A stretch of DNA of 64,000 nucleotides from Brevundimonas pondensis (GTDB lineage: Bacteria; Pseudomonadota; Alphaproteobacteria; Caulobacterales; Caulobacteraceae), in assembly GCF_017487345.1 (NCBI RefSeq), contig NZ_CP062006.1, positions 3,152,501 through 3,216,500 on the forward strand, in the 5' to 3' direction. Shown here one piece after another: positions 1-64,000 of the stretch. Numbering within the stretch: the stretch's first letter is position 1; each line of letters opens with the position of its first letter. The position numbers were made by a program, and so were the translations under genes. The notes under the pieces are model-generated. The model saw only the letters and a list, made by a program, of their open reading frames with translations, did not search any database and had not been told where the DNA came from.

Positions 1-240
1 AAGAACTTCGCTAGGACACCGCCGCCTGCGTTTCTCTTTCCAGATCAACGATTTCAAAGACCAGGACCGGAAGAACCGGCCGGACTGTTTAGCGCCGGTC
101 CGCGGCGGAGGCGGCTGTTTAGCTGCCTCAGTTTTCGGTGTCAAGCAGTTCTTTTTAAAGAACTTTCTTTTCACCAAACCGCCCCGGGAAGGAGCGGCGG
201 AGGCGGCTATCTAGTGAGAGCCGATCTCCTTGTCAACCGG
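1..240 (-). promoter_or_regulatory. Tandem rRNA operon promoters and leader, reading left out of the window
   Basis: On the minus strand there are two sigma70-like promoters, each with TTGACA and a 17-nt spacer. The upstream one has -35 at 236-231 and -10 TAGATA at 213-208. The downstream one has -35 at 144-139 and -10 TAAACA at 121-116. Both are followed by a near-identical GC discriminator. A boxA-like element (TGGTCTTTGAAAT, 63-51) follows, and then the leader typical of Caulobacterales 16S genes. The 16S gene itself lies outside the window. The sequence elements are seen directly; assignment to an rRNA operon is inference from this architecture. Confidence 0.8.
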
Positions 241-720
241 GCTTTTCAGCCTTTCTGCAGTTTCGAAAACCGAAGCTTCCGACACCCACAGAAAACCGCC
301 GAGACAACCAGAAGGTCAGCCCCTCAATGCATTTCAGCGATTCGATTGAAGCGCGGAGACTAACCGATCCAACCACCCGAGGCAAGAGGCTTTTTCAAAC
401 CCCGCCCCAGACAAAACCCCGGAAAATCAACTCCGAAGCCAGTCGGGCCAGCCCGTCGCCGAGCGAGGTGGCGATATACAAACTCACCCCCCGCACCACA
501 AGACATAAATGACGAAAAGCTCAAGAAACTCAACGAACCGGAATCATCCGCGCCACATATCCGCCGCTCTTTCGCTACGCGCGCGCACCCACTAAAGAGA
601 CGTCGCCCAGATATTGGATTTTTATTCCTCAAGAGGCGCCAAAAACGAGAAACGCGTCAGACGAGAGCCGCAAGCGCGACCTTCTGTGGTGTTTTTTTCC
701 ACTCAACCTGAAGACCTCGG
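241..720. other. Intergenic region, no gene supported
   Basis: This is about 480 bases between the divergent rRNA promoters and the ilv leader. Short open frames exist (for example 327-512), but they have no ribosome binding site, biased composition and no recognisable protein. No tRNA is seen. A small GTGG/CCAC inverted repeat with an intervening T-run lies near 692-705 and has no clear role. Confidence 0.5.
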
Positions 721-749
721 TTGCATCGCAATATGAGGCCGGGCATAAA
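721..749 (+). promoter_or_regulatory. Candidate promoter of the ilv-leu operon
   Basis: TTGCAT (721-726) is separated by 17 nt from CATAAA (744-749). Read as the Caulobacter housekeeping consensus it is TTGCATC, 15 nt, GCATAAAG. Transcription would start near 756, just upstream of the leader-peptide ribosome binding site. This is seen as sequence similarity only. Confidence 0.4.
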
Positions 750-773
750 GGCCGCCAGTTGAAAGGTTCTTCC

Positions 774-914
774 GTGCCCCACCGCGCCGCCATTGCTGCG
801 ATCCTGAGCCCCGCGAAAGCGGCGGCCGATCTGCGCGTGCTGTCGCTGGGCGTACTCCTTCTTTCGGTAATTCTTATTCCGCTTAGCCGAGCGGTGTGGA
901 TGCCTGCGACCTGA
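774..914 (+). CDS. ilvL: ilv operon leader peptide (attenuation peptide), 46 aa
   Basis: This short GTG-started frame has a Shine-Dalgarno sequence (AAAGG, 762-766) 7 nt upstream. Thirteen of the 18 residues between positions 20 and 37 are Leu, Val or Ile (core VLLLSVILIPL). The run uses codons such as CTT, ATT and GTA, which are less usual than the CTG, ATC and GTC that dominate neighbouring genes. It ends at TGA 912-914, 27 nt before the stem of a rho-independent terminator upstream of ilvD. This is the standard layout of transcription attenuation in branched-chain operons: ribosomes pausing for charged Leu, Val or Ile tRNA would favour an antiterminator. The composition and position are seen directly; regulation is inferred. 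A leader of this kind is known for the Caulobacter ilvBN operon. Confidence 0.85.
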   Translation: MPHRAAIAAILSPAKAAADLRVLSLGVLLLSVILIPLSRAVWMPAT

Positions 915-971
915 CCTAACCCAGTCAAAATCGCCCGCTTCACCCCGCTCCCTCCCGGCAGCGGGGTTTTT
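889..971 (+). promoter_or_regulatory. Attenuator: antiterminator and terminator stems upstream of ilvD
   Basis: The terminator stem is ACCCCGCT (942-949) with AGCGGGGT (960-967), a 10-nt loop and TTTTT ending at 971. The 5' arm can instead pair with 889-898, in 9 of 10 positions (GAGCGGTGTG with CACCCCGCTC at 941-950). That gives a competing antiterminator placed directly after the Leu/Val/Ile codons. Bases 891-896 can also pair with CACCGC at 780-785 in the start of the leader, a possible protector stem. These pairings were read by eye; folding energies were not computed. Confidence 0.8.
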
Positions 972-1018
972 CATGTGCCCAATACAGAGCCGATAGGCAG
1001 AACCTTCCAAAAAAACCG

Positions 1019-2758
1019 ATGACCAACTCGCCTGACAGCAAAAAACGACCCAACGCACGCAGTTCGGCCGTCACCCAGGGGCCGAACCGGGCCGCGGCGC
1101 GGTCCTATCTGCGCGCGGCGGGCATGCAGGACGCCGACTTCGACAAGCCGATGATCGCCATCGTCAACACCTGGTCGACGGTCACGCCGTGCAACATGCA
1201 CCTGGACCGTCTGGCCAAGGACGTGCGCGCCGGCATCATCGCGGCGGGCGGCTATCCGGTCGACTTCAACACCATCGTCGTCACCGACGGCATCTCCATG
1301 GGCACGGCGGGCATGAAGGCCTCGCTGATCAGCCGCGAGGTCGTCGCCGACTCCATCGAGCTGGCGGTCGAGGGGCATCAGCTGGACGGCGTCGTCTGCA
1401 TCGTCGGCTGCGACAAGACCATCCCGGCGGCGGCCATGGCCCTGGCCCGGATGGATATCCCCGGCCTGGTCTATTACGGCGGGACCATCCTGCCCGGCCG
1501 CATCGGCGAGAAGGAGGTCTCGGTCCAAGAGGTGTTCGAGGCCATCGGCGCCCACGGCGCGGGCGCCCTGTCGGACGAGGGCCTTAAAGCTGTCGAGAGC
1601 GCGGTCTGCCCTGGCGCCGGCGCCTGTGGCGGCCAGTTCACCGCCAACACCATGGCGATGGCCCTGTCGATGATGGGCATCAGCCCCATGGGCGCCAACG
1701 ACGTCCCCGCCGTCGATCCCGGCAAGGGCGCGGAAGGGCAGCGTTGCGGTCGTCTGATCGTCGAACGCGTTTTCGCCGGCGACACCGCCCGCAAATACAT
1801 CACCAGGGCCAGCCTGAAGAACGCCGCCGTCGCCGTCTCGGCCTCGGGCGGCTCGACCAACGCCGTCATGCACCTGACCGCCATCGCCGCCGAGGCCGGC
1901 GTCGACTTCGGCATCGAGGACTGCCACCAGGCCTGCGTCGAGGCCCCGGTCATCTGCGACCTGAAGCCCGGCGGCCGCTTCCTGGCCTCCCACCTGTTCG
2001 CGGCGGGCGGCACGCGCCTGGTCGCCCAGCGACTGGCCGAGGCCGGCAAGATCGTCAACACGCCGACCGTCACCGGCCGCAGCCTGTTCACCGAGGCCGC
2101 CGAAGCCGAGGAGACCCCGGGCCAGAAGGTCGTCACCAGCATGGACGCCCCCGTCATGGCGCGCGGCTCCTACGCCGTCATCTATGGCGACGTCGCTCCC
2201 GAAGGCGCCGTCATCAAGTTGACCGGCCACAAGGTCGACCGCTTTGAAGGCCCCGCCGCCGTCTTCGACTGCGAGGAGGACGCCTTCCACGCGGTTCAGG
2301 ACGGCTCGGTCGGCGAAGGCGACGTCATCATCATCCGCTACGAAGGCCCCAAGGGCGGTCCTGGCATGCGCGAGATGCTGCAGGTCACCGCCGCCCTGAA
2401 GGGCCGCAAGGTCGAGAACGTCGCCCTGCTGACCGACGGTCGCTTCTCGGGCGCCTCCTACGGCTTCGTCGCCGGCCACGTCTCGCCCGAAGCGGCGGCG
2501 GGCGGCCCGATTGCACTCATTCGCGATGGCGATCCGATCGTCATCGACGTCACCAACCGAAGGATCGATGTGCTCGTCGATCTGGAGGCGCGCCGGGCGG
2601 ACTTCGCCCCCAACCGGGTCCGTCCGGCGCAAGGCGTTTTCGCGAAATACCGCGCCGCCGTCGCCTCCGCCTCGCAAGGGGCCGTGACCATCCCCAATCC
2701 GCCGCCGGCCCAAACGGCCGAAACCTATTCCAACGCCGCCATCTCTGAGGACGCCTGA
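1019..2758 (+). CDS. ilvD: Dihydroxy-acid dehydratase
   Basis: IlvD dehydrates 2,3-dihydroxyisovalerate and its methylvalerate homologue to the 2-oxo acids, the third common step to Val and Ile (Leu via Val). The 579 aa length is normal for the IlvD/Edd family. Likely Fe-S cysteines are visible at C58 (TPCN), C131 (GCDKT) and in the GACGGQFTANTM segment near residue 203. The start is the first ATG after the attenuator. No strong Shine-Dalgarno precedes it, which is unusual for the first enzyme gene of an operon. It is separated from ilvC by 3 nt. Confidence 0.96.
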   Translation: MTNSPDSKKRPNARSSAVTQGPNRAAARSYLRAAGMQDADFDKPMIAIVNTWSTVTPCNMHLDRLAKDVRAGIIAAGGYPVDFNTIVVTDGISMGTAGMKASLISREVVADSIELAVEGHQLDGVVCIVGCDKTIPAAAMALARMDIPGLVYYGGTILPGRIGEKEVSVQEVFEAIGAHGAGALSDEGLKAVESAVCPGAGACGGQFTANTMAMALSMMGISPMGANDVPAVDPGKGAEGQRCGRLIVERVFAGDTARKYITRASLKNAAVAVSASGGSTNAVMHLTAIAAEAGVDFGIEDCHQACVEAPVICDLKPGGRFLASHLFAAGGTRLVAQRLAEAGKIVNTPTVTGRSLFTEAAEAEETPGQKVVTSMDAPVMARGSYAVIYGDVAPEGAVIKLTGHKVDRFEGPAAVFDCEEDAFHAVQDGSVGEGDVIIIRYEGPKGGPGMREMLQVTAALKGRKVENVALLTDGRFSGASYGFVAGHVSPEAAAGGPIALIRDGDPIVIDVTNRRIDVLVDLEARRADFAPNRVRPAQGVFAKYRAAVASASQGAVTIPNPPPAQTAETYSNAAISEDA

Positions 2759-2761
2759 CCC

Positions 2762-3775
2762 ATGGCCATCACCATCTACACCAACGACGACATCAAGCCG
2801 GGTGCCATCGCCGGCCAGCGCATCGCCGTCATCGGCTATGGCTCGCAGGGCCGCGCCCACGCCCAGAACCTGAAGGACTCGGGCCATGACGTCGTCGTCG
2901 GCGTTCGCCAGGGCGGCACGGGCTGGAAGCATGCGACGGCCGACGGCGTCCCCACCGCCGAGCCGGCCGAGGCCGTTCGCGGCGCCGACATCATCGCCAT
3001 CCTGACCCCGGACATGATCCAGAACGAGGTCTATCGGGACATCATCGAGCCCAACGCCAAGCCGGGCGCCGCCCTGCTGTTCGCCCACGGCTTCTCGATC
3101 ATCTACGACCGCATCACGCCGCGCGACGACATGGACGTCATCCTGGTCGCGCCCAAGGGTCCGGGCGATCTGGTCCGTCGCGAGTTCGCGCGCGGTCGCG
3201 GCGTCCCCAGCCTGTTCGCCATCGAGAAGGACGCGACCGGCAAGGCGCGCGACCGCGCCATGGGCTACGCCAAGGGCATCGGCGGCGCGACCGGCGGTCT
3301 GCTGGAAACCAGCTTCCGCGAAGAGACCGAGACCGACCTGTTCGGCGAACAGGCCGTCCTGTGCGGCGGCGCCAAGGAGCTGGTCATCTCGGGCTTCAAC
3401 ACCCTGGTCGAGGCCGGCTACCAGCCCGAGATCGCCTACTTCGAATGCCTGCACGAGCTGAAGCTGATCGTGGACCTCTTCTACGAGGGCGGCATCTCCA
3501 AGATGCACCACTTCATCTCGGAAACGGCCAAGTGGGGCGCCGTCGCCTCGGGCCCGCGCGTCATCACCGACGAGACCCGCGCCCGCATGAAGGAGGTCCT
3601 GACCGAGATCCAGGACGGCACCTTCGCGAGGAACTGGATCGCCGAGAACGAGGCCGGCAAGCCGCAGTACCAGGCCTGGCTAGACGCCGATCGCCAATCC
3701 CACATCGAGCAGACGGGCGCCCGCCTGCGCGAGCGCATGGCCTGGCTGCAGACCCCCAAGTCTGAAGCCGCCTGA
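2762..3775 (+). CDS. ilvC: Ketol-acid reductoisomerase (NADP+), class I
   Basis: IlvC isomerises and reduces acetolactate or acetohydroxybutyrate. The 337 aa length matches the short class I enzymes. The N-terminal Rossmann motif [13 protein letters not shown] lies near residues 26-38, followed by a cofactor loop ([11 protein letters not shown]). The C-terminal knotted domain carries the acidic metal-binding segments ([10 protein letters not shown] and the [13 protein letters not shown] helix). It starts 3 nt after ilvD, so the two are probably coupled. A 30-nt gap with an unusual AT repeat (atatatata) separates it from ilvB. Confidence 0.97.
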
Positions 3776-3805
3776 CCCGCATATATATAAAGAGAGACTG
3801 ACCCG

Positions 3806-5524
3806 ATGAGCGCCGCCGCGCCCGCCCTGAAAACCGCCTCCGCCCCGGCGACCGTGAACGACACGGCCACCGGCGCGCGCCTGCTCGTCTCCAGCCTGGA
3901 GCGGATGGGCGTGGAGGTGGTCTTCGGCTACCCCGGCGGCGCCATCATGCCCATCTACGACGCCCTGACCGGCACGGGCCTGAAGCACATCCTGGTCCGT
4001 CACGAACAGGGCGCGGCCTTCGCCGCCGACGCCTATGCCCGCGCCTCGGGCAAGGTCGGCGTCTGCATGGCCACCTCCGGCCCCGGCGCCACCAACCTGA
4101 TCACCGGCATCGCCAACGCCATGATGGATTCGGTGCCGATGGTCTGCATCACCGGCAACGTTCCACAAGGCGTCATGGGCACCGACGCCTTCCAGGAGAT
4201 CGACATCCTGGGCGTCACCCTGCCGATCGTGAAACACTCTATATTAGTGCGCGACGCGTCGGAGATCCCGGCCGCCGTCGAACAGGCCTTTCACATCGCC
4301 GCCTCGGGCCGCCCCGGACCGGTCCTGGTCGACCTGCCCAAAGACGTCCAGTTCGCCACGGCGGCCGCCCCGTTCGGCTTCAACATCCCCAATGAAGCCA
4401 GCGACGTCGATCACGACGCCATAGCCGAGGCCGAACGCTTCATCCGCGCCGCCGAACGCCCGCTGATCTACGTGGGCGGCGGGGTGAAGATCGGTCGCGC
4501 GACCGAGGCCGTCCGCGCCTTCGCCGAGGCCACCGGCATCCCCACCGTCTCGACCCTGAACGCCCTGGGCACGGTCGCCACCGACGCCCCCGGCTATCTG
4601 GGCATGCTGGGCATGCACGGCACGCGCGCCGCCAACGAGGCGGTCCAGGCGTCCGACCTGCTGATCGTCCTGGGCGCCCGCTTCGACGACCGCGCCACCG
4701 GCAAGCTGGCCGAGTTCGCGCCCCACGCCCGCGTCGTCCACTTCGACATCGACGCCTCCGAGATCGGCAAGCTGCGCGAGACCCATGTCGCAGTCGCCGG
4801 CGAGCTAAAGCCCGGCGTCGAGGCCCTGACCGCTCGCATGGCCGCTGCGCCTCTGGCCATCGATCCCTGGGTCATCCGCTGCGCCTCGGCCGCCGCCCAT
4901 CACGCCGCCCGCTATGACGCGCCGGGCGAAGGCGTCTATGCGCCCGCCCTGCTGAAGCAGTTGTCCGAGATGGCGGGCGACCGCTTCGTCGCCGCCTGCG
5001 ACGTCGGCCAGCATCAGATGTGGGCCGCCCAGCACTGCCGCTTCTCCAAGCCCGAAGCCCACATCACCTCGGGCGGTCTGGGGGCCATGGGCTTCGGCCT
5101 GCCCGCCGGTCTGGGCGCCAAGCTGGCCGATCCGTCGGCCACGGTCGTCACCATCGCCGGCGACGGCGGCTTCATGATGAACATTCAGGAGCTGGCGACC
5201 CTGAAGCGCTACGGCGTCGCCCTGAAGATCGTTCTGCTGGACAACTCGTCGCTGGGCCTGGTGCGCCAGTGGCAGGAGCTGTTCTTCGAGGAGAACTATT
5301 CCGAGGTCGATCTGTCCGACAATCCGGACTTCGTGAAGGTGGCCGAGGCCTTCGGCGTCGAGGCCTTCCGCATCGCGCAACGCGATCAGGTCGAGGCCGG
5401 CATCGCCCGCCTGCTGGCGGCCGACGGCCCCTGCCTGGCCCACGTCGTCATCAACCCCAAAGAGAATGTCTGGCCTCTGGTTCCGCCGGGCAAGAGCAAC
5501 GCTGAAATGATGGAAGGCGCATAA
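3806..5524 (+). CDS. ilvB: Acetolactate synthase large (catalytic) subunit
   Basis: This ThDP- and FAD-dependent subunit condenses pyruvate with pyruvate or 2-oxobutyrate. It is 572 aa. It has the N-terminal pyrimidine-binding domain with the catalytic-glutamate region (RHEQGAAFAADAYAR), a central domain, and the C-terminal ThDP/Mg motif GDGGFMMNIQELATL. A purine-rich stretch (aaagagaga) 11-19 nt upstream can serve as ribosome binding site. Codons 146-147 are ATA TTA (4241-4246), both conspicuous in this GC-rich coding sequence and both for branched-chain residues. It is followed one base later by ilvN. Confidence 0.97.
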   Translation: MSAAAPALKTASAPATVNDTATGARLLVSSLERMGVEVVFGYPGGAIMPIYDALTGTGLKHILVRHEQGAAFAADAYARASGKVGVCMATSGPGATNLITGIANAMMDSVPMVCITGNVPQGVMGTDAFQEIDILGVTLPIVKHSILVRDASEIPAAVEQAFHIAASGRPGPVLVDLPKDVQFATAAAPFGFNIPNEASDVDHDAIAEAERFIRAAERPLIYVGGGVKIGRATEAVRAFAEATGIPTVSTLNALGTVATDAPGYLGMLGMHGTRAANEAVQASDLLIVLGARFDDRATGKLAEFAPHARVVHFDIDASEIGKLRETHVAVAGELKPGVEALTARMAAAPLAIDPWVIRCASAAAHHAARYDAPGEGVYAPALLKQLSEMAGDRFVAACDVGQHQMWAAQHCRFSKPEAHITSGGLGAMGFGLPAGLGAKLADPSATVVTIAGDGGFMMNIQELATLKRYGVALKIVLLDNSSLGLVRQWQELFFEENYSEVDLSDNPDFVKVAEAFGVEAFRIAQRDQVEAGIARLLAADGPCLAHVVINPKENVWPLVPPGKSNAEMMEGA

Positions 5525-5525
5525 C

Positions 5526-5777
5526 ATGAGCGACACCATTCACATCCAGATCGACCGGGCCGACGGCTCGCTTCAGCGTCTCATCGGCCTGGTGGAACGC
5601 CGCGGCTTCCACATCGACGGCATGAGCATGGCCGACGAGGGGCCTTCGCGCCGCATCGCCCTGACCGTGCGCGGCCGCGACGCCGCGCGCTCCATCGACA
5701 ACCTGGGCTGCCAGATCGATCGCCTGTTCGGCGTTTCGCGCATCAAGGCCCCCGCCTTCCAGTCCGAGGCCGCGTAA
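5526..5777 (+). CDS. ilvN: Acetolactate synthase small subunit, short single-ACT form
   Basis: At 83 aa this is a single ACT domain (IHIQIDRADGSLQRLIGLVERRGFHI is split here for length: start IHIQIDRADGSLQ, then LVERRGFHIDGMSM). It resembles enteric IlvM (87 aa) more than the roughly 160-190 aa IlvH-type subunits common in alphaproteobacteria. The small subunit activates the catalytic subunit and in long forms mediates valine inhibition; short IlvM-type enzymes are known to be poorly valine sensitive. Its stop overlaps the leuA start by one base (TAATG). The name ilvM would be equally defensible. Confidence 0.9.
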   Translation: MSDTIHIQIDRADGSLQRLIGLVERRGFHIDGMSMADEGPSRRIALTVRGRDAARSIDNLGCQIDRLFGVSRIKAPAFQSEAA

Positions 5778-7045
5778 TGTCCCGAGTAGAACGAGTATCC
5801 AGAACCGCAGAAATCGCGGCGTCCGATCCCAACCGCGTCATCATCTTCGACACCACCCTGCGCGACGGCGAACAGGCGCCCGGCTTCTCCATGTCGGCCG
5901 AGTCCAAGCTGAAGATGGCCCATGTCCTGCGCGACCTGGGCGTGGACGTGATCGAGGCCGGCTTCGCCGCCGCCTCGCCGGGCGACGAGGAGTGCATCCG
6001 CCGCGTGGCGGGCGAGATCGAGGGTCCGGTCTTCGCCTCGCTGTCGCGCGCCAACGAGAAGGACATCGACGCCTCGTTCCGGGCCCTGTCGCCCGCGCCG
6101 AAGTCGCACCGCCGCTGCCACGTCTTCCTGGCCACCAGCCCGATCCATCGCTCGGCCAAGCTGCGGATGAGCACCAACGAGGTTCTGGCCACGATCTCGC
6201 GCACGGTGGAATACGCCGCCTCGATGTTCGACGACGTCGAGTTCTCGGCCGAGGACGCCTTCCGCACCGAGCCGGAGTTCCTGGCCGAGGCCCTGATGGC
6301 CGCCGCCGACGCCGGCGCCCAGACCCTGAACGTGCCCGACACTGTCGGCTACGCCACGCCCGAAGAAGCGCGCCAACGCTTCGCCTATCTGGACGGGATC
6401 ATCCGCCCGCGGCACGCCGACATCATCTTCTCGTCGCACGCGCACAACGACCTGGGTCTGGCCGTGGCCAACTCCCTGGCCGCCGTCGAGGGCGGTGCGC
6501 GTCAGATCGAGGGCGCGATCAACGGCATCGGCGAACGGGCCGGCAACGCCTCCATCGAGGAGATCATCATGGCCCTTCGCACTCGCGCGGACCGCTATGG
6601 CGTCAGCGTATCGGCCGAGAGCCGCCACCTGGTGCGGGCCTCGCAGACCCTGCGCGACGTGACCGAGACGGTCATCGCCCGCAACAAGGCCATCGTCGGC
6701 CTGAACGCCTTCGCCCACGAGGCCGGGATCCACCAGCACGGCATGATGGCCGACGCCCGCACCTACGAGATCATGCGTCCCGAGGACGTCGGTTTCGAGG
6801 GCAGCTACTTCGTGCTGGGCAAGCATTCCGGCCGCCACGCGGTCGGCAAGCGGGCCGAGGCCCTGGGTCACGTGCTGGAAGGCCAGCGCCTGGCCGACGT
6901 CTTCGCCGGCTTCAAGCAACGCGCCGACCAGATCGGCGAAATCAATGACGCGGAGCTGACCGCCATCATCACGGCTGTGACGGCCAAAACCCTGAATGGG
7001 GGCGCCTCCGCACAAATGGACAAGACCTATGCAACCGCTGGCTAA
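5777..7045 (+). CDS. leuA: 2-isopropylmalate synthase lacking the C-terminal regulatory domain
   Basis: LeuA condenses acetyl-CoA with 2-oxoisovalerate, the first committed step to leucine. The TIM-barrel domain is clear: DTTLRDGEQAPG near residues 25-36, VEFSAEDAFRTEP, the metal-binding HAHNDLG, and the GAINGIGERAGN segment. The connecting subdomain follows (HEAGIHQHG, LGKHSGRHA). The protein ends at residue 422, right after INDAELTAII, where typical LeuA (about 510-560 aa) continues into the leucine-binding dimer domain. There is no room for a lost domain: ilvE begins 17 nt before the leuA stop. Leucine feedback is therefore probably absent; a related synthase specificity cannot be excluded. 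Confidence 0.9.
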   Translation: MSRVERVSRTAEIAASDPNRVIIFDTTLRDGEQAPGFSMSAESKLKMAHVLRDLGVDVIEAGFAAASPGDEECIRRVAGEIEGPVFASLSRANEKDIDASFRALSPAPKSHRRCHVFLATSPIHRSAKLRMSTNEVLATISRTVEYAASMFDDVEFSAEDAFRTEPEFLAEALMAAADAGAQTLNVPDTVGYATPEEARQRFAYLDGIIRPRHADIIFSSHAHNDLGLAVANSLAAVEGGARQIEGAINGIGERAGNASIEEIIMALRTRADRYGVSVSAESRHLVRASQTLRDVTETVIARNKAIVGLNAFAHEAGIHQHGMMADARTYEIMRPEDVGFEGSYFVLGKHSGRHAVGKRAEALGHVLEGQRLADVFAGFKQRADQIGEINDAELTAIITAVTAKTLNGGASAQMDKTYATAG

Positions 7046-7997
7046 GAATATCTGGATCAACGGCGAACTGACGCCCTGGGCCGACGCGAAAATCCACGTC
7101 ATGAGCCACGCCCTGCACTACGGCACCTCGGTGTTCGAGGGTATCCGCGTCTATGACACCCCGAACGGCCCATGCGGCTTCCGCCTGACCGACCACGTGC
7201 GCCGCCTGTTCGACAGCGCGCGCATCTATCACTTCCCCCTGCCCTTCACCGAGGACGAGCTGGTCCAGGCCTGCAAGGACGTGGTCCGTTCCGAGGGCCT
7301 GCGTTCGGCCTACCTGCGCCCCCTGGCCTTCCTGGGCGAGTGCGGCATGGGCGTGTCCCCGAGCCCGGAGAACATCCGCACCGACGTCATGATCTCGGCC
7401 TTCCCCTGGGGCGCCTATCTGGGCGAGGAAGCCCTGGAAAAGGGCGTCGACGCCTGCATCTCCAGCTGGAACCGCGTCGCCCCCAACACCATCCCGGCGG
7501 GCGCCAAGGCGGGCGGCAACTATCTGTCCGGCTATCTGATCGGGCGTGAAGCCCGCGTCGGCGGCTTCGGCGAAGGCATCGCCCTGGGCGTCGACGGCCG
7601 CCTGTCGGAAGGCGCCGGCGAGAACCTGTTTGTGGTCAAGGACGGGGTGCTGATGACCCCGCCCGCCGCCGCCTCCATCCTGCAGGGCATCACCCGCGAC
7701 AGCGTCATGAAGCTGGCGCGCGGTCTGGGCTATGAGGCCCGCGAGCAGATCCTGCCGCGCGAAGCCCTCTACGTCGCCGACGAGGTCTTCATGACCGGCA
7801 CCGCCGCCGAGATCACCCCAGTCCGCTCCATCGACGGCATCGCCACCCGCTCCAACGGCCCCGGCCCGATCACCAAGGCGGTCAACAAGGCCTTCCGCGG
7901 CCTGTTCGACGGCACGACGCCCGACCGTTTCGGCTGGCTGGAGCCCATCGGCGAGGCGACGACCGCCCCCAAGGAGCGCGTGCATGAGCCAGCCTAG
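7029..7997 (+). CDS. ilvE: Branched-chain amino-acid aminotransferase
   Basis: This fold-type IV PLP enzyme makes the final transamination to Val, Leu and Ile. The protein is 322 aa with the chosen start. [14 protein letters not shown] contains the expected catalytic lysine, and [14 protein letters not shown] ([10 protein letters not shown]) and [15 protein letters not shown] are hallmark segments. I chose ATG 7029 because homologues begin about at [10 protein letters not shown]; an in-frame ATG at 6996 would add 11 unlikely residues. It overlaps leuA by 17 nt and leuC by 14 nt, which suggests translational coupling. Confidence 0.95.
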
Positions 7998-9432
7998 GAC
8001 CCTGTACGAAAAGGTCTGGGACCGGCACGTCGTCGTGCCGGAAACGGCCGAGACGCCGGGCGTTATGTATGTGGACCTGCACCTGGTCCACGAAGTCACC
8101 TCGCCCCAGGCCTTTTCCGAAATCGAGGCGCGCGGACTGAAGGTCCGCCGCCCCGACCGCACCTTCGCCACCCTCGACCACTCGACCCCCACCCTGCCCG
8201 CCGGGCCGGACGGCCAGCGCCCCTATGTCACCGGCCAGGCCCGCAAGCAGGTCGAGACCTTGGAGGCCAAGTGCGCCCGTCACGGCATCGAGCTGGCCGG
8301 TTGGGGTTCGGACCAGCGCGGCGTGGTTCACGTCATGGGCCCTGAGCTGGGCCTGACCCAACCGGGCATGACCGTGGTCTGCGGCGACAGCCATACCGCC
8401 ACCCACGGAGCGTTCGGCGCCCTGGCCTTCGGCATCGGCACCTCCGAGGTCGGCCACGTCCTGGCCACCCAGTGCCTGTTGCAGCGCCGCGCCAGGTCCA
8501 TGCGCGTGACCGTCGACGGGCGCCTGCGTCCCGGTGTGTCCGGGAAAGATGTTGCTCTGGCCGTCATCGCCGCCATCGGCTTCGGCGGCGGCACCGGCTA
8601 CGTCATCGAATATGCCGGCGAGGCCGTGCGTTCGCTGGACATGGAAGGGCGCATGACCCTGTGCAACATGTCCATCGAGGCGGGCGCCCGCGCGGGCATG
8701 ATCGCCCCGGATCAGACGACCATCGACTGGCTGCGCGGCCGCAAGCACGTCCCCGCCGACTATGAGGCCGTCGCCGCCGACTGGCTGAGCCTGGCCTCCG
8801 ACCCCGGCGCGACCTTCGACAAGGAAGTCGCACTGGACGGCGCCGCCATCCGCCCCATGGCCACCTGGGGCACCACGCCGGATGCCGGCGCTCCCGTCGG
8901 CGCCCCCGTGCCGCAGCCGCGCTCGGACTCGGACCGCAAGGCCATCGACTACATGGGCTTCACCGCCGGCGAAGCGACGACGGGCCACAAGGTCGACGTC
9001 GTCTTCATCGGCAGTTGCACCAATGGCCGCCTGCCCGACCTGCGCGCCGCCGCCGACGTCCTGCGCGGCCGCAAGGTCCAGCCGGGTGTGCGCATGCTGG
9101 TCGTGCCCGGCTCCGAGGCCGTGCGTCGCGACGCCGAGGCCGAAGGTCTGGACAAGGTCTTCATCGAGGCCGGCGCCGAATGGCGCATCCCCGGCTGCTC
9201 CATGTGCATCGCCATGAACGGCGATTTCGTCGCCCCCGGCCAGTTGGCGGTCTCGACCTCCAACCGCAATTTCGAAGGCCGTCAGGGCAAGGGCGCCCGC
9301 ACCATCCTGGCCAGCCCGGCGACCGCCGCGGCCAGCGCCGTCGCCGGGGTCCTGACCGACCCACGCGCCTATCTGGAGGCCGCCCTCCTCATGCAGCCGA
9401 GCGCCGTGCGCGCGGCGGTAGGAGCAGAATAA
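7984..9432 (+). CDS. leuC: 3-isopropylmalate dehydratase large subunit
   Basis: LeuC with LeuD isomerises 2- to 3-isopropylmalate. The 482 aa length and aconitase-family motifs fit: [14 protein letters not shown], and cluster ligands in GSCTNGR (near residue 345) and [10 protein letters not shown] (near residues 405-408). The start ATG lies inside the end of ilvE, and its TAA overlaps the leuD ATG (TAATG). Confidence 0.97.
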
Positions 9433-10022
9433 TGTCTGATGCATTCAAGGTTCTGACGTCGAAAACCCTGACCCTGAGCCAGGCCAATATCGACACCGAT
9501 CAGATCATCCCGGCCCGCTTCCTGACCACCACCACGCGCGAGGGTCTGGGTGCCCACGCCTTCCATGACTGGCGCTACGAAGCCGACGGATCGGCCAAGC
9601 CCGAGGCGGTGCTGAACCGCATCGACTCGACTGAACAGCGCATCCTGCTGGCCGGGCCCAACTTCGCCTGCGGTTCGTCGCGCGAACACGCCCCCTGGGC
9701 CCTGCTGGACTATGGCTTCCGGGCGGTGATCTCGACCGAGATCGCCGACATCTTCACCTCCAACGCCCTGAAGAACGGCCTGCTGCCCATCGTCGTCGAC
9801 CAGGCTGTCTGGGACGATCTGGCGGCCCACCCCGAACAGCCCGTCACCATCGACCTGGAAGCCGGCGAGATTCGCCGCGGCAACGTCGCCCCCGTCCCGT
9901 TCAAGGTCGAGGCCTTCGCCCGCCAATGCCTGCTCGACGGCGTCGACACCCTCGGCTGGCTGCAATCCAAGCTGCCCTACATCCAGACCTTTGAGCGCTT
10001 CCGTGAACCGGAGACTACCTGA
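9432..10022 (+). CDS. leuD: 3-isopropylmalate dehydratase small subunit
   Basis: This 196 aa swivel-domain partner of LeuC contains NIDTDQIIPARFL near the N terminus and the FACGSSREHAPWAL substrate-loop motif. The true start is the ATG overlapping the leuC stop by one base; a longer in-frame extension upstream is only the leuC shadow. Its TGA overlaps the leuB start by one base. Confidence 0.97.
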   Translation: MSDAFKVLTSKTLTLSQANIDTDQIIPARFLTTTTREGLGAHAFHDWRYEADGSAKPEAVLNRIDSTEQRILLAGPNFACGSSREHAPWALLDYGFRAVISTEIADIFTSNALKNGLLPIVVDQAVWDDLAAHPEQPVTIDLEAGEIRRGNVAPVPFKVEAFARQCLLDGVDTLGWLQSKLPYIQTFERFREPETT

Positions 10023-11122
10023 TGCCCCACACCCGCACCTTCAACATCGTGGTCCTGCCCGGCGACGGCGTCGGGCCTGAGGTCGCTCTGGCCGCACAGC
10101 GCGTCCTGAATAGCATTGGCGACATCTACGGCCACAGGTTCGAGTTCACCGAGCACCTGATCGGCGGCGCCGCCATCGACGCGACCGGCGAAGCCCTGCC
10201 CGAGGACACCAAGGCGGCCTGCCTGGCCGCCGACGCCGTTCTGCTGGGCGCGGTCGGCGGTCCCAAGTGGGACGGCTCGCCGGTTCGGCCCGAACAGGGG
10301 CTGCTGGCCATCCGCAAGGCCATGGGCCTGTACGCCAACCTGCGCCCGCTGCAGGTCTCGCCGGTCCTGGCGCACCGCTCGCCGCTGAAGAAGGAGATCG
10401 TCGAGGGCGTCGATCTGATCGTTTTTCGCGAACTGACCAGCGGCGTCTATTTCGGCGAGAAGACCCGTACCGCAACCAGCGCCTCGGACCTGTGCGTCTA
10501 TACGGTCGAGGAGATCGAGCGTATCGCCCGCGCCGCCTTCCAGGCCGCCCAGCAGCGCCGCGGCAAGGTCACGTCGGTCGACAAGGCCAATGTCATGGAA
10601 ACCAGCCGCCTGTGGCGCGAGGTCGTGACCCGCATCCACGCCGAGGAATATCCGCAGATCACCCTGGAGCACGCCCTGGTCGATTCCATGGCCATGCACC
10701 TGATCCGCAAGCCGCGCGACTATGACGTCATCCTGACCGAGAACATGTTCGGCGACATCCTGTCGGACGAGATCTCGGTGCTGGGCGGCTCCATCGGCCT
10801 GCTGCCCTCGGCCTCGCTGGGCGCGGATGGCCCCGGCCTGTTCGAGCCGATCCACGGCTCGGCGCCCGACATCGCCGGTCAGGACCTGGCCAACCCGGTC
10901 GGCATGGTGCTGTCGGCCGCCATGATGCTGCGTCACAGCTTCGATCTGGAAGACGAAGCCAACTCGATCGAGGCCGCCGTCGCCGCCGTCCTGGCCTCGG
11001 GCGCCGTCACCGCTGATCTGGGCGGAGCCCTGGGCACGGTCGAGGCCACGCGCGCCATCGTCGACGCCATTCGCGCCATCCACTGGGCCGCCGCCCGTCA
11101 CGTGCCGATGCACTGGGCCTGA
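10022..11122 (+). CDS. leuB: 3-isopropylmalate dehydrogenase
   Basis: LeuB is NAD-dependent and oxidises and decarboxylates 3-isopropylmalate to 2-oxoisocaproate. It is 366 aa, with LPGDGVGPEV at the N terminus, GAVGGPKWDG, the substrate/metal segment TENMFGDILSDE, and the cofactor region PIHGSAPDIAGQ. It is the last gene of the operon and is followed by a strong terminator 30 nt downstream. Confidence 0.97.
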   Translation: MPHTRTFNIVVLPGDGVGPEVALAAQRVLNSIGDIYGHRFEFTEHLIGGAAIDATGEALPEDTKAACLAADAVLLGAVGGPKWDGSPVRPEQGLLAIRKAMGLYANLRPLQVSPVLAHRSPLKKEIVEGVDLIVFRELTSGVYFGEKTRTATSASDLCVYTVEEIERIARAAFQAAQQRRGKVTSVDKANVMETSRLWREVVTRIHAEEYPQITLEHALVDSMAMHLIRKPRDYDVILTENMFGDILSDEISVLGGSIGLLPSASLGADGPGLFEPIHGSAPDIAGQDLANPVGMVLSAAMMLRHSFDLEDEANSIEAAVAAVLASGAVTADLGGALGTVEATRAIVDAIRAIHWAAARHVPMHWA

Positions 11123-11152
11123 GCCTCCCGCGCCGACCTATGGATTAAAGAG

Positions 11153-11182
11153 AAAGGGCGGACCTCACGGTTCGCCCTTTTT
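11153..11182 (+). terminator. Rho-independent terminator of the ilv-leu operon
   Basis: AAAGGGCGGAC pairs with GTTCGCCCTTT, with one G-U pair and a 6-nt loop, and the T-run ends at 11182. The A-rich 5' side may let it also stop minus-strand transcription of the convergent tetR gene. Confidence 0.85.
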
Positions 11183-11186
11183 ACAT

Positions 11187-11795
11187 TCAGTTGTCGATCA
11201 GGCCCTGCAAGGCCGCCGACATCCGCCGCGCCAGCTCGGCCTTTTGCGTCTCGTCCAGCGACGCATAGCCGTCCGACAGCTCGCGCCCAATCGCCATCCC
11301 CATGATCAGGCCCGCCGCCAGACGCGCGCGCACGGGGGCGTCCGGCCCGCCGATCCAGGCGGCCAGAGGGTCGAAGAAGCGGTTGTTCGAGGTGCGCTGC
11401 ATCACGTCCATCGCCTTGGCCGAACCGACCGAGCGCAGCAGGATCAGCAGGCCGCGCATCTTGGCCCCGCCTCCGTCCGCCTCACAGGGCGTCAGGTCGC
11501 CGTAGACAATCTCGCGCGCCAGCCGATCGCCGAAATCCTCACGCGGGCCTTCCATCAGGTCGCGGCCGTTCTTGCAGCTGTCCAGGACGGCGACGAACAG
11601 ATCTTCCTTGGAGCCGAAGTAGCGGCTGATGAGGGCCGCATCCACGCCGACGTCGCGCGCAACGTCGCGCATTCCGACGTCGTCATAACTGTCGGAACAA
11701 AAACGCTCCCGCGCCGCTTCCAGAATAGCCTGGCGCGTGGCGTTCGCATTGCGTGGTCGGGGGGCGTCGCACAGGACCAAGTGGTCGTACTCCAA
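11187..11795 (-). CDS. TetR/AcrR family transcriptional regulator
   Basis: This 202 aa protein has an N-terminal TetR helix-turn-helix (residues about 17-63: ATRQAILEAARERF, then VGVDAALISRYFGSKEDLF) and a divergent C-terminal ligand domain. It is transcribed away from the RND efflux operon, so it is probably that operon's local repressor. It converges on leuB with the terminator between them. The ligand cannot be predicted from sequence. Confidence 0.93.
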   Translation of the reverse strand: MEYDHLVLCDAPRPRNANATRQAILEAARERFCSDSYDDVGMRDVARDVGVDAALISRYFGSKEDLFVAVLDSCKNGRDLMEGPREDFGDRLAREIVYGDLTPCEADGGGAKMRGLLILLRSVGSAKAMDVMQRTSNNRFFDPLAAWIGGPDAPVRARLAAGLIMGMAIGRELSDGYASLDETQKAELARRMSAALQGLIDN

Positions 11796-11952
11796 TAAAC
11801 CTTATCGCCTATATGGCTTTGTCATCAGGCGTTGACAAGCGCAACCATGATCATCAATAAGTCACCCGATGTTGACTGGCGCCTCCTCCCCCGATGAGCG
11901 CCGTTCCGCTATGTCTGTTACGTCAAAATCCCCTCCCAAGGAGAATGCGCCG
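11796..11952. promoter_or_regulatory. Divergent control region between tetR and the efflux operon
   Basis: The region is AT-richer than its surroundings. It contains TTGACA (11832-11837), the perfect 8-bp palindrome ATGATCAT (11847-11854), and GTTG/CAAC arms at 11831-11845. A second GTTGAC occurs at 11871-11876. These could be operator elements for the TetR protein, but no single long palindrome stands out. AAGGAGA (11938-11944) is the ribosome binding site that decides the efflux gene start. Confidence 0.45.
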
Positions 11953-13146
11953 ATGCGCACGGTGAAGATCGCGGCCGCGTCCGTACTGATGGCGACCGCC
12001 CTCTATGGCTGTTCCAAGGGCGGCGAAGCGCCCGCCCCCCAGGCCCCGCCGGTGACGGTGGCCCTGCCCCTGGCCCGCCAGATCGTCGATTGGGACGAGG
12101 TCACGGGTCGCTTTGAGGCCCCCCGCACCGTCGACGTGCGCGCCCGCGTGGGCGGCTACATCCAGTCGGTCCACTTCAAGGACGGCGACTTCGTGCGTCA
12201 GGGCCAGCTGCTGTTCACGCTTGACCCGCGCCCGGCCCAGGCCGCCCTCGCCTCCGCCCAGGCCCAACTGGCCCAGGCCCAGGCCCAGCTGACCCTGGCC
12301 CGCACCGAGTTCACCCGCTCTGAAGGCCTGCTGGCCTCGCAGGCGGTGTCGCAAGCCGAAGTCGATTCCAAGCGCGGCGCCGTGGCCCAGGCCCAGGCCG
12401 CCGTCTCGGCCGCCAACGCCGCCATCCGCGCCCGCCAGCTGGACGTCGAGTTCACCCGCGTCACCGCCCCGATCGCCGGCCGCGTCTCCGACCGCCGCGT
12501 CGATCCGGGCAATCTGGTCGGCGGCGGCTCCTCGGCCGGCGACGTCCTGACGACCGTGGTTTCGGCCTCGCCGATCTACTTCGTCTTCGACGGCTCCGAA
12601 GCCCTGGCGCTCAAGTATCAGCGCGACGCCCGCGCCGGCGGCGCCGCGCCGATCCGCATCCGTCTGCAGGACGAAACCAGCTACGACCGCGTCGGCACGC
12701 TGGACTTCACCGACAACGCCATCGACCCGGCCTCGGGCACCATCCGCCTGCGCGCCGTGGTCCCCAACGCCGACGGCTTCCTGAAGCCCGGCATGTTCGG
12801 TCAGGCCCAGCTGGCCGGCGCCGGCGCCTACCAGGCCCTGCTGGTGCCCGACTCCGCCATCTCGACCGACGCGGCCCGCCGCGTGGTCATCGTCGTCAAG
12901 CCCGACGGCTCGACCGAGCCGCGCGCCGTCCAGACCGGACCCCTGGTCGACGGCCTGCGCGTCATTCGTTCCGGCCTGAAGCCGACCGACCGCGTCATCA
13001 TCGCCGGCGGCCAGCGCATCCAGATGCCGGGCATGAAGGTCCAGCCGAAGAACGGAACCATCGCTCCGGTGGCCCAGCAGCCGAACGCGGCCCCCGTCAC
13101 CCAGGCGGCGCCGGCTTCCAGCGCCTCCTTCGCCAACGCTGGCTGA
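11953..13146 (+). CDS. RND efflux periplasmic adaptor (membrane fusion lipoprotein)
   Basis: This 397 aa AcrA/MexE-type adaptor links the inner-membrane pump to the outer-membrane channel. It has a lipoprotein signal peptide with lipobox LYGC, a biotinyl-lipoyl-like segment (VRARVGGYIQSVHFKDGDFV), an alpha-helical hairpin rich in Ala/Gln (about residues 90-150), then beta-barrel and membrane-proximal domains. ATG 11953 is chosen because AAGGAGA lies 8 nt upstream and the signal peptide begins there; upstream in-frame ATGs lack this. It is 6 nt from the pump gene. Confidence 0.94.
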   Translation: MRTVKIAAASVLMATALYGCSKGGEAPAPQAPPVTVALPLARQIVDWDEVTGRFEAPRTVDVRARVGGYIQSVHFKDGDFVRQGQLLFTLDPRPAQAALASAQAQLAQAQAQLTLARTEFTRSEGLLASQAVSQAEVDSKRGAVAQAQAAVSAANAAIRARQLDVEFTRVTAPIAGRVSDRRVDPGNLVGGGSSAGDVLTTVVSASPIYFVFDGSEALALKYQRDARAGGAAPIRIRLQDETSYDRVGTLDFTDNAIDPASGTIRLRAVVPNADGFLKPGMFGQAQLAGAGAYQALLVPDSAISTDAARRVVIVVKPDGSTEPRAVQTGPLVDGLRVIRSGLKPTDRVIIAGGQRIQMPGMKVQPKNGTIAPVAQQPNAAPVTQAAPASSASFANAG

Positions 13147-13152
13147 ACCTAA

Positions 13153-16100
13153 ATGAACATCTCCCGCTTCTTCATCGATCGGCCGATCTTCGCGGGCGTG
13201 ATCTCGGTGTTCATCACCCTGATCGGCCTGTTCGCCTATCCGATGCTGCCCCTGTCGCAGTATCCGGAGATCGCGCCGCCCACCATCACCATCAACGCCG
13301 CCTACCCCGGCGCCTCGGCCGAGACCCTGGCAGAGACCGTGGCGGCCCCCATCGAGCAAGAGGTCAACGGCGTCGAGAAGATGCTGTACCTGACCTCCTC
13401 GTCCACCTCGGACGGGGCCGTGGCGATCACGGTGACCTTCCAGCCCGGCACGGATCTCGATTCCGCCCAGGTGCTGGTGCAGAACCGCGTCGCCCTGGCT
13501 GAACCCAAACTGCCCGAGCAGGCCCGCCAGATCGGCGTGACGGTCAACAAGGCCGAAAGCGGCTTCCTGATGATCGTCGGCCTGACCTCGCCCGACGGCA
13601 GCCTGGATAACGACTACGTCGGCAACTACGCCAACTCGACGCTGCGCGACCGCCTCCTGCGGATCGACGGCGTGGGTCAGGTTCAGGTGTTCGGCGGCGG
13701 CAACTATTCGATGCGCGTCTGGATCGACCCGGCCAAGGCGGCCGAGCGCGGCCTGACGGGTCCCGACATCGTCGCCGCCCTGCGCGCCCAGAACGTCCAG
13801 GCCGCCGCCGGCTCCATCGGCCAGCCGCCCTTCGCCACCAACGCCGCCGCCTTCCAACTGCCGGTTCAGGTGCAGGGCCGTCTGTCCGACCCCGATCAGT
13901 TCGCCGACGTGGTCATCAAGACCGACGCCGAAGGCCGCGTGACCCGCGTCCGCGACATCGCCCGCGTCGAACTGGGCGCTCAGGATTACGGCATCCGCGG
14001 CTTCTTCGACGGCGAGCGCGGCGTTGGCGTGGCCATCGTCCAGCAGCCGGGGGCCAACGCGCTTGGCACCGCCAACCGCGTCCTGGCCGAAGTCGAGGCC
14101 GTCAAGGCCGAGCTGCCCGCCGGCATGGCCATCTCCATCCCCTACAACCCGACGGAATTCGTCGCCGCCTCGGTCGAGGCGGTGCAGCACACCGTGTTCG
14201 AAGCCGTCGTCCTGGTGGCCATCGTCGTCCTGATCTTCCTGCAGACCTGGCGCGCGGCCATCATCCCGATCATCGCCATCCCGGTGGCCCTGGTCGGCAC
14301 CTTCGCGGTGCAGCTGGCCCTGGGCTATTCGATCAACTCCCTGTCGCTGTTCGCCCTGGTTCTGGCCGTCGGCATCGTCGTCGACGACGCCATCATCGTG
14401 GTCGAGAACGTCGAGCGATACCTGCGAGAGGGACTGACACCCAAGGAGGCCGCCTACCGATCCATGCAGGAGGTTTCCGGCGCCCTGATCGCCATCGGTC
14501 TGGTGCTGACGGCGGTGTTCGTGCCGACCGCCTTCGTCCCCGGCATCCCCGGCATCTTCTATCGCCAGTTCGCCGTCACCATCGCCTCGGCGACGCTGAT
14601 CTCGCTGGTGGTGTCCCTGACCCTGTCTCCGGCTCTGGCGGCCCTGCTGCTCAAGCCGCACGTCCACCACGACAACGTCCGCAAGCCAGGCCTGTGGAAC
14701 GCGGTCACCTACTACGTCCGTTGGGCCGGCGATAAGTTCAACCAGGGCTTCGACTGGCTGTCGGACAAGTACGGCCGCCTGACCGCCCGTCTGGTGCGTT
14801 CGCTGATGATCGTCATGATCGTCTATGCGGGCCTGCTGGCCCTCACCGGCTGGCGCCTGGTGGACACGCCCTCGGGCTTCATCCCGGAACAGGATCAAGG
14901 CTTCCTGATCGGCGTCATCCAGCTCCCGGCCGGCGCTTCGCTGGAACGCACCGAGGCCGTGATGAAGCGCGCCGACGAGATCATCCAGAAGACCGAGGGT
15001 GTCGACGGCACCGTGGCCTTCGCCGGTCTTGACGGCTCCAGCTTCTCGTTCGGCTCCAACGCGGCGACCATCTTCGTGCGCCTCGACGCCTTCGAGAACC
15101 GCACCAAGGAACAGGCCGCCACCGCCCTGGCCGGCGCCATCACCGGCGCCACCGGCGGCATTGAGGAAGCCAACATCTTCGTCATCGCCCCCCCGGCCGT
15201 TCAGGGTCTGGGCAACGGCAACGGCTTCAAGATGATGATCCAGGACCGTTCCGGCGCGGGCTACCGCGCGCTGGAAGGCGCCACCTTCGCCATGATGGGC
15301 GGCGCGGCCCAGATGCCCGATCAGGTGCAGCAGGTCTTCTCGACCTACAACACCGGCTCGCCCCGCATCGCCGCCGACGTGGATCGCAACAAGGCCCTGA
15401 TGATGGGCGTGCAGCCGTCGGCGGTGTTCGACACCCTCGGCGTCTACCTCGGCTCGTCCTACATCAACGACTTCAACCTGCTGGGACGCACCTTCCGCGT
15501 CACCGCCCAGGCTGAACCGTCGGCCCGCGACGACATCGCCGACATCGCCAACCTGAAGACCCGCTCCGCCTCCGGCGCCATGGTGCCGATCGGCGCCGTC
15601 GCCAACCTGCGCGAGGACTCCGGTCCGGCCCGCGTCGTCCGCTACAACCTGTTCCCGGCTTCCGAGCTGCAGGGTCAGGCCGCGCCGGGCGTCTCGTCCG
15701 GCCAGGGCATCGCGGCGATGGAGCAGCTGGCTTCTCAGGCCCTGCCGCAAGGCTTCAGCTACGAGTGGACCGAACTGGCCCTGCAGGAGAAGCAGGCCTC
15801 GGGCGGCGCCTCGATGATCTTCATCATGGCCGTGGTCTTCGTCTTCCTCGTGCTGGCGGCGCAATATGAGGCCTTCACCCTGCCGCTCGCGGTGGTGCTG
15901 ATCGTCCCCATGTGTCTGCTGGCGGCCATGATCGGGGTGAACATCCGCGGTCTGGACAACAACATCCTGGTCCAGATCGGCCTCGTCGTCCTGATCGCGC
16001 TGGCGGCCAAGAACGCCATCCTGATCGTCGAGTTCGCCAAGCAGGCTGAAGAGGAAGAGGGCATGGATCGCTTCGAAGCGGCTGTTTACGCCGCCAAGGT

Positions 16101-16428
16101 GCGTCTGCGTCCGATCCTGATGACGTCCTTCGCCTTCATCTTCGGCGTCGTGCCGCTGATGCTGGCGACCGGCCCCGGCGCCGAAATGCGCCAGTCGCTG
16201 GGCACGTCGGTCTTCTCCGGCATGCTGGGCGTGACCTTCTTCGGTCTGATCTTCACCCCGGTCTTCTACGTGATGATGCGCTGGCTCTCGGCCAAACTGC
16301 CCAAGACGCCGGAGAAGCCGCGCGACCTGCCGACCACCTACGGCGCGCCCGCTCATGATCCGTACGACCCCACCGACCCCGCGCCGGCGGCCCCCACCAC
16401 GGCCAGCCCGCGCTTGGGAGACGCCTGA
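13153..16428 (+). CDS. RND multidrug efflux transporter (HAE-1 family, MexF/AcrB-like)
   Basis: This 1091 aa inner-membrane proton antiporter starts with the typical NISRFFIDRPIFAGVISV. TM4 carries the proton-relay aspartates in GIVVDDAIIVVENVER, and the second half has the repeated transmembrane bundle (LAAKNAILIVEFAKQ). Overall it reads as MexF-like rather than MexB-like, but substrate range cannot be inferred. The C terminus has a Pro/Ala-rich tail. Its TGA overlaps the next ATG by one base. Confidence 0.96.
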   Translation: MNISRFFIDRPIFAGVISVFITLIGLFAYPMLPLSQYPEIAPPTITINAAYPGASAETLAETVAAPIEQEVNGVEKMLYLTSSSTSDGAVAITVTFQPGTDLDSAQVLVQNRVALAEPKLPEQARQIGVTVNKAESGFLMIVGLTSPDGSLDNDYVGNYANSTLRDRLLRIDGVGQVQVFGGGNYSMRVWIDPAKAAERGLTGPDIVAALRAQNVQAAAGSIGQPPFATNAAAFQLPVQVQGRLSDPDQFADVVIKTDAEGRVTRVRDIARVELGAQDYGIRGFFDGERGVGVAIVQQPGANALGTANRVLAEVEAVKAELPAGMAISIPYNPTEFVAASVEAVQHTVFEAVVLVAIVVLIFLQTWRAAIIPIIAIPVALVGTFAVQLALGYSINSLSLFALVLAVGIVVDDAIIVVENVERYLREGLTPKEAAYRSMQEVSGALIAIGLVLTAVFVPTAFVPGIPGIFYRQFAVTIASATLISLVVSLTLSPALAALLLKPHVHHDNVRKPGLWNAVTYYVRWAGDKFNQGFDWLSDKYGRLTARLVRSLMIVMIVYAGLLALTGWRLVDTPSGFIPEQDQGFLIGVIQLPAGASLERTEAVMKRADEIIQKTEGVDGTVAFAGLDGSSFSFGSNAATIFVRLDAFENRTKEQAATALAGAITGATGGIEEANIFVIAPPAVQGLGNGNGFKMMIQDRSGAGYRALEGATFAMMGGAAQMPDQVQQVFSTYNTGSPRIAADVDRNKALMMGVQPSAVFDTLGVYLGSSYINDFNLLGRTFRVTAQAEPSARDDIADIANLKTRSASGAMVPIGAVANLREDSGPARVVRYNLFPASELQGQAAPGVSSGQGIAAMEQLASQALPQGFSYEWTELALQEKQASGGASMIFIMAVVFVFLVLAAQYEAFTLPLAVVLIVPMCLLAAMIGVNIRGLDNNILVQIGLVVLIALAAKNAILIVEFAKQAEEEEGMDRFEAAVYAAKVRLRPILMTSFAFIFGVVPLMLATGPGAEMRQSLGTSVFSGMLGVTFFGLIFTPVFYVMMRWLSAKLPKTPEKPRDLPTTYGAPAHDPYDPTDPAPAAPTTASPRLGDA

Positions 16429-17867
16429 TGAACCGTAAAGCCCTTCCCCTCCTGACTGCTTCCAGCGCCGCGCTTCTGCTCGCCGCCTGCGCGGTCGGGC
16501 CCAAGGCGCCGGCGCCCACTCTGCCGGTCCAGGGTCAAGGCGCCTTCATCGGCTCGCAATCCGCCTCGGTTTCGACCGAGGCGGCCCGCGCCGACTGGTG
16601 GCGACTCTACAACGACGCCACGCTGGACGGTCTGATCCAGCAAGCTCTGACCGAGAACAACGAGCTGGAGGCGGCCGCGGCCAATCTGCGCGCCGTTCGG
16701 GCCTCGCTGTCCGAAGCCCGCGCCGGTCGTCTGCCCACGACCAACGCCAACGCCGCCTTCAACCGCAGCCAGGCCTCGACCATCACCAACCCGGCCGCCA
16801 ACGGCGCCAAGCTGGACGACGTCGACACCTACAGCGTCGGGCTGGACGTCTCCTACGAGGTCGACCTGTTCGGCCGCGTCGAGTCCTCCGTCCGCGCCGC
16901 ACGCGGCGACGCCGCCGCCGCGCGCGAAGCCCTAGAGGTGGTGCGGATCACCGTGGCCGCCGAAACCGCCCGGGCCTATGCCGACACCTGCTCGGCCAAC
17001 GCCCAGATCGCGGTGGCCGAACGCACCATCGAGCTGCAAGGCAAGACCGTCGACCTGACCCAGCGCCTGCTGGACGGCGGTTCGGGCAATGGTCTGGACG
17101 TGGCCCGCGCCCGCGCGGCCCTGGAACAGACCCGCGCCAGCCTGCCGCCGCTGCGGGCGTCGCGCGACGGCGCCCTCTATCGCCTCGCTACCCTGACCGG
17201 GCGCACCCCGGCCGAGGCCAGCGAGGCGGCGCGCGGCTGCCAGTCGCCGCCGCAGTTGTCGCAGCCCATCCCGATCGGCGACGGCGCGGCCCTGCTGGCC
17301 CGTCGTCCCGACGTGCGTCAGGCCGAGGCCCGTCTGGCCGCCGCCGCCGCCCGCGTGAACGTGGCGACCGCCAGCCTCTATCCGTCGATCAGCCTGGGGG
17401 GCTCGCTGGGCTCGACCGCGCTGGATTCCTCGGATCTGGGCGAGGACGCCAACTTCCGCTTCAGCGTCGGTCCGCTGATCAGCTGGAACTTCCCCAACAT
17501 CGCCGTGGCCCGCGCCCGCATCAAGCAGGCCGACGCCCAGACCGACGCGGCCCTGGCGACCTTCGACCAGACCGTCCTGACGGCGCTGCAGGAAACCGAG
17601 ACGGCGCTCAGCGCCTACGCCAACGAACTGGACCGTCGCACGGCCCTGCGCACCGCGCGGGATCAGGCGGCCACCGCCGCCCGCCTGTCGCGTCTGCGCT
17701 TCGACGCCGGCGCCGACAGCTTCCTGACGGTGCTGGATTCGGAACGGACCCTGGCCGGGGCCGACGCCGCCCTCGCCGCTTCGGAAGCCCAGGTCACCAC
17801 CTACCAGATCGCCCTGTTCAAGGCCCTGGCCGGCGGCTGGGATCAGGCGCCCGCCCCCGAAGCCTGA
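16428..17867 (+). CDS. RND efflux outer-membrane lipoprotein, NodT/OprM family
   Basis: This 479 aa channel completes the tripartite pump. The signal peptide ends at a lipobox (LLAAC), followed by two repeats of the TolC-like fold (for example DWWRLYNDATLDGLIQQAL and RRPDVRQAEARLAAAAARV). Caulobacterales use NodT-type channels for multidrug efflux. The start overlaps the pump stop, and a strong terminator follows. Confidence 0.95.
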   Translation: MNRKALPLLTASSAALLLAACAVGPKAPAPTLPVQGQGAFIGSQSASVSTEAARADWWRLYNDATLDGLIQQALTENNELEAAAANLRAVRASLSEARAGRLPTTNANAAFNRSQASTITNPAANGAKLDDVDTYSVGLDVSYEVDLFGRVESSVRAARGDAAAAREALEVVRITVAAETARAYADTCSANAQIAVAERTIELQGKTVDLTQRLLDGGSGNGLDVARARAALEQTRASLPPLRASRDGALYRLATLTGRTPAEASEAARGCQSPPQLSQPIPIGDGAALLARRPDVRQAEARLAAAAARVNVATASLYPSISLGGSLGSTALDSSDLGEDANFRFSVGPLISWNFPNIAVARARIKQADAQTDAALATFDQTVLTALQETETALSAYANELDRRTALRTARDQAATAARLSRLRFDAGADSFLTVLDSERTLAGADAALAASEAQVTTYQIALFKALAGGWDQAPAPEA

Positions 17868-17893
17868 TCTTCGGATCATCGCTGAGAAATACA

Positions 17894-17927
17894 AACGCCC
17901 GGCAGGTTCGACCTCGCCGGGCGTTTT
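17894..17927 (+). terminator. Rho-independent terminator after the efflux operon
   Basis: A perfect 10-bp stem, AACGCCCGGC (17894-17903) with GCCGGGCGTT (17916-17925), has a 12-nt loop and a T-rich tail. Confidence 0.9.
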
Positions 17928-17965
17928 CTTTCACGCACCGACGCACGATTTCGACATTCTGGAGC

Positions 17966-17993
17966 GTGACCCCGGCGCGAATAATGCTCTAGG
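17966..17993 (+). promoter_or_regulatory. Candidate promoter of proBA, giving a leaderless mRNA
   Basis: GTGACCC (17966-17972), a 13-nt spacer and GCTCTAGG (17986-17993) resemble the Caulobacter consensus TTGACGS-N10-14-GCTANAWC. Transcription would then start within a base or two of the proB ATG at 18002. Confidence 0.4.
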
Positions 17994-18001
17994 ACAGGGG
18001 C

Positions 18002-19171
18002 ATGACCGCTCCCGCCGCGCCCTCCCCCGCCGTCGAGATCGTCGCCTCGCCTGCGACGGCGCTGGCCCACGCGCGTCGCGTGGTGGTCAAGATCGGCTCC
18101 TCCCTGCTGGTCGACGCCGCCACCCGTGCGGTCACCCGCGACTGGCTGGCCTCCTTGGCCCAGGACATCGCCAACCTGCGGACCCAGGGCCGCGAGGTCA
18201 TCGTCGTCTCCTCCGGCGCCGTGGCCCTGGGTCGCGGTCGGCTGAAGACCACGCCCGGTCGCCTTCAGGACAAGCAGGCCGCCGCCGCCGTCGGCCAGAC
18301 CCTGCTGATGCACGCCTGGGAAGAGGCCCTGGCCCCCCACGGCCTGATCACCGCCCAGGTCCTTTTGACCCGCGACGACACCGAACGTCGTCGCCGCTGG
18401 CTGAACGCCCGCGCCACGGTCGAGGCCCTGCTGGCCCACGGCGTCGTCCCCGTGGTCAACGAGAACGACACCGTCGCCACCGAGGAAATCCGCTACGGCG
18501 ACAACGACCGCCTGGCCGCCCGCGCCGCCCAGCTGGCCCGCGCCGACCTGCTGATCCTGCTGTCCGACGTGGACGGTCTCTACACCGCCGACCCGCGCCG
18601 CGATCCGAACGCCCGCCATCTGTGCCTGGTCGAGAGCCTCGGCCCCGACATCCTCGGCATGGCCAGCGGGGCCAATGCCGAGGCCGGGGTGGGCACCGGC
18701 GGCATGGCGACCAAGCTGGCCGCCGCCCAGATCGCCCGCTCGGCCGGTTGCGCCACCGTCATCGCCTCGGGCCTGACGCCGCATCCGCTCAAGGCCGTCG
18801 CCGACGGCGCCCGCGCCACCCTGATCACCGCCCCCGCCACGCCGCTGGCCGCCTGGAAGCAGTGGATCGCCGGCAGCATGGCGCCGGGCGGTTCTCTGAC
18901 GCTGGACGACGGCGCCGTACGCGCCCTGAAGTCGGGCAAGAGCCTGCTGCCCTCGGGCGTGATCGCGGTCAGCGGCGACTTCGAGAAGGGCGAGAGCCTG
19001 CGCCTGCTGGATACGACCGGCGCCGTGGTCGGCCTCGGCCTGGCCGCCTATCCCGCCGACGAGATCGCCCTGATCCGCGGCCGCCATTCCGACGAGATCG
19101 AGACCCTGCTGGGCTATCGCGGCCCCTCGGTCGTGATCCACCGCGACGACCTGGTGCTGGAAACCCGATGA
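18002..19171 (+). CDS. proB: Glutamate 5-kinase
   Basis: ProB phosphorylates glutamate, the first step to proline. The 389 aa protein has an amino-acid kinase domain ([44 protein letters not shown]) followed by a C-terminal PUA domain (about residues 295-380). No Shine-Dalgarno precedes the ATG, and the nearest promoter-like sequence ends only 8 nt upstream, so the message may be leaderless. It overlaps proA by 4 nt (ATGA). Confidence 0.95.
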
Positions 19172-20442
19172 CCGACGTAGCTGCCCCCATTCAAGACCTG
19201 ATGCTCGACATGGGTCGCCACGCCCGCGCCGCCGCCGACGCCCTTCGCGCCACCACGCCGGAGACCCGCACCGAGGCCCTGACCCGTCTGGCGAGCGGCC
19301 TGCGCGCCGCCGAAGCCGAGATCCTGGCCGCCAACGCCCGCGACATTGAAAACGCTCGGTCCTCGGGACTGTCCGAAGCCCTGATCGACCGCCTGGCCCT
19401 GACCCCCGCCCGCGTCGAGGGCATGGCCGTCGCCGTCGAGACCATCGCCGCCCAGCCCGATCCGGTCGGCGCCGAAATGGCCCGCTGGACCCCCGCCAAT
19501 GGTCTGGACATCGCCCGCGTCCGCACCCCCATCGGCGTGCTGGGCGTCATCTTTGAGAGCCGCCCCAACGTCACCGCCGACGCCGCCGCCCTCTGTCTGC
19601 GCTCGGGCAACGCCGCCATCCTGCGCTGCGGTTCGGACTGCCTGGAATCCTCGCGCGCCATCGCCGCCGTGGTGAGCCGCGCCGTCACCGAGGCCGGTCT
19701 GCCCGCCGACGCGATCCAGTTGGTCCCCGTCCCTGATCGCGAAGCCGTGGGCGCCATCCTGTCGGGGCTTGAAGGGACCATCGACCTGATCATCCCGCGC
19801 GGCGGCAAGAGCCTGGTCGCCCGCGTTCAAGCCGAAGCGAAAGCCCCTGTGCTGGGTCATCTCGAGGGGCTGTGCCACACCTATCTCGACGCCGCCGCCG
19901 ATCTCGACGTCGCCCGCCGCGTCGCCGTCAACGCCAAGATGCGCCGCGTTTCGGTCTGCGGCGCCACCGAGACCCTGCTGGTCGATCGCGCCGCCGCCGG
20001 GCGCCTGCTGCCCGCTGTCGCCGCTGACCTCATCAACGCCGGCTGCGAACTGCGCGGCGACGCCGAAACCCGCGCCCTGGTCCCCGAAGCCGCCGAGGCG
20101 ACCGAGGCCGACTGGACCACCGAATACCTGGCCCCCGTCCTGTCTGTGCGGGTCGTGGACGGGGTGGACGGCGCCGTGGAGCACATCCGGGCTTACGGCT
20201 CGGGCCACACCGAGGCCATCATCACCACCGACGCCGAGGCCGCCGAGCGCTTCGCCAACGGCGTCGATAGCGCCATCGTCCTGATCAACGCCTCGACCCA
20301 GTTCGCCGACGGCGGCGAGTTCGGCTTCGGTGGCGAGATCGGCATCTCGACCTCGAAACTGCATGCGCGCGGCCCCGTCGGGGCCGAACAACTGACCACC
20401 TACAAATACGTCGTGCGTGGCCAGGGCCAGACCCGGCCCTGA
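19168..20442 (+). CDS. proA: Glutamate-5-semialdehyde dehydrogenase (gamma-glutamyl phosphate reductase)
   Basis: ProA reduces the ProB product to the semialdehyde that cyclises toward proline. It is 424 aa, in the aldehyde-dehydrogenase superfamily, with the catalytic cysteine in [11 protein letters not shown] and the conserved [15 protein letters not shown] near the C terminus. The start is the ATG overlapping the proB stop; a longer frame upstream is a shadow of proB. The downstream GGCTCGGCG/CGCCGGAGCC hairpin (about 20447-20473) lacks a T-run. Confidence 0.96.
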
Positions 20443-20541
20443 TCCGGCTCGGCGCAGAAAACGCCGGAGCCCAAGCCCCGACCTTCCCCAATTCCACCCA
20501 TCGGCCTCAAGTAGCGCGAAGCGCGATAGGCCCAAGAAAGA

Positions 20542-20575
20542 TGCTTATGCGCCCCCTTCGGGGAGCGCATAAGCA
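20542..20575 (-). terminator. Terminator hairpin formed by the last codons of gcd
   Basis: On the minus strand TGCTTATGCG pairs with CGCATAAGCA, extended inward by CCCC/GGGG around a GAA loop, and is followed by TCTTTCTT. The stem contains the final eight codons and the stop of gcd, so the coding end doubles as the terminator. Confidence 0.7.
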
Positions 20576-22980
20576 ATCACGTAGTCGCCCTCCGGCGTCT
20601 CCATGAAGTGATGCCCGCCGGCCATGATGACCAGGTACTGACGGCCGTTCTGCTCATAGATCATCGGATTGGCCTGACCGCCCGCGGGCAGGACGTCGGA
20701 CCACACCGTCTTGCCCGTCTCGATGTCGATGGCGCGGATCAGGTCGTCAGTCGCGGCGGCGATGAAGATCAATCCGCCCGCCGTCACGGCCGAGCCGCCG
20801 TTGTTCGGCGTGCCAATCTCGATAGGCAGCATGGAGGGAATGCCGAACGGCCCATTCTTCCTCGCCGTGCCGAACGGCCGGTCCCACAGGGTGCGGCCGG
20901 TCTTCAGGTCGATGGTCCGGATGCCGCCATAGGGGGGCTGCTTGCACAGCAGGCCCGTGGCCTTGACCCGCCAGCCGGCGTTGACGTCGATGGCGTAGGG
21001 CACGCCCGCCTGGGGATCGCCCGCCCCCTCGGCCTTCGACTTCGACAGGTTGCCGCCGCGGTTGGCCGCCTCCTTCTCACGTTCGATGTAGCGGGGATCG
21101 TCGCGCGAGAACCAGCCCAGACGATCGGCCTCGGCGCGCGGCACCAGCCGGTTATGGTTGGGCATGTCGTTGTAGTTGGCCACGATCACGCCGCGCGCCG
21201 GATCAACCGCCACCCCGCCCCAGTCCGAGCCGCCGTTGTAGCCCGGATACTGGATCCAGTGCCGGTCCGAAGTCGGCGGCGTGAAGTAGCCCTCATAGGC
21301 CGCCTGACGGAACTGGATGCGGCAGAACATCTGATCGATCGGCGACATGCCCCACATGTCGCGCTCGGTCAGGTCCGCCTTCCGCAGCGTGTGGAACAGG
21401 GAGAAGGGCTGGGTCGGGCTGCGTTGCGACGGCTCCACCCCACCCTGGGGCACGCGACGCTCCTCGACCTTGTGCAGCGGCTGACCGGTGCGCCGATCAA
21501 GGACATAAAGGTCGCCCTGCTTGGACGGCAGGATCACCGCCGGCACGCCGCCGGGCATGTCCACCAGGGTCGCCTGCGAGCCCAGATCATAGTCCCAGAC
21601 ATCTTTTCGTACCGTCTGGAAATGCCAGCGCGGCTTGCCCGTCGTCACATCCAGCGCCACCAGAGAGGTCGAGTACTCGTTCTCGGCCGGGCGACGCAGG
21701 CCCGAGTAATAGTCCGCCGCCGAGTTGCCCATCGGCAGGAAGACCAGACCCAAGGCCTCGTCCGCCGTCGCCGTGGTCCACATGTTCGGCGTGCCCGGCG
21801 TATAGGTCTGCCCCTCCGGCGGCAGGGTGGTGATGTCCGGTCGCATCATGTCCCAGGCGAAGCGCAGCTGGCCCGTCACCGCATCAAAGCCCTGGATGAC
21901 GCCGGACGCGTTCCAGCGCTTCTGCCCGTCCAGAACCTGATGTCCCGTCACCACCACGCCGCGCACGATGACCGGGGCCGAGGTGATGGAGACCATGCCC
22001 GGATAGGGGTCGCCCATGCCGGTCTTGATGCTGACCGCGCCATTGGTCCCGAACCCGGCGCACGGCGCGCCCGTGCGGGCGTCCACCGCCACCAGCCGCC
22101 CATCCAGCGTGCCCTCGATGATACGCGCGGCGCAGGGCTGGGCCGCATCGACGTTGGGTTGGGCGTAATAGGTCACGCCCCGGCAGGCGGCGGTATAGGG
22201 GATCTGATCGTCGGCGACCTGGGGATCATAGGTCCACTTCTGCTTTCCGGTCGTCGCATCCAGGGCGAACAGCCGATTGCGAGCCGAGCACAGATAGAGG
22301 GTGTCGCCGATCTTCAGCGGCGTGGTTTCCGCCCCGAACCGCTCCTCCGGCAGGTCGCCGGTGCGGAAGGTCCAGGCGCGCTGCAAGCCCTTCACATTGT
22401 CCTTGGTGATCTGGTTCAGCGGAGAATAGCGCTGGGCGCTGTCAGCCCCGCCATAGGCCGGCCAGTCGGCGCCCGTCTTGATCAGGGCTGGATCACCGAT
22501 CCCGCCCTGCCCCGCCGCCGGCACCGGGCTGTCTACCCGCGCCTTGTTGGCCTGAGCCACCACGACGCCGGAGATCAGACCCAGGACGACGATCAGACCT
22601 ATCCCACCGAACGCCAGCTTGCCGCCTCCGCCTTCGCGCTTCAGCGCAGGGAAGGACAGGACAACGAGGATCAACAGCACCAGGGGCGCGATCACGCGCG
22701 GGACCAGGGCCCAACCGTTCAGCCCGACCTCCCACAAGGCCCAGATGACTGTGCCGATGAAGATGAGGATGTAGAGCCAGGCTCCGGTCGCCTTCAGCAG
22801 GGCCAACAGCCCCCCGGACAGGATCATCATCAGACCGACGATCAGATAATAGGGCGAACCGCCCAGCATGATCAGCTGCCCGCCGCCGATGGTCAGCGTC
22901 AGGCCGATCAGGGCGATGATCACCCCGAGCAATCGCACCAGGACGCTTCCGAATCCGCGCCCGCGTTCAATGGAGGACAT
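20545..22980 (-). CDS. gcd: Membrane-bound PQQ-dependent glucose dehydrogenase
   Basis: This 811 aa quinoprotein oxidises glucose or other aldoses to the lactone in the periplasm and passes electrons to ubiquinone. The N-terminal 150 residues hold about five membrane helices (starting VLVRLLGVIIALIG), followed by the eight-bladed PQQ beta-propeller with tryptophan-docking repeats (for example GVPAVILPSKQGDLYVLDRRTGQ). No pqq genes lie in this window, so PQQ must be made elsewhere or taken up. Monocistronic on the minus strand, divergent from gltD. Confidence 0.95.
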   Translation of the reverse strand: MSSIERGRGFGSVLVRLLGVIIALIGLTLTIGGGQLIMLGGSPYYLIVGLMMILSGGLLALLKATGAWLYILIFIGTVIWALWEVGLNGWALVPRVIAPLVLLILVVLSFPALKREGGGGKLAFGGIGLIVVLGLISGVVVAQANKARVDSPVPAAGQGGIGDPALIKTGADWPAYGGADSAQRYSPLNQITKDNVKGLQRAWTFRTGDLPEERFGAETTPLKIGDTLYLCSARNRLFALDATTGKQKWTYDPQVADDQIPYTAACRGVTYYAQPNVDAAQPCAARIIEGTLDGRLVAVDARTGAPCAGFGTNGAVSIKTGMGDPYPGMVSITSAPVIVRGVVVTGHQVLDGQKRWNASGVIQGFDAVTGQLRFAWDMMRPDITTLPPEGQTYTPGTPNMWTTATADEALGLVFLPMGNSAADYYSGLRRPAENEYSTSLVALDVTTGKPRWHFQTVRKDVWDYDLGSQATLVDMPGGVPAVILPSKQGDLYVLDRRTGQPLHKVEERRVPQGGVEPSQRSPTQPFSLFHTLRKADLTERDMWGMSPIDQMFCRIQFRQAAYEGYFTPPTSDRHWIQYPGYNGGSDWGGVAVDPARGVIVANYNDMPNHNRLVPRAEADRLGWFSRDDPRYIEREKEAANRGGNLSKSKAEGAGDPQAGVPYAIDVNAGWRVKATGLLCKQPPYGGIRTIDLKTGRTLWDRPFGTARKNGPFGIPSMLPIEIGTPNNGGSAVTAGGLIFIAAATDDLIRAIDIETGKTVWSDVLPAGGQANPMIYEQNGRQYLVIMAGGHHFMETPEGDYVIAYALPEGGA

Positions 22981-23243
22981 GCCGTACGACTCCCGGGGTT
23001 CAGCTTGGCCTTGCCTGAACCCCTCGAAAGCCGGGCCGTTCCAGAAAACGGCAGAAAAACGGCAGACAAGGTCAGGATCGCCCCGAAACCCTTGCTAAAA
23101 AATGCTGCATCGCAAACCATTGCGAGAAAACACATTGCATAAATTTGAAAAAATATCGGTAAATTTTACCCTTCAACATGATTGATGCGACCAAGTGAGG
23201 AAAAATATTTGCTCTTTTGGTGCGGACTTTGCTTAATGAGCAA
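22981..23243. promoter_or_regulatory. AT-rich divergent control region between gcd and gltDB
   Basis: This is one of the most AT-rich stretches in the window (about 23085-23245). It contains two inverted repeats: GGTAAA-T-TTTACC (23158-23170) and TTTGCT-TAATG-AGCAAA (23228-23244), the second ending on the likely gltD start. TTGCAT (23135-23140) could be a -35. It probably controls nitrogen-dependent expression of glutamate synthase, but the regulator is not evident. Confidence 0.5.
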
Positions 23244-24677
23244 ATGCAAAAAGGTGGCCGTTCCAACCCTGGTGGTTTTCTGATTGAGCAGCGTCGGCTG
23301 GAGAAACAGCCCGCTGAGCTGCGCGTACGCGCCTTCACGGAGATCACGCTCAAACCGACCGCCGCCAGCGGGACGGTCCAGGCGTCGCGCTGCACCGACT
23401 GCGGCGTGCCCTTCTGCCAGAACGCCTGCCCGCTTCAGAACAACATCCCCGACTGGCTGGCCCTGTCGGCGGACGGCGACCTGCGCGAGGCCTGGCGCGT
23501 CGCCTCGGCCACCTCGACCATGCCGGAAATCTGCGGCCGCATCTGTCCGCAGGACCGCCTGTGCGAGGGCGCCTGCACCCTGCAGCAGTCCGGCTGGGAC
23601 GGCGTGACCATCGGCTCGGTCGAGGCCTGGATCGCCGACGCCGCCTTCGACAACGGCTGGGTCGAGCCCATCCGCCCCCTGGTCGAGCGCGGCCAGAGCG
23701 TGGCTGTCGTCGGCTCCGGCCCCGCCGGCCTAGCCGCCGCCGATCGCCTTCGCAGTGACGGCTATCAGGTCACGATCTATGACCGCCACGACCGCGCCGG
23801 CGGCCTGCTGACCTACGGCATCCCCGGCTTCAAGCTGGAGAAGCGCATCGTCCAGCGCCGCATCGACCGCCTGATCGAGGGCAGGGTCCAGTTCGTGCTG
23901 AACACCAACGTCGGCGTCGACGTCTCGATGGACGAGTTGCGGTCGCGCCATGACGCCGTCCTGCTGGCCATGGGCGTCTATCAGGCCCGCACCCTGAGCG
24001 TGCCCGGTCGCGGCCCGAACGACACCGTCGCCGCCCTCGACTTCCTGATCGCCCAGAACCGCGTCGATTGCGGCGACGCCCCCGTGGCTGACGCCCCCCA
24101 CGCGGCCGGTCGCGACGTCGTCGTGGTCGGCGGCGGCGACACGGCCATGGACTGCGTCCGCACCGCCGTCCGTCAGGGGGCGAACAGCGTCGTCTGCCTC
24201 TATCGCCGCGACCGCGACAACATGCCGGGCTCGGCCCGCGAGGTGCAGAACGCCGAGGAGGAAGGCGTCCGCTTCGAATGGCTGGGCGCGCCCAAGGCTC
24301 TGATGTCCAAGGGCGAGGCCGTGACCGCCGTCCGCGCCCAGCGCATGGCCCTGACCGAAGCCTCCGCAGGCGGGCGCCGCGACATCGCGCCTGTGCCCGG
24401 TTCGGACTTCGACCTGCCCGCCGACCTGGTGATCGAGGCCCTCGGCTTCGAGCCGGAGGCCTTCGCCGAGCAGCTCGACGCCAACCTCGGCCTGACCAGG
24501 TGGAACACCCTGCAGGTGGCGCGCGGCGGTTTCGCCACCACCCTGCCCGGCGTGTTCGCCGCCGGGGACGCCGTGCGCGGCGCCTCCCTCGTTGTCTGGG
24601 CCGTGCGCGACGGCCAGGACGCCGCGGCCGAAATCGACCGCTACCTGCGCGCGCGTACCGAGGAAGCCGCGGCATGA
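23244..24677 (+). CDS. gltD: Glutamate synthase (NADPH) small subunit
   Basis: GltD is the FAD/NADPH subunit that feeds electrons to GltB. The N-terminal double 4Fe-4S domain is visible (CTDCGVPFCQNACPLQNN, then CGRICPQDRLCEGAC), followed by FAD (VVGSGPAGLAAADRL) and NADPH (VVVGGGDTAMDC) Rossmann motifs. Length is 477 aa from ATG 23244. Alternative TTG 23217 or GTG 23220 starts would add 8-9 residues that lie in the AT-rich control region. It overlaps gltB by 4 nt. Confidence 0.94.
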   Translation: MQKGGRSNPGGFLIEQRRLEKQPAELRVRAFTEITLKPTAASGTVQASRCTDCGVPFCQNACPLQNNIPDWLALSADGDLREAWRVASATSTMPEICGRICPQDRLCEGACTLQQSGWDGVTIGSVEAWIADAAFDNGWVEPIRPLVERGQSVAVVGSGPAGLAAADRLRSDGYQVTIYDRHDRAGGLLTYGIPGFKLEKRIVQRRIDRLIEGRVQFVLNTNVGVDVSMDELRSRHDAVLLAMGVYQARTLSVPGRGPNDTVAALDFLIAQNRVDCGDAPVADAPHAAGRDVVVVGGGDTAMDCVRTAVRQGANSVVCLYRRDRDNMPGSAREVQNAEEEGVRFEWLGAPKALMSKGEAVTAVRAQRMALTEASAGGRRDIAPVPGSDFDLPADLVIEALGFEPEAFAEQLDANLGLTRWNTLQVARGGFATTLPGVFAAGDAVRGASLVVWAVRDGQDAAAEIDRYLRARTEEAAA

Positions 24678-27600
24678 CCGACGCATCGCAACAGAACTGG
24701 CTGGCCCAGTACGAAGAGAACCGCGCCCGCCTGATCGAGGGCGGCGCCTATGACCCGTCGTCGGAGCGCGACGCCTGCGGCGTGGGCCTGGTCTGCGCCA
24801 TCGACGGCAAGCCGCGTCGCGAGATCGTCGAGATGGCCATCAAGTCGCTGAAGGCCGTGGCCCACCGCGGCGCGGTCGACGCCGACGGCCTGTCCGGCGA
24901 CGGCGCCGGCGTCATGATCGAACTGCCCCAGGCCTTCTTCGCGGCCCAGGTGCGCGCCGTCGGCCAGACCCTGCGCCCCGGCCCCATCGCCGTGGGTCAG
25001 GTCTTCCTGCCGCGCACCGACCTGGGCGCCCAGGACCACGCCCGCGCCATCGTCGAGGCCGAAGCCATCCGCTCGGGCTTCTATATCTACGGCTGGCGTC
25101 AGACGCCGATGGACCTGTCCGTCGTCGGCGTCCGCGCCGACGCCACCCGGCCCGAGATCGAGCAGATCATGCTGGCCGCCCCCGAAGGCATGGAGATCGA
25201 GGAGTTGGAGCGCGAGCTCTTCCTGTGTCGCCGCCGCATCGAAAAGGCGGTGCAGGCGTCGGGCCTGAACGGCTTCTACCTCTGCTCCCTGTCGGCCCGC
25301 TCCATCGTCTACAAGGGCATGGTCCGCGCCGAACTGCTGGGTCAGCTGTATCACGACCTGAACGACCCCACGGTCGAGGCCGGTTACGCCGTCTTCCACC
25401 AGCGCTACTCGACCAACACCTTCCCCGAATGGAAGCTGGCCCAGCCCTTCCGCATGCTGGCCCACAACGGCGAAATCAACACGCTTCAGGGCAACCTGAA
25501 CTGGATGCGCGCCCACGAGATCCGCATGGCCGCCTCGGCCTTCGGCGACCGCGATCAGGAGGTCAAGCCGGTGGTCCAGCCGGGCGGCTCGGACTCGGCG
25601 GCCCTGGACAATGTCTTCGAGGTCCTGGTCCGCGCCGGGCGCCCTGCGCCCCTGGCCAAGGCCCTGCTGGTGCCCGAGGCCTGGTCCTCGGACGACGTGG
25701 TGATGAAGCCCGAGCACCGCGCCCTCTACGCCTACTGCAATGCAGTGATGGAGCCGTGGGACGGCCCCGCCGCCCTGTGCGCCGTCGACGGCCGTTGGGT
25801 CGTGGCGGGCAAGGACCGCAACGGCCTGCGCCCCCTGCGCGCCGTCGAAACCGTGGACGGCCTGCTGCTGGCCGGCTCCGAGGCCGGTCTGGTCCCCCTG
25901 CCCGAGGGCCGCATCAAGCGCCGCCTGCACATCGGTCCCGGCAAGCTGATCGCCGTCGATCTGAAGCATGGCCGCCTCTATGACGAGCACGAGGCCGTCG
26001 ATGCCCTGGCCGCCGCCCAGCCCTACTCCGACTGGCTGGAGAACATGGTCGATCTGGAGCCGATCATCGGCCCCGGACCCGAGCCCCGCGCCGCCGTCGG
26101 CGAGGCCCTGATCCGCCGCCAGATCGCCGCCGGTTTCAGCCGCGAAGACCTGGACCTGCTGCTGGACGCCCTGGTCCGCGACGGCAAGGAGGCGGTCGGC
26201 TCCATGGGCGACGACGCCCCGCCCGCCGTCCTGTCCAGCCTGCCGCGCCCTCTGGCCCACTACTTCCGCCAGAACTTCAGCCAGGTCACCAACCCGCCCA
26301 TCGACCCCCTGCGCGAAGCCGGGGCCATGAGCCTGAAGACCCGCTTCAAGAACCTCGGCAACATCCTGGCCCAGGACGAGGCCCAGACCGAGGTCTTCGT
26401 GCTGGACAGCCCGGTCCTGACCACCGGCATGTACCAGCGCCTGCTGGGCGTCGTCGCCGACGGCTCGACCACGGTGATCGACTGCACCTATCCGGTCCCC
26501 GCTGAAGGCGACCGCCCCGGCGCCGGCCTGCGTCAGGCGCTCGACCGCATCCGCGACGAGGCCGAGGCCGCCGCGCGCGACGGCGCCACCCTGATCGTCC
26601 TGACCGACGAGCAGGCCTCGGCAGAGCGTCTGGCCGCGCCGATGATCCTGGCCACCGCCGGGACGCACGGCCGCCTAATCGCCGCCGGCCTGCGCACCTA
26701 TTGCTCGCTGGTCGTGCGTTCGGCGGAGACTTTGGACCCGCACGCCTTCGCCGTTCTGGTCGGGGTCGGCGCCACCGCCGTCAATCCGTGGCTGGCGCAG
26801 GAACTGTTCCAGGAGCGTCTGGATCGCGGCGCCTATCCGGGCCTGACGCTTCACGACGCCTGCCTGAACTACAAGCACGGCATCGAAGCGGGCCTGCTCA
26901 AGGTGCTGGCGCGCAAGGGCATCAGCATCATCTCCGCCTACCGCGGCGGCTGCGAGTTCGAGGTCCTGGGCCTGTCGCGCGCCCTGGCCGCCGAGTTCTT
27001 CCCCGGCGCGCCCTCGCGCATCTCCGGCATCGGTCTGGCCGGTCTGGAGCAGGCGGCGCTCAAGCGTCACAGCGTCGCCTTCGGCGCGGCGGTCCCCTCC
27101 CCGTCGATGGGCGGTTTCTTCCGCATCCGTGCGGGCGGCGAGGCCCACGCCCACGACGCCAAGACCATCCACCTGTTGCAGGACGCGGTGAACCGCGGCG
27201 ACTTCAAGCGCTTCAAGCAATACTCCGCCGCCGTCCGCGAACAGCCGGACCTAGCCCTGCGCGACCTGCTGGACTTCAAGGACGGCCTGACCCCGGTGCA
27301 ACTGCACGAGGTCGAAAGCGTCTCGGACATCCGCCGCCGCTTCCTGTCGCAAGCCATGTCTTTGGGCGCCCTGTCGCCTGAGGCGCATGAGACCCTGAAC
27401 ATCGCCATGAACCGGATGGGCGCGCGCGCCGTCTCCGGCGAGGGCGGCGAGGACCCGGCTCGCTATGTGCCGCGTCCAAACGGCGACAACGCCAATTCGG
27501 CGGTCAAGCAAGTGGCCTCGGGCCGTTTCGGCGTCACCGCCGAATACCTGAACCAATGCCGCGAGATCGAGATCAAGGTGGCCCAGGGCGCCAAGCCCGG

Positions 27601-29200
27601 CGAGGGCGGTCAGTTGCCCGGCTTCAAGGTCACCGAGTTCATCGGCCGGATGCGCCACGCAGTCCCCGGCACCACCCTGATCAGCCCGCCGCCGCACCAC
27701 GACATCTACTCGATCGAGGACCTGGCCCAGTTGATCTACGACCTGAAGGCGATCAACCCCGACGCCAAGGTCACGGTCAAACTGGTCTCGGCCACCGGCA
27801 TCGGCGCCATCGCGTCCGGCGTGGCCAAGGCCAAGGCCGACGCCATCCTGATCGCCGGCCACAACGGCGGCACGGGCGCCTCGCCCCAGACCTCGGTCAA
27901 GCACGCCGGCATGCCGTGGGAAATCGGTCTGGCCGAGGCGCATCAGGTGCTCAGCCTGAACCACCTGCGCTCCTCCGTCTGCCTGCGCGCCGACGGCGGC
28001 ATCCGCACCGGGCGCGACGTGGTCCTGGCCGCGCTGCTGGGGGCCGAGGAATACGGCATCGGCACCTCGGGCCTGATCGCCATGGGCTGCCTGATGGTGC
28101 GCCAGTGCCACTCCAACACCTGCCCGGTCGGCGTCTGCTCGCAGGACGAGCGCCTGCGCGCCAAGTTCACGGGCACGCCGGAGAAGGTGGTCAACCTCTT
28201 CACCTTCATCGCCGAGGAGGTCCGCGAAATCCTGGCCTCCATCGGCGCCCGCACGATCGACGAGATCGTCGGCCGCACGGACCTGCTGCGTCAGACCCGC
28301 CGCGGCGGCTCGCATCTGGACGATCTGGACCTCAACCCCCTGCTGATGAAGGTCGACGTCGACCGTCCCGGACGATGGGCCGACAAGGTGCGCAAGCCCG
28401 TTCCCGAAAGCCTGGACGCCCAGGTGCTGAAGGACGCCGCTCCCTTCCTGGAGCGCGGCCAGACGCTGGAGCTGTCCTATCCGCTTAACAACACCCAGCG
28501 CACCGCCGGCGCCGGAGTGTCGTCCGCCATCGTCCGCAAGTTCGGCCCGCAGGGTCCGCAGGGCCGTCTGACGCTGAAGCTGGAAGGCATCGCCGGCCAG
28601 AGCTTCGGCGCCTTCGGGGCCAGGGGCCTGATCCTCGACGTCACCGGCGAGGTCAACGACTACGTCGGCAAGGGCCTGTCAGGCGCCGACATCCATGTCC
28701 GTCCCCAGGAGTGGCGCGCGGATCAGCAGGTCTGCGGCAACACCACCCTCTATGGCGCGACCTCGGGCCGCCTGTTCGTGGCGGGCGCGGCGGGCGAGCG
28801 CTTCGCCGTCCGCAACTCGGGCGCCGAGGCCGTGGTCGAGGGTCTGGGCGCGCACGGCTGCGAATACATGACCGGCGGCCGCGTGGTGGTTCTGGGTTCG
28901 GTGGGCTGGAATCTGGCGGCGGGCATGAGCGGCGGCGAGCTGTTCGTGCTGGACGCCGAGGGCCGGGCCGCTCAAGCCCTGAACGGCGACATGGCCGGCG
29001 TCGGCGCCATCGACGCCGAAGCCGAGGCCCGGCTGAAGGCCCTGATCGAGGCCCACGCCAGCGCCACCGGCTCGCCTCTGGCCCGCCGCATCCTGGCCGA
29101 CTGGGCGTCGTTCGCGCCGCGCTTCGTCCGCATCGCGCCGAAAACCGTCCTCGCCGCCGAGGCCGCAACCACCGACGTCAGGCTGGCCCAACCGGCCTGA
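24674..29200 (+). CDS. gltB: Glutamate synthase (NADPH) large subunit
   Basis: At 1508 aa this has the full domain set: an N-terminal class II glutaminase with nucleophile Cys35 (ERDACGVGLV), which implies a 34-residue propeptide; a central domain; the FMN-binding synthase barrel (ISPPPHHDIYSIEDLAQLIYDL is abbreviated here to PPPHHDIYSIEDL); the 3Fe-4S cysteines in CHSNTCPVGVC; and the C-terminal beta-helix. It converts glutamine plus 2-oxoglutarate to two glutamates. Gene order gltD-gltB is the reverse of E. coli. The ATG overlaps the gltD stop. Confidence 0.97.
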   Translation: MTDASQQNWLAQYEENRARLIEGGAYDPSSERDACGVGLVCAIDGKPRREIVEMAIKSLKAVAHRGAVDADGLSGDGAGVMIELPQAFFAAQVRAVGQTLRPGPIAVGQVFLPRTDLGAQDHARAIVEAEAIRSGFYIYGWRQTPMDLSVVGVRADATRPEIEQIMLAAPEGMEIEELERELFLCRRRIEKAVQASGLNGFYLCSLSARSIVYKGMVRAELLGQLYHDLNDPTVEAGYAVFHQRYSTNTFPEWKLAQPFRMLAHNGEINTLQGNLNWMRAHEIRMAASAFGDRDQEVKPVVQPGGSDSAALDNVFEVLVRAGRPAPLAKALLVPEAWSSDDVVMKPEHRALYAYCNAVMEPWDGPAALCAVDGRWVVAGKDRNGLRPLRAVETVDGLLLAGSEAGLVPLPEGRIKRRLHIGPGKLIAVDLKHGRLYDEHEAVDALAAAQPYSDWLENMVDLEPIIGPGPEPRAAVGEALIRRQIAAGFSREDLDLLLDALVRDGKEAVGSMGDDAPPAVLSSLPRPLAHYFRQNFSQVTNPPIDPLREAGAMSLKTRFKNLGNILAQDEAQTEVFVLDSPVLTTGMYQRLLGVVADGSTTVIDCTYPVPAEGDRPGAGLRQALDRIRDEAEAAARDGATLIVLTDEQASAERLAAPMILATAGTHGRLIAAGLRTYCSLVVRSAETLDPHAFAVLVGVGATAVNPWLAQELFQERLDRGAYPGLTLHDACLNYKHGIEAGLLKVLARKGISIISAYRGGCEFEVLGLSRALAAEFFPGAPSRISGIGLAGLEQAALKRHSVAFGAAVPSPSMGGFFRIRAGGEAHAHDAKTIHLLQDAVNRGDFKRFKQYSAAVREQPDLALRDLLDFKDGLTPVQLHEVESVSDIRRRFLSQAMSLGALSPEAHETLNIAMNRMGARAVSGEGGEDPARYVPRPNGDNANSAVKQVASGRFGVTAEYLNQCREIEIKVAQGAKPGEGGQLPGFKVTEFIGRMRHAVPGTTLISPPPHHDIYSIEDLAQLIYDLKAINPDAKVTVKLVSATGIGAIASGVAKAKADAILIAGHNGGTGASPQTSVKHAGMPWEIGLAEAHQVLSLNHLRSSVCLRADGGIRTGRDVVLAALLGAEEYGIGTSGLIAMGCLMVRQCHSNTCPVGVCSQDERLRAKFTGTPEKVVNLFTFIAEEVREILASIGARTIDEIVGRTDLLRQTRRGGSHLDDLDLNPLLMKVDVDRPGRWADKVRKPVPESLDAQVLKDAAPFLERGQTLELSYPLNNTQRTAGAGVSSAIVRKFGPQGPQGRLTLKLEGIAGQSFGAFGARGLILDVTGEVNDYVGKGLSGADIHVRPQEWRADQQVCGNTTLYGATSGRLFVAGAAGERFAVRNSGAEAVVEGLGAHGCEYMTGGRVVVLGSVGWNLAAGMSGGELFVLDAEGRAAQALNGDMAGVGAIDAEAEARLKALIEAHASATGSPLARRILADWASFAPRFVRIAPKTVLAAEAATTDVRLAQPA

Positions 29201-29241
29201 CGTCGCCTTCCCATCCGCAGCGTCTTCTCCCCGAGACCTTC

Positions 29242-30570
29242 ATGACATCACCGACGATTTCCAGGGCCGCAGCATTCTGTTGCGGCCTTTTCGCCGTTGC
29301 GCTTTGCGCGCCCGCCTTCGCCGCCGTGCCGCCGAACCTGTTGGCGCATCAGGTCCCGCTGGCGCTGGACGGTCCCGGCACGGCCTGGATCCTGACCTCA
29401 ACGGCCTTCGTGCTGATGATGACCCTGCCGGGGCTGGCGCTCTTCTATGGCGGCATGGTGCGCAAGAAGAACCTGATCGCCACCATCGCCCATTCCACGG
29501 CGGCCATGGCCATCGTCACCGTCCTGTGGTTCGTCGCCGGCTACACCCTGTCCTTCGGCACCGTCGACGGTCCGGCCAACGGCTTCATCGGCAGCCTTCA
29601 GGCCCTGTTCCTCAACGGCGTCGGGGTGAAGACCGCCCACGCCCTGACCCCCGGCCTGCCCGAGTTCCTGTGGATCAGCTATCAGCTGACCTTCGCCATC
29701 ATCACCCCGGCCCTGATCGCGGGGGCTTTCGCCGAGCGCATCAAGTTCTCGGCCAGCGTCCTCTTCTTCACCCTGTGGCACCTGATCGTCTATGCGCCGA
29801 TCTGCCATCAGGTCTGGGGCGGCGGCTGGATGGGCGAGCTGGGCGTGCTCGACTTCGCCGGCGGGGCCGTGGTCCACGTCAACGCGGGCGTGGCCGGTCT
29901 GGTCTGCGCCATCGTTCTGGGTCCGCGCCACGGCTGGGGCCGGGACAACATGGCCCCGCACAACCTGGCTTTCACCGCCATCGGCACCGGCCTGCTGTTC
30001 GTGGGCTGGATGGGCTTCAACGGCGGCTCGGCCGCGGGCGCCAACGAGATCGCCGCCGTCGCCGTCTTCAACACCCTGCTGGCTCCCGCCGCCGCCGCCG
30101 TCGGCTGGATCGCGGTGGAGTGGACGCTGAAGAAGAAGCCGACCCTGCTGGGCCTGCTGACCGGCGTGGTCGCCGGTCTGGTCGCCATCACCCCTGCCGC
30201 CGGCTTCGTCGACCCCAGGGGCGCCTTCCTGATCGGCCTGATCTCCGGCCCGATCGCCTATGTCGGCGCAGTCTGGCTGAAGCACAAACTCAAGTACGAC
30301 GACAGCCTCGACGCCTTCGGGGTGCACGGTATCGCCGGGATCGCCGGCGCCCTGCTGACCGGGGTCTTCGCCAACGCCGCCATCAACCCCTTGGCCGAAG
30401 GCGCCACGGTCTGGAAACAGGCTGTCGGCCTGGGCGGCGCCATGGTCTGGAGCGCCGTCGGCACCTTCGTCGTCCTGATGATCTGCAAATACACCGTCGG
30501 CCTGCGCGTCGAGAAGGAGGCCGAGATCGAGGGCCTCGACTACAGCCAGCACGGCGAGGCCATGCACTGA
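29242..30570 (+). CDS. amtB: Ammonium transporter (Amt/MEP family)
   Basis: This 442 aa channel starts with a cleavable signal peptide (to about AFAAVPP), as in E. coli AmtB, then about 11 membrane helices. Twin pore histidines are in GGAVVHVNAGVAG and DAFGVHGIAGIAG. It sits 41 nt after gltB, so it probably shares the nitrogen-assimilation transcript. No glnK/PII gene is adjacent, which is unusual for amtB. Confidence 0.94.
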   Translation: MTSPTISRAAAFCCGLFAVALCAPAFAAVPPNLLAHQVPLALDGPGTAWILTSTAFVLMMTLPGLALFYGGMVRKKNLIATIAHSTAAMAIVTVLWFVAGYTLSFGTVDGPANGFIGSLQALFLNGVGVKTAHALTPGLPEFLWISYQLTFAIITPALIAGAFAERIKFSASVLFFTLWHLIVYAPICHQVWGGGWMGELGVLDFAGGAVVHVNAGVAGLVCAIVLGPRHGWGRDNMAPHNLAFTAIGTGLLFVGWMGFNGGSAAGANEIAAVAVFNTLLAPAAAAVGWIAVEWTLKKKPTLLGLLTGVVAGLVAITPAAGFVDPRGAFLIGLISGPIAYVGAVWLKHKLKYDDSLDAFGVHGIAGIAGALLTGVFANAAINPLAEGATVWKQAVGLGGAMVWSAVGTFVVLMICKYTVGLRVEKEAEIEGLDYSQHGEAMH

Positions 30571-30624
30571 GCAACCGGGCGGCGAGCGCGTGAAGCCTTC
30601 GCCGCCCGTCTGCGTTTCGCCCCC

Positions 30625-33144
30625 ATGGCGGCGCGCGGCGAACTCGACACCTATCAGGCCATGCGGAACTTCGGCGTCACGCCGGAGCCCAAGGGCCGCA
30701 AGGCGAAAACCCGTCAGACCCGCCTGCGCTACCTGATCCAGCGCCACGCCGCGTCGCACCTGCACTACGACTTCCGCATCGAGCACGACGGGGTCCTCAA
30801 GTCCTGGGCCGTGACCAAGGCCCCCTCGCGCGACCCCCATGTCAAACGTCTGGCGGTCGAGGTCGAGGACCATCCGCTCGACTACGGCGGCTTCGAGGGG
30901 ACCATCCCGGCGGGGAACTATGGCGCGGGCACGGTGCAGTTGTGGGACGTCGGCGAATGGGCGCCTCAGGACGCGGATCTGGACGCGGCCTTCAGGAAGG
31001 GCGTGGTCAAGCTGACCCTCGACGGCGAGCGGTTGAAGGGCGGCTGGGCCCTGATCCGGCTCAAGTCCGACCGAGGGAAACCCTCCAAACGCCCCAACTG
31101 GCTGCTGCTCAAGGAGAAGGACGCCTATGCCGTCGAGGGCGAAGGCGACGCCCTGGCCGAGATCGACGCCTCGGTGATCAGCGGGCGCAGCCTGGCTGAA
31201 ATCGCCGCTGGCCCCGCCGAATGGACATCGTCCAAACCCGCCGCCCGCAAGGCTGCGCGCCCGCCGCCACAGCCGGCAGCCAAACCGCTGGCCAAACCCC
31301 ACGCCTTCGTCCCCATCCAGCTGTGCCAGATCGCCGCCCGACCGCCCTCGGCCACCGGCTGGGCGCACGAGATCAAGTTCGACGGCTACCGGATTCAGAT
31401 CGCGACCGGCGGCGGCCGCGCGATCTTGCGCACCCGCAAGGGTCTGGACTGGACTGACCGCTTTCCCGAACTGGCCGCCGACGCCGCCCGCTGGCCCGAC
31501 GGCGTGCTGGACGGCGAGCTGTGCGCCCTGGACGAGCGTCACATGCCGGACTTCTCGGCCCTGCAGACGGCCATCTCGGAGGGCGCGACCGACAGCCTGG
31601 TCTATTTCGCCTTCGACCTGCTGTTCGACGGGCCCGAGGACCTGCGCAAACTGCCGTTGTCGCACCGCAAGGCCCGGCTTCAGGCCCTGATCGATCGCGC
31701 CCCCAGGGTCGCCGCCGAGCGCCTGCGCTACGTCGAGCATTTCAGCGCCAGCGGCCAGACCATTCTGGAAAGCGCCTGCCGCATGAATCTAGAGGGCGTC
31801 ATCTCCAAGAAGCTCGACGCCCCCTATCAGGCGGGCCGCGCGGCCGCCTGGGTCAAGTCCAAGTGCCGGGGGCGCGACGAGGTGGTGATCGGCGGCTGGT
31901 CGTCCGAGGGTGGCAGCCGCTTCCGCTCCCTGCTGGTCGGGGTTCAGACGAAGGGCGGGCTGCGGTATCTGGGCCGCGTCGGCACGGGCTATTCGGCAGC
32001 CTTGACCAAACGCCTGACAGCGGCGCTGAAAGCCGCCGCCGCCGACCGCTCCCCCTTCATCGGCGCCAATATCCCCGAGGACGGGAATGACATCCACTGG
32101 ACCACCCCGGCCCTGGTCGCCGAGATCGAACACGGCGGCTACACCGAGGCGGGGTCGTTGCGTCAGGCCGCCTTCAAGGGCCTGCGCGAGGACAAGGCGC
32201 CGTCCGACGTGACCGACGCGCCCCAACCGCCCGCCGCCACGTCCAGCAAACTGATCGTCGCGGGCGTCACCATCACCCATCCCGACAAGATCATGTGGCC
32301 CGCGCTCGACGACCACGTCGCTGTCACCAAGGCCGACCTGATCGCCTATTACGAAGCCGCCGCCGAGCGCCTCCTGCCCCACATCCTCGACCGTCCCGTC
32401 TCCATCATCCGCGCCCCCGACGGCATCGGCGGCGAGCGCTTCTTCCAGCGCCACGCCCTGACGAGCCGCGTCCCGGGCCTGCGGCCGATCGACGTCGGCG
32501 AGGGCAGGCCCTACCTCGCCGTCATCGACCTCGGCGGCCTGATCGCCGTCGGCCAGTCGGGTGGTCTGGAGTTGCATCCCTGGGGCTGCAAGCCCGGCGA
32601 TCCCGAGACCCCGGACCAGATCACCTTCGACCTCGACCCCGACGAGGGCCTCGCCTTCGATGACGTCGTCGCCGCCGCCAACCTGCTGAAACCGCGGCTC
32701 GAGGCCCTCGGCCTGACCCCCTTCGTCAAAACCACCGGCGGCAAGGGTCTGCACGTCGTCGTCCCAATCAAGGCCGACGCCCGCAGCCGGGTGGAATGGG
32801 ACACGGCCAAGGCCTTCGCCAAGGGAGTCTCGGAGGCGATGAAGGCCGACCATCCCGATCGCTTCACCACCACCCTGGCCAAGAAGGCGCGTGGCGGAAA
32901 AATCTTCCTCGACTATCTGCGCAACGGTCGCATGGCCACCGCCGTCGCCCCCTGGTCGCCGCGCGCCCGCCCCGGCGCGGGGATCGCCTTCCCCCTGAGG
33001 TGGGACCAGGTGAAGCCGGGGCTGGAACCGACAGCCTTCAACCTATGGAGCGCCGCCGAACTGTTGCAGACGTCCGATCCATGGCTGGATTTCCGTTCGG
33101 CCGCCGCGTCTTTGAAACCGGCGCTGAAACAGCTGAAGCTCTAA
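30625..33144 (+). CDS. ligD: Multifunctional NHEJ DNA ligase D
   Basis: LigD repairs double-strand breaks with Ku. The 839 aa protein has the Pseudomonas-type order: a 3'-phosphoesterase domain first (about 35-170, HLHYDFRIEHDG), an ATP-dependent ligase domain (about 225-520, with nucleotidyl lysine in HEIKFDGYRIQ), then the primase-like polymerase domain (about 555-835, ITFDLDPDEGLAFDDV with metal-binding aspartates). The start ATG is 54 nt after amtB. Ku lies 0.7 kb downstream on the other strand. Confidence 0.96.
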   Translation: MAARGELDTYQAMRNFGVTPEPKGRKAKTRQTRLRYLIQRHAASHLHYDFRIEHDGVLKSWAVTKAPSRDPHVKRLAVEVEDHPLDYGGFEGTIPAGNYGAGTVQLWDVGEWAPQDADLDAAFRKGVVKLTLDGERLKGGWALIRLKSDRGKPSKRPNWLLLKEKDAYAVEGEGDALAEIDASVISGRSLAEIAAGPAEWTSSKPAARKAARPPPQPAAKPLAKPHAFVPIQLCQIAARPPSATGWAHEIKFDGYRIQIATGGGRAILRTRKGLDWTDRFPELAADAARWPDGVLDGELCALDERHMPDFSALQTAISEGATDSLVYFAFDLLFDGPEDLRKLPLSHRKARLQALIDRAPRVAAERLRYVEHFSASGQTILESACRMNLEGVISKKLDAPYQAGRAAAWVKSKCRGRDEVVIGGWSSEGGSRFRSLLVGVQTKGGLRYLGRVGTGYSAALTKRLTAALKAAAADRSPFIGANIPEDGNDIHWTTPALVAEIEHGGYTEAGSLRQAAFKGLREDKAPSDVTDAPQPPAATSSKLIVAGVTITHPDKIMWPALDDHVAVTKADLIAYYEAAAERLLPHILDRPVSIIRAPDGIGGERFFQRHALTSRVPGLRPIDVGEGRPYLAVIDLGGLIAVGQSGGLELHPWGCKPGDPETPDQITFDLDPDEGLAFDDVVAAANLLKPRLEALGLTPFVKTTGGKGLHVVVPIKADARSRVEWDTAKAFAKGVSEAMKADHPDRFTTTLAKKARGGKIFLDYLRNGRMATAVAPWSPRARPGAGIAFPLRWDQVKPGLEPTAFNLWSAAELLQTSDPWLDFRSAAASLKPALKQLKL

Positions 33145-33194
33145 CGCCTGGCGACGGTTCGGCCTATGACGTCATGGAAACGGAGACAGAGATC

Positions 33195-33377
33195 ATGGCG
33201 GGCCTCAAGGACAAGCGCGGCTTCATCGACAAGGACCGGCTGGACCTGTCCGAGCGGCAGGCCGTCGAATACTGGATGAAGCGCTGGGGCGTGACCAAGG
33301 ATCAGATCACCGCCGCCCACCGCAAGGTCGGTCGCATGACCAAGGACATCGCCGCCGAACTGGGCAAGAAGCGCTGA
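33195..33377 (+). CDS. DUF3606 small protein
   Basis: This 60 aa protein matches the DUF3606 pattern (DKDRLDLSERQAVEYWMKRW, then VGRMTKDIAAELG). Its function is unknown. ATG 33195 has GGAGA upstream (33182-33186); an in-frame ATG at 33174 lacks one. It lies between ligD and an isochorismatase-like gene, possibly co-transcribed with the NHEJ genes. Confidence 0.8.
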   Translation: MAGLKDKRGFIDKDRLDLSERQAVEYWMKRWGVTKDQITAAHRKVGRMTKDIAAELGKKR

Positions 33378-33385
33378 CCACCGCC

Positions 33386-33847
33386 ATGCGTCAGGCCCTG
33401 CTGATCATCGACGTCCAGCCCATCTTCAATCCGCCGGGCTGGCTGATCACGGGGATCAATCGCCTGATCGGAACCATGCCCTCGGTCGCCACCGTCGAGC
33501 GCCACGACGAGGCCGTCACCCCCTTCGCGCGCCAGCTCGGCTGGACCCCGGCTCCAGACGACGACAGCCTGATCAAGGCCGATGTCATCCATGTGAAACA
33601 CGGCTACGCCCCGACGCCCGAGACGATCGCCCATCTGAAAAGCCTGAACCCCGAGCGGGTTCTGGTCTGCGGCATCCAAGCCGACACCTGCGTCCTGGCC
33701 GCCGGCTTCGCCCTGTTCGACGCGGGCCTGACGCCGACCCTGATCGAAGACCTGACCGTGGGCTCTTCGTTGGATCGCTCGGGCCTGCTGGGCGCCCGGC
33801 TGTGGCGGCATCACTTCAGACATGTAGTCCGCACGACGGACCTCTAG
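33386..33847 (+). CDS. Isochorismatase-family cysteine hydrolase
   Basis: This 153 aa protein has the family's LLIIDVQ nucleophile-activating aspartate and the catalytic cysteine in GIQADTCVLAAGFALFD. The family also includes nicotinamidase-like and maleamate hydrolases, and the substrate is not predictable. Its TAG overlaps the convergent ku stop on the shared palindrome CTAG (33844-33847). Confidence 0.85.
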   Translation: MRQALLIIDVQPIFNPPGWLITGINRLIGTMPSVATVERHDEAVTPFARQLGWTPAPDDDSLIKADVIHVKHGYAPTPETIAHLKSLNPERVLVCGIQADTCVLAAGFALFDAGLTPTLIEDLTVGSSLDRSGLLGARLWRHHFRHVVRTTDL

Positions 33848-34671
33848 CCCGCCTTCTTTTTCGGAGCCCCCTTCTTCGGCGCAGGCTTTGCGGCGCCCCG
33901 CCCCTTCAGGCTGGCCTTCAACGCCGCCATCAGGTCGATGACGTTGGTATCGTCGGGCTCGGCCACGGCCACCACGCCCTTGCCGCCCTTCTGCTTGATC
34001 AGGATCATCTCGCGCAGGGCCTCGTCATAGCGGTCGTGGAAACGGGTCGGGTCGAAGCCCGCCTCCTTCTGACCGATGATGCGCGCGGCGATCTCGACCA
34101 TGTCGGCGTCCGCTTTCACTTCCGGGATGTCGTCGAAAAAGTCGTCAGCGTCCTTCACCTCGTCGTGGGCGCGCAGGGTGTAGGCGACCAACCCCTTGCC
34201 ATGGACCTCCAGCGCCAGCTGCCGCTCCTTGCCGCGCAGCACCAGCTGGCCCAGGGCGATCTTGCCCGCGGTCTTCATCGCTTCGCGGATCACGGCGAAG
34301 GCTTCGACCCCCACGCCCTTCTCCGGCACGACGTAAAAGGGATCGTCCCAGTAGAGCCGGTCGATGTCGCCTTCATCGACGAACTGGTCGATGGAGATGG
34401 TCTTGGTGCTTTCCAGCCTCACCTTGTCGAAATCGGCCTCGTCAAACAGGACGTACTCGTCCTTGGCCACCTCATAGCCCTTGACCAGGTCCGAGCGCTC
34501 GACCGGCCCGGTGTCAGGGTCCGTCGTCACCATGCGGATGCGATTGTTCGTCGCCGGATTGATCAGGTGAAAGCGCACGTCGCCGGCGCTGCTGGTCGCG
34601 GTGTAGAGGGCGACCGGACAGGTCACCAGTGACAGCTTCATATGTCCCTGCCAGGTCGGTCGCGTCGCCAT
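33844..34671 (-). CDS. ku: Ku DNA end-binding protein
   Basis: This 275 aa prokaryotic Ku homodimer threads onto DNA ends and recruits LigD. The conserved core (MKLSLVTCPVALYTAT, then RLYWDDPFYVVPEKG) and a Lys/Pro-rich DNA-binding tail (PAPKKGAPKKKAG) are clear. It is convergent with the ligD-side transcript, overlapping by 4 nt. Confidence 0.96.
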   Translation of the reverse strand: MATRPTWQGHMKLSLVTCPVALYTATSSAGDVRFHLINPATNNRIRMVTTDPDTGPVERSDLVKGYEVAKDEYVLFDEADFDKVRLESTKTISIDQFVDEGDIDRLYWDDPFYVVPEKGVGVEAFAVIREAMKTAGKIALGQLVLRGKERQLALEVHGKGLVAYTLRAHDEVKDADDFFDDIPEVKADADMVEIAARIIGQKEAGFDPTRFHDRYDEALREMILIKQKGGKGVVAVAEPDDTNVIDLMAALKASLKGRGAAKPAPKKGAPKKKAG

Positions 34672-34762
34672 GTTCCGCTCCTTTCCCCCTGACCGAACGG
34701 GTGCTGTGCGGATTTGTTCAGTCCCACTGGCTGCCGCCGCAGAACAGCGTCATCATCCACCC

Positions 34763-35413
34763 ATGTCCTGGATCATCCGCTCGTTCCGACTGCACGCCGC
34801 CCTGTGGCTAGGCCTGGCGGTTCTGGCGGTCGCCGCCGTCGCCACCCCGTCCGACTGGGACTGGCAGATGCGCCTCGCCGTGGCCTGGGACGCCAGCGCC
34901 AGCGTCTTTCTGCTGCTGACCCTGGCCCGGCTGCGGCGCGCCCGGACCGCCGACGCCATCCGCCGACGCGCGGCGGCCCTGGATCAGGCCGGCGCCGCCG
35001 TCCTGCCGCTCAGCCTGCTGGCAGCGGCGGCCAGCGTCTTCGTCATCGTCATGGAGACGGCGGACGGCGGCAAGCCGACTACGGCCGAGGCCCTCTTCTC
35101 CATCGGCACCATCGCCGTGTCCTGGCTGTTCACCCACGTCATCTTCGCCCTGCACTACGCCCACGAGTTCTATGCTCCCGCTGAAAAGGGCAAGGGCGAC
35201 CGCCGTGGCCTGATCTTTCCCGGCGAGAGCGAGGCCGACTACTGGGACTTCCTGCACTTTTCCCTGATCATCGGCGTGGCCAGCCAGACCGCCGACATTC
35301 AGATCAGCAGTCGCAAACTGCGCCGTATCGCCACCGTGCACAGCCTGATCGCCTTCGTCTTCAACACAGTGATCCTGGCCCTGGCGGTCAACATGGCGGT
35401 CAGCCTGCTCTAG
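34763..35413 (+). CDS. DUF1345 membrane protein
   Basis: This 216 aa protein has about five membrane helices and the DUF1345 signature EADYWDFLHFSLIIGVASQTAD. Its function is unknown. ATG 34763 is chosen because the first membrane helix begins soon after; longer in-frame starts would overlap the ku promoter region. Confidence 0.85.
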   Translation: MSWIIRSFRLHAALWLGLAVLAVAAVATPSDWDWQMRLAVAWDASASVFLLLTLARLRRARTADAIRRRAAALDQAGAAVLPLSLLAAAASVFVIVMETADGGKPTTAEALFSIGTIAVSWLFTHVIFALHYAHEFYAPAEKGKGDRRGLIFPGESEADYWDFLHFSLIIGVASQTADIQISSRKLRRIATVHSLIAFVFNTVILALAVNMAVSLL

Positions 35414-35728
35414 GCTTATGCGCGCTTCGCCTTGACTTGGCCGCTATTGAGGCCCATCTGCGCTGCACCGCACAATCGCGGTATCCGGTTTCCTGCAACG
35501 CGTGTGGGTCTTCCTCCCCGAAGACCTGATTGCAGACGCAGCCGGCCAGACCTCAGAGTCATTACGTCGTCCGGACACGCGGGGCGGCGCCCGATCCACC
35601 CCGACGGCTTCATTCCGAAGCTCTATCGGGACTGGCGGTGCGTCTTCCTTGTTGCGTGCGGTCAGAAGGCTTCGCCTTCTCGACCCGACGCTCGCGGGAT
35701 GCGCGCCTCCGCAAGCGAAAGACGCTCC
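35414..35728 (+). promoter_or_regulatory. Long structured 5' region of the DEAD-box helicase gene
   Basis: About 315 nt with no convincing gene. A TTGACT at 35432-35437 may be a -35. Two perfect stem-loops are present: GGTCTTC/GAAGACC (35507-35526, 6-nt loop) and AGAAGGC-TTC-GCCTTCT (35664-35680). Neither has a T-run, so they look like structured leader RNA rather than terminators. Cold-inducible helicase genes often have such leaders, but regulation here is inference. Confidence 0.45.
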
Positions 35729-37234
35729 GTGAGCAATATCACTTTTGAATCCATGGGCCTGAACAAGGCCCTCCTCCAGGCCCTGGCCTCGACCGGCTAT
35801 GAAAAGCCGACCCCGATCCAGGCCAAGGCCATCCCCGACGTCATGGCGGGCAAGGACCTGCTGGGCATCGCCCAGACCGGCACCGGCAAGACCGCGGCCT
35901 TCGCCCTGCCGATCCTGCATCGCCTGGCCGAGAACCGCGTCGCGCCCCAGCCGCGCACCACGCGCGCCCTGATCCTGTCGCCGACGCGCGAACTGGCCAC
36001 CCAGATCGCCGACAGCTTCAAGCAGTACGGCGCCCATCTGGGCTTCCGCGTCGCCGTCATCTTCGGCGGCGTGAAATACGGCCCGCAGGAACGCGCCCTG
36101 CAACAGGGCCTGGACGTCCTGGTCGCCGCCCCCGGCCGCCTGCTGGACCACCTGCAACAGAAGACCCTGGACCTGTCGTCGACCGAAATCTTCGTCCTGG
36201 ACGAAGCCGACCAGATGCTGGACCTGGGTTTCATCAAGCCCATCCGTCAGATCGTCAGCCGCATCCCGGCCAAGCGTCAGAACCTCTTCTTCTCGGCCAC
36301 CATGCCGTCGGAGATCGGCAAGCTGGCCGGCGAGCTGCTGAAGGACCCGGTCAAGGTCCAGGTCACGCCCCAGTCGACCACGGTCGAGCGCATCAAGCAG
36401 TCGGTCATCCACATCGAACAGGGCCGCAAGCGCGCCCTGCTGACCGAGCTGTTCAGCGACCCCGCCTATACGCGCTGCCTGGTCTTCACCAAGACCAAGC
36501 ACGGCGCCGACAAGGTCGCGGCCTATCTGGAAGCCGGCGGCGTCGAAGCCGGCGCCATCCACGGCAACAAGAGCCAGCCGCAGCGCGAGCGTGCGCTTGA
36601 AGCCTTCAAGAACGGCAAGCTGCGCGTCCTGGTCGCCACCGACATCGCCGCGCGCGGCATCGACGTGGACAAGGTCACCCACGTGGTGAACTTCGAGCTG
36701 CCCTATGTGCCCGAAGCCTATGTCCACCGCATCGGTCGTACGGCCCGCGCGGGCAAGGACGGCACCGCCATCAGCTTCGTCGCCGGCGACGAGATGAAGC
36801 TGCTCAAGGACATCGAAAAGGTCACGCGCCAGAAGATCCCGGCCGTGGACCGCCGCAACGACAAGGCCCTGGCCCAGCTGGACGCCTCGATCATGGCGGC
36901 CGGCGTCAAGCAGAAGGCCACCCTGCCCGAGCGTGAAGGCCGTGAAGGCCGCGGCGGCGGCGAAGGCCGCAACCGTCCTCGCAACCCGCGCCGCGACGGC
37001 GTCAAGCCGGAGGGCGGCGGTCAGCCGCACCGCCAGCGCAAGGGCGGCGCGAACCGCGACCGCACGCACCACGCCGAACGTCCGGCCGCGACCTATGATC
37101 CGATGGCGGGCGAACGTCCCAAGTCGTCGCCACGCGCCAACCCCTCGGCCGAGCCCAAGCCGGTCGGCGAGATGAAGCGCCGCCCGCGTCGCCGCCCGTC
37201 GAACGGCGGCAAGGGCTACGGCTCGCAGGGCTGA
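35729..37234 (+). CDS. DEAD-box ATP-dependent RNA helicase (RhlE-like)
   Basis: This 501 aa protein unwinds RNA in ribosome assembly or mRNA decay. Motifs seen are the Q-motif (KPTPIQ), AQTGTGKT, PTRELATQ, DEAD (VLDEADQML), SAT and HRIGRTARAG. A roughly 120-residue basic Gly/Arg-rich tail follows the helicase core. The GTG at 35729 (MSNITFESMGLN) is chosen from family N termini; GAAAG lies 10 nt upstream. The longer open frame upstream is the structured leader. Confidence 0.93.
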   Translation: MSNITFESMGLNKALLQALASTGYEKPTPIQAKAIPDVMAGKDLLGIAQTGTGKTAAFALPILHRLAENRVAPQPRTTRALILSPTRELATQIADSFKQYGAHLGFRVAVIFGGVKYGPQERALQQGLDVLVAAPGRLLDHLQQKTLDLSSTEIFVLDEADQMLDLGFIKPIRQIVSRIPAKRQNLFFSATMPSEIGKLAGELLKDPVKVQVTPQSTTVERIKQSVIHIEQGRKRALLTELFSDPAYTRCLVFTKTKHGADKVAAYLEAGGVEAGAIHGNKSQPQRERALEAFKNGKLRVLVATDIAARGIDVDKVTHVVNFELPYVPEAYVHRIGRTARAGKDGTAISFVAGDEMKLLKDIEKVTRQKIPAVDRRNDKALAQLDASIMAAGVKQKATLPEREGREGRGGGEGRNRPRNPRRDGVKPEGGGQPHRQRKGGANRDRTHHAERPAATYDPMAGERPKSSPRANPSAEPKPVGEMKRRPRRRPSNGGKGYGSQG

Positions 37235-37270
37235 TGATCCGGGCTTCGGCCCTGATCTGACGGCAAAGAA

Positions 37271-37302
37271 AAACGGCGGCTCCCGCAAGGGAGCCGCCGT
37301 TT
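37271..37302. terminator. Bidirectional terminator between helicase and fadL-like genes
   Basis: A perfect 14-bp stem (AAACGGCGGCTCCC with GGGAGCCGCCGTTT) has a GCAA loop. The A-rich 5' flank and T-rich 3' flank allow it to serve both convergent genes. Confidence 0.9.
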
Positions 37303-37324
37303 CCATGTCAGCAGCTTGCCCGGA

Positions 37325-38617
37325 TCAGAAGGCCCAGCGCGCGCCCAGCGAGGCGACCAGAGCCGAACCCTCGGCCGTGCCGCGCAGGTGCGAGGTCGTG
37401 GCCGCCGGGGTGCCGGCGTAGAAGGTGCGGTCGTCGTAGATGTCCGAGTCGCTGAAGGCGATGTAGGTCAGACCGGCGTCGAAGGTCACGCCCTTGGTCA
37501 CCTCGGTCGAACCGCCGACCGACACCAGCAGACGGTCGGCGTCCGGGATGCGGGCCGTACGCAGGCTGTCGCGGGTCGGGGTCGGGTCATAGCCGACGCC
37601 GGCGCGCAGCGTGGTCTTGTCGCTGAGGGCGTAGTCCAGGCCGATCGCGCCCGTGGTCACGTCCTTGTAGTTCTGATGGATCGAGTCGCCGCCGCCCGGA
37701 TAGTCGACGTTGATGGCGTCGAACTCGGACCAGCCGATGCGGTTGACCTGGGCGTTCAGGGTCAGCTTGTCGTTGACGGCGTAGCGGACCGAGGCCGAGG
37801 CGAACCACGGCGTGTTGAAGCTGGCCGTGCCGCCGGTCGAGACGCTGTTGGGGGCCAGGGGGCCGGTCAGGACGATGTTCACATCGCCGTCCAGCTCATG
37901 CTCGATCTTGGAGCGATAGGACAGACCGAAGTCCCAGGGCCCCTTGTGCACCTGAGCGCCGACGTTCCAGCCGAAGTCCCAGCCGTCGCCTTCCAGCGAG
38001 GACGAGCCGTCCGGCAGCAGAGGCGAGACCGACGGCATGGCCGAGGTCAGCTTGGCCTTGACGTACTGGGCGTTCAGACCGGCGCCGACGTCCAGCCAGT
38101 CGTTGACCTGATAGGCCACGGTCAGGCTGGCGTCGCCCGAGCGCAGTTCCGAGGTCAGGGCGTCATAGCGGGCGAAGGAGCCCTGCTCATACTTGGTGGT
38201 GAAGTTGTAGGGGGCGGCCATCGAGACGCCGACGGCGAAGCGGTCGCCGATCGGGGTGGCGAAGGCGAAGTTGGGCACCAGGCCGCTTTCGATCGGGTCC
38301 ACCTCGGTGTTGCGCGGGTCGCGCACCGGAACATTGGTTCCGCCCGGATAGGTGACGTAGGAGCCGTCGTTCTTCACTTCGGAGTCGATGCGAATGGCGT
38401 GCATGCCGAACGACAGCTCACGCCCGCTGCGGGCGATGGCGGCGGGGTTCCACCACATCGAGCCCGTGCCGCGGTCGGCGGCTTCGCCCGAGAAGGCGCG
38501 ACCGGCGCCGCGCACCGATTGTTCCTGCAGATAGAAGGAGCCGGCGAAGGCCGGAGCGGCCACGGAGGCCATGAGAACCGCGAGGCCGCCGATGCGGGCC
38601 ATGTTCCTGGGAGTCAT
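37325..38617 (-). CDS. FadL/TodX-family outer-membrane transporter
   Basis: This 430 aa beta-barrel precursor has a signal peptide ending at APAFA. It then has the family's N-terminal hatch segment (GSFYLQEQSVRGAGRAFSG, AADRGTGSMWWNPAAIA). It ends in Phe (ARWAF), the usual outer-membrane assembly signal. It probably imports hydrophobic compounds such as long-chain fatty acids. Monocistronic; terminator shared with the helicase gene. Confidence 0.92.
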   Translation of the reverse strand: MTPRNMARIGGLAVLMASVAAPAFAGSFYLQEQSVRGAGRAFSGEAADRGTGSMWWNPAAIARSGRELSFGMHAIRIDSEVKNDGSYVTYPGGTNVPVRDPRNTEVDPIESGLVPNFAFATPIGDRFAVGVSMAAPYNFTTKYEQGSFARYDALTSELRSGDASLTVAYQVNDWLDVGAGLNAQYVKAKLTSAMPSVSPLLPDGSSSLEGDGWDFGWNVGAQVHKGPWDFGLSYRSKIEHELDGDVNIVLTGPLAPNSVSTGGTASFNTPWFASASVRYAVNDKLTLNAQVNRIGWSEFDAINVDYPGGGDSIHQNYKDVTTGAIGLDYALSDKTTLRAGVGYDPTPTRDSLRTARIPDADRLLVSVGGSTEVTKGVTFDAGLTYIAFSDSDIYDDRTFYAGTPAATTSHLRGTAEGSALVASLGARWAF

Positions 38618-38799
38618 ACTGTTTCACCTATGTGGGACCGCCCGACCTTTACTGATGGTCGGGTCGTTGTTCGGGGAGAGAGGCGACGCTAACAGCCACA
38701 GCGCCTGTGTCATGAAAGCGTTGCGCCCAAGGCCCCTGTCGGACTGCAAATCGGCCAAACCGTGGCGGCGAAGTCGCACAATTTCACACCTTGGTGAGG

Positions 38800-39558
38800 T
38801 TACGTTACGGCAATATCAATGCCCATAGAACGTAGTTCTTGAGAAAGATCATGTTCCGCAAGGTCAACTTCGGCCTCGTCACGGCCACGAATCACCAACT
38901 GGGTTCCGACCTCTCCATCGCCGCCGAAACCGAAGGGATAGCTGCCGAACGACAGACCCGGCCGGACGACGGCGGCGGCCCTGAGAACCTCCGCGACAGC
39001 CCCCTCGCCGACGCCCGTGACCTTCAGATTACGGACGTGGATCACGGCGCCCGTACGCAGACGCGGGGTCACGTCCTGAAGCATGGCCTCCATGATCTTC
39101 GGCACGCCGGCCATGACGAAGACATTGCCGATCTGGAACCCTGGCGCATCGGTCACCGGATTGGCGATCAGGGTCCCGCCCTCGGGAATGCGCGCCATGC
39201 GCCGCCGCGCGGCGTTGAACTCGCCCGGCGGATAGCGCCGCTCGAGAACGGCCAGGGCCTCGGGGTGCTCGCGCACCGCCACGCCAAAAGCCGCGCCCAC
39301 AGCGTCGGCGGTGATGTCGTCATGGGTCGGACCGATGCCGCCGGTGGTGAAGACATAGTCATAGGCCTCGCGCAGGGCGTTCAGCGCCCCGACGATCTGA
39401 TCCTGCCGGTCGCCGACCGTGCGGGCCTCCAACAGGTCGATCCCCAGACTGGCCAGAAAGCGGGCGATGGTGTTCAGGTTCGTATCCTGGGTCCGACCGG
39501 ACAGGATTTCGTCGCCGATGATCAGGACAGCGGCAGCAGGGGCGGCTTGATCGGTCAT
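38800..39558 (-). CDS. CinA/MoaB-like molybdopterin-binding domain protein
   Basis: This 252 aa protein has the MoCF-binding fold seen at the N terminus of CinA (LIIGDEILSGRTQDTN, TTGGIGPTHDD). It lacks the C-terminal PncC deamidase domain found in full-length CinA, so it corresponds to the stand-alone form. It is divergent from map. The 182-bp gap to the fadL-like gene holds that gene's unrecognised promoter. Confidence 0.88.
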   Translation of the reverse strand: MTDQAAPAAAVLIIGDEILSGRTQDTNLNTIARFLASLGIDLLEARTVGDRQDQIVGALNALREAYDYVFTTGGIGPTHDDITADAVGAAFGVAVREHPEALAVLERRYPPGEFNAARRRMARIPEGGTLIANPVTDAPGFQIGNVFVMAGVPKIMEAMLQDVTPRLRTGAVIHVRNLKVTGVGEGAVAEVLRAAAVVRPGLSFGSYPFGFGGDGEVGTQLVIRGRDEAEVDLAEHDLSQELRSMGIDIAVT

Positions 39559-39602
39559 GCCCTTCAGATAGGCGCCGCCTGCCCCCGCGTCATCGGCGCC
39601 GC

Positions 39603-39630
39603 CTGACGAGGTTGAGGTTTTATGCTAGTC
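39603..39630 (+). promoter_or_regulatory. Candidate promoter of map
   Basis: CTGACGA (39603-39609), a 14-nt spacer and GCTAGTC (39624-39630) resemble the Caulobacter housekeeping consensus. The predicted 5' untranslated region is about 60 nt. Confidence 0.4.
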
Positions 39631-39697
39631 TCGCCATCTGACACTCAAGAAACAGCCCAGCCGCCCTCCCCTTCGGCGGCGCGCCCGAAAGCAGATC

Positions 39698-40519
39698 ATG
39701 TACGAGACCCCCGACCTGGATAACGACGCCTTCGTCCGCAGCCACGAAATCCGCATCCACGACGCGGAGGCCTTCGAGGGCATGCGCAAGGCCGGACGTC
39801 TGGTCGCCGAAGCCCTGGACATGATCGGCGAGCACGTGAAGCCCGGCGTGACCACGGGCGAGTTGGACGACCTGGTGCGCGAGTTCACCCTGGCGCGCGG
39901 CGGCATCCCCGCCTGCCTTGGCTACAAGGGCTATACCAAGACGATCTGCACCTCGATCAACCACGTCGTCTGCCACGGCATTCCCGGCGACAAGGTTCTG
40001 AAGGAAGGCGACATCGTCAACATCGACCACACGGTCATCGTCGACGGCTGGCACGGCGACAGCAGTCGCATGTTCCCGGTCGGCGAGATCAACGCGCGCT
40101 CGAAAAAGCTGATCGACGTCACCTATGACTCGCTGGAGCTGGGCCTGGCCCAGGTCAAACCGGGCAACACCTTCGGCGACATCGGTTTCGCCATCCAGAA
40201 ATACGTCGAGGCCCAGCGCATGAGCGTGGTCCGCGACTTCTGCGGCCACGGCATCGGCCGCGTCTTCCACGACAGCCCCAACGTCCTGCACTACGGCCGT
40301 CGCGGCGAGGGCGCCGTGCTGAAGCCCGGCATGTTCTTCACCGTCGAGCCGATGGTGAACCTGGGCAAGCCGGCGGTGAAGGTGCTGTCGGACGGCTGGA
40401 CCGCCGTGACCCGCGACAAGTCCCTTTCGGCCCAGTGCGAGCACACCATTGGCGTGACCGAAGACGGCCTGGAAATCTTCTCGGCCTCGCCGAAGGGCCT
40501 GTTCCGTCCGAAATTCTGA
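39698..40519 (+). CDS. map: Methionine aminopeptidase, type I
   Basis: This 273 aa enzyme removes N-terminal methionine. The five metal ligands are visible in order: D in NIDHTVIVDGW, D in GDSSRMF, H in GHGIGR, E in FTVEPM and E in QCEHTIG. Length is normal for type Ia. It precedes radC by 26 nt. Confidence 0.97.
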   Translation: MYETPDLDNDAFVRSHEIRIHDAEAFEGMRKAGRLVAEALDMIGEHVKPGVTTGELDDLVREFTLARGGIPACLGYKGYTKTICTSINHVVCHGIPGDKVLKEGDIVNIDHTVIVDGWHGDSSRMFPVGEINARSKKLIDVTYDSLELGLAQVKPGNTFGDIGFAIQKYVEAQRMSVVRDFCGHGIGRVFHDSPNVLHYGRRGEGAVLKPGMFFTVEPMVNLGKPAVKVLSDGWTAVTRDKSLSAQCEHTIGVTEDGLEIFSASPKGLFRPKF

Positions 40520-40525
40520 GCTAGT

Positions 40526-40542
40526 CTCCCCTCCGGGGGAGG
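40526..40542 (+). promoter_or_regulatory. Hairpin covering the radC ribosome binding site
   Basis: CTCCCC (40526-40531) pairs with GGGGAG (40536-40541) around a TCCG loop. The 3' arm is the radC Shine-Dalgarno (GGGGGAGG), so folding would occlude initiation. Confidence 0.5.
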
Positions 40543-40545
40543 CTG

Positions 40546-41277
40546 ATGCTCGATCAACCGCCGGAAAAGCCGAAGGCCAAGCCGCACCACGCCGGTCATC
40601 GCGAGCGGCTGCGCGAACGCGCGCGCGGCGCCGGCATCCACCACCTGCCCGACTACGAACTGCTTGAGCTGTTTCTGTTCCGCAGCCAGCCGCAGGGCGA
40701 TGTCAAACCCATCGCCAAGGCCCTGCTGACCCGCTTCGGGTCGCTGGCGGCCGTCCTGGCCGCCTCGGTCGAGGATCTGATGACCGTCCGGGCCGAGGAT
40801 TCGCGCGGCCGTTCCAAGGGCGTCGGCGCCGAGACCGCGCTCGACCTGGCCGCCCTGCACGAAGTCTCGCGTCGCGTGACCAAGGAAGAGGCCAACAAGC
40901 GCACCGTCATCTCGTCGTGGACGGCCCTGCTGGCCTATGTCCGCCTCAGCCTTCAGCACGAACCGCGCGAGCAGTTCCGCGTCCTCTATCTGGACAAGAA
41001 GAACCAGCTGATCCTCGACGAGATTCAGAACCGCGGCACGGTCGATCACGCCCCCGTCTATCCGCGGGAGGTGGTGCGGCGGGCGCTGGAGCTGTCGGCC
41101 AGCGCCATGATCATCGTCCACAACCACCCCTCGGGCGACCCGACCCCCAGCCGCGCCGACATCGACATGACCAGGCAGGTGATCGAGGCCGCCCGCTCGC
41201 TCAGCCTTCAGGTCCACGACCATCTCATCGTCGGCCGCGAGGGCGTGGCCAGTTTCAAGCAACTGGGTTTGATGTGA
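40546..41277 (+). CDS. radC: RadC family (UPF0758) JAMM-domain protein
   Basis: This 243 aa protein has an N-terminal helix-hairpin-helix region (ELLELFLFRSQPQGD) and a C-terminal JAMM metalloprotease-like motif (HNHPSGDPTPSRADID). Despite the name, a role in DNA repair is unproven for the family. Its stop overlaps the next start (GTGA). Confidence 0.94.
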   Translation: MLDQPPEKPKAKPHHAGHRERLRERARGAGIHHLPDYELLELFLFRSQPQGDVKPIAKALLTRFGSLAAVLAASVEDLMTVRAEDSRGRSKGVGAETALDLAALHEVSRRVTKEEANKRTVISSWTALLAYVRLSLQHEPREQFRVLYLDKKNQLILDEIQNRGTVDHAPVYPREVVRRALELSASAMIIVHNHPSGDPTPSRADIDMTRQVIEAARSLSLQVHDHLIVGREGVASFKQLGLM

Positions 41278-41798
41278 CCATACTCACCACCGACCGCCTG
41301 ACCCTGACGCCCGTCGCCGTCAGCGACTTGAATGACCTGATCGGCCTGTGGGCCGACGCCGACTTCACCCGCCACATCATGGGGCGCGGCCTGTCGGAAG
41401 AAGAAGTCTGGTTCCGACTGCTGCGCGACATGGGCCACTGGCAGGCCAAGGGTTATGGCAACTGGTCGATCCGAGAGACGGATAGCGGCGCCTATGTCGG
41501 CAGCGTCGGGGTGCTGGACTATCGCCGCGAGATGACCCCGGCCTTCGACGCGCCGGAACTGGGCTGGGGCGTCGCCCCCGTCTTCCAGGGACAGGGCCTG
41601 GCCCATGAAGCCGTCCAGGCCGCACTAGACTGGACCGACGCCTATCGGCTGGAGCCGCGCACGGTTTGCATGATCTCGCCTGAAAACACCGCCTCGGTGA
41701 AGCTGGCCGAGCGGCTCGGGTACCGCCCCTATGCCGAGGCGAACTACAAGAACTCGACCGTCACCCTGTTTGAACGTCCCCGCACGGTTGCGGGCTGA
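41274..41798 (+). CDS. GNAT family N-acetyltransferase (RimJ/RimL-like)
   Basis: This 174 aa protein matches the Acetyltransf_3 pattern: TDRLTLTPV at the N terminus, the acetyl-CoA loop region GVAPVFQGQGLAHEAV, and ENTASVKLAERLGY. The GTG start at 41274 overlaps the radC stop by 4 nt, and homologues begin at this point. The acceptor substrate is unknown. Confidence 0.88.
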   Translation: MTILTTDRLTLTPVAVSDLNDLIGLWADADFTRHIMGRGLSEEEVWFRLLRDMGHWQAKGYGNWSIRETDSGAYVGSVGVLDYRREMTPAFDAPELGWGVAPVFQGQGLAHEAVQAALDWTDAYRLEPRTVCMISPENTASVKLAERLGYRPYAEANYKNSTVTLFERPRTVAG

Positions 41799-41864
41799 CA
41801 GACGGCCCGCACCTCTTTAGGTTTTACAGTTCAGATCCGACCTGCCGGTTTCGAGAGTAGCTTC

Positions 41865-42107
41865 ATGCCCATGTCCGCCGACGTCCTTCGCGCCCACCTG
41901 GTCGAGGCCTTCCCCGATGCGGACATCGCCATCGAGGATCTGGCCGGCGACGGCGACCACTATCGCGCCCGCATCGTCTCCGTCGCCTTCAAGGGCCTGC
42001 CGCGCGTGCGCCAGCATCAGCTCGTTTACGGCGCATTGAAGGGACAGATGGGCGGCGAACTGCACGCCCTGGCGCTTGAGACCTCCGCTCCTGTCGAGGC
42101 GGACTGA
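41865..42107 (+). CDS. BolA/IbaG family protein
   Basis: This 80 aa protein has the BolA fold, with GDGDHYRARIVSVAFKGL and RVRQHQLVYGALKG, including the conserved His that ligates Fe-S with monothiol glutaredoxins. A second in-frame ATG lies two codons on. No glutaredoxin gene follows; the next gene, 3 nt away, is an aldo/keto-reductase-like pseudo-enzyme. Confidence 0.9.
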   Translation: MPMSADVLRAHLVEAFPDADIAIEDLAGDGDHYRARIVSVAFKGLPRVRQHQLVYGALKGQMGGELHALALETSAPVEAD

Positions 42108-42110
42108 CTC

Positions 42111-43028
42111 GTGCGCTATCGCCCGTTCGGCGCATCAGGCGCGGCGGTTTCCAATCTGACGCTCAGCCTGGGCGTAGAAACCCTGTCGCGCGGCCGCGTC
42201 GCCCTCAGCGAACTGATCTTCACCGCGCTGGAAGCCGGAGTGAACAGCTACCACCTCGAGAATGCAGACCCCGCACTGGCCGAAATCGTCGGCGAGGCCC
42301 TGGGACACGTCGAGCGACGTCTGGTCAGCGTCGGCGTCTCCCTGGGGGTCGGCGACGGCCGCAAGAAGGACTTTCGCGACTTTTCGGCTGACGGTCTCAC
42401 CAGCGCCATCGACCGGGCCCTGCATGCCTCGGGCCTGGGCTGGTTCGACGTGGCCGTGCTGGACGAGCCCGCCGATGACGAACTGCCGCAAGCTTCGCTG
42501 ATCGCGCTGAAGGCTCTGCGCAAGGCCGGTCATGTACGCCTTCTGGGGGTTTCGGGCGATTCCCCGGTGATGGACGTCTATGTTTCGACGGGCGCCTTCG
42601 ACGTCCTCTACACCCCCTTCCACGCCAATGTGGAATGGCGCATTCGTTCGCGCATGCGGGCCGCCCGCGAACGCGACATGGCCATCTTCACCTACGACTA
42701 CTTCCCCGAAAGCCTGTCGACCGAACGCAAGGCCGCGGGCGCAGGCGCGACGACGAAAAAGAAGGGGCTGTTCGGCTTCGGCGGCAAACCTGTCGAACAG
42801 GGCATGTCAAACCCGGGTTCTTTCGCCTTTCTGCATCAGACCCCGAACTGGAAAGCCGAGGAAATCTGCCTGGCCTTCACCCTGACCGATCCCGCCATCT
42901 CCAGCGTTCTGGTTCACGCCGTGAATCCCGAACGAATGGAGGCCCTGGCGGCGGTCCCCGAGCGTGATCTGCCGCCGGGTCTCTCCGCACAGATTGAGAT
43001 GGCGCGCGTCGGGTCGGCGGTCGCCTAA
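42111..43028 (+). CDS. Aldo/keto reductase-fold protein without catalytic tetrad
   Basis: This 305 aa protein begins like an AKR (MRYRPFGASGAAVSNLTLSL). The catalytic positions are degenerate. Where AKRs have DTADxYG there is NSYHLENADP, with no Asp/Tyr pair. The beta-strand lysine is replaced in LVSVGVSLG. The histidine of the LxLxxH strand is Asp in VAVLDEPADD. A Lys/Gly-rich insertion (TTKKKGLFGFGG) interrupts the C-terminal half. It is likely non-enzymatic or altered in chemistry. The GTG start is 3 nt after the bolA-like gene. Alignment was by eye. Confidence 0.7.
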   Translation: MRYRPFGASGAAVSNLTLSLGVETLSRGRVALSELIFTALEAGVNSYHLENADPALAEIVGEALGHVERRLVSVGVSLGVGDGRKKDFRDFSADGLTSAIDRALHASGLGWFDVAVLDEPADDELPQASLIALKALRKAGHVRLLGVSGDSPVMDVYVSTGAFDVLYTPFHANVEWRIRSRMRAARERDMAIFTYDYFPESLSTERKAAGAGATTKKKGLFGFGGKPVEQGMSNPGSFAFLHQTPNWKAEEICLAFTLTDPAISSVLVHAVNPERMEALAAVPERDLPPGLSAQIEMARVGSAVA

Positions 43029-43810
43029 CCGCCCATCGCCGTGAACGGCCCGTTGAGGAAGCCGGGCTTGCGATAGGTCAGGCGCTGACCGTCGGCGCCC
43101 AGGACCCGTCCCCCCGCCGCTTCCAGCACCGCCTGCCCCGCCGCCGTGTCCCACTCCGACGTCGGCCCTGTGCGCGGATAGGCGTCAAAACGCCCCTCGG
43201 CGATCAGGCAGAATTTCAGGGACGAGTCCGTGCCCTGCCACTGGGTGCAGCCGTGCCGGGCGGCCAGACGCGTCGCCTCTTCGTCGGTCAGGCTATGGCT
43301 CAGAAGCGCGATGCCCTCGGCCGGACGGGCGCGCACCCTGATCGGCCGCCAGGCCTCGCCAAAGACACGGCGCACCGCCCCCTTGCCCGGCGCCGTCGAG
43401 GCCCAGGTCACGCCGGTCGCCGGGGCGGTCACCACGCCCGCGACAGGCGCGTCGCCGCGCATCAGGGCGATATTGACGGTGAAGCTCTCGCGCCCCTGAA
43501 CAAAGCCCTTGGTCCCGTCCAGGGGATCGATCAGCCAGAACCATTCGCCGACCACGGCGGGCAGGCCGTCAGCGGCCGAGGCCTCCTCAGCCACAGCCTC
43601 CACCTCGGGCCAACGCTCCGCCAGCCGCTTCAGGATCAGGGCCTCGGCGGCGCGGTCCGCCTCGGTCACCGGGCTGGCGTCGGACTTGGTCTCGACCACC
43701 GTGCCAGCCCGCCAATAGGGCAGGATCAAACGCGCGGCCTCCTCGGCGATGTCGGCGATGGTCCCGGCGAGGGCGCCGGAAGCGAGGTCGGTCTCAAGAG
43801 AGTGCGTCAT
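43025..43810 (-). CDS. cysQ: 3'(2'),5'-bisphosphate nucleotidase, inositol monophosphatase family
   Basis: This 261 aa enzyme recycles PAP from sulfate assimilation. Motifs are SPVTEADRAAE, the metal site WLIDPLDGTKGFVQG and GPTSEWDTAAGQAVLEAAGG. Start 43810 is chosen because GAGG lies 7 nt upstream; an in-frame start at 43855 would add 15 residues. It is convergent with, and overlaps by 4 nt, the AKR-like gene. An inositol-phosphatase role is possible but less likely. Confidence 0.9.
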   Translation of the reverse strand: MTHSLETDLASGALAGTIADIAEEAARLILPYWRAGTVVETKSDASPVTEADRAAEALILKRLAERWPEVEAVAEEASAADGLPAVVGEWFWLIDPLDGTKGFVQGRESFTVNIALMRGDAPVAGVVTAPATGVTWASTAPGKGAVRRVFGEAWRPIRVRARPAEGIALLSHSLTDEEATRLAARHGCTQWQGTDSSLKFCLIAEGRFDAYPRTGPTSEWDTAAGQAVLEAAGGRVLGADGQRLTYRKPGFLNGPFTAMGG

Positions 43811-43899
43811 GTCATCGCCTCGATAGCCCATGCGCCCGGTTTCAAGAACCGGCAAATCAGGTCAGCCTTGACCATTCCCGCCAGCAGACCGCCCGATCG

Positions 43900-44607
43900 A
43901 TGACCTTCCCTGATCTTTCCGCCGCCTCGCCTTCGGCCGACCTCGCCGCCGCCGACCTGCCCGCAGCCAGTCTGCCCGCAGGTGGGGCCGAACTGGCCGC
44001 CTTCATCGCCGGAAAGCTGTGCCACGACTTCATCAGCCCGGCGGGGGCCATCATGTCGGGCCTCGATCTGCTGGAAGACCCCACCGCCCAGGACATGCGC
44101 GACGACGCCATGGGCCTGATCCGCCAGAGCGCGAAAAAAATGGTCGCCCACGTCCATTTCGCCCGCGTCGCTTTCGGCGCCGCCACCACCAGCGAACAAT
44201 TCCTTTCGGCTGAACTGCACGGCCTGGTGGCCGGCCTGTCCGAGGGGGGGCGCGCCAGCCTGGAGTGGCGCATTCCGGAAGGGACCGCCTTCACCAAGCC
44301 CCAGGCCCGCATCCTGATCAACCTGGCCTGGATGACCCTGGGCGCCCTGCCCACCGGCGGCGTCGCCACCGTCACTGTCCGACAGGAAGGCGACCGTCTG
44401 CTGTTGATCGGCTCGGCCGAAGGCGCGCGTGCGCGCCTGAAACCCGAAGCCCTCACCGGGTTGAAGGGCGAACGACTGCTCGAAGGCCTGGCGGGCCAAT
44501 GGATCCAGCCCTACTGGCTATGGCTGGCCGTCAACGAGACGGGCGGCCGCCTGGATGTCGCCTCCGACGAAGGTCGCGTCGGCTTGATCGCCCATGTTCC
44601 AGCCTGA
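43900..44607 (+). CDS. chpT: Histidine phosphotransferase ChpT
   Basis: ChpT relays phosphate from the hybrid kinase CckA to CtrA and CpdR, controlling the alphaproteobacterial cell cycle. The 235 aa protein has a dimerisation helix with phospho-acceptor His42 (KLCHDFISPAGAIMSGLDLL) and a degenerate, non-ATP-binding HATPase-like C-terminal half. Its N terminus has an extra Ala/Pro-rich stretch of about 25 residues. It is followed by CheY-like and CheR genes, a neighbourhood also found in Caulobacter. Confidence 0.93.
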   Translation: MTFPDLSAASPSADLAAADLPAASLPAGGAELAAFIAGKLCHDFISPAGAIMSGLDLLEDPTAQDMRDDAMGLIRQSAKKMVAHVHFARVAFGAATTSEQFLSAELHGLVAGLSEGGRASLEWRIPEGTAFTKPQARILINLAWMTLGALPTGGVATVTVRQEGDRLLLIGSAEGARARLKPEALTGLKGERLLEGLAGQWIQPYWLWLAVNETGGRLDVASDEGRVGLIAHVPA

Positions 44608-44661
44608 CAACCGCGATCTGGACCCCCGCCCCCAATCGTCCGTTAACCCCCAGAGCCGATC

Positions 44662-45090
44662 ATGATGCGAGGCGCGCCGCCCTTCGCACCCAACGGGATA
44701 AAGCCCTTGCCGCCCCAGACCTGCCTGATCGTCGATGACAGCCGGATCATCCGCAAGGTCGCGCGCCGCATCGTCGAGGACCTCGGCTTCGAGGTGGACG
44801 AGGCCGCCGACGGCGCCGAAGCCCTGACCTATTGCATGGGGGTCATGCCCCATGTCGTGCTGCTGGACTGGCAGATGCCGGTCATGGACGGCCTCAGCTT
44901 CCTGCGTCGCCTGCGCGACCTGCCCGGCGGCCGCGCGCCCAAGGTCCTGTTCTGCACCATAGAGACCCGCGCCGACCGGATCGCAGAAGCCCTGTCCGCA
45001 GGGGCCGACGATTATGTTATGAAGCCGTTCGACGGCGAGATCCTTCATTCAAAACTCGCCGAAGTGGGAGCTGTTCAGTCACCGTCATGA
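44662..45090 (+). CDS. CheY-like single-domain response regulator
   Basis: This 142 aa receiver has acidic residues in IVDDSR, the phospho-acceptor Asp in VVLLDWQMPVMDG, a Thr in FCTIET and the conserved Lys in YVMKPFDG. There is no output domain. It overlaps cheR by 4 nt, so it probably acts in a chemotaxis- or motility-linked pathway with that methyltransferase, like CheYIII of Caulobacter. Confidence 0.92.
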   Translation: MMRGAPPFAPNGIKPLPPQTCLIVDDSRIIRKVARRIVEDLGFEVDEAADGAEALTYCMGVMPHVVLLDWQMPVMDGLSFLRRLRDLPGGRAPKVLFCTIETRADRIAEALSAGADDYVMKPFDGEILHSKLAEVGAVQSPS

Positions 45091-45902
45091 CGCCGGAGGA
45101 TTTTGATCGCCTTCAGACCTTGCTGGCGACGCGCGCCGGCTTCCGGCTGACGCGCGACCGGATGCATCTGGCCGAGCATCGACTGGGTCCCGTAGCGCGC
45201 CGCGAAGGCTACCATAACGTCGAGGCCATGCTGGCCAGCCTGTGGGGCAAGCCCGTGGCCTCGCTCGGCTGGGCGGTGATCGAAGCCCTGCTGAACGGCG
45301 AGACCTGGTTTCGTCGCGACCGCGCCGCCTTTGATGTCTTTTCACGCGAACTGATGCCGGCCCTGACCGCCGCTCGTCCCGGCGGCAAGGTGCGCCTGTG
45401 GTCAGCGGGCGCCTCAACGGGCCAGGAAGCCTATTCCCTGGCCATCGCCGCTCTGGAGAACAGCGCCGACGTCGAGATCCTCGCCACCGACCTGTCCCGG
45501 CAGGCGATCGATAAGGCGACCTCGGGCCTCTACACCTCCTTCGAGATCCAGCGCGGCCTGTCGGCGCGCGCCATGCTGCGCTGGTTCGAACAGACCGACG
45601 ACCACTGGCGCGCCCGGCCGGAGTTGCGCAGCACCGTCAGGTTCGAACGCGCCAATCTTCTGGACGAACCCGCAAACGACCGGCAGTTCGACGTCATCTT
45701 CTGCCGCCACCTGCTCACGGACCTGGAACCGGCGCGTCGCGCCCAGGTGCTGGACATGCTGGAACGACAGCTGGTGGACGACGGATGCCTCTTCCTCGGC
45801 GTCGATGAACGGCCTGACGGCGACAGCGTCGCCTTCCGTCCCGTCGCCGGTCGCAAGGGCCTCTATGTGAAAGCGCCCTCGGCCCTGCGTCGCGCCGCCT
45901 AA
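45087..45902 (+). CDS. cheR: CheR-type protein-glutamate O-methyltransferase
   Basis: This 271 aa protein has the N-terminal CheR helical domain and a SAM-binding domain with VRLWSAGASTGQEAYSL and GLYTSFEIQRGLS. The usual FCRNVLIYF adenine-contact strand reads FCRHLLTDL here, so the conserved Asn is His. The ATG overlaps the response-regulator stop. No chemoreceptor or cheA gene is nearby. Its TAA overlaps the convergent phosphoesterase stop. Confidence 0.9.
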   Translation: MTPEDFDRLQTLLATRAGFRLTRDRMHLAEHRLGPVARREGYHNVEAMLASLWGKPVASLGWAVIEALLNGETWFRRDRAAFDVFSRELMPALTAARPGGKVRLWSAGASTGQEAYSLAIAALENSADVEILATDLSRQAIDKATSGLYTSFEIQRGLSARAMLRWFEQTDDHWRARPELRSTVRFERANLLDEPANDRQFDVIFCRHLLTDLEPARRAQVLDMLERQLVDDGCLFLGVDERPDGDSVAFRPVAGRKGLYVKAPSALRRAA

Positions 45903-47251
45903 GCCGTCAGCAGCCCCTCGATCGCCGCCGCCTTGACCCGCGCGATCGGAACCTCGCCGAAGACCAGGTCCGTCGCGCCGAAATACTCGGCCTGATTCAT
46001 CGCGCACCAGTCGGTGGTGACCAACCGTACGCTGGACCTGTTTCCCACGTCGCTCGCCGCGCCATAAAGGAAGTCGCCGCTGCGCTCGGCCAGGGGCATG
46101 GGCCGGTCCTGATTGGCTCGCGCCATGAAACCCGCCAGCCGTTCGGTCGGAACCTCCGCGACCATCAACTTGCCATCGAACCGCACGACGGCGTCAAAGG
46201 CGTATCGCGTCACCGGCCCCGCGGGCAGGCCGGTCCCCAGGGTCGTGTGGCCGATGAAGCCGGCGTCCGCGCTCGCAACTCGCGCCAGGGCGGAGGCGAC
46301 GGCGCGACCGGTCTCGCCCAGCGTCATAGCGCGTGGACTGACGCCCAGCACCGCCTTCTCCTCATCCGTCAGGTGGGTCGCCAGGGTTGTCGCGATCAGA
46401 CTGGCGAGGCGCGGCGATGGCGTGGCGTTTACGTCCACCGCCGTCGAGCTCGCCGCAATCCGCCCGTCGTCATACAGGGTCGCCGTCGTATAGGCGTTGC
46501 TCCACGATCCGGTGTGGACGTAGGCGCTGCGCCCCTGTTCGTGCTGGAACAGCAGATGGTTGTGCCCGCCGATCATCAGGGCCCCGTCGGGCAAGAGGGG
46601 CAGAATGTCACGGTCACCGGCCACCCCCGCATGGCTCATCACCAGCATCAGATCAGCGCCGTCCAGCAGGCGCGTCAGGTTCATCCGCGCCCATTCACCC
46701 GGCTCGGGAATCGACAACCAGTCGCGGCTGGCCTTGGGATAGGTGTTCAGGGAATCCGTCCCCGCCCCGACGACGCGCAGCGACCGTCGGCCCAGCGGCA
46801 CGGTGACCGCAGCCTCGGCATAGGGCCGCCCTGAGCGTGCATCCAGAATATTGCTGACCACCAGGAGGCCCAGCCCCCGCATCCGCGCCACCACTTCGTG
46901 CAGGTCCGGCGTCAGATCGTTGTCGTGGTTGCCCAGATTGACCACCGTGGGCGCCAACTTCGGCAGTTCGGCCAGAAAGGCCCAGTCGATCACGCCTTCC
47001 GACCGCACCGAGACGACATTGCCGTGTTCAAAGCTGTCTCCGTCCACGGCGATCAGATGCGGAACCTTGGCCCCCGCGATCTCGGCCTCCAGTGCGGCCA
47101 GCAGCTGTCCGGTGCGCTCATAGGCGGAATGAAGGTCCGACATGGCCAGCACGCGGGCCGCGATCGACGGCGCCAACGCGCCGAAAGCCGGAACGACGGC
47201 GGCGGCGGCCGTCATCTGAAACAGGCGGCGGCGATGAAGAGAGTTGGTCAT
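45899..47251 (-). CDS. Tat-exported 5'-nucleotidase-like metallophosphoesterase
   Basis: This 450 aa protein starts with a twin-arginine type signal (RRRLFQMTAAAAVVP). The calcineurin-like domain follows (MSDLHSAYER, DGDSFEHGN, LGNHDNDLTPDL, SHAGVAGDRD, GGHNHLLF), then a UshA-like C-terminal domain (about residues 295-445). It probably hydrolyses nucleotides or phosphate esters in the periplasm. It is divergent from a TonB-dependent receptor 250 bp away, which suggests joint nutrient scavenging. Confidence 0.87.
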   Translation of the reverse strand: MTNSLHRRRLFQMTAAAAVVPAFGALAPSIAARVLAMSDLHSAYERTGQLLAALEAEIAGAKVPHLIAVDGDSFEHGNVVSVRSEGVIDWAFLAELPKLAPTVVNLGNHDNDLTPDLHEVVARMRGLGLLVVSNILDARSGRPYAEAAVTVPLGRRSLRVVGAGTDSLNTYPKASRDWLSIPEPGEWARMNLTRLLDGADLMLVMSHAGVAGDRDILPLLPDGALMIGGHNHLLFQHEQGRSAYVHTGSWSNAYTTATLYDDGRIAASSTAVDVNATPSPRLASLIATTLATHLTDEEKAVLGVSPRAMTLGETGRAVASALARVASADAGFIGHTTLGTGLPAGPVTRYAFDAVVRFDGKLMVAEVPTERLAGFMARANQDRPMPLAERSGDFLYGAASDVGNRSSVRLVTTDWCAMNQAEYFGATDLVFGEVPIARVKAAAIEGLLTA

Positions 47252-47501
47252 GCAGCGTCCCTGGCGGTCGCGTCCGGCGCATTCAGGGACTTCTCACCAA
47301 AATCGGCGGCGCAGCCCCGCCGTTTCGCATGAGGCATTGCGCCGCACAATAGCGGCGCCCTGGCGATGGCCTCTGAAGTCGCGAGTTTTCCCCCACCGTG
47401 TCCGTGTCGTGAAAGCTTCATCGAACCGGCCCTCACGAAGCTGGAAAAAGCGTCGCCGCAGACCTAGGCCCTCGCCCAGTTTCAACGAGGACCCTCCCCC
47501 C

Positions 47502-49796
47502 ATGTCCCCTCGCCTTACCGCACTCGCCGCCTCCGCCAGCGGCCTCGCCCTGCTGATCGCCGCCCCGGCCCTGGCCCAGACCGCGCCCCAGGCCGACGTC
47601 GCCGCCGAACAGGCCGTCAGCATTGACGAGATCGTCGTCACCGCCCAGCGCCGCAGCGAGAACATCCGTGACGTGCCCTTCGCCGTTACGGCGATGAACA
47701 CCGAGACCCTGAACACCCTCTCCTCGGGCGGCGGCGACATCCTGCAACTGTCCGGCCGCGTGCCCAGCCTGCAGGTCGAGAGCTCGAACGGCCGTTACGC
47801 CCCGCGCTTCTACATCCGCGGTCTCGGCAATGTGGACTTCGACTTCAACGCCTCGCAGCCCGTGTCGGTCGTGCTGGACGACGTGGTGCTGGAGAACGTC
47901 TACCTGAAGGGCTTCCCCCTGTTCGACGTGAAACAGGTCGAGGTTCTGCGCGGCCCGCAAGGCACCCTGTTCGGCCGCAACACCCCGGCGGGCGTGGTCA
48001 AGATCGACACCATCAAGCCTGGCGAAGACTTCACCGGCTTCGGCTCGCTGGCCTACGGCAACTACGGCTCGACCCGGGCCGAAGTCGGCGTCACCCTGCC
48101 GGCCTCGGACACCCTGTCGGTCCGCGTCGCCGGTCTGTGGAACCACCGAGACGACTGGGTCAACAACGCCTATGACGCCCCCTTCGCCAAGAAGGACGGC
48201 AAGGACCTCGGCAATTTCGATGACTTCGCCGGCCGCATCCACGTCGCCTGGACCCCGACCGATCGCCTGTCGACCTTGCTGACCCTGCAGGCCCGAGACT
48301 ACGAGGGCACGGGCACGATGAACCGCGCCAACGTCCTGACCAAGGGTTCGAACGAACTGAACGACCGGTTCGATCGGGACACCGTTCACTACGACGGCGG
48401 CCGCAACAACTTCCAGAAACAGCAGACCACCTCGCAGTCCTTGCAGGTCGCCTATGACTTCGGCCCCGCCACCCTGACCGGCGTGGTCGGTTCCTACCAG
48501 GGGTCATCCGCGGGCGACGGCGATATCGACGGCGGCGTCCTGGGCGACCCGATCAACAGCGGAACCGTTCCCTTCCCTTCGGAAACCGGCACCCTGACCA
48601 GCGACCTGATCCAGAACACCTATGAACTGCGCCTGTCGTCGAACGGCGACGGCCCGTTCGGCTGGCAGGTCGGCGCCTTCTACTGGAATGAGCGCTTCAA
48701 CCTGGTTTCGGGCACCTTCAACGGTTTCGGCGCCGTCGCCCCGACGGTCGTCGGCGACATCGTTCAGAAGTCAGACTCTTGGTCGATCTTCGGTCAGGGA
48801 CGGTATCAGGTCACTGACGCCCTGAAACTGACAGCTGGCGTGCGCTACACCGACGACAGCCGCGACTTCCGTGGCCGCCGGATCATCCCGGCGGGGAGCC
48901 CCAGCACCATGCTCCCCCTGGCCAATGTGACGAAATCGGTCGGCGATCAACAGATCAGCTGGGACATCAGCGCCGTCTATGAAGTCAGCCCCGACCTGAA
49001 CCTGTTCGCCCGTGTGGCCGACGGCTATCGCGGGCCGTCGATCCAGGGCCGCATCACCTCTTCGGATCTCGTAACCACCGCCGACTCCGAAACCGTCATG
49101 TCCTACGAGACCGGCTTCAAGGCCCGCCTGTGGAACGGACGCGCCCGCCTGAACGGTACCGTCTACTACTATGAAGTCTCGGACCCGCAGTTCACCGCTA
49201 TTGGCGGCCAGGGCAATTTCAACCAGCTGATCAACGCCGCCAAGGGTGAAGGCTATGGCGTTGAAATCGACGGCGACGTCTATCTGGGCGCCGGCTTCAG
49301 CCTGGCCGGCGGCTTCGCCTGGAACCACACCGAGATCAAGGACAAGGATCTGCTGGTCCCGATCTGCCGCATCCCCTCCGCCGGCGCGGCGCCGATCTGC
49401 ACCCCGACGGACCCGCTGGTGACGGTCGGCACTACGCCGCGCGCCAACATCAACGGCAACCCCTTCCCGCAAGCGCCGGAATACACCGCCAATCTGACGC
49501 TGAACTACGTCCGCCCGATCGGCGGCGACGCCGAACTCTTCGTCTCCACCGACTGGGTGCTGCGCCAGGACTTCAACCTCTTCCTCTATGAGGCGGTCGA
49601 GTTCCGTCAGGACAGCCAGTTCGAGGGCGGCCTGCGTGCGGGCTGGCGCGACCTGGGCCGTGGTCTGGAAGCCGCCGCCTATGTCCGCAACATCACGGAC
49701 GAGGCCAATGTCATCGGCGCCATCGACTTCAACAACCTGACGGCCTTCGTCAACGAGCCGCGCATGTACGGCGTGGAGCTGACCAAGCGCTTCTAA
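47502..49796 (+). CDS. TonB-dependent receptor
   Basis: This 764 aa outer-membrane receptor has a signal peptide ending at APALAQ, a TonB box-like IDEIVVTAQRR, the plug domain (RGLGNVDFD, VLRGPQGTLFGRNTPAGVV) and a barrel ending in KRF. A predicted surface loop has two cysteines 13 residues apart (ICRI and ICTP), possibly a disulfide. The substrate is unknown. ATG 47502 is preceded by GAGGA (47487-47491). The divergent phosphoesterase hints at a phosphorylated substrate. Confidence 0.95.
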   Translation: MSPRLTALAASASGLALLIAAPALAQTAPQADVAAEQAVSIDEIVVTAQRRSENIRDVPFAVTAMNTETLNTLSSGGGDILQLSGRVPSLQVESSNGRYAPRFYIRGLGNVDFDFNASQPVSVVLDDVVLENVYLKGFPLFDVKQVEVLRGPQGTLFGRNTPAGVVKIDTIKPGEDFTGFGSLAYGNYGSTRAEVGVTLPASDTLSVRVAGLWNHRDDWVNNAYDAPFAKKDGKDLGNFDDFAGRIHVAWTPTDRLSTLLTLQARDYEGTGTMNRANVLTKGSNELNDRFDRDTVHYDGGRNNFQKQQTTSQSLQVAYDFGPATLTGVVGSYQGSSAGDGDIDGGVLGDPINSGTVPFPSETGTLTSDLIQNTYELRLSSNGDGPFGWQVGAFYWNERFNLVSGTFNGFGAVAPTVVGDIVQKSDSWSIFGQGRYQVTDALKLTAGVRYTDDSRDFRGRRIIPAGSPSTMLPLANVTKSVGDQQISWDISAVYEVSPDLNLFARVADGYRGPSIQGRITSSDLVTTADSETVMSYETGFKARLWNGRARLNGTVYYYEVSDPQFTAIGGQGNFNQLINAAKGEGYGVEIDGDVYLGAGFSLAGGFAWNHTEIKDKDLLVPICRIPSAGAAPICTPTDPLVTVGTTPRANINGNPFPQAPEYTANLTLNYVRPIGGDAELFVSTDWVLRQDFNLFLYEAVEFRQDSQFEGGLRAGWRDLGRGLEAAAYVRNITDEANVIGAIDFNNLTAFVNEPRMYGVELTKRF

Positions 49797-49818
49797 GCCT
49801 TTACGGCTGATCGCGTCG

Positions 49819-49854
49819 GAGGGCGGCGGCGGGGAGACCTGTCGTCGCCCTCTT
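49819..49854 (+). terminator. Probable terminator after the TonB receptor gene
   Basis: A 10-bp stem (49819-49828 with 49843-49852, one G-U pair) has a 14-nt loop. Only two Ts follow, so termination strength is uncertain. Confidence 0.4.
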
Positions 49855-49909
49855 GCCATCCGGGCCCAGCTTGGCCCTACTGCCTCCCGGATCGGGGAGG
49901 ATCTTTCTC

Positions 49910-51808
49910 ATGCGGCTGGCCCTGCTGTTCGGATCGCTGACGCTCGCCTTCTTGCTGGCGGTGTGGACCACCCAGATTCCCAAGCCTCGCCCCATGGACG
50001 CGCCCGCCGCCGCCTTCTCGGCCGCGCGGGCCATGACCGACATCGAACAGATCGCCCGCGCCCCGCACCCGGTCGGCTCGGCCGAGCACGCCCGCGTCCG
50101 CGCTTACCTCGCCGCCCGCATGACCCGGCTGGGTCTGTCGCCGCAGGAGCAGGCAGGGCCGCTGTCGCCCGGCGCGATCCAGCGGCTGAAGCAGGCGGGC
50201 GGCGATCCCGACGCCGCGAACAATCAGGCGATCAATCTGGTCGGCGTCCTGCCCGGAAAAGACCGCAGCCAGCCCGCCGTCATGCTGATGGCCCACTACG
50301 ACACCGTGGTCGGCTCACCGGGCGCGGCTGATGATTCCACCGGCGTCGGCGCCGTGCTGGAGGCCGTTCGCGCCATCCAGGCGCGCGGCCCGGTCGAGCG
50401 CGATCTGGTCGTCCTGCTGACCGACGCCGAGGAACTGGGCCTGGACGGCGCCCGCATCTTCTTCGGCGGCCATCCGCTGCGCGACCGCATCGGCTCCGTG
50501 GTCAATCTGGAGGCTAGAGGCGGCGGCGGCCGCGCCGCCATGTTCGAGACCGGGCGTGAGGCCGGCCCCACCGTCGACCTGTTCCGCCGCGCCGCCGCCC
50601 GCGCCGACGGCGGAACCACCGCCACCTCGCTCGCCGTCTTCATGTACGAACAGATGCCCAACGGCACCGACTTCACCATTCCCAAGGATCGCGGCGTCGG
50701 CGGGTTGAACTTCGCCTTCATCGGCCGCCCGGCCCAGTACCACTCCGCCGACGCCACGCCCGAGAACCTTGACCAGGGCGCCCTGCAGCACCTCGGCTCT
50801 CAGGCGCTGGAGGCCGCCGACGCCCTGCTCCGCACGCCCGCCCTGCCCGCCAAGGGCCCCAATACCGTCTATGCCGACGTCTTCGGCCGTCTGATGCTCA
50901 GCCATTCGGCGGTGATGGGCTGGGGCTTGTTGGGCCTGACCGCCCTGTTCGGCGCCTTCGCCGCCTGGCGCGCCCGACGCGCGACCGGCCTCAACGCGGG
51001 ACAGGTGGGCCACGGCCTGCTGGACGGCTTGTGGTTCCTGTCCGCCGGACTGGTGCTGGCCCAGGCCGTGCGCCTGCTGGCCGGGCCGATGTCGAGCCGC
51101 GCCGCCTCGTCCGAAACCTACTATGTCCTGCTGCGCCGCCTGCCGTGGATGGAGGCGGGCGCCGTCCTGACCATCCTGGCGCTCGCCCTGCTGTTCCTGA
51201 CCGGCGCGCGCTGGTCGCGGCCGCGCACAGTCGCGGCGACCGTCGCCGTCCTGACGCTGCTGGTCCTGCTGATCGGCGGCTTCAGCCCGGTTATGCTAGG
51301 CGCGGGCGTCATCGCCGCCGCCCTGTCGCTGTGGCCGGTCAAGGCCCCTGGCTCCACCACGTCCTCGACCTGGGGCGGCTGGTTGGGGCTGATCGCCCTC
51401 GTCTTCCTGCTGGCCTGCGTGGTTCAAGGCGCGGCCCCCGAAGCCGCCCTGCTGTTCGTCTGGCCCGCCCTGCTGGCCGCGACGGCGGCGGCGCTGGCGG
51501 CCCTGATCAGCCCCGATCTGACCCGTCCCGCCAGCCTGATCCCCACCGCCGTCGCCGGCGTGGTCGGCGGCGCCTGGCTGATGGGCCTGGGCCATTTCGT
51601 CTTCCTCGGCGTCGGCATGGACCTGCCCGGCGCCCTGGCCTTGATCGGCCTGCTGGCCCTGCTGTTCCTGCGCCCGCTCGCCCCGCCGGTCTCAACCATC
51701 CGACTGGTCCTCATCGGCGCCGCCGCCTGCCTCGTCCTCGCCTGCGGCCTCACCCTCACCGCCCGTTTCGCCGAGCCCGCCCCCGCCGTGGCCAAGGCCC
51801 TGCCCTGA
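49910..51808 (+). CDS. M28 family zinc aminopeptidase with C-terminal membrane domain
   Basis: This 632 aa protein has one N-terminal helix, then a periplasmic M28 peptidase domain with zinc ligands in MAHYDTVVGSPGAADDSTG, TDAEELGLDGA, VNLEARG and QYHSADAT. The C-terminal 300 residues form about eight or nine membrane helices, like the ERMP1/Fxna architecture. The start is set by GGGGAGG about 9 nt before ATG 49910. It is followed closely by the epimerase gene. Confidence 0.9.
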   Translation: MRLALLFGSLTLAFLLAVWTTQIPKPRPMDAPAAAFSAARAMTDIEQIARAPHPVGSAEHARVRAYLAARMTRLGLSPQEQAGPLSPGAIQRLKQAGGDPDAANNQAINLVGVLPGKDRSQPAVMLMAHYDTVVGSPGAADDSTGVGAVLEAVRAIQARGPVERDLVVLLTDAEELGLDGARIFFGGHPLRDRIGSVVNLEARGGGGRAAMFETGREAGPTVDLFRRAAARADGGTTATSLAVFMYEQMPNGTDFTIPKDRGVGGLNFAFIGRPAQYHSADATPENLDQGALQHLGSQALEAADALLRTPALPAKGPNTVYADVFGRLMLSHSAVMGWGLLGLTALFGAFAAWRARRATGLNAGQVGHGLLDGLWFLSAGLVLAQAVRLLAGPMSSRAASSETYYVLLRRLPWMEAGAVLTILALALLFLTGARWSRPRTVAATVAVLTLLVLLIGGFSPVMLGAGVIAAALSLWPVKAPGSTTSSTWGGWLGLIALVFLLACVVQGAAPEAALLFVWPALLAATAAALAALISPDLTRPASLIPTAVAGVVGGAWLMGLGHFVFLGVGMDLPGALALIGLLALLFLRPLAPPVSTIRLVLIGAAACLVLACGLTLTARFAEPAPAVAKALP

Positions 51809-51854
51809 CCGCGCCCCGCTGGCGAAACCCCGTCCAAACGTCTATCGCAGCCTG

Positions 51855-52877
51855 ATGTCCCACGATCCCGTTCTCGTCACCGGCTCCGCCGGCTTCATCG
51901 GCTTCCACACCGCCCGGCGGTTGCTGGAGCGCGGCGAAACGGTCATCGGCCTGGACAACCTCAACGCCTACTACGACCCGGCGCTCAAACACGCCCGTCT
52001 GGCCTTGCTGCAAGAACATCCGAACTATCGCCACCACACCCTTGACCTGGCCGACCGCGCCGGTGTCGCCGCCCTGTTCGCCGAGCACGCCCCGCGCCGC
52101 GTCGTCCACCTCGCCGCCCAGGCCGGGGTCCGCTACAGCCTCGAAGCGCCCGAGACCTATGTGGATTCCAACGTGGTCGGCTTCCTCAGCATCCTCGAGG
52201 GCTGCCGCGCGACCAAGGCCGCCAACCTCGTCTTCGCCTCGACCAGCTCGGTCTTCGGCGCCAACGCCGCCCTGCCGTTCTCGGTGCGCGACCCGGCCGA
52301 CCACCCGCTGACCGTCTATGCGGCGACCAAGCTGGCCAATGAGGCCATGGCCCATTCCTACGCCCATCTGTTCGGCTTCCCGGCCACGGGCCTGCGCTTC
52401 TTCACCGTCTATGGACCGTGGGGCCGCCCGGACATGGCCCTGTTCAAGTTCACCCGCGCCATCCTCAAGGACGAGCCCATCGACGTCTATGGCGAGGGCA
52501 AGATGAGCCGCGACTTCACCTACGTCGACGACATCGTCACCGGCGTGATCGCGGCGCTCGATCGCCCCGCCGCCATCGACCCGAGCTGGGACGCCAAGGC
52601 TCCCAACCCCGCCACCAGCGGCGTCGCCCCCTGGCGCATACTCAACCTGGGCGCCGGTCGCCCGGTCGCCCTGATGCGCTACATCGAGGTGCTAGAGGAA
52701 AAACTGGGCCGCAAGGCCAGGCTGAACCTCATGCCCATGCAGGACGGCGATGTGGCCAACACCGAGGCCGACGTGACCGACACCCTGGCCGCCCTCGACT
52801 ACGCCCCCACGACCCCTGTCGAAGATGGCGTCGGCCATTTCGTCGACTGGTACTGCAACTTCTACCGCGAGAACTGA
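51855..52877 (+). CDS. NAD-dependent nucleotide-sugar epimerase (UDP-glucuronate 4-epimerase-like)
   Basis: This 340 aa short-chain dehydrogenase/reductase has the NAD motif TGSAGFIGFH, the active-site STSSVFG and the YAATKLANE Tyr-Lys pair. YGPWGRPDMALFKF matches UDP-glucuronate 4-epimerases (LspL/WbpP-like). Its product would feed envelope polysaccharide. No other polysaccharide genes are adjacent, so it is either a lone housekeeping copy or marks the left border of the accessory island. Confidence 0.9.
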   Translation: MSHDPVLVTGSAGFIGFHTARRLLERGETVIGLDNLNAYYDPALKHARLALLQEHPNYRHHTLDLADRAGVAALFAEHAPRRVVHLAAQAGVRYSLEAPETYVDSNVVGFLSILEGCRATKAANLVFASTSSVFGANAALPFSVRDPADHPLTVYAATKLANEAMAHSYAHLFGFPATGLRFFTVYGPWGRPDMALFKFTRAILKDEPIDVYGEGKMSRDFTYVDDIVTGVIAALDRPAAIDPSWDAKAPNPATSGVAPWRILNLGAGRPVALMRYIEVLEEKLGRKARLNLMPMQDGDVANTEADVTDTLAALDYAPTTPVEDGVGHFVDWYCNFYREN

Positions 52878-52952
52878 GGCCCGGCGGCCGCGCGCCGCGC
52901 TGCATCCGGGGCGCCGGTTCTCAATCAGGGCGTCGATGATAGGGTGGGGCCC

Positions 52953-53297
52953 ATGCGCGACCTTCCCGGAAAGCCCCTGGCGAGCCGAAGCCTCAAGGCC
53001 CTGGCCCTCTTCATCACCTGCATCACGCTGTCGGGTTGTTACGCCTGCTCGCTCAACGGCGGCTGGGAAGGACAGATGAACCCGTTCTGTGTCGAGAAGG
53101 ACGCGCTGGTCGGTCCCATCTCCTTGCCGAAAAGCGTTGCGACGTACCCGCCCGAAACCTACAGCCAACCAGACCTAGCGATTGCTACTCAGCAGGATCG
53201 CCCCAGCTACCATGCGTTCAGCGCGTCAATCGGGAACAGCAACAGTCGAGATGCGATCGAAATCACCCCCCGCAGGATCGCTGACGCCAAAACATGA
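52953..53297 (+). CDS. Small hypothetical lipoprotein
   Basis: This 114 aa protein has a signal peptide with lipobox LSGC after a hydrophobic stretch (ALALFITCITLSGC). The mature part has two further cysteines and no known domain. It may begin at GTG 52944 instead. Base composition becomes AT-richer over its 3' half than in the preceding genes, so it may be part of the accessory region. Confidence 0.55.
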   Translation: MRDLPGKPLASRSLKALALFITCITLSGCYACSLNGGWEGQMNPFCVEKDALVGPISLPKSVATYPPETYSQPDLAIATQQDRPSYHAFSASIGNSNSRDAIEITPRRIADAKT

Positions 53298-53431
53298 CGC
53301 CAGTTAATGGCATGAAATGCACGACACCTCGGTCGATGAAGCCTTACAGGTAAGGGAAGACAAGAAACCCCAGTCGGCACAGAGCGGACCAGGGTCTCGA
53401 AGTGGACTTGGTTTTCTAGGACTTCGCGTTC

Positions 53432-54214
53432 CTACGACTCGCTCATGCTCGACACCAGCAACCGGGGGCGCTGACGTTCGATCAGGTCAACCGTTTGGGC
53501 GTCGCAGAGGCTCGGGGCATCGAGGCTGAACCATGTGCGATCCCGATCAAGGGCGAGATGGATCAACCCCCAAACGCCGTCCTTCGCAAACCGCCGCTCC
53601 AACTCATCCTGAAGCCCGGCGCGCGTCCAAGGCGCCACGTCAGGATCCGCCAGTCTTTGGCGCGTATTGTCACTGATCAGCGCATCGAGCGCTCTCGCTG
53701 CAAGGGCGCGCGCGCGGACAGCTTCATCCAGAGCAGCACGTCGCGGGTAGATCTGATCGAACCTCCAATCGGACCGAAACTCCACATAGCAACCCTCCCA
53801 GACGAGGTTCCAATGCATGCGATGAAATACGTACTTGATCGCCTTACGAGCGGCGTCAGCTGACACAACCTGATCCAACCCCACGAAGACCCGGAAACAC
53901 TCTCGATCGAGAGGGTCAGAGAGACTCGCGACGTGCGCCCAGGCATCGCGCTCCCACTTCATTATCGACTGATCGAAATGCCTCAGAAGTTGAGAGCGAA
54001 CGAGACAGCAGACACGCCAGCGCAAGCCATCAAGGAAATCCGACGAGGCCGCGTCGTCTGGCACCTGAAGGCTCAGCTTCCGAATGCGTGTCTTGTTCAG
54101 CTCGTTGCGCACCACCTCGACCAGACGGTTGGCGATCCAGGCGCGAGCGACATCAGAGACTTTCCACGAAGCTCCGCTAGAGAGCGCCTGCGCAAAAACA
54201 TCGTCATACTCCAC
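53432..54214 (-). CDS. Hypothetical protein
   Basis: This 260 aa soluble protein is rich in Trp, Arg and Asp and has no recognised motif or membrane segment. It is lower in GC and richer in non-preferred codons than the chromosomal genes around it, consistent with transferred DNA. It starts 25 nt from a divergent membrane-protein gene, so they may share a control region. Confidence 0.6.
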   Translation of the reverse strand: MEYDDVFAQALSSGASWKVSDVARAWIANRLVEVVRNELNKTRIRKLSLQVPDDAASSDFLDGLRWRVCCLVRSQLLRHFDQSIMKWERDAWAHVASLSDPLDRECFRVFVGLDQVVSADAARKAIKYVFHRMHWNLVWEGCYVEFRSDWRFDQIYPRRAALDEAVRARALAARALDALISDNTRQRLADPDVAPWTRAGLQDELERRFAKDGVWGLIHLALDRDRTWFSLDAPSLCDAQTVDLIERQRPRLLVSSMSES

Positions 54215-54239
54215 GTCAAACTTCAGGGGAGCCCTTCCG

Positions 54240-54740
54240 ATGGTCCTGGCGACGGGGCTGGTGTTCCTCGGCGCCGGGGCGGTGCTGAGCCAGGTGTTCC
54301 GCCTGCTGGGCCCGACCTATCACACCAAGGTCACGGCTCACTGGAGCGTCAGGGGCTTCTTCTTCCTCTCGACCGCGGTTCTGGTGGCGCGGGGGCTGTC
54401 GTTCATCTTCCCCGGCCGAGCCTTCGCGGTTCAGCATATGAGTCTGCTGGTCCCGGCCTCGGCCGTGGTCATGCTGGGGCTGTCGCTGATCCTGCTGGAG
54501 TGGGTAATGCGCGACCGCGCGCCGCCGCCCTGGACAGAGCGCATCCTCGGCCTTGTTGCCCGTCGGGGCGTGTCCGAAGAGGCTGTCGCGGAGCTGGCCT
54601 TCGCCCTGCCGCCTGAGCCGCATGGGCGATCCGCCAGCGAGCATCAGCCCTGTCGTGTCGTCAGGCTGGGCATGATGGCCGGCGCCGCTGTTCTGATCCT
54701 GATCGTGGTCGGGGTGGTGCTGAGCGCGGCCGGAGGCTAG
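54240..54740 (+). CDS. Hypothetical membrane protein, possible holin
   Basis: This 166 aa protein has four predicted membrane helices (VLATGLVFLGAGAVLSQVF, FFFLSTAVLVARGLSFIF, LLVPASAVVMLGLSLILLEW and LGMMAGAAVLILIVVGVVL). A charged cytoplasmic-type loop lies between helices three and four. AGGGGAG precedes the ATG. It sits 0.5 kb before an endolysin-spanin set, so a holin role is possible, but it is not a recognised holin family and is larger than most. Confidence 0.6.
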   Translation: MVLATGLVFLGAGAVLSQVFRLLGPTYHTKVTAHWSVRGFFFLSTAVLVARGLSFIFPGRAFAVQHMSLLVPASAVVMLGLSLILLEWVMRDRAPPPWTERILGLVARRGVSEEAVAELAFALPPEPHGRSASEHQPCRVVRLGMMAGAAVLILIVVGVVLSAAGG

Positions 54741-54931
54741 CTGCCCGGGTTCTGTATCCATCGCGCCGCGCCGACGACCAGAAGCAGGACGCTGAAGATC
54801 GTCAGGCCGATGGTCGAGGGAATGAGGTGCGGATGCCATGGCGCGCGGTTCCGCAGCTTCCCCCAGGTGTCCAGGCACCAGATCAGGCCGCAGCCGCCGA
54901 GAACAATATCCACCCAAGCTGGCCAGATCAT
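54737..54931 (-). CDS. Small two-helix membrane protein
   Basis: This 64 aa protein has hydrophobic segments near residues 3-24 and 39-58. Its stop overlaps the convergent membrane-protein gene by 4 nt (CTAG). The size and two-helix topology would suit a class II holin or a stress membrane peptide. The function is unknown. Confidence 0.5.
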   Translation of the reverse strand: MIWPAWVDIVLGGCGLIWCLDTWGKLRNRAPWHPHLIPSTIGLTIFSVLLLVVGAARWIQNPGS

Positions 54932-54950
54932 CGGTTCAGCCTCACGTGAT

Positions 54951-55154
54951 CTATCGCGGCCGAAAATCGATCACTTCATCAGCAGGCTCAAAGCCATGGG
55001 CCCGGGCTCGCCGCGCCGCGCCCTCAACCGAAGCCATCATGTGATCGGGCCGACGGCGTGGGCGACCGTCAATCAACGGCGCGAACTCGTACCAGGTCCG
55101 CAGGCCTGCCCCTGGGGCATCAGACGTCACGCGCAGAATGACGGCGTTTTTCAT
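54951..55154 (-). CDS. Small hypothetical protein
   Basis: This 67 aa protein starts at ATG 55154, with GGGAGG upstream. An alternative start at 55196 lies on a palindrome. The sequence is Arg-rich (RPRRRPDHMM, AARRARAHG) with no known domain. It is divergent from the endolysin gene. Confidence 0.5.
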   Translation of the reverse strand: MKNAVILRVTSDAPGAGLRTWYEFAPLIDGRPRRRPDHMMASVEGAARRARAHGFEPADEVIDFRPR

Positions 55155-55195
55155 TGGCGCTGGCCCCTCCCTGAGCCGGTCACTGACGACCGTCA

Positions 55196-55211
55196 TACGT
55201 AAAATTACGTA
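55196..55211. promoter_or_regulatory. Palindrome between divergent small gene and lysis module
   Basis: TACGTAA-aa-TTACGTA is a perfect 7-bp inverted repeat in AT-rich sequence, 28 nt upstream of the endolysin ATG. It has the form of a dimeric repressor operator. Confidence 0.5.
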
Positions 55212-55238
55212 ACATCACAATCTGAACTGGAGACCATC

Positions 55239-55715
55239 ATGGCCTATCGCCTTGGTGCGCAGTCGCGCGCCGAGCTTAAGGGCGTGCACCCCGACCTCGT
55301 CCGCGTGGTCGAGCGCGCCATCGTAAACACCGCGCAGGACTTCAGCGTTCATGACGGCCTGCGCACGCTGGAAGAGCAGAAGCGCTACGTCGCCTCGGGC
55401 GCCTCGCAGACCCTGAACTCCAAGCACCGGGCGCAAGCGGACGGATACGGCCATGCCGTCGACCTGGTCCCGTTCATCAACGGCAAGATGCGCTGGGAGT
55501 GGGAGCCCATCTATGTGATCGCCGCCGCCGTCTGGCAGGCCGCGCGAGAGCTTGGCGTCCCTGTCCGTTGGGGCGGAGCGTGGATCGACCTGGCCGACAT
55601 CAAGATCGGCACGCCCGGCGCGATGAAGGCGGCGGTCGAAGCCTATGGCGCCGCGCGTCGCAAGGCCGGGAAGAAGGTCTTCACCGACGGTCCGCACTTC
55701 GAGTTGGTTCGATGA
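55239..55715 (+). CDS. Phage-type M15 peptidoglycan peptidase (endolysin)
   Basis: This 158 aa protein is an L-alanyl-D-glutamate peptidase-like endolysin of the M15C type. Zinc ligands lie in YGHAVDLVPF (His and Asp) and DGPHFEL (His). The SAR-less N terminus has no signal, so it needs a holin for release. GGAG precedes the ATG. The stop overlaps the next gene (ATGA). Confidence 0.87.
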   Translation: MAYRLGAQSRAELKGVHPDLVRVVERAIVNTAQDFSVHDGLRTLEEQKRYVASGASQTLNSKHRAQADGYGHAVDLVPFINGKMRWEWEPIYVIAAAVWQAARELGVPVRWGGAWIDLADIKIGTPGAMKAAVEAYGAARRKAGKKVFTDGPHFELVR

Positions 55716-56089
55716 TCGCTGCCTTCAAGGCCTTCGACACAACCGCCAAGATCATCTTCGGCCTGCTGGTCCTCGGGATCGTCCTGAGCCTGGCCATGGC
55801 CGTCTTCACCATGCGCAGCGCCCGACACGACGCCCGCAAGGCCGGGGCAGGCCAGACCTTCGCCGAGGGGCGCACCGGCGCCGCTCAGGACGCCAGCGCC
55901 GTCCGCGACCGCGCCGACACCCGAAACGACCAGATCACCAATGACGTCCAGGAAGGAACCGCCGATGTCCGTCAGGCCCCTGATCGCTCTGCTGCTACTC
56001 TCGCCGCTCGCCGGGGCGTGTGCCGGATCAACCCAGGTGCTGGGCCCGACTGTCGGCTGCTCCTCGCTGATCCCCAGCGGGTGGACTGA
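55712..56089 (+). CDS. Inner-membrane spanin-like protein (Rz-like)
   Basis: This 125 aa protein has one N-terminal membrane helix (IIFGLLVLGIVLSLAMAVF) followed by a charged, probably coiled-coil periplasmic segment rich in Ala, Asp and Arg. Position after the endolysin, ATGA coupling and the overlapping lipoprotein gene mark it as an i-spanin. Sequence similarity alone would not identify it. Confidence 0.7.
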   Translation: MIAAFKAFDTTAKIIFGLLVLGIVLSLAMAVFTMRSARHDARKAGAGQTFAEGRTGAAQDASAVRDRADTRNDQITNDVQEGTADVRQAPDRSAATLAARRGVCRINPGAGPDCRLLLADPQRVD

Positions 56090-56294
56090 GCCTGTTCCGT
56101 CCGCCGCCCTGCCGCCGGCCGACGCCGTCGAGACCGACTGGCAGGTGTTCGGGATCGAGCAGACAGGTCAGCTCGCTCGCGCCAACGGCCGGACAGCGGA
56201 CGTGGTGGAGATCGTGACGTCGTGCGAGGCGCGGGACACGGCGGCGGTCAGGCGAATAGAGCGGCCGTGGTGGGCCAAGCTCTGGCCGGGCTAA
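55965..56294 (+). CDS. Outer-membrane spanin-like lipoprotein (Rz1-like), overlapping the inner spanin
   Basis: This 109 aa lipoprotein has a signal peptide (LIALLLLSPLAGAC) with lipobox LAGAC. It begins inside the inner-spanin gene in a different frame and extends 205 nt beyond it. GGAAGG (55951-55956) precedes ATG 55965; an in-frame ATG at 55941 is a weaker start. Such overlap is the classical Rz/Rz1 arrangement that disrupts the outer membrane in phage lysis. The mature part is longer than typical Rz1. Confidence 0.7.
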   Translation: MSVRPLIALLLLSPLAGACAGSTQVLGPTVGCSSLIPSGWTEPVPSAALPPADAVETDWQVFGIEQTGQLARANGRTADVVEIVTSCEARDTAAVRRIERPWWAKLWPG

Positions 56295-56348
56295 GCCAAA
56301 TATCCAAAATTCGGACATTTCAGCGTCGAGCCTTCAAGCTCCGCTATG

Positions 56349-56388
56349 AGCCCCGTCGCCCTTACCTGGCGACGGGGCTTTCTGCTTT
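56349..56388 (+). terminator. Terminator of the lysis module
   Basis: A perfect 12-bp stem (AGCCCCGTCGCC with GGCGACGGGGCT) has a 7-nt loop and a T-rich tail to 56388. Confidence 0.9.
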
Positions 56389-56516
56389 TGATCGGCGCGC
56401 AGCAGCCAAGCAGACGAGACGGCGAGAAAAAGACGAATTACGTCAATTGGTTGACTCGAATCAGCGAATCCGTGCATCGGCTACGGGTTGGTCGCTCTGC
56501 GTTCAACATACAGGAA

Positions 56517-56569
56517 AGGCCCGGGCTGTCACCCGGGCCTCTAATCAAACCGGCTGGCGGTTTGTTTTT
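56517..56569 (+). terminator. Two tandem stem-loops, the second a rho-independent terminator
   Basis: AGGCCCGGG/CCCGGGCCT (56517-56540) is followed by CAAACCG/CGGTTTG (56546-56564) with GTTTTTG behind it. No gene is recognised between the lysis terminator (56388) and these hairpins, so they may end a short untranslated transcript. Confidence 0.65.
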
Positions 56570-56653
56570 GTGATCACGTGACGCTTATTGTCGTGTTCGA
56601 GGTTGCTGTCAATCCGCCAGCCATACTTTCGGGACCAAAGGAGCCCGGAATTT

Positions 56654-56866
56654 ATGGTTGCTGCCAACTTCAATGGGCCGAGTCATCGGCTCACCTTCGA
56701 TGACGCCGTCGCTATCTGGCTTCGGCACTGGGCTGGAGAATATCAGAACCGGATTGCCGCCAGCTTCGATGTCAACTCGGCGCGCGTGAACGAGGTCCTC
56801 AAAGGACACCGTCACATCGGCAGCGAAGACCGGGCGCGAGAGATCGCTGCTCGCGACGCCGCTTAA
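56654..56866 (+). CDS. Small putative helix-turn-helix protein
   Basis: This 70 aa protein contains a compact helix-turn-helix-like segment (YQNRIAASFDVNSARVNEVL). Similar small proteins (DDAV.IWLRHW..E.Q pattern) are familiar from alphaproteobacterial accessory regions, but the role is unknown. ATG 56654 has GGAG 11 nt upstream; a longer frame from 56588 lacks one. A strong terminator follows. Confidence 0.65.
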   Translation: MVAANFNGPSHRLTFDDAVAIWLRHWAGEYQNRIAASFDVNSARVNEVLKGHRHIGSEDRAREIAARDAA

Positions 56867-56886
56867 CTAACCTCTCCGGGTTGGTG

Positions 56887-56918
56887 GCCCGCTCCGGTTC
56901 GCCGGGGCGGGCTTTCTT
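56887..56918 (+). terminator. Rho-independent terminator after the small HTH gene
   Basis: GCCCGCTCCGG pairs with CCGGGGCGGGC (one G-T pair) around a TTCG tetraloop, followed by TTTCTT. Confidence 0.88.
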
Positions 56919-56958
56919 GCATTTGGAACCAAACCGGTGCCGCGTTGTTGAACGCTTG

Positions 56959-57045
56959 CAGACAGGCAGGGCTGGCCGCTTTGCTGTCTGTGTAGTCCCT
57001 GGGAGGGGACTAAGCGCCCCCGTCGTCCCTAAGCCGGCGGGGGCG
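56959..57045. ncRNA. Three consecutive stem-loops, candidate structured RNA
   Basis: CAGACAG/CTGTCTG (56959-56990), TAGTCCCT/AGGGGACTA-type (56993-57012, loop GGGA) and CGCCCCCGTC/GGCGGGGGCG-type (57015-57045) follow one another with almost no spacing. No protein frame fits. Strand and boundaries are unknown. It may be a small RNA or the 3' region of the minus-strand gene's neighbour. Confidence 0.35.
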
Positions 57046-57060
57046 TCTCGATTCTAGGCC

Positions 57061-57333
57061 TCAACCTTTCGGCAGCAGGCTCCGATACGGCGCGCCTCGG
57101 TCGCCCGCCTCGGCGCGGGTCAGCACCTTCGTTTCGAACAGGGATGAGACCACGACCTTCACGCCGCGGTGCCGGATGCCCTCGTCCAGCGTCTTGGCGG
57201 TTCGTTCGATCTGATAGAGCGTCTCGCACCAGTCGGTGCTGTTGGCCTCGATCAGCCCGGGTAACAGGTTCGCATCGCCGCCAGCGGCAGCGGCCATGGC
57301 GTCGATGGCGGTAGTCAGTTCGTCGGGGGTCAT
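57061..57333 (-). CDS. Hypothetical protein
   Basis: This 90 aa protein has no recognised domain. Its amphipathic helices (TAIDAMAAAAGG, ETLYQIERTAKTLDEG) suggest a small soluble protein. ATG 57333 is chosen because the longer in-frame extension would run into the SRAP gene. It lies 26 nt downstream of SRAP and is probably co-transcribed. Confidence 0.5.
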   Translation of the reverse strand: MTPDELTTAIDAMAAAAGGDANLLPGLIEANSTDWCETLYQIERTAKTLDEGIRHRGVKVVVSSLFETKVLTRAEAGDRGAPYRSLLPKG

Positions 57334-57359
57334 ACCCGGCCGTCTACCTGAGTCTGCGC

Positions 57360-58064
57360 TCAGATGACCACCAGGGCCCCATCCGGCAGCGGACGCTGCA
57401 GTTCCTTCACGATCTCCCACGGCGCCGTCATCCACGCCTCTATCTCATCGGGCTCGGTCAGGATGACCGGCATGGCCTTGGGGTGAACCGACTTCACCGG
57501 CTCGCTGGGCTCTGTCGTCAGGAAAGCGAACAGGTCGCATGTCTCCATGCCGGTCTTGATCTTGCGGACGCAGGTCCAGTCGCGGACGTAGATGCCGGCG
57601 AAGAAGGCCAGGGGTTCATACTGGGTCTGGTCCAGTTCGAACCAGACCGGCCGATACCTGCCCTCGGCGTCACGGCCCGGCTCGCTGAAGGCGTCGAAGG
57701 GGACCAGGCACCGGTTCTCGGGTTTCAGCCATGGCCTCCAGTGCGCCGAGCTGGTGTTGCGGACGTTGGTCGTTCCGCTGTCAGGCTCCAGCTCCAGCAG
57801 CTTGGGAAAGTCCACGTCCTTGCCCTTGGCGCGCAGCTTATCGGCCCGCTTGGTGGCCGCATCCAGCAGGGCCTTCTTCGACGAAGGCATGCCCCAGCGC
57901 GCCAGCGCCAGTTCCCTGACGCCATCGGTGCCGGTTCTGACGATAGGCGCCGCGTAGTCGGGGTAGATGTCCCGCGGCTCCATGTTGCCGACGTCGGAGC
58001 GTATGGCGCGCGACAGGTCGAGGATCGCTTGGGGGCCGCTGCGCTGCCGGTAGAGGTTGCACAT
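57360..58064 (-). CDS. SRAP domain protein (YedK/HMCES-like abasic-site peptidase)
   Basis: This 234 aa protein crosslinks to abasic sites in single-stranded DNA through Cys2, the residue after Met (MCNLY). Further signature segments are NVRNTSSAHWRPWLKPENRCLVP split as NVRNTSSAHW and ENRCLVPFDAFSEP, and VHPKAMPVIL with the catalytic His. Copies are common in phages and islands. I see no GTTC-N7-GTTC LexA box upstream. Confidence 0.9.
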   Translation of the reverse strand: MCNLYRQRSGPQAILDLSRAIRSDVGNMEPRDIYPDYAAPIVRTGTDGVRELALARWGMPSSKKALLDAATKRADKLRAKGKDVDFPKLLELEPDSGTTNVRNTSSAHWRPWLKPENRCLVPFDAFSEPGRDAEGRYRPVWFELDQTQYEPLAFFAGIYVRDWTCVRKIKTGMETCDLFAFLTTEPSEPVKSVHPKAMPVILTEPDEIEAWMTAPWEIVKELQRPLPDGALVVI

Positions 58065-58172
58065 GGTCGGAACCTCTCACGGATTGTCTCGTTCGGCAAA
58101 AGACAGCGCCGGCTGTTTGAGCGGTGGCCCGGCTATCAGCGCCGCTCTCCTCTTCTTCGATGATGCGCGCTT

Positions 58173-58206
58173 GGCCCCTCGCCTGATCAGCGAGGGGTCT
58201 TTTTTT
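58173..58206 (+). terminator. Orphan plus-strand rho-independent terminator
   Basis: GGCCCCTCGC pairs with GCGAGGGGTC (8 Watson-Crick pairs plus extensions, 7-nt loop) and is followed by seven Ts (58200-58206). The T-run faces the plus strand, yet every gene nearby is on the minus strand. It may end a small RNA from the 58065-58172 interval or block antisense transcription. Confidence 0.8.
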
Positions 58207-58207
58207 A

Positions 58208-58438
58208 TCAAAGGTCCACCACGCCCCGCCTGATCAGGCCCTTGACCACGTCATCCTCAAGCGAAGCGGCGACCTCTCGCGCGAAGGCGCGCTGGGCTTC
58301 AGCCTCATCGAAGATCAGGCGTTCGGACGCCTTCCTGTGGGTGGTCAACCGAAAGAAGGTTTCCCGCTTCTGACGCGCCGCCAGATGCTCGACGCGCTCC
58401 AACTTCACCCCAGCTTGTGATCGTACCAGCTTCGACAT
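58208..58438 (-). CDS. Small hypothetical protein
   Basis: This 76 aa protein is Arg/Glu-rich and probably helical (HLAARQKRETFFRLTTH, EAEAQRAFAREVAASLEDD). A strong ribosome binding site (GGAGGT) sits 6 nt before the ATG. It is the last of a run of small minus-strand genes. Confidence 0.65.
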   Translation of the reverse strand: MSKLVRSQAGVKLERVEHLAARQKRETFFRLTTHRKASERLIFDEAEAQRAFAREVAASLEDDVVKGLIRRGVVDL

Positions 58439-58458
58439 GTCGACCTCCTATGGGAGAT

Positions 58459-58797
58459 TCAGTCAGAGGCGCCGGGATTGGTTCCCTGGGGCTGGTCCAG
58501 ACCGAAACGATACATAGGCGCTGGTTCACGCGGCTTGCCTGAGCGATCGGCGCCCGGCGCGAGACCGTCCATTGGAATGCCGTCGCCTGGATAGGTCCAC
58601 GCGAAGCCGCCCGCGCCGCTCAGTTCAGCCCAACAGGCCTTGAGGGTGGCCGAGACCGCCATCAGCGGCAGGATCTGATCGCAGACCGGGTTCAGGCTCG
58701 CGTGGATGCGGCAGACGCGACGGTAGCAATCCGCCAACTCGCGTAGATCGGCGGCGTCGATGGCCGACTTCTTTGACGCTCCCTTGTAGCGACTCAT
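58459..58797 (-). CDS. Hypothetical protein
   Basis: This 112 aa protein has a basic N terminus (SRYKGASKKSAIDAAD) and four or five Cys/His residues in its central part (CYRRVCRIH, NPVCDQI, LKACWAEL). No known domain is recognised. The ATG overlaps the stop of the preceding small gene by 4 nt, so it is translationally coupled. Confidence 0.6.
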   Translation of the reverse strand: MSRYKGASKKSAIDAADLRELADCYRRVCRIHASLNPVCDQILPLMAVSATLKACWAELSGAGGFAWTYPGDGIPMDGLAPGADRSGKPREPAPMYRFGLDQPQGTNPGASD

Positions 58798-59015
58798 GGA
58801 AGGGCCGTCCGCGGGTCGATGCCCTTGGCCTTCATGTCTTCGAAGAAGGCGCGCACCAGCTCGGTAGCGCCCGGCGCGATACGCTCCAAGTGCGCAAGGC
58901 TTCGCGCTTGCATGTTGATCAGAACCGGGTCGTGATCGGCGGCTTCGCCCTGGCTTCGAATGGCCAGCATCTTGGTCATTTCGATCTGGGCTGCGCTGGG
59001 AACGGCTTCGGTCAT
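58794..59015 (-). CDS. Small hypothetical protein
   Basis: This 73 aa helical protein (ARSLAHLERIAPGATELVRAF) has no recognised domain. Both ends overlap neighbours by 4 nt (ATGA), giving a compact three-gene unit with 59012-59176 and 58459-58797. Confidence 0.6.
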   Translation of the reverse strand: MTEAVPSAAQIEMTKMLAIRSQGEAADHDPVLINMQARSLAHLERIAPGATELVRAFFEDMKAKGIDPRTALP

Positions 59016-59176
59016 CGCGCCGGCCTCCCGACATGGGTCATGCCTGCGATCAGGCCCGCCATAAGGCTGACGGTCTTCTCGGGCATCTGGGGGTCGGTGC
59101 GGGCTTCAAGCTCCCGGTCCAGTTCGACCAAGTCGCGGGCAAACGCTTCGTCTGGGCCGCAGGGTTGCGTGTCCAT
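59012..59176 (-). CDS. Very small hypothetical protein (54 aa)
   Basis: The protein begins MDTQPCGPDEAFARDLVEL and ends HVGRPAR. GGAGG lies 6 nt before the ATG, and its TGA overlaps the next gene's ATG (ATGA). The good ribosome binding site and the coupling support it as real despite its size. It is the first gene of the small minus-strand unit. Function unknown. Confidence 0.6.
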   Translation of the reverse strand: MDTQPCGPDEAFARDLVELDRELEARTDPQMPEKTVSLMAGLIAGMTHVGRPAR

Positions 59177-59313
59177 GTCATCCTCCGAGGTTGCCGACCC
59201 GGGCGGACTCCTAAGGCGCCGACTGCGGCAACGCCAAGCGATTTGTTCTCTCTATGTTCGCGTCGTTGTTGAGCATTCAAATCCCGCATATCGGGTCTTC
59301 GGAATGAATTTCC

Positions 59314-59793
59314 TCATTCCCATTCAATCTCAACGATAAGGCCCAGAGCCTCTGCTGCTGCCACCATTTGGGCTGTCGTGGCGCGTGCTCGATAGAAGGC
59401 TTGACCTGTACCTGCCAGCGCATCGAGTTGGCGGAAGGTAAGACGCTGTCGGTCTACGGCTGCGGCGATGGCATCGTAAAGAGGATCGCCAACACCTTGT
59501 CGGCGATACCTACGCCCCAACCCCATCTGGCGGGCACGCGTACGAACCGTAGCATAAGGGATGTCGGGAAAGGCTCGCCTAATTTCGGGCCCGTAAGCTC
59601 CTGCCTTCCACAATCGAGCGAGTGTCTTGAGTTCGGCGACGGTCCAGCGGTGACGTTCCCTGGTCAGGCCTAATCCACGCGCCCGATTTCTCAAGGCGTA
59701 GTAGGTACGTCCCTGCAAGCACCCGAGTGCTCGAATATAATCTGGGTAGAGGCGCGTGAGGATCGCGTCCTCTTCTTCCGTCCACGGTCTCAC
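59314..59793 (-). CDS. SANT/Myb-like DNA-binding protein, second of a paralogous pair
   Basis: This 159 aa protein has two tryptophan-containing helix-turn-helix-like repeats: WTEEEDAILTRLYPDYIRAL with RTYYALRNRARGLGL, and WTVAELKTLARLWKAG with PYATVRTRARQMGLG. This is the pattern of SANT/Myb-type DNA-binding domains found in some phage proteins. It overlaps the upstream paralogue by 4 nt (ATGA). Likely a regulator or replication-associated factor; the role is inference. Confidence 0.65.
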   Translation of the reverse strand: MRPWTEEEDAILTRLYPDYIRALGCLQGRTYYALRNRARGLGLTRERHRWTVAELKTLARLWKAGAYGPEIRRAFPDIPYATVRTRARQMGLGRRYRRQGVGDPLYDAIAAAVDRQRLTFRQLDALAGTGQAFYRARATTAQMVAAAEALGLIVEIEWE

Positions 59794-60377
59794 GGAATGC
59801 GAGCGACTAACCGCCCCCCTAAAATTTTCACAGCCTGAACGGTCAAGCGATTGCTTCTTGCGGCTCGCCGGATACGGAACCGGCTTCCATGTCCAAGGTC
59901 CCGGTCTAGATCAGCTAAGGTGATGCAGAGATCGAATGCGCGCTGCCGGATTGCGTCGGCCAATGGATCGCGAGCAGGGAGCGGCCGTTTACGCGGTCGT
60001 CGCAGTCTATTGGAGTTAGCTTTTCCCCATACCTGTCGATTCGTCTTTGCGATTGCCGCCGCGATATCGACGACCAGTCTCTCCGACGGATAGTCGCGCA
60101 ATACGACTTTTTCCTCACTGTGCAGCCACACCCTCAGCGGCCGAGCGAGGCCGAGACGCTGCGCCTTCCCCTTAATGGCAGCCCACGTTCGGAGGGGAAT
60201 AGCATCGCCGCACTTCACCGGATCGGGGTAGTGCTGTCGCAGGGCGGCGAGTTCTTCATCGGTCCAGAGTCTTTGGCCCGCCCGGGTAAAGCCTGTGCGC
60301 GCATGAAATGCTCGTGTCGACGCTGCGGCATTTATAGCCGCGCGCTGATTGCGCGAAAGGACCAAGACTACATCCAA
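59790..60377 (-). CDS. SANT/Myb-like DNA-binding protein, first of a paralogous pair
   Basis: Up to 195 aa. It contains LWTDEELAALRQHYPDPVK with RTWAAIKGKAQRLGLARP, the same repeat type as its downstream neighbour, and a very basic centre (NRLRRPRKRPLPARDPL). The C-terminal third of both proteins ends in a similar helical segment (DPLADAIRQRAFDLCITLADL here, DPLYDAIAAAVDRQRLTFRQL there). The start is uncertain: only TTG codons (60377, 60365) are available before the first repeat. Base composition is AT-richer than the core genes. Confidence 0.6.
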   Translation of the reverse strand: MDVVLVLSRNQRAAINAAASTRAFHARTGFTRAGQRLWTDEELAALRQHYPDPVKCGDAIPLRTWAAIKGKAQRLGLARPLRVWLHSEEKVVLRDYPSERLVVDIAAAIAKTNRQVWGKANSNRLRRPRKRPLPARDPLADAIRQRAFDLCITLADLDRDLGHGSRFRIRRAARSNRLTVQAVKILGGRLVARIP

Positions 60378-60404
60378 AGCCGAGCGATTAAATTGACGAA
60401 AAGC

Positions 60405-60425
60405 GCTTTAGGGTCAGCTTTAGGG
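60405..60425. repeat. Direct repeat upstream of the SANT/Myb gene pair
   Basis: GCTTTAGGG occurs twice at a 12-nt spacing (60405-60413 and 60417-60425), 28-48 nt upstream of the minus-strand gene. It could be a regulator site. Confidence 0.45.
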
Positions 60426-60481
60426 CCGAACGGCTGGAGAGCCACTAGCGCGTTGATAATCTTCAGTAAAACGCCTTACCC

Positions 60482-60557
<76 letters not shown>

Positions 60558-60681
60558 GACCGACAGGCAGAGGCTGGAGATAGAGGGCGGCGCGGGGGGG
60601 TGTCAACGGGTCGCGGAGGAATCCTTGGCGTTCCCGAAAGGCCCCGCTAGAAACGGGTCTGCATTCAAAGGAACTTCGTTC

Positions 60682-61011
60682 ATGGGCATCGGCGCCGGCG
60701 TCATCGGCTTCCTCTTCTTCGTGCTGGGCGCGCTGCTGCAGCTTCTGCTGTTCGCGATCATCGCCAATGCGATCCTCAGCTGGCTTTTCGCCTTCGACGT
60801 GATCAACTACCGCAACCGTTTCGTGGCCCAGGTGGCCGAGTTCCTGGACCGGTTCACCAGCCCCATCCTGGCGCCTCTGCGCCGGGTGATCCCGCCGCTG
60901 GGCGGCATCGACCTGACGCCGATCGTGGCCCTGCTGATCATCCAGGGCGTTCAGGGCTATCTGCTGCCGCCGCTCTATCAGGCGGCGCTGGGTCTGGCCG
61001 GCGGCTATTGA
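60682..61011 (+). CDS. YggT family membrane protein
   Basis: This 109 aa protein has two hydrophobic blocks and the YggT signature SWLFAFD..NYRNRF and FLDRFTSPILAPLRRVIPPL. The family is linked to osmotic stress and cell-division or secretion functions, not firmly defined. ATG 60682 has AAGGAA 8 nt upstream. Confidence 0.92.
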   Translation: MGIGAGVIGFLFFVLGALLQLLLFAIIANAILSWLFAFDVINYRNRFVAQVAEFLDRFTSPILAPLRRVIPPLGGIDLTPIVALLIIQGVQGYLLPPLYQAALGLAGGY

Positions 61012-61130
61012 AGCGAAACGTTGAGGCGGGGACACGGCGGTCAGGAATCTTAATCCGGCCCCATTCCGCCCCTTGCGCGCGGCGGGCGGGCTCCTAAGGT
61101 GCCCGCGACTGGTCCCGACGGGACCGCAGA

Positions 61131-62021
61131 ATGCGCGTATACATGACCACGATCAGGACAGTCGCCGTCATCGGCGCCGGACAAATGGGCTCGGGCATCG
61201 CCCAGACGGTGGCGACCGGCGGCTATCAGGTGCGGCTTTACGACCTGTCGGCCGAGCGGATTCCGCTGGCCCTGGGCGAGATCGCAGCCAGCCTGGCGCG
61301 CCGCGCCGCACGCGGCCTGATCACCCAGGCCGAGGCGGACGCCGCCCTGGCCCGCATCCAGCCGGTCACATCCCTGATCGAGGCCGCCAAGGCCGACCTG
61401 GTCATCGAGGCCGCGTCGGAGGACGAGGTGGTCAAAAAATCGGTCTTCGCCGACCTGACCCCGCTCCTGGACGCTGACACCCTGCTGGCGTCCAACACCT
61501 CGTCCATCTCGATCACCCGCCTGGCCTCGGTCACCGATCGGCCGGATCGCTTCATCGGCCTGCACTTCATGAAGCCTGCGCCGACGATGAAGCTGGTCGA
61601 GATCGTTCGCGGCATCGCCACCTCGGCCGCCACCCATGAAGCCGCCGTGGCCTTCGCCGAGAGCCTGGGCAAGATCACCACGGAGTCCGAGGACTTCCCC
61701 GCCTTCATCGTCAACCGCATCCTGGTGCCGATGATGAACGAGGCCATCTATGTGCTGTACGAGGGCGTCGGCGACGTCGCCTCGATCGACAAGGCGCTGA
61801 GGCTGGGCGCCAATCACCCGATGGGACCGCTGGAACTGGCCGACTTCATGGGACTGGATGTCGTCCTGGCCATCATGAACGTGCTGTATGACGGTCTGGC
61901 TGACAGCAAGTACCGCCCCTGCCCGCTGCTGGTGAAATATGTCGAGGCCGGCTGGCTGGGCAAGAAGAGCGGCCGCGGCTTCTACGACTATTCCGGCGCC
62001 GCGCCGGTCCCGACCCGCTGA
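61131..62021 (+). CDS. 3-hydroxybutyryl-CoA dehydrogenase
   Basis: This 296 aa enzyme interconverts acetoacetyl-CoA and 3-hydroxybutyryl-CoA in short-chain fatty acid or PHB metabolism (Hbd/PaaH type). NAD motif VIGAGQMGSGIAQ, catalytic His in GLHFMKPAPTMKLVEI, and C-terminal helical domain with PMGPLELADFMGLD. ATG 61143 would remove four residues and fits family N termini equally well. Its stop overlaps the next ATG by one base. Confidence 0.94.
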   Translation: MRVYMTTIRTVAVIGAGQMGSGIAQTVATGGYQVRLYDLSAERIPLALGEIAASLARRAARGLITQAEADAALARIQPVTSLIEAAKADLVIEAASEDEVVKKSVFADLTPLLDADTLLASNTSSISITRLASVTDRPDRFIGLHFMKPAPTMKLVEIVRGIATSAATHEAAVAFAESLGKITTESEDFPAFIVNRILVPMMNEAIYVLYEGVGDVASIDKALRLGANHPMGPLELADFMGLDVVLAIMNVLYDGLADSKYRPCPLLVKYVEAGWLGKKSGRGFYDYSGAAPVPTR

Positions 62022-62584
62022 TGCTGCGCCTCGACCGGATAGAGGACCTGCCCGGCCTCAAGCGCGTCGCGCCTCAACGCTCGACGCAGCGGCTGGTGCT
62101 CGCCGCCCTGGCAGCAGCGGCCTGGCCGCCGCTGCTGATCACCCTGCTCGTCTGGCCGCCCGAGAACTGGGCTTCGGGCGTCGACACGGACTGGCGGCTG
62201 GTGTTGCTCGTCCTGGGCCTGATCGCCGCGCCCGTCGGCCTGTGGTTGTTGCGCCAGACCCATGCGCGGGTCGGCCGCCCCTCGACCCGCCTCGGCGTGG
62301 TTTGCCGGTTCATGGTGTTCGGCGGATTGCTGGCCGCCGGGGTTCAGACCCTGATCGCCGTCATCATGTCCCTGCTGTCGGTGGCCGCGTCGCAAAGTCT
62401 GATCCAGGGCCTGGGCGCGATGGAGACCACCCTGTTGATCTTCGGCGTCGCCGGCCTGCCGCTGGCGGTTCTGGTGGGCGTCAGCTACGCCCTGTGGGCC
62501 GGTCTGTGCGTGGCCTTCATCGCCTTTGCGCCCGCGCCCGTCGTCAAGGACCGCATGGGTCTTATGCAGAACGGCGCCGGCTGA
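62021..62584 (+). CDS. Hypothetical membrane protein
   Basis: This 187 aa protein has four predicted membrane helices (near residues 27-46, 60-76, 92-116 and 134-168). No known family is recognised. The ATG overlaps the dehydrogenase stop, so it is probably co-transcribed. Confidence 0.7.
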   Translation: MLRLDRIEDLPGLKRVAPQRSTQRLVLAALAAAAWPPLLITLLVWPPENWASGVDTDWRLVLLVLGLIAAPVGLWLLRQTHARVGRPSTRLGVVCRFMVFGGLLAAGVQTLIAVIMSLLSVAASQSLIQGLGAMETTLLIFGVAGLPLAVLVGVSYALWAGLCVAFIAFAPAPVVKDRMGLMQNGAG

Positions 62585-62660
62585 CATTACAGCGATTTAA
62601 GGTGCCTCGCCGAACTTGGACCCGCATGAGCGGCGAAGTTCAACGGGGGAAGCCGGCTCC

Positions 62661-63896
62661 ATGATCGATCAGACGAAACCAGTGGATACGCCGCGCCCCG
62701 TGGCCGTCGGTGCGCGCATCCAGACCCTGGACGTGCTCCGCGGCGTCGCTGTTCTGGGCATATTGGCGGTCAACGCCGCCGCCTTCGCCCTGCCCATGGC
62801 GGCGGCCATGGCGCCCGAACAGTCGCCCTTTCCCCTGGTCGGAGCCGCAGCCGTGGCCCATTGGACGGTCGAGGTCTTCTTCCACCAGAAGTTCGTCACC
62901 CTCTTTTCCATGCTGTTCGGCGTCTCGATCTTTCTGGTCGGCGACGAACGCGGGAACGAGGCGCGCGGGCGGCTGTTGCGGCGTCGCCTGTTCTGGCTGG
63001 CCCTGTTCGGCCTGATCCACGGCGCCGCCTTCTGGTACGGCGACATCCTTCTGCTCTACGCCTGGTCCGGGCTATTCGTCATGCTGATGCGCTCCATGTC
63101 GCCCCGCTCGCTGATCCTGTTCGGGGCCGCCGCCACCCTGGGCCTGGCCACGCTCCAAGCCGGGACCATGTGGCTCACCGCCAACGGCCCGGCCGCTCTG
63201 GCCGACGCCCTCAGCGACGAGTCCATGGCCCTGGCCGAAGGCGCCGTGTCCGCCAGCATCGCGGCCTATCGCAGCGGCTGGCCGGCTGGCCTGATCGAAA
63301 ACCTCAAGGCCTGGGGCTTCCTGCAAGGCATGAGTCTGTTCGGCTATGTCTTCTCGACCGTACCGCTGATGATGCTGGGCCTGGGCCTGTTCAAGGTCGG
63401 CTTTTTCCATGGCCGCCTGCCGACCCGGATCTATCTGGCCCTGATGGTCGTGGGCGGCGCCCTGCTGGCCCTCCTGGGCGTTCTGGAATGGCGCGAAATC
63501 ATGGCCGGGCCTGGCGTCGAGGCCACCAGCGGCTGGTCCGAGGTTGTCGCCTCCTATCCGATCTTCATCACCCTGGCCTACGCCAGCGGGCTGATCCTGC
63601 TGACCTCACGCGGGGTCGGCTGGGTGCGCCGGATCTTCGCTCCCGTCGGGCAGATGGCCTTCACCAACTACCTGACCCAGACCCTGATCATGACCAGCCT
63701 CTTCTATATGCCGTGGGGGCCGCGCCTGATGGGACAGGTCGACTATCCGGGCCAGTGGGCCATCGTCGTCGCCGTCTGGGCCTTGCAGCTGATCTGGTCG
63801 CCGCTGTGGCTGAGCCGCTTCCGCATGGGACCGCTGGAGTGGCTGTGGCGCCGCCTCAGCTATGGTCACGACCTGCCGTTGCGTCGCCAGACCTGA
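62661..63896 (+). CDS. DUF418 family membrane protein (YeiB-like)
   Basis: This 411 aa protein begins with the family's LDVLRGVAVLGILAVN and has about nine or ten membrane helices. The C-terminal DUF418 part contains GQMAFTNYLTQTLIMT and a PLEWLWRRLSYG tail. Its function is unknown; transport or acyl-transfer roles have been suggested for relatives. GGGGAAG precedes ATG 62661. Confidence 0.9.
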   Translation: MIDQTKPVDTPRPVAVGARIQTLDVLRGVAVLGILAVNAAAFALPMAAAMAPEQSPFPLVGAAAVAHWTVEVFFHQKFVTLFSMLFGVSIFLVGDERGNEARGRLLRRRLFWLALFGLIHGAAFWYGDILLLYAWSGLFVMLMRSMSPRSLILFGAAATLGLATLQAGTMWLTANGPAALADALSDESMALAEGAVSASIAAYRSGWPAGLIENLKAWGFLQGMSLFGYVFSTVPLMMLGLGLFKVGFFHGRLPTRIYLALMVVGGALLALLGVLEWREIMAGPGVEATSGWSEVVASYPIFITLAYASGLILLTSRGVGWVRRIFAPVGQMAFTNYLTQTLIMTSLFYMPWGPRLMGQVDYPGQWAIVVAVWALQLIWSPLWLSRFRMGPLEWLWRRLSYGHDLPLRRQT

Positions 63897-63916
63897 CCGC
63901 GGCGCCAGACGGCAAG

Positions 63917-63944
63917 TTGCAGCCGGTCCGCCGATGGCTTAATC
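63917..63944 (+). promoter_or_regulatory. Candidate promoter giving a leaderless transcript
   Basis: TTGCAGC (63917-63923), a 13-nt spacer and GCTTAATC (63937-63944) closely match the Caulobacter consensus TTGACGS-N10-14-GCTANAWC. The next ATG (63952) lies where transcription would begin. Confidence 0.5.
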
Positions 63945-63951
63945 GCGCGAC

Positions 63952-64000
63952 ATGACCGACGAAGCCCCCATCCGCCCCGAAGCCCGTTCTCCGCGCGGGT
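63952..64000 (+). CDS. Partial gene, possibly histidyl-tRNA synthetase
   Basis: Only 16 codons are present before the window ends (MTDEAPIRPEARSPRG). The RPEAR-PRG pattern resembles the N terminus of alphaproteobacterial HisS proteins, but this is too short to be sure. The start is supported by the promoter-like sequence just upstream. Confidence 0.35.
   Translation, partial: MTDEAPIRPEARSPRG

Follow-up and report, generated by a model that had tools for sequence, protein, structure and literature searches.

In Escherichia coli, a leader peptide of mixed Ile, Val and Leu content, IlvL, precedes the operon of the AHAS II (IlvG) enzyme, ilvGMEDA, which is not known to include leu genes. The ilv-leu operon of Bacillus subtilis is a T-box operon and is not known to have a leader peptide. 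Among the alpha-proteobacteria, the attenuator of Caulobacter crescentus ilvBN was reportedly studied by Tarleton in 1994. It combines tandem Ile and Val codons with a terminator and, in the excerpted text of the source, governs ilvBN only (PMC4117421); the ilvB leader peptide of alpha-proteobacteria is credited to Vitreschak 2004 in an excerpt of another paper (PMC1273637). The ilvBNC operon of Corynebacterium glutamicum has CUU (Leu) and GUA (Val) as control codons and an overlapping terminator and antiterminator, like the locus described here, whereas its model, as excerpted, consists of three hairpins with an anti-antiterminator and concerns ilvBNC only (PMC11857589). In Staphylococcus aureus, Leu-dependent attenuation of the nine-gene ilvDBNC-leuABCD-ilvA operon is backed by mutants and reporters, and the same excerpt describes joint ilv and leu genes of B. 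subtilis under premature termination, there by a Leu-responsive T-box riboswitch (PMC5794164).

Here we describe the upstream region of an ilv-leu operon in a 64,000-nucleotide stretch (the window) of the single-contig, 3.55 Mb genome of Brevundimonas pondensis. It is very probable that this region is a ribosome-mediated (leader-peptide) transcription attenuator (Table 1). Since the leaders for branched-chain amino acids (BCAA) of E. coli, Caulobacter, C. glutamicum and S. aureus precede it, the switch is of a known kind, and what is new is a further example of a long-known type, in this genus; no publication on this leader stood among the titles listed from the open-licence literature on leader peptides and attenuation. 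With S. aureus the locus shares a BCAA superoperon starting with ilvD, a short leader rich in BCAA codons and a terminator before ilvD, but the S. aureus leader is an Ile/Leu peptide of 26 aa, its antiterminator pairs with the poly-U tail, and its operon, in a firmicute and with another gene order, is also controlled by CodY (PMC5794164, as excerpted). C. crescentus, likewise an alpha-proteobacterium, has tandem Ile/Val codons and a terminator in common with it (PMC4117421, excerpt), and E. coli the mixed leader before an IlvG operon, although the window leader has a GTG start and rarer codons. When this leader is aligned with IlvL (window, LRVLSLGVLLLSVILIP; E. coli, LRVISLVVISVVVIIIP), the score is reached by 1 of 2000 shuffles. 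Among eight other leaders of the genus (L and G numbers denote loci and genomes), the resemblance recurs in L037 (2 of 500 shuffles), is weak in L040 (6 of 500) and L067 (18 of 500), and is not seen in L018, L033, L047, L054 and L064, nor in two leaders of genus group g14.

Table 1. Features of the leader region and of the ilv-leu operon (positions in the window).
Feature	Position	Strand	Remarks
Candidate promoter	721-749	+	TTGCAT, 17 nt, CATAAA; from sequence, missed by consensus scan
Leader ribosome-binding site	761-766	+	GAAAGG, 7 nt upstream of GTG; from sequence
Leader peptide frame	774-914	+	46 codons, GTG start at 774, TGA stop at 912-914; translation predicted
Control-codon block	831-884	+	18 codons, 13 of them for Leu/Val/Ile; rare ones for the most part
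Antiterminator 5' arm (A)	889-898	+	within leader frame, at its end
Small hairpin with leader stop codon	906-934	+	906-909/931-934 and 912-915/924-927; nested in antiterminator; from MFE folds
Antiterminator 3' arm (D)	941-950	+	overlaps terminator 5' arm
Intrinsic terminator	943-971	+	7-bp stem, CCCCGCT (943-949)/AGCGGGG (960-966); T5 at 967-971
ilvD, dihydroxy-acid dehydratase	1019-2758	+	NF002068 686.8 bits (cut-off 644); TIGR00110 574.5, below cut-off 618.15
ilvC, ketol-acid reductoisomerase	2762-3775	+	family-model match
Acetolactate synthase catalytic subunit, IlvG (AHAS II) type	3806-5524	+	NF006524 871.4 bits, cut-off 738
Small subunit, 83 aa, IlvM-sized	5526-5777	+	ACT_5; weak to small-subunit models, below cut-offs
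leuA, 422 aa	5777-7045	+	without C-terminal LeuA_dimer; best matches are 2-isopropylmalate synthase models
ilvE, branched-chain aminotransferase	7029-7997	+	family-model match
leuC	7984-9432	+	family-model match
leuD	9432-10022	+	family-model match
leuB, last operon gene	10022-11122	+	family-model match
Convergent frame after leuB	11187-11795	-	TetR-like by eye, appearance only

The initial annotation of this DNA had claimed a GTG frame of 46 codons with 13 branched-chain residues in 18 codons, and such a frame is present, with the predicted product VPHRAAIAAILSPAKAAADLRVLSLGVLLLSVILIPLSRAVWMPAT; when 621-1018 was shuffled 1000 times with dinucleotides preserved, the highest count of such residues was 11. 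The ribosome-binding site that it had called good exists, its quality being moderate. The terminator with its T-run and the antiterminator are found as claimed: a 7-bp Watson-Crick hairpin followed by T5 arises in 1 of 1000 shuffles of the same region, and arms A and D form 9 of 10 possible pairs. Because D and the terminator's 5' arm share bases, A:D pairing and the terminator are mutually exclusive. Generic searches speak against the claim: the whole leader RNA is only modestly more stable than its shuffles (z -1.94), a generic terminator scan stays at chance level (1 found, 1.3 expected) and a sigma-70 consensus scan finds nothing; the case rests on conservation.

In the proposed mechanism, RNA polymerase would start upstream of 774 and a ribosome would trail it along the leader frame. 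With charged tRNAs for Leu, Val and Ile in good supply, the ribosome would reach the stop codon and cover arm A, the terminator could fold, and transcription would stop near 971. A shortage of any one of them would make the ribosome lag in the control-codon block, within 831-880, and leave A free to pair with D, which would block the terminator, and polymerase would continue into ilvD-ilvC-ilvG-ilvM-leuA-ilvE-leuC-leuD-leuB. Translation of the leader is predicted, and its response to starvation for three amino acids is inferred from its codons. Premature termination before a joint ilv-leu operon would also be compatible with a T-box or another ligand-binding riboswitch, as the T-box control of the B. 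subtilis ilv-leu operon illustrates (PMC5794164, excerpted text), yet an Rfam search of the leader, T-box model included, returns no family at the gathering threshold, and the switching arm and the I/L/V frame share sequence. Relaxed to E up to 1, the search yields a single sRNA match at chance level (17.7 bits, where the gathering score is 49.5), and we regard a riboswitch as scarcely credible.

The IlvD of this operon is encoded in 69 of the 101 genomes of the genus sample, the window genome included. We compared 67 upstream regions, 30 from loci including the window and 37 taken by place; in G005 and G038 the contig starts inside ilvD. One region is masked (L065) and one partly masked (L009), which leaves 65 fully readable regions, the window and 64 relatives; in L009 the terminator and the last ten leader codons are visible despite the masking. 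The initial annotation had named the loss of leader frame or terminator in relatives as a finding that would speak against it. No such loss occurs: each of the 64 relatives that are readable in full retains the frame, the place of its stop and the terminator, and all 65 regions carry an I/L/V-rich frame that ends in ACC TGA and is followed by the terminator, with 30-36 nt between the stop and the CCCGC...GCGGG-T hairpin. The stops were located through the ACCTGA motif near the hairpin, and a frame finder free of this motif reaches identical stops. Leader starts among the relatives viewed are mostly GTG, also TTG or ATG, and GGGAG or AGGAG precedes the start in many of them. Four sets of close relatives were each compared internally, and in the I/L/V block codon position 3 accounts for 26 variable sites against 10 and 9 for the other positions (p 0.002). 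Conservation is poor in the N-terminal half of the leader, where variation mostly changes amino acids and the codon-position bias is missing in three of the four groups. In the family sample, searched with stricter filters, the covariance model R1 matches the ilv locus in 11 of 12 genus genomes with IlvG; the twelfth (G069) has a masked leader and a weak match elsewhere, and the model has no match in the 12 genomes of the genus for which no IlvG match is listed.

The control codons are biased towards rare ones. From codon -22 to codon -9 before the stop, in the 58 distinct leaders, which are kin and thus give counts that are not independent, Val is encoded by GTA in 85 of 112 cases, Ile by ATT in 71 of 76 and Leu by CTC or CTT in 291 of 361, compared with 4 of 256, 6 of 184 and 12 of 223 in eight of the nine operon genes of the window, leuD being left out of this baseline. 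For the remaining residues of the block, Met and Trp excluded, the codon ends in C or G in 239 of 262 cases; the bias is therefore specific to the control codons, and simple AU-richness is ruled out as its cause. The choice of isoacceptor as the reason for the rare codons fits Val (tac) and Leu (gag), as the tRNA set of the genome includes Val-tac, Val-gac, Val-cac, Leu-gag, Leu-cag, Leu-tag and Leu-caa, in a list of 45 places (one without an ARAGORN gene) that contains no Ile tRNA and is thus incomplete. ATT and ATC are expected to be read by one tRNA, and isoacceptor choice would not account for the preference for ATT over ATC. Codon rarity alone does not imply sensitivity in theory, according to an excerpted treatment (PMC1183508).

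In the same leaders, GTA occupies position -15 in 53 of 58, and CTT or CTC occupies position -10 in 58 of 58. It is therefore conceivable, at somewhat less than even chances, that the leader senses one or two amino acids, for example Val through GTA and Leu through CTT/CTC, with the other codons incidental; the operon would then be tuned to these, and overall BCAA supply would be set otherwise. Such a reading would agree with the conserved CUU and GUA control codons of C. glutamicum ilvBNC (PMC11857589, excerpt) and with the S. aureus ilv-leu attenuator, which in the excerpted account answers Leu despite its Ile codons (PMC5794164). Against it, the Ile codons are kept and biased as well, ATT standing at -18 in 39 of the 58 distinct leaders in addition to the 71 of 76 Ile codons given above.

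The match between the arms exceeds what coding of the leader peptide requires in 38 of 41 distinct arm pairs. When the leader end was resampled synonymously 300 times, the A:D duplex had a median of -22.7 kcal/mol against -13.6 kcal/mol for the resamplings, and in these 38 pairs its strength was reached by at most 5% of them. In L064 and in L067/L069 the helix is rebuilt with different bases in A and matching bases in D. A weak test, the exchange of arms between leaders, leaves the own arms stronger than the mean of the swapped arms in 27 of 41 pairs; the window's own A:D (-19.9 against a swapped mean of -21.4) is not better, and likewise L053.

Dependence on the position of the ribosome appears when the RNA is cut before the 3' arm of the terminator, to represent the state in which this arm is yet to be made, and A:D is counted at a probability above 0.5. 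All 65 regions form A:D while the ribosome stands anywhere from codon -22 to codon -13; 64 do so at -12 and -11, 21 at -10 and none from -9 on, so that the loss of A:D coincides with the end of the I/L/V block. Once the RNA is complete and the ribosome has reached the stop codon, the terminator is favoured in all 65. At full-RNA equilibrium with the ribosome stalled at -18 to -13, 28-30 of the 65 regions switch, the window among them for stalls at -18 and -15, and the terminator is ahead in the other 35-37, where switching must therefore be kinetic. In RNAs free of ribosomes, 63 of 65 form A:D while the 3' arm is still missing, and the terminator leads at full length in 40 of 65; an untranslated leader may thus allow read-through in these models. 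The initial annotation had spoken of a classical attenuator, which is loose as a term, for no protector hairpin of the E. coli type, with its three-hairpin 1:2, 2:3, 3:4 version, is evident in the folds. It had also proposed folding with covariation as a check: the cut RNAs switch with the position of the ribosome, and formal covariation is modest. RNAalifold on an alignment of 54 sequences recovers the terminator and a local fold and does not find the A:D helix. On three of five covariation measures the observed value is reached by 2-9 of 500 shuffles, and on the other two, which tally pairs or types, by 359 and 443 of 500, in a count that uses one register only and breaks down in the window's own leader group.

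As to the candidate promoter, GGTTGC and GGCATAA recur in 12 close relatives (L005-L008, L010-L017). In 40 of the 65 regions the leader is preceded by a covarying dyad, an arrangement found at 0.5% in base shuffles, as GCAA-N5-TTGC in 26 and GGAA-N5-TTCC in 14, with a mixed type in one locus. In 37 of these 40 regions a TTGyr -35-like box follows 8-9 nt downstream; the loci that bear the dyad include L018-L037 and L039-L043, L038 lacks it, and GTGGTGTTTTTTTCCAC at 686-702 is a possible weaker counterpart in the window. The dyad looks like a putative operator of a dimeric regulator and suggests a second control of the operon. On this basis one could suppose that the hairpin is a basal terminator, that a DNA-binding protein at the dyad exerts the main control at the promoter, and that the leader is a by-product. 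We consider this very unlikely, for it leaves the I/L/V block, the rare codons and the beyond-coding A:D match unexplained, and the dyad in its strict form is not found in 25 of 65 regions, the window included.

The operon that the leader would control was correctly recognized as one of nine genes. They lie on the forward strand at 1019-11122, no gap exceeds 30 nt and several genes overlap, a spacing from which a single transcript for all nine may be predicted. The names ilvB and ilvN given initially do not hold, as the synthase is of the IlvG type (over the NF006524 cut-off) and the small subunit is IlvM-sized. In the window genome no other locus exceeds the cut-off for acetolactate synthase. 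The E. coli enzyme of this type, AHAS II, is valine-insensitive. The matches of leuA cover the first ~385 model positions and stay just or well below the cut-offs. The regulatory domain LeuA_dimer (PF08502) is missing from the whole window genome by a search that was positive in 14 of 14 control genomes; it is present in 111 of 149 genomes of the family sample and missing from 10 of its 12 operon-bearing genus genomes, with G097 and G196 as the exceptions. A sole synthase of the IlvG type and the genome-wide lack of PF08502 suggest that enzyme feedback may be weak here and that attenuation may have a larger share in control. It is improbable that the attenuator is the main sensor of BCAA for the whole pathway, replacing enzyme feedback, with rare codons reading three amino acids and an untranslated leader leaving the operon on by default. 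Elsewhere, leuA is unmatched within the operon in L160 (G196), L154, L155, L157 and L158, and G196 has a 575-aa frame with LeuA_dimer outside the operon.

No match to the operon's IlvD was found in 32 of the 101 genus-sample genomes, three of which are under 90% complete. Acetolactate synthase over the curated cut-off is missing from 31 of these 32 and LeuB from 30, by a LeuB cut-off that only 9 of 14 control genomes pass; the 29 best LeuB matches below this cut-off have less than 25 bits and one genome has no match at all. About a third of the genus sample is therefore predicted to be auxotrophic for BCAA. In one of the 32 (G051) the rest of the operon is present and its upstream part is masked. 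In 22 of the 32 (L120, L122, L123 and 19 more places) there is a ketol-acid reductoisomerase 44-49% identical to that of the operon, and no other ilv or leu gene of the operon was matched near it in L120, L122 and L123. L120 also contains, at 13889-15481, a frame whose translation, judging by its motifs, resembles a reverse transcriptase fused to a trypsin-like protease part.

In the family sample, IlvG is matched at E up to 1e-150 in 80 of 149 genomes and 10 of 22 genera. Genus group g14 and one g21 genome carry an IlvG match of 62-68% identity within related operons (six g14 loci and one g21 contig were viewed), and the remaining matching genera carry an IlvB 45-48% identical to the window IlvG. 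In all six g14 loci an I/L/V leader of another type, ending in (R/S)P...EW, stands with a terminator before a truncated ilvD-like gene, then ilvC; the g21 contig starts inside ilvD, so that its leader region is off the contig. The truncated gene in g14 (L154-L158, L161) is a frame of 179-212 aa that matches only the C-terminal part of IlvD, and a full-length IlvD-like gene lies nearby on the opposite strand. Outside the family, the nearest matches, among 80 loci taken from a larger number, are IlvG-type loci of gammaproteobacteria and a single contig of Obscuribacter; an I/L/V-rich frame lies upstream in 16 of the 18 nearest (all except L192 and L209), hence such leaders accompany IlvG operons more widely.

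Matches of the R1 model outside the genus are of a different nature. Of 19 with loci (L173-L191), 17 were viewed, L176, L183 and the second G056, G097 and G216 matches lying outside this count, and by eye none of the 17 is an ilv leader; they are a look-alike leader, terminators and chance. The look-alike, with Met/Thr/Ile codons and a similar terminator, was seen by eye in L173-L175, L177-L182, L185, L186, L188 and L191. It belongs to other genera of the family, is followed by a protein of ~97 aa in several loci, and is possibly a separate Thr/Ile attenuator; four of the small downstream proteins were searched and none has a Pfam match.

The 65 readable leaders from one genus form a natural data set on multivalent attenuators, which bears on the retention of Leu, Val and Ile control codons, on the choice of rare codons and on an antiterminator arm within a coding frame. 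They add an IlvG-type ilv-leu operon that is missing from about a third of the sampled genus. If the pathway is truly without enzyme feedback, it would offer a test bed for attenuation alone balancing three end products.
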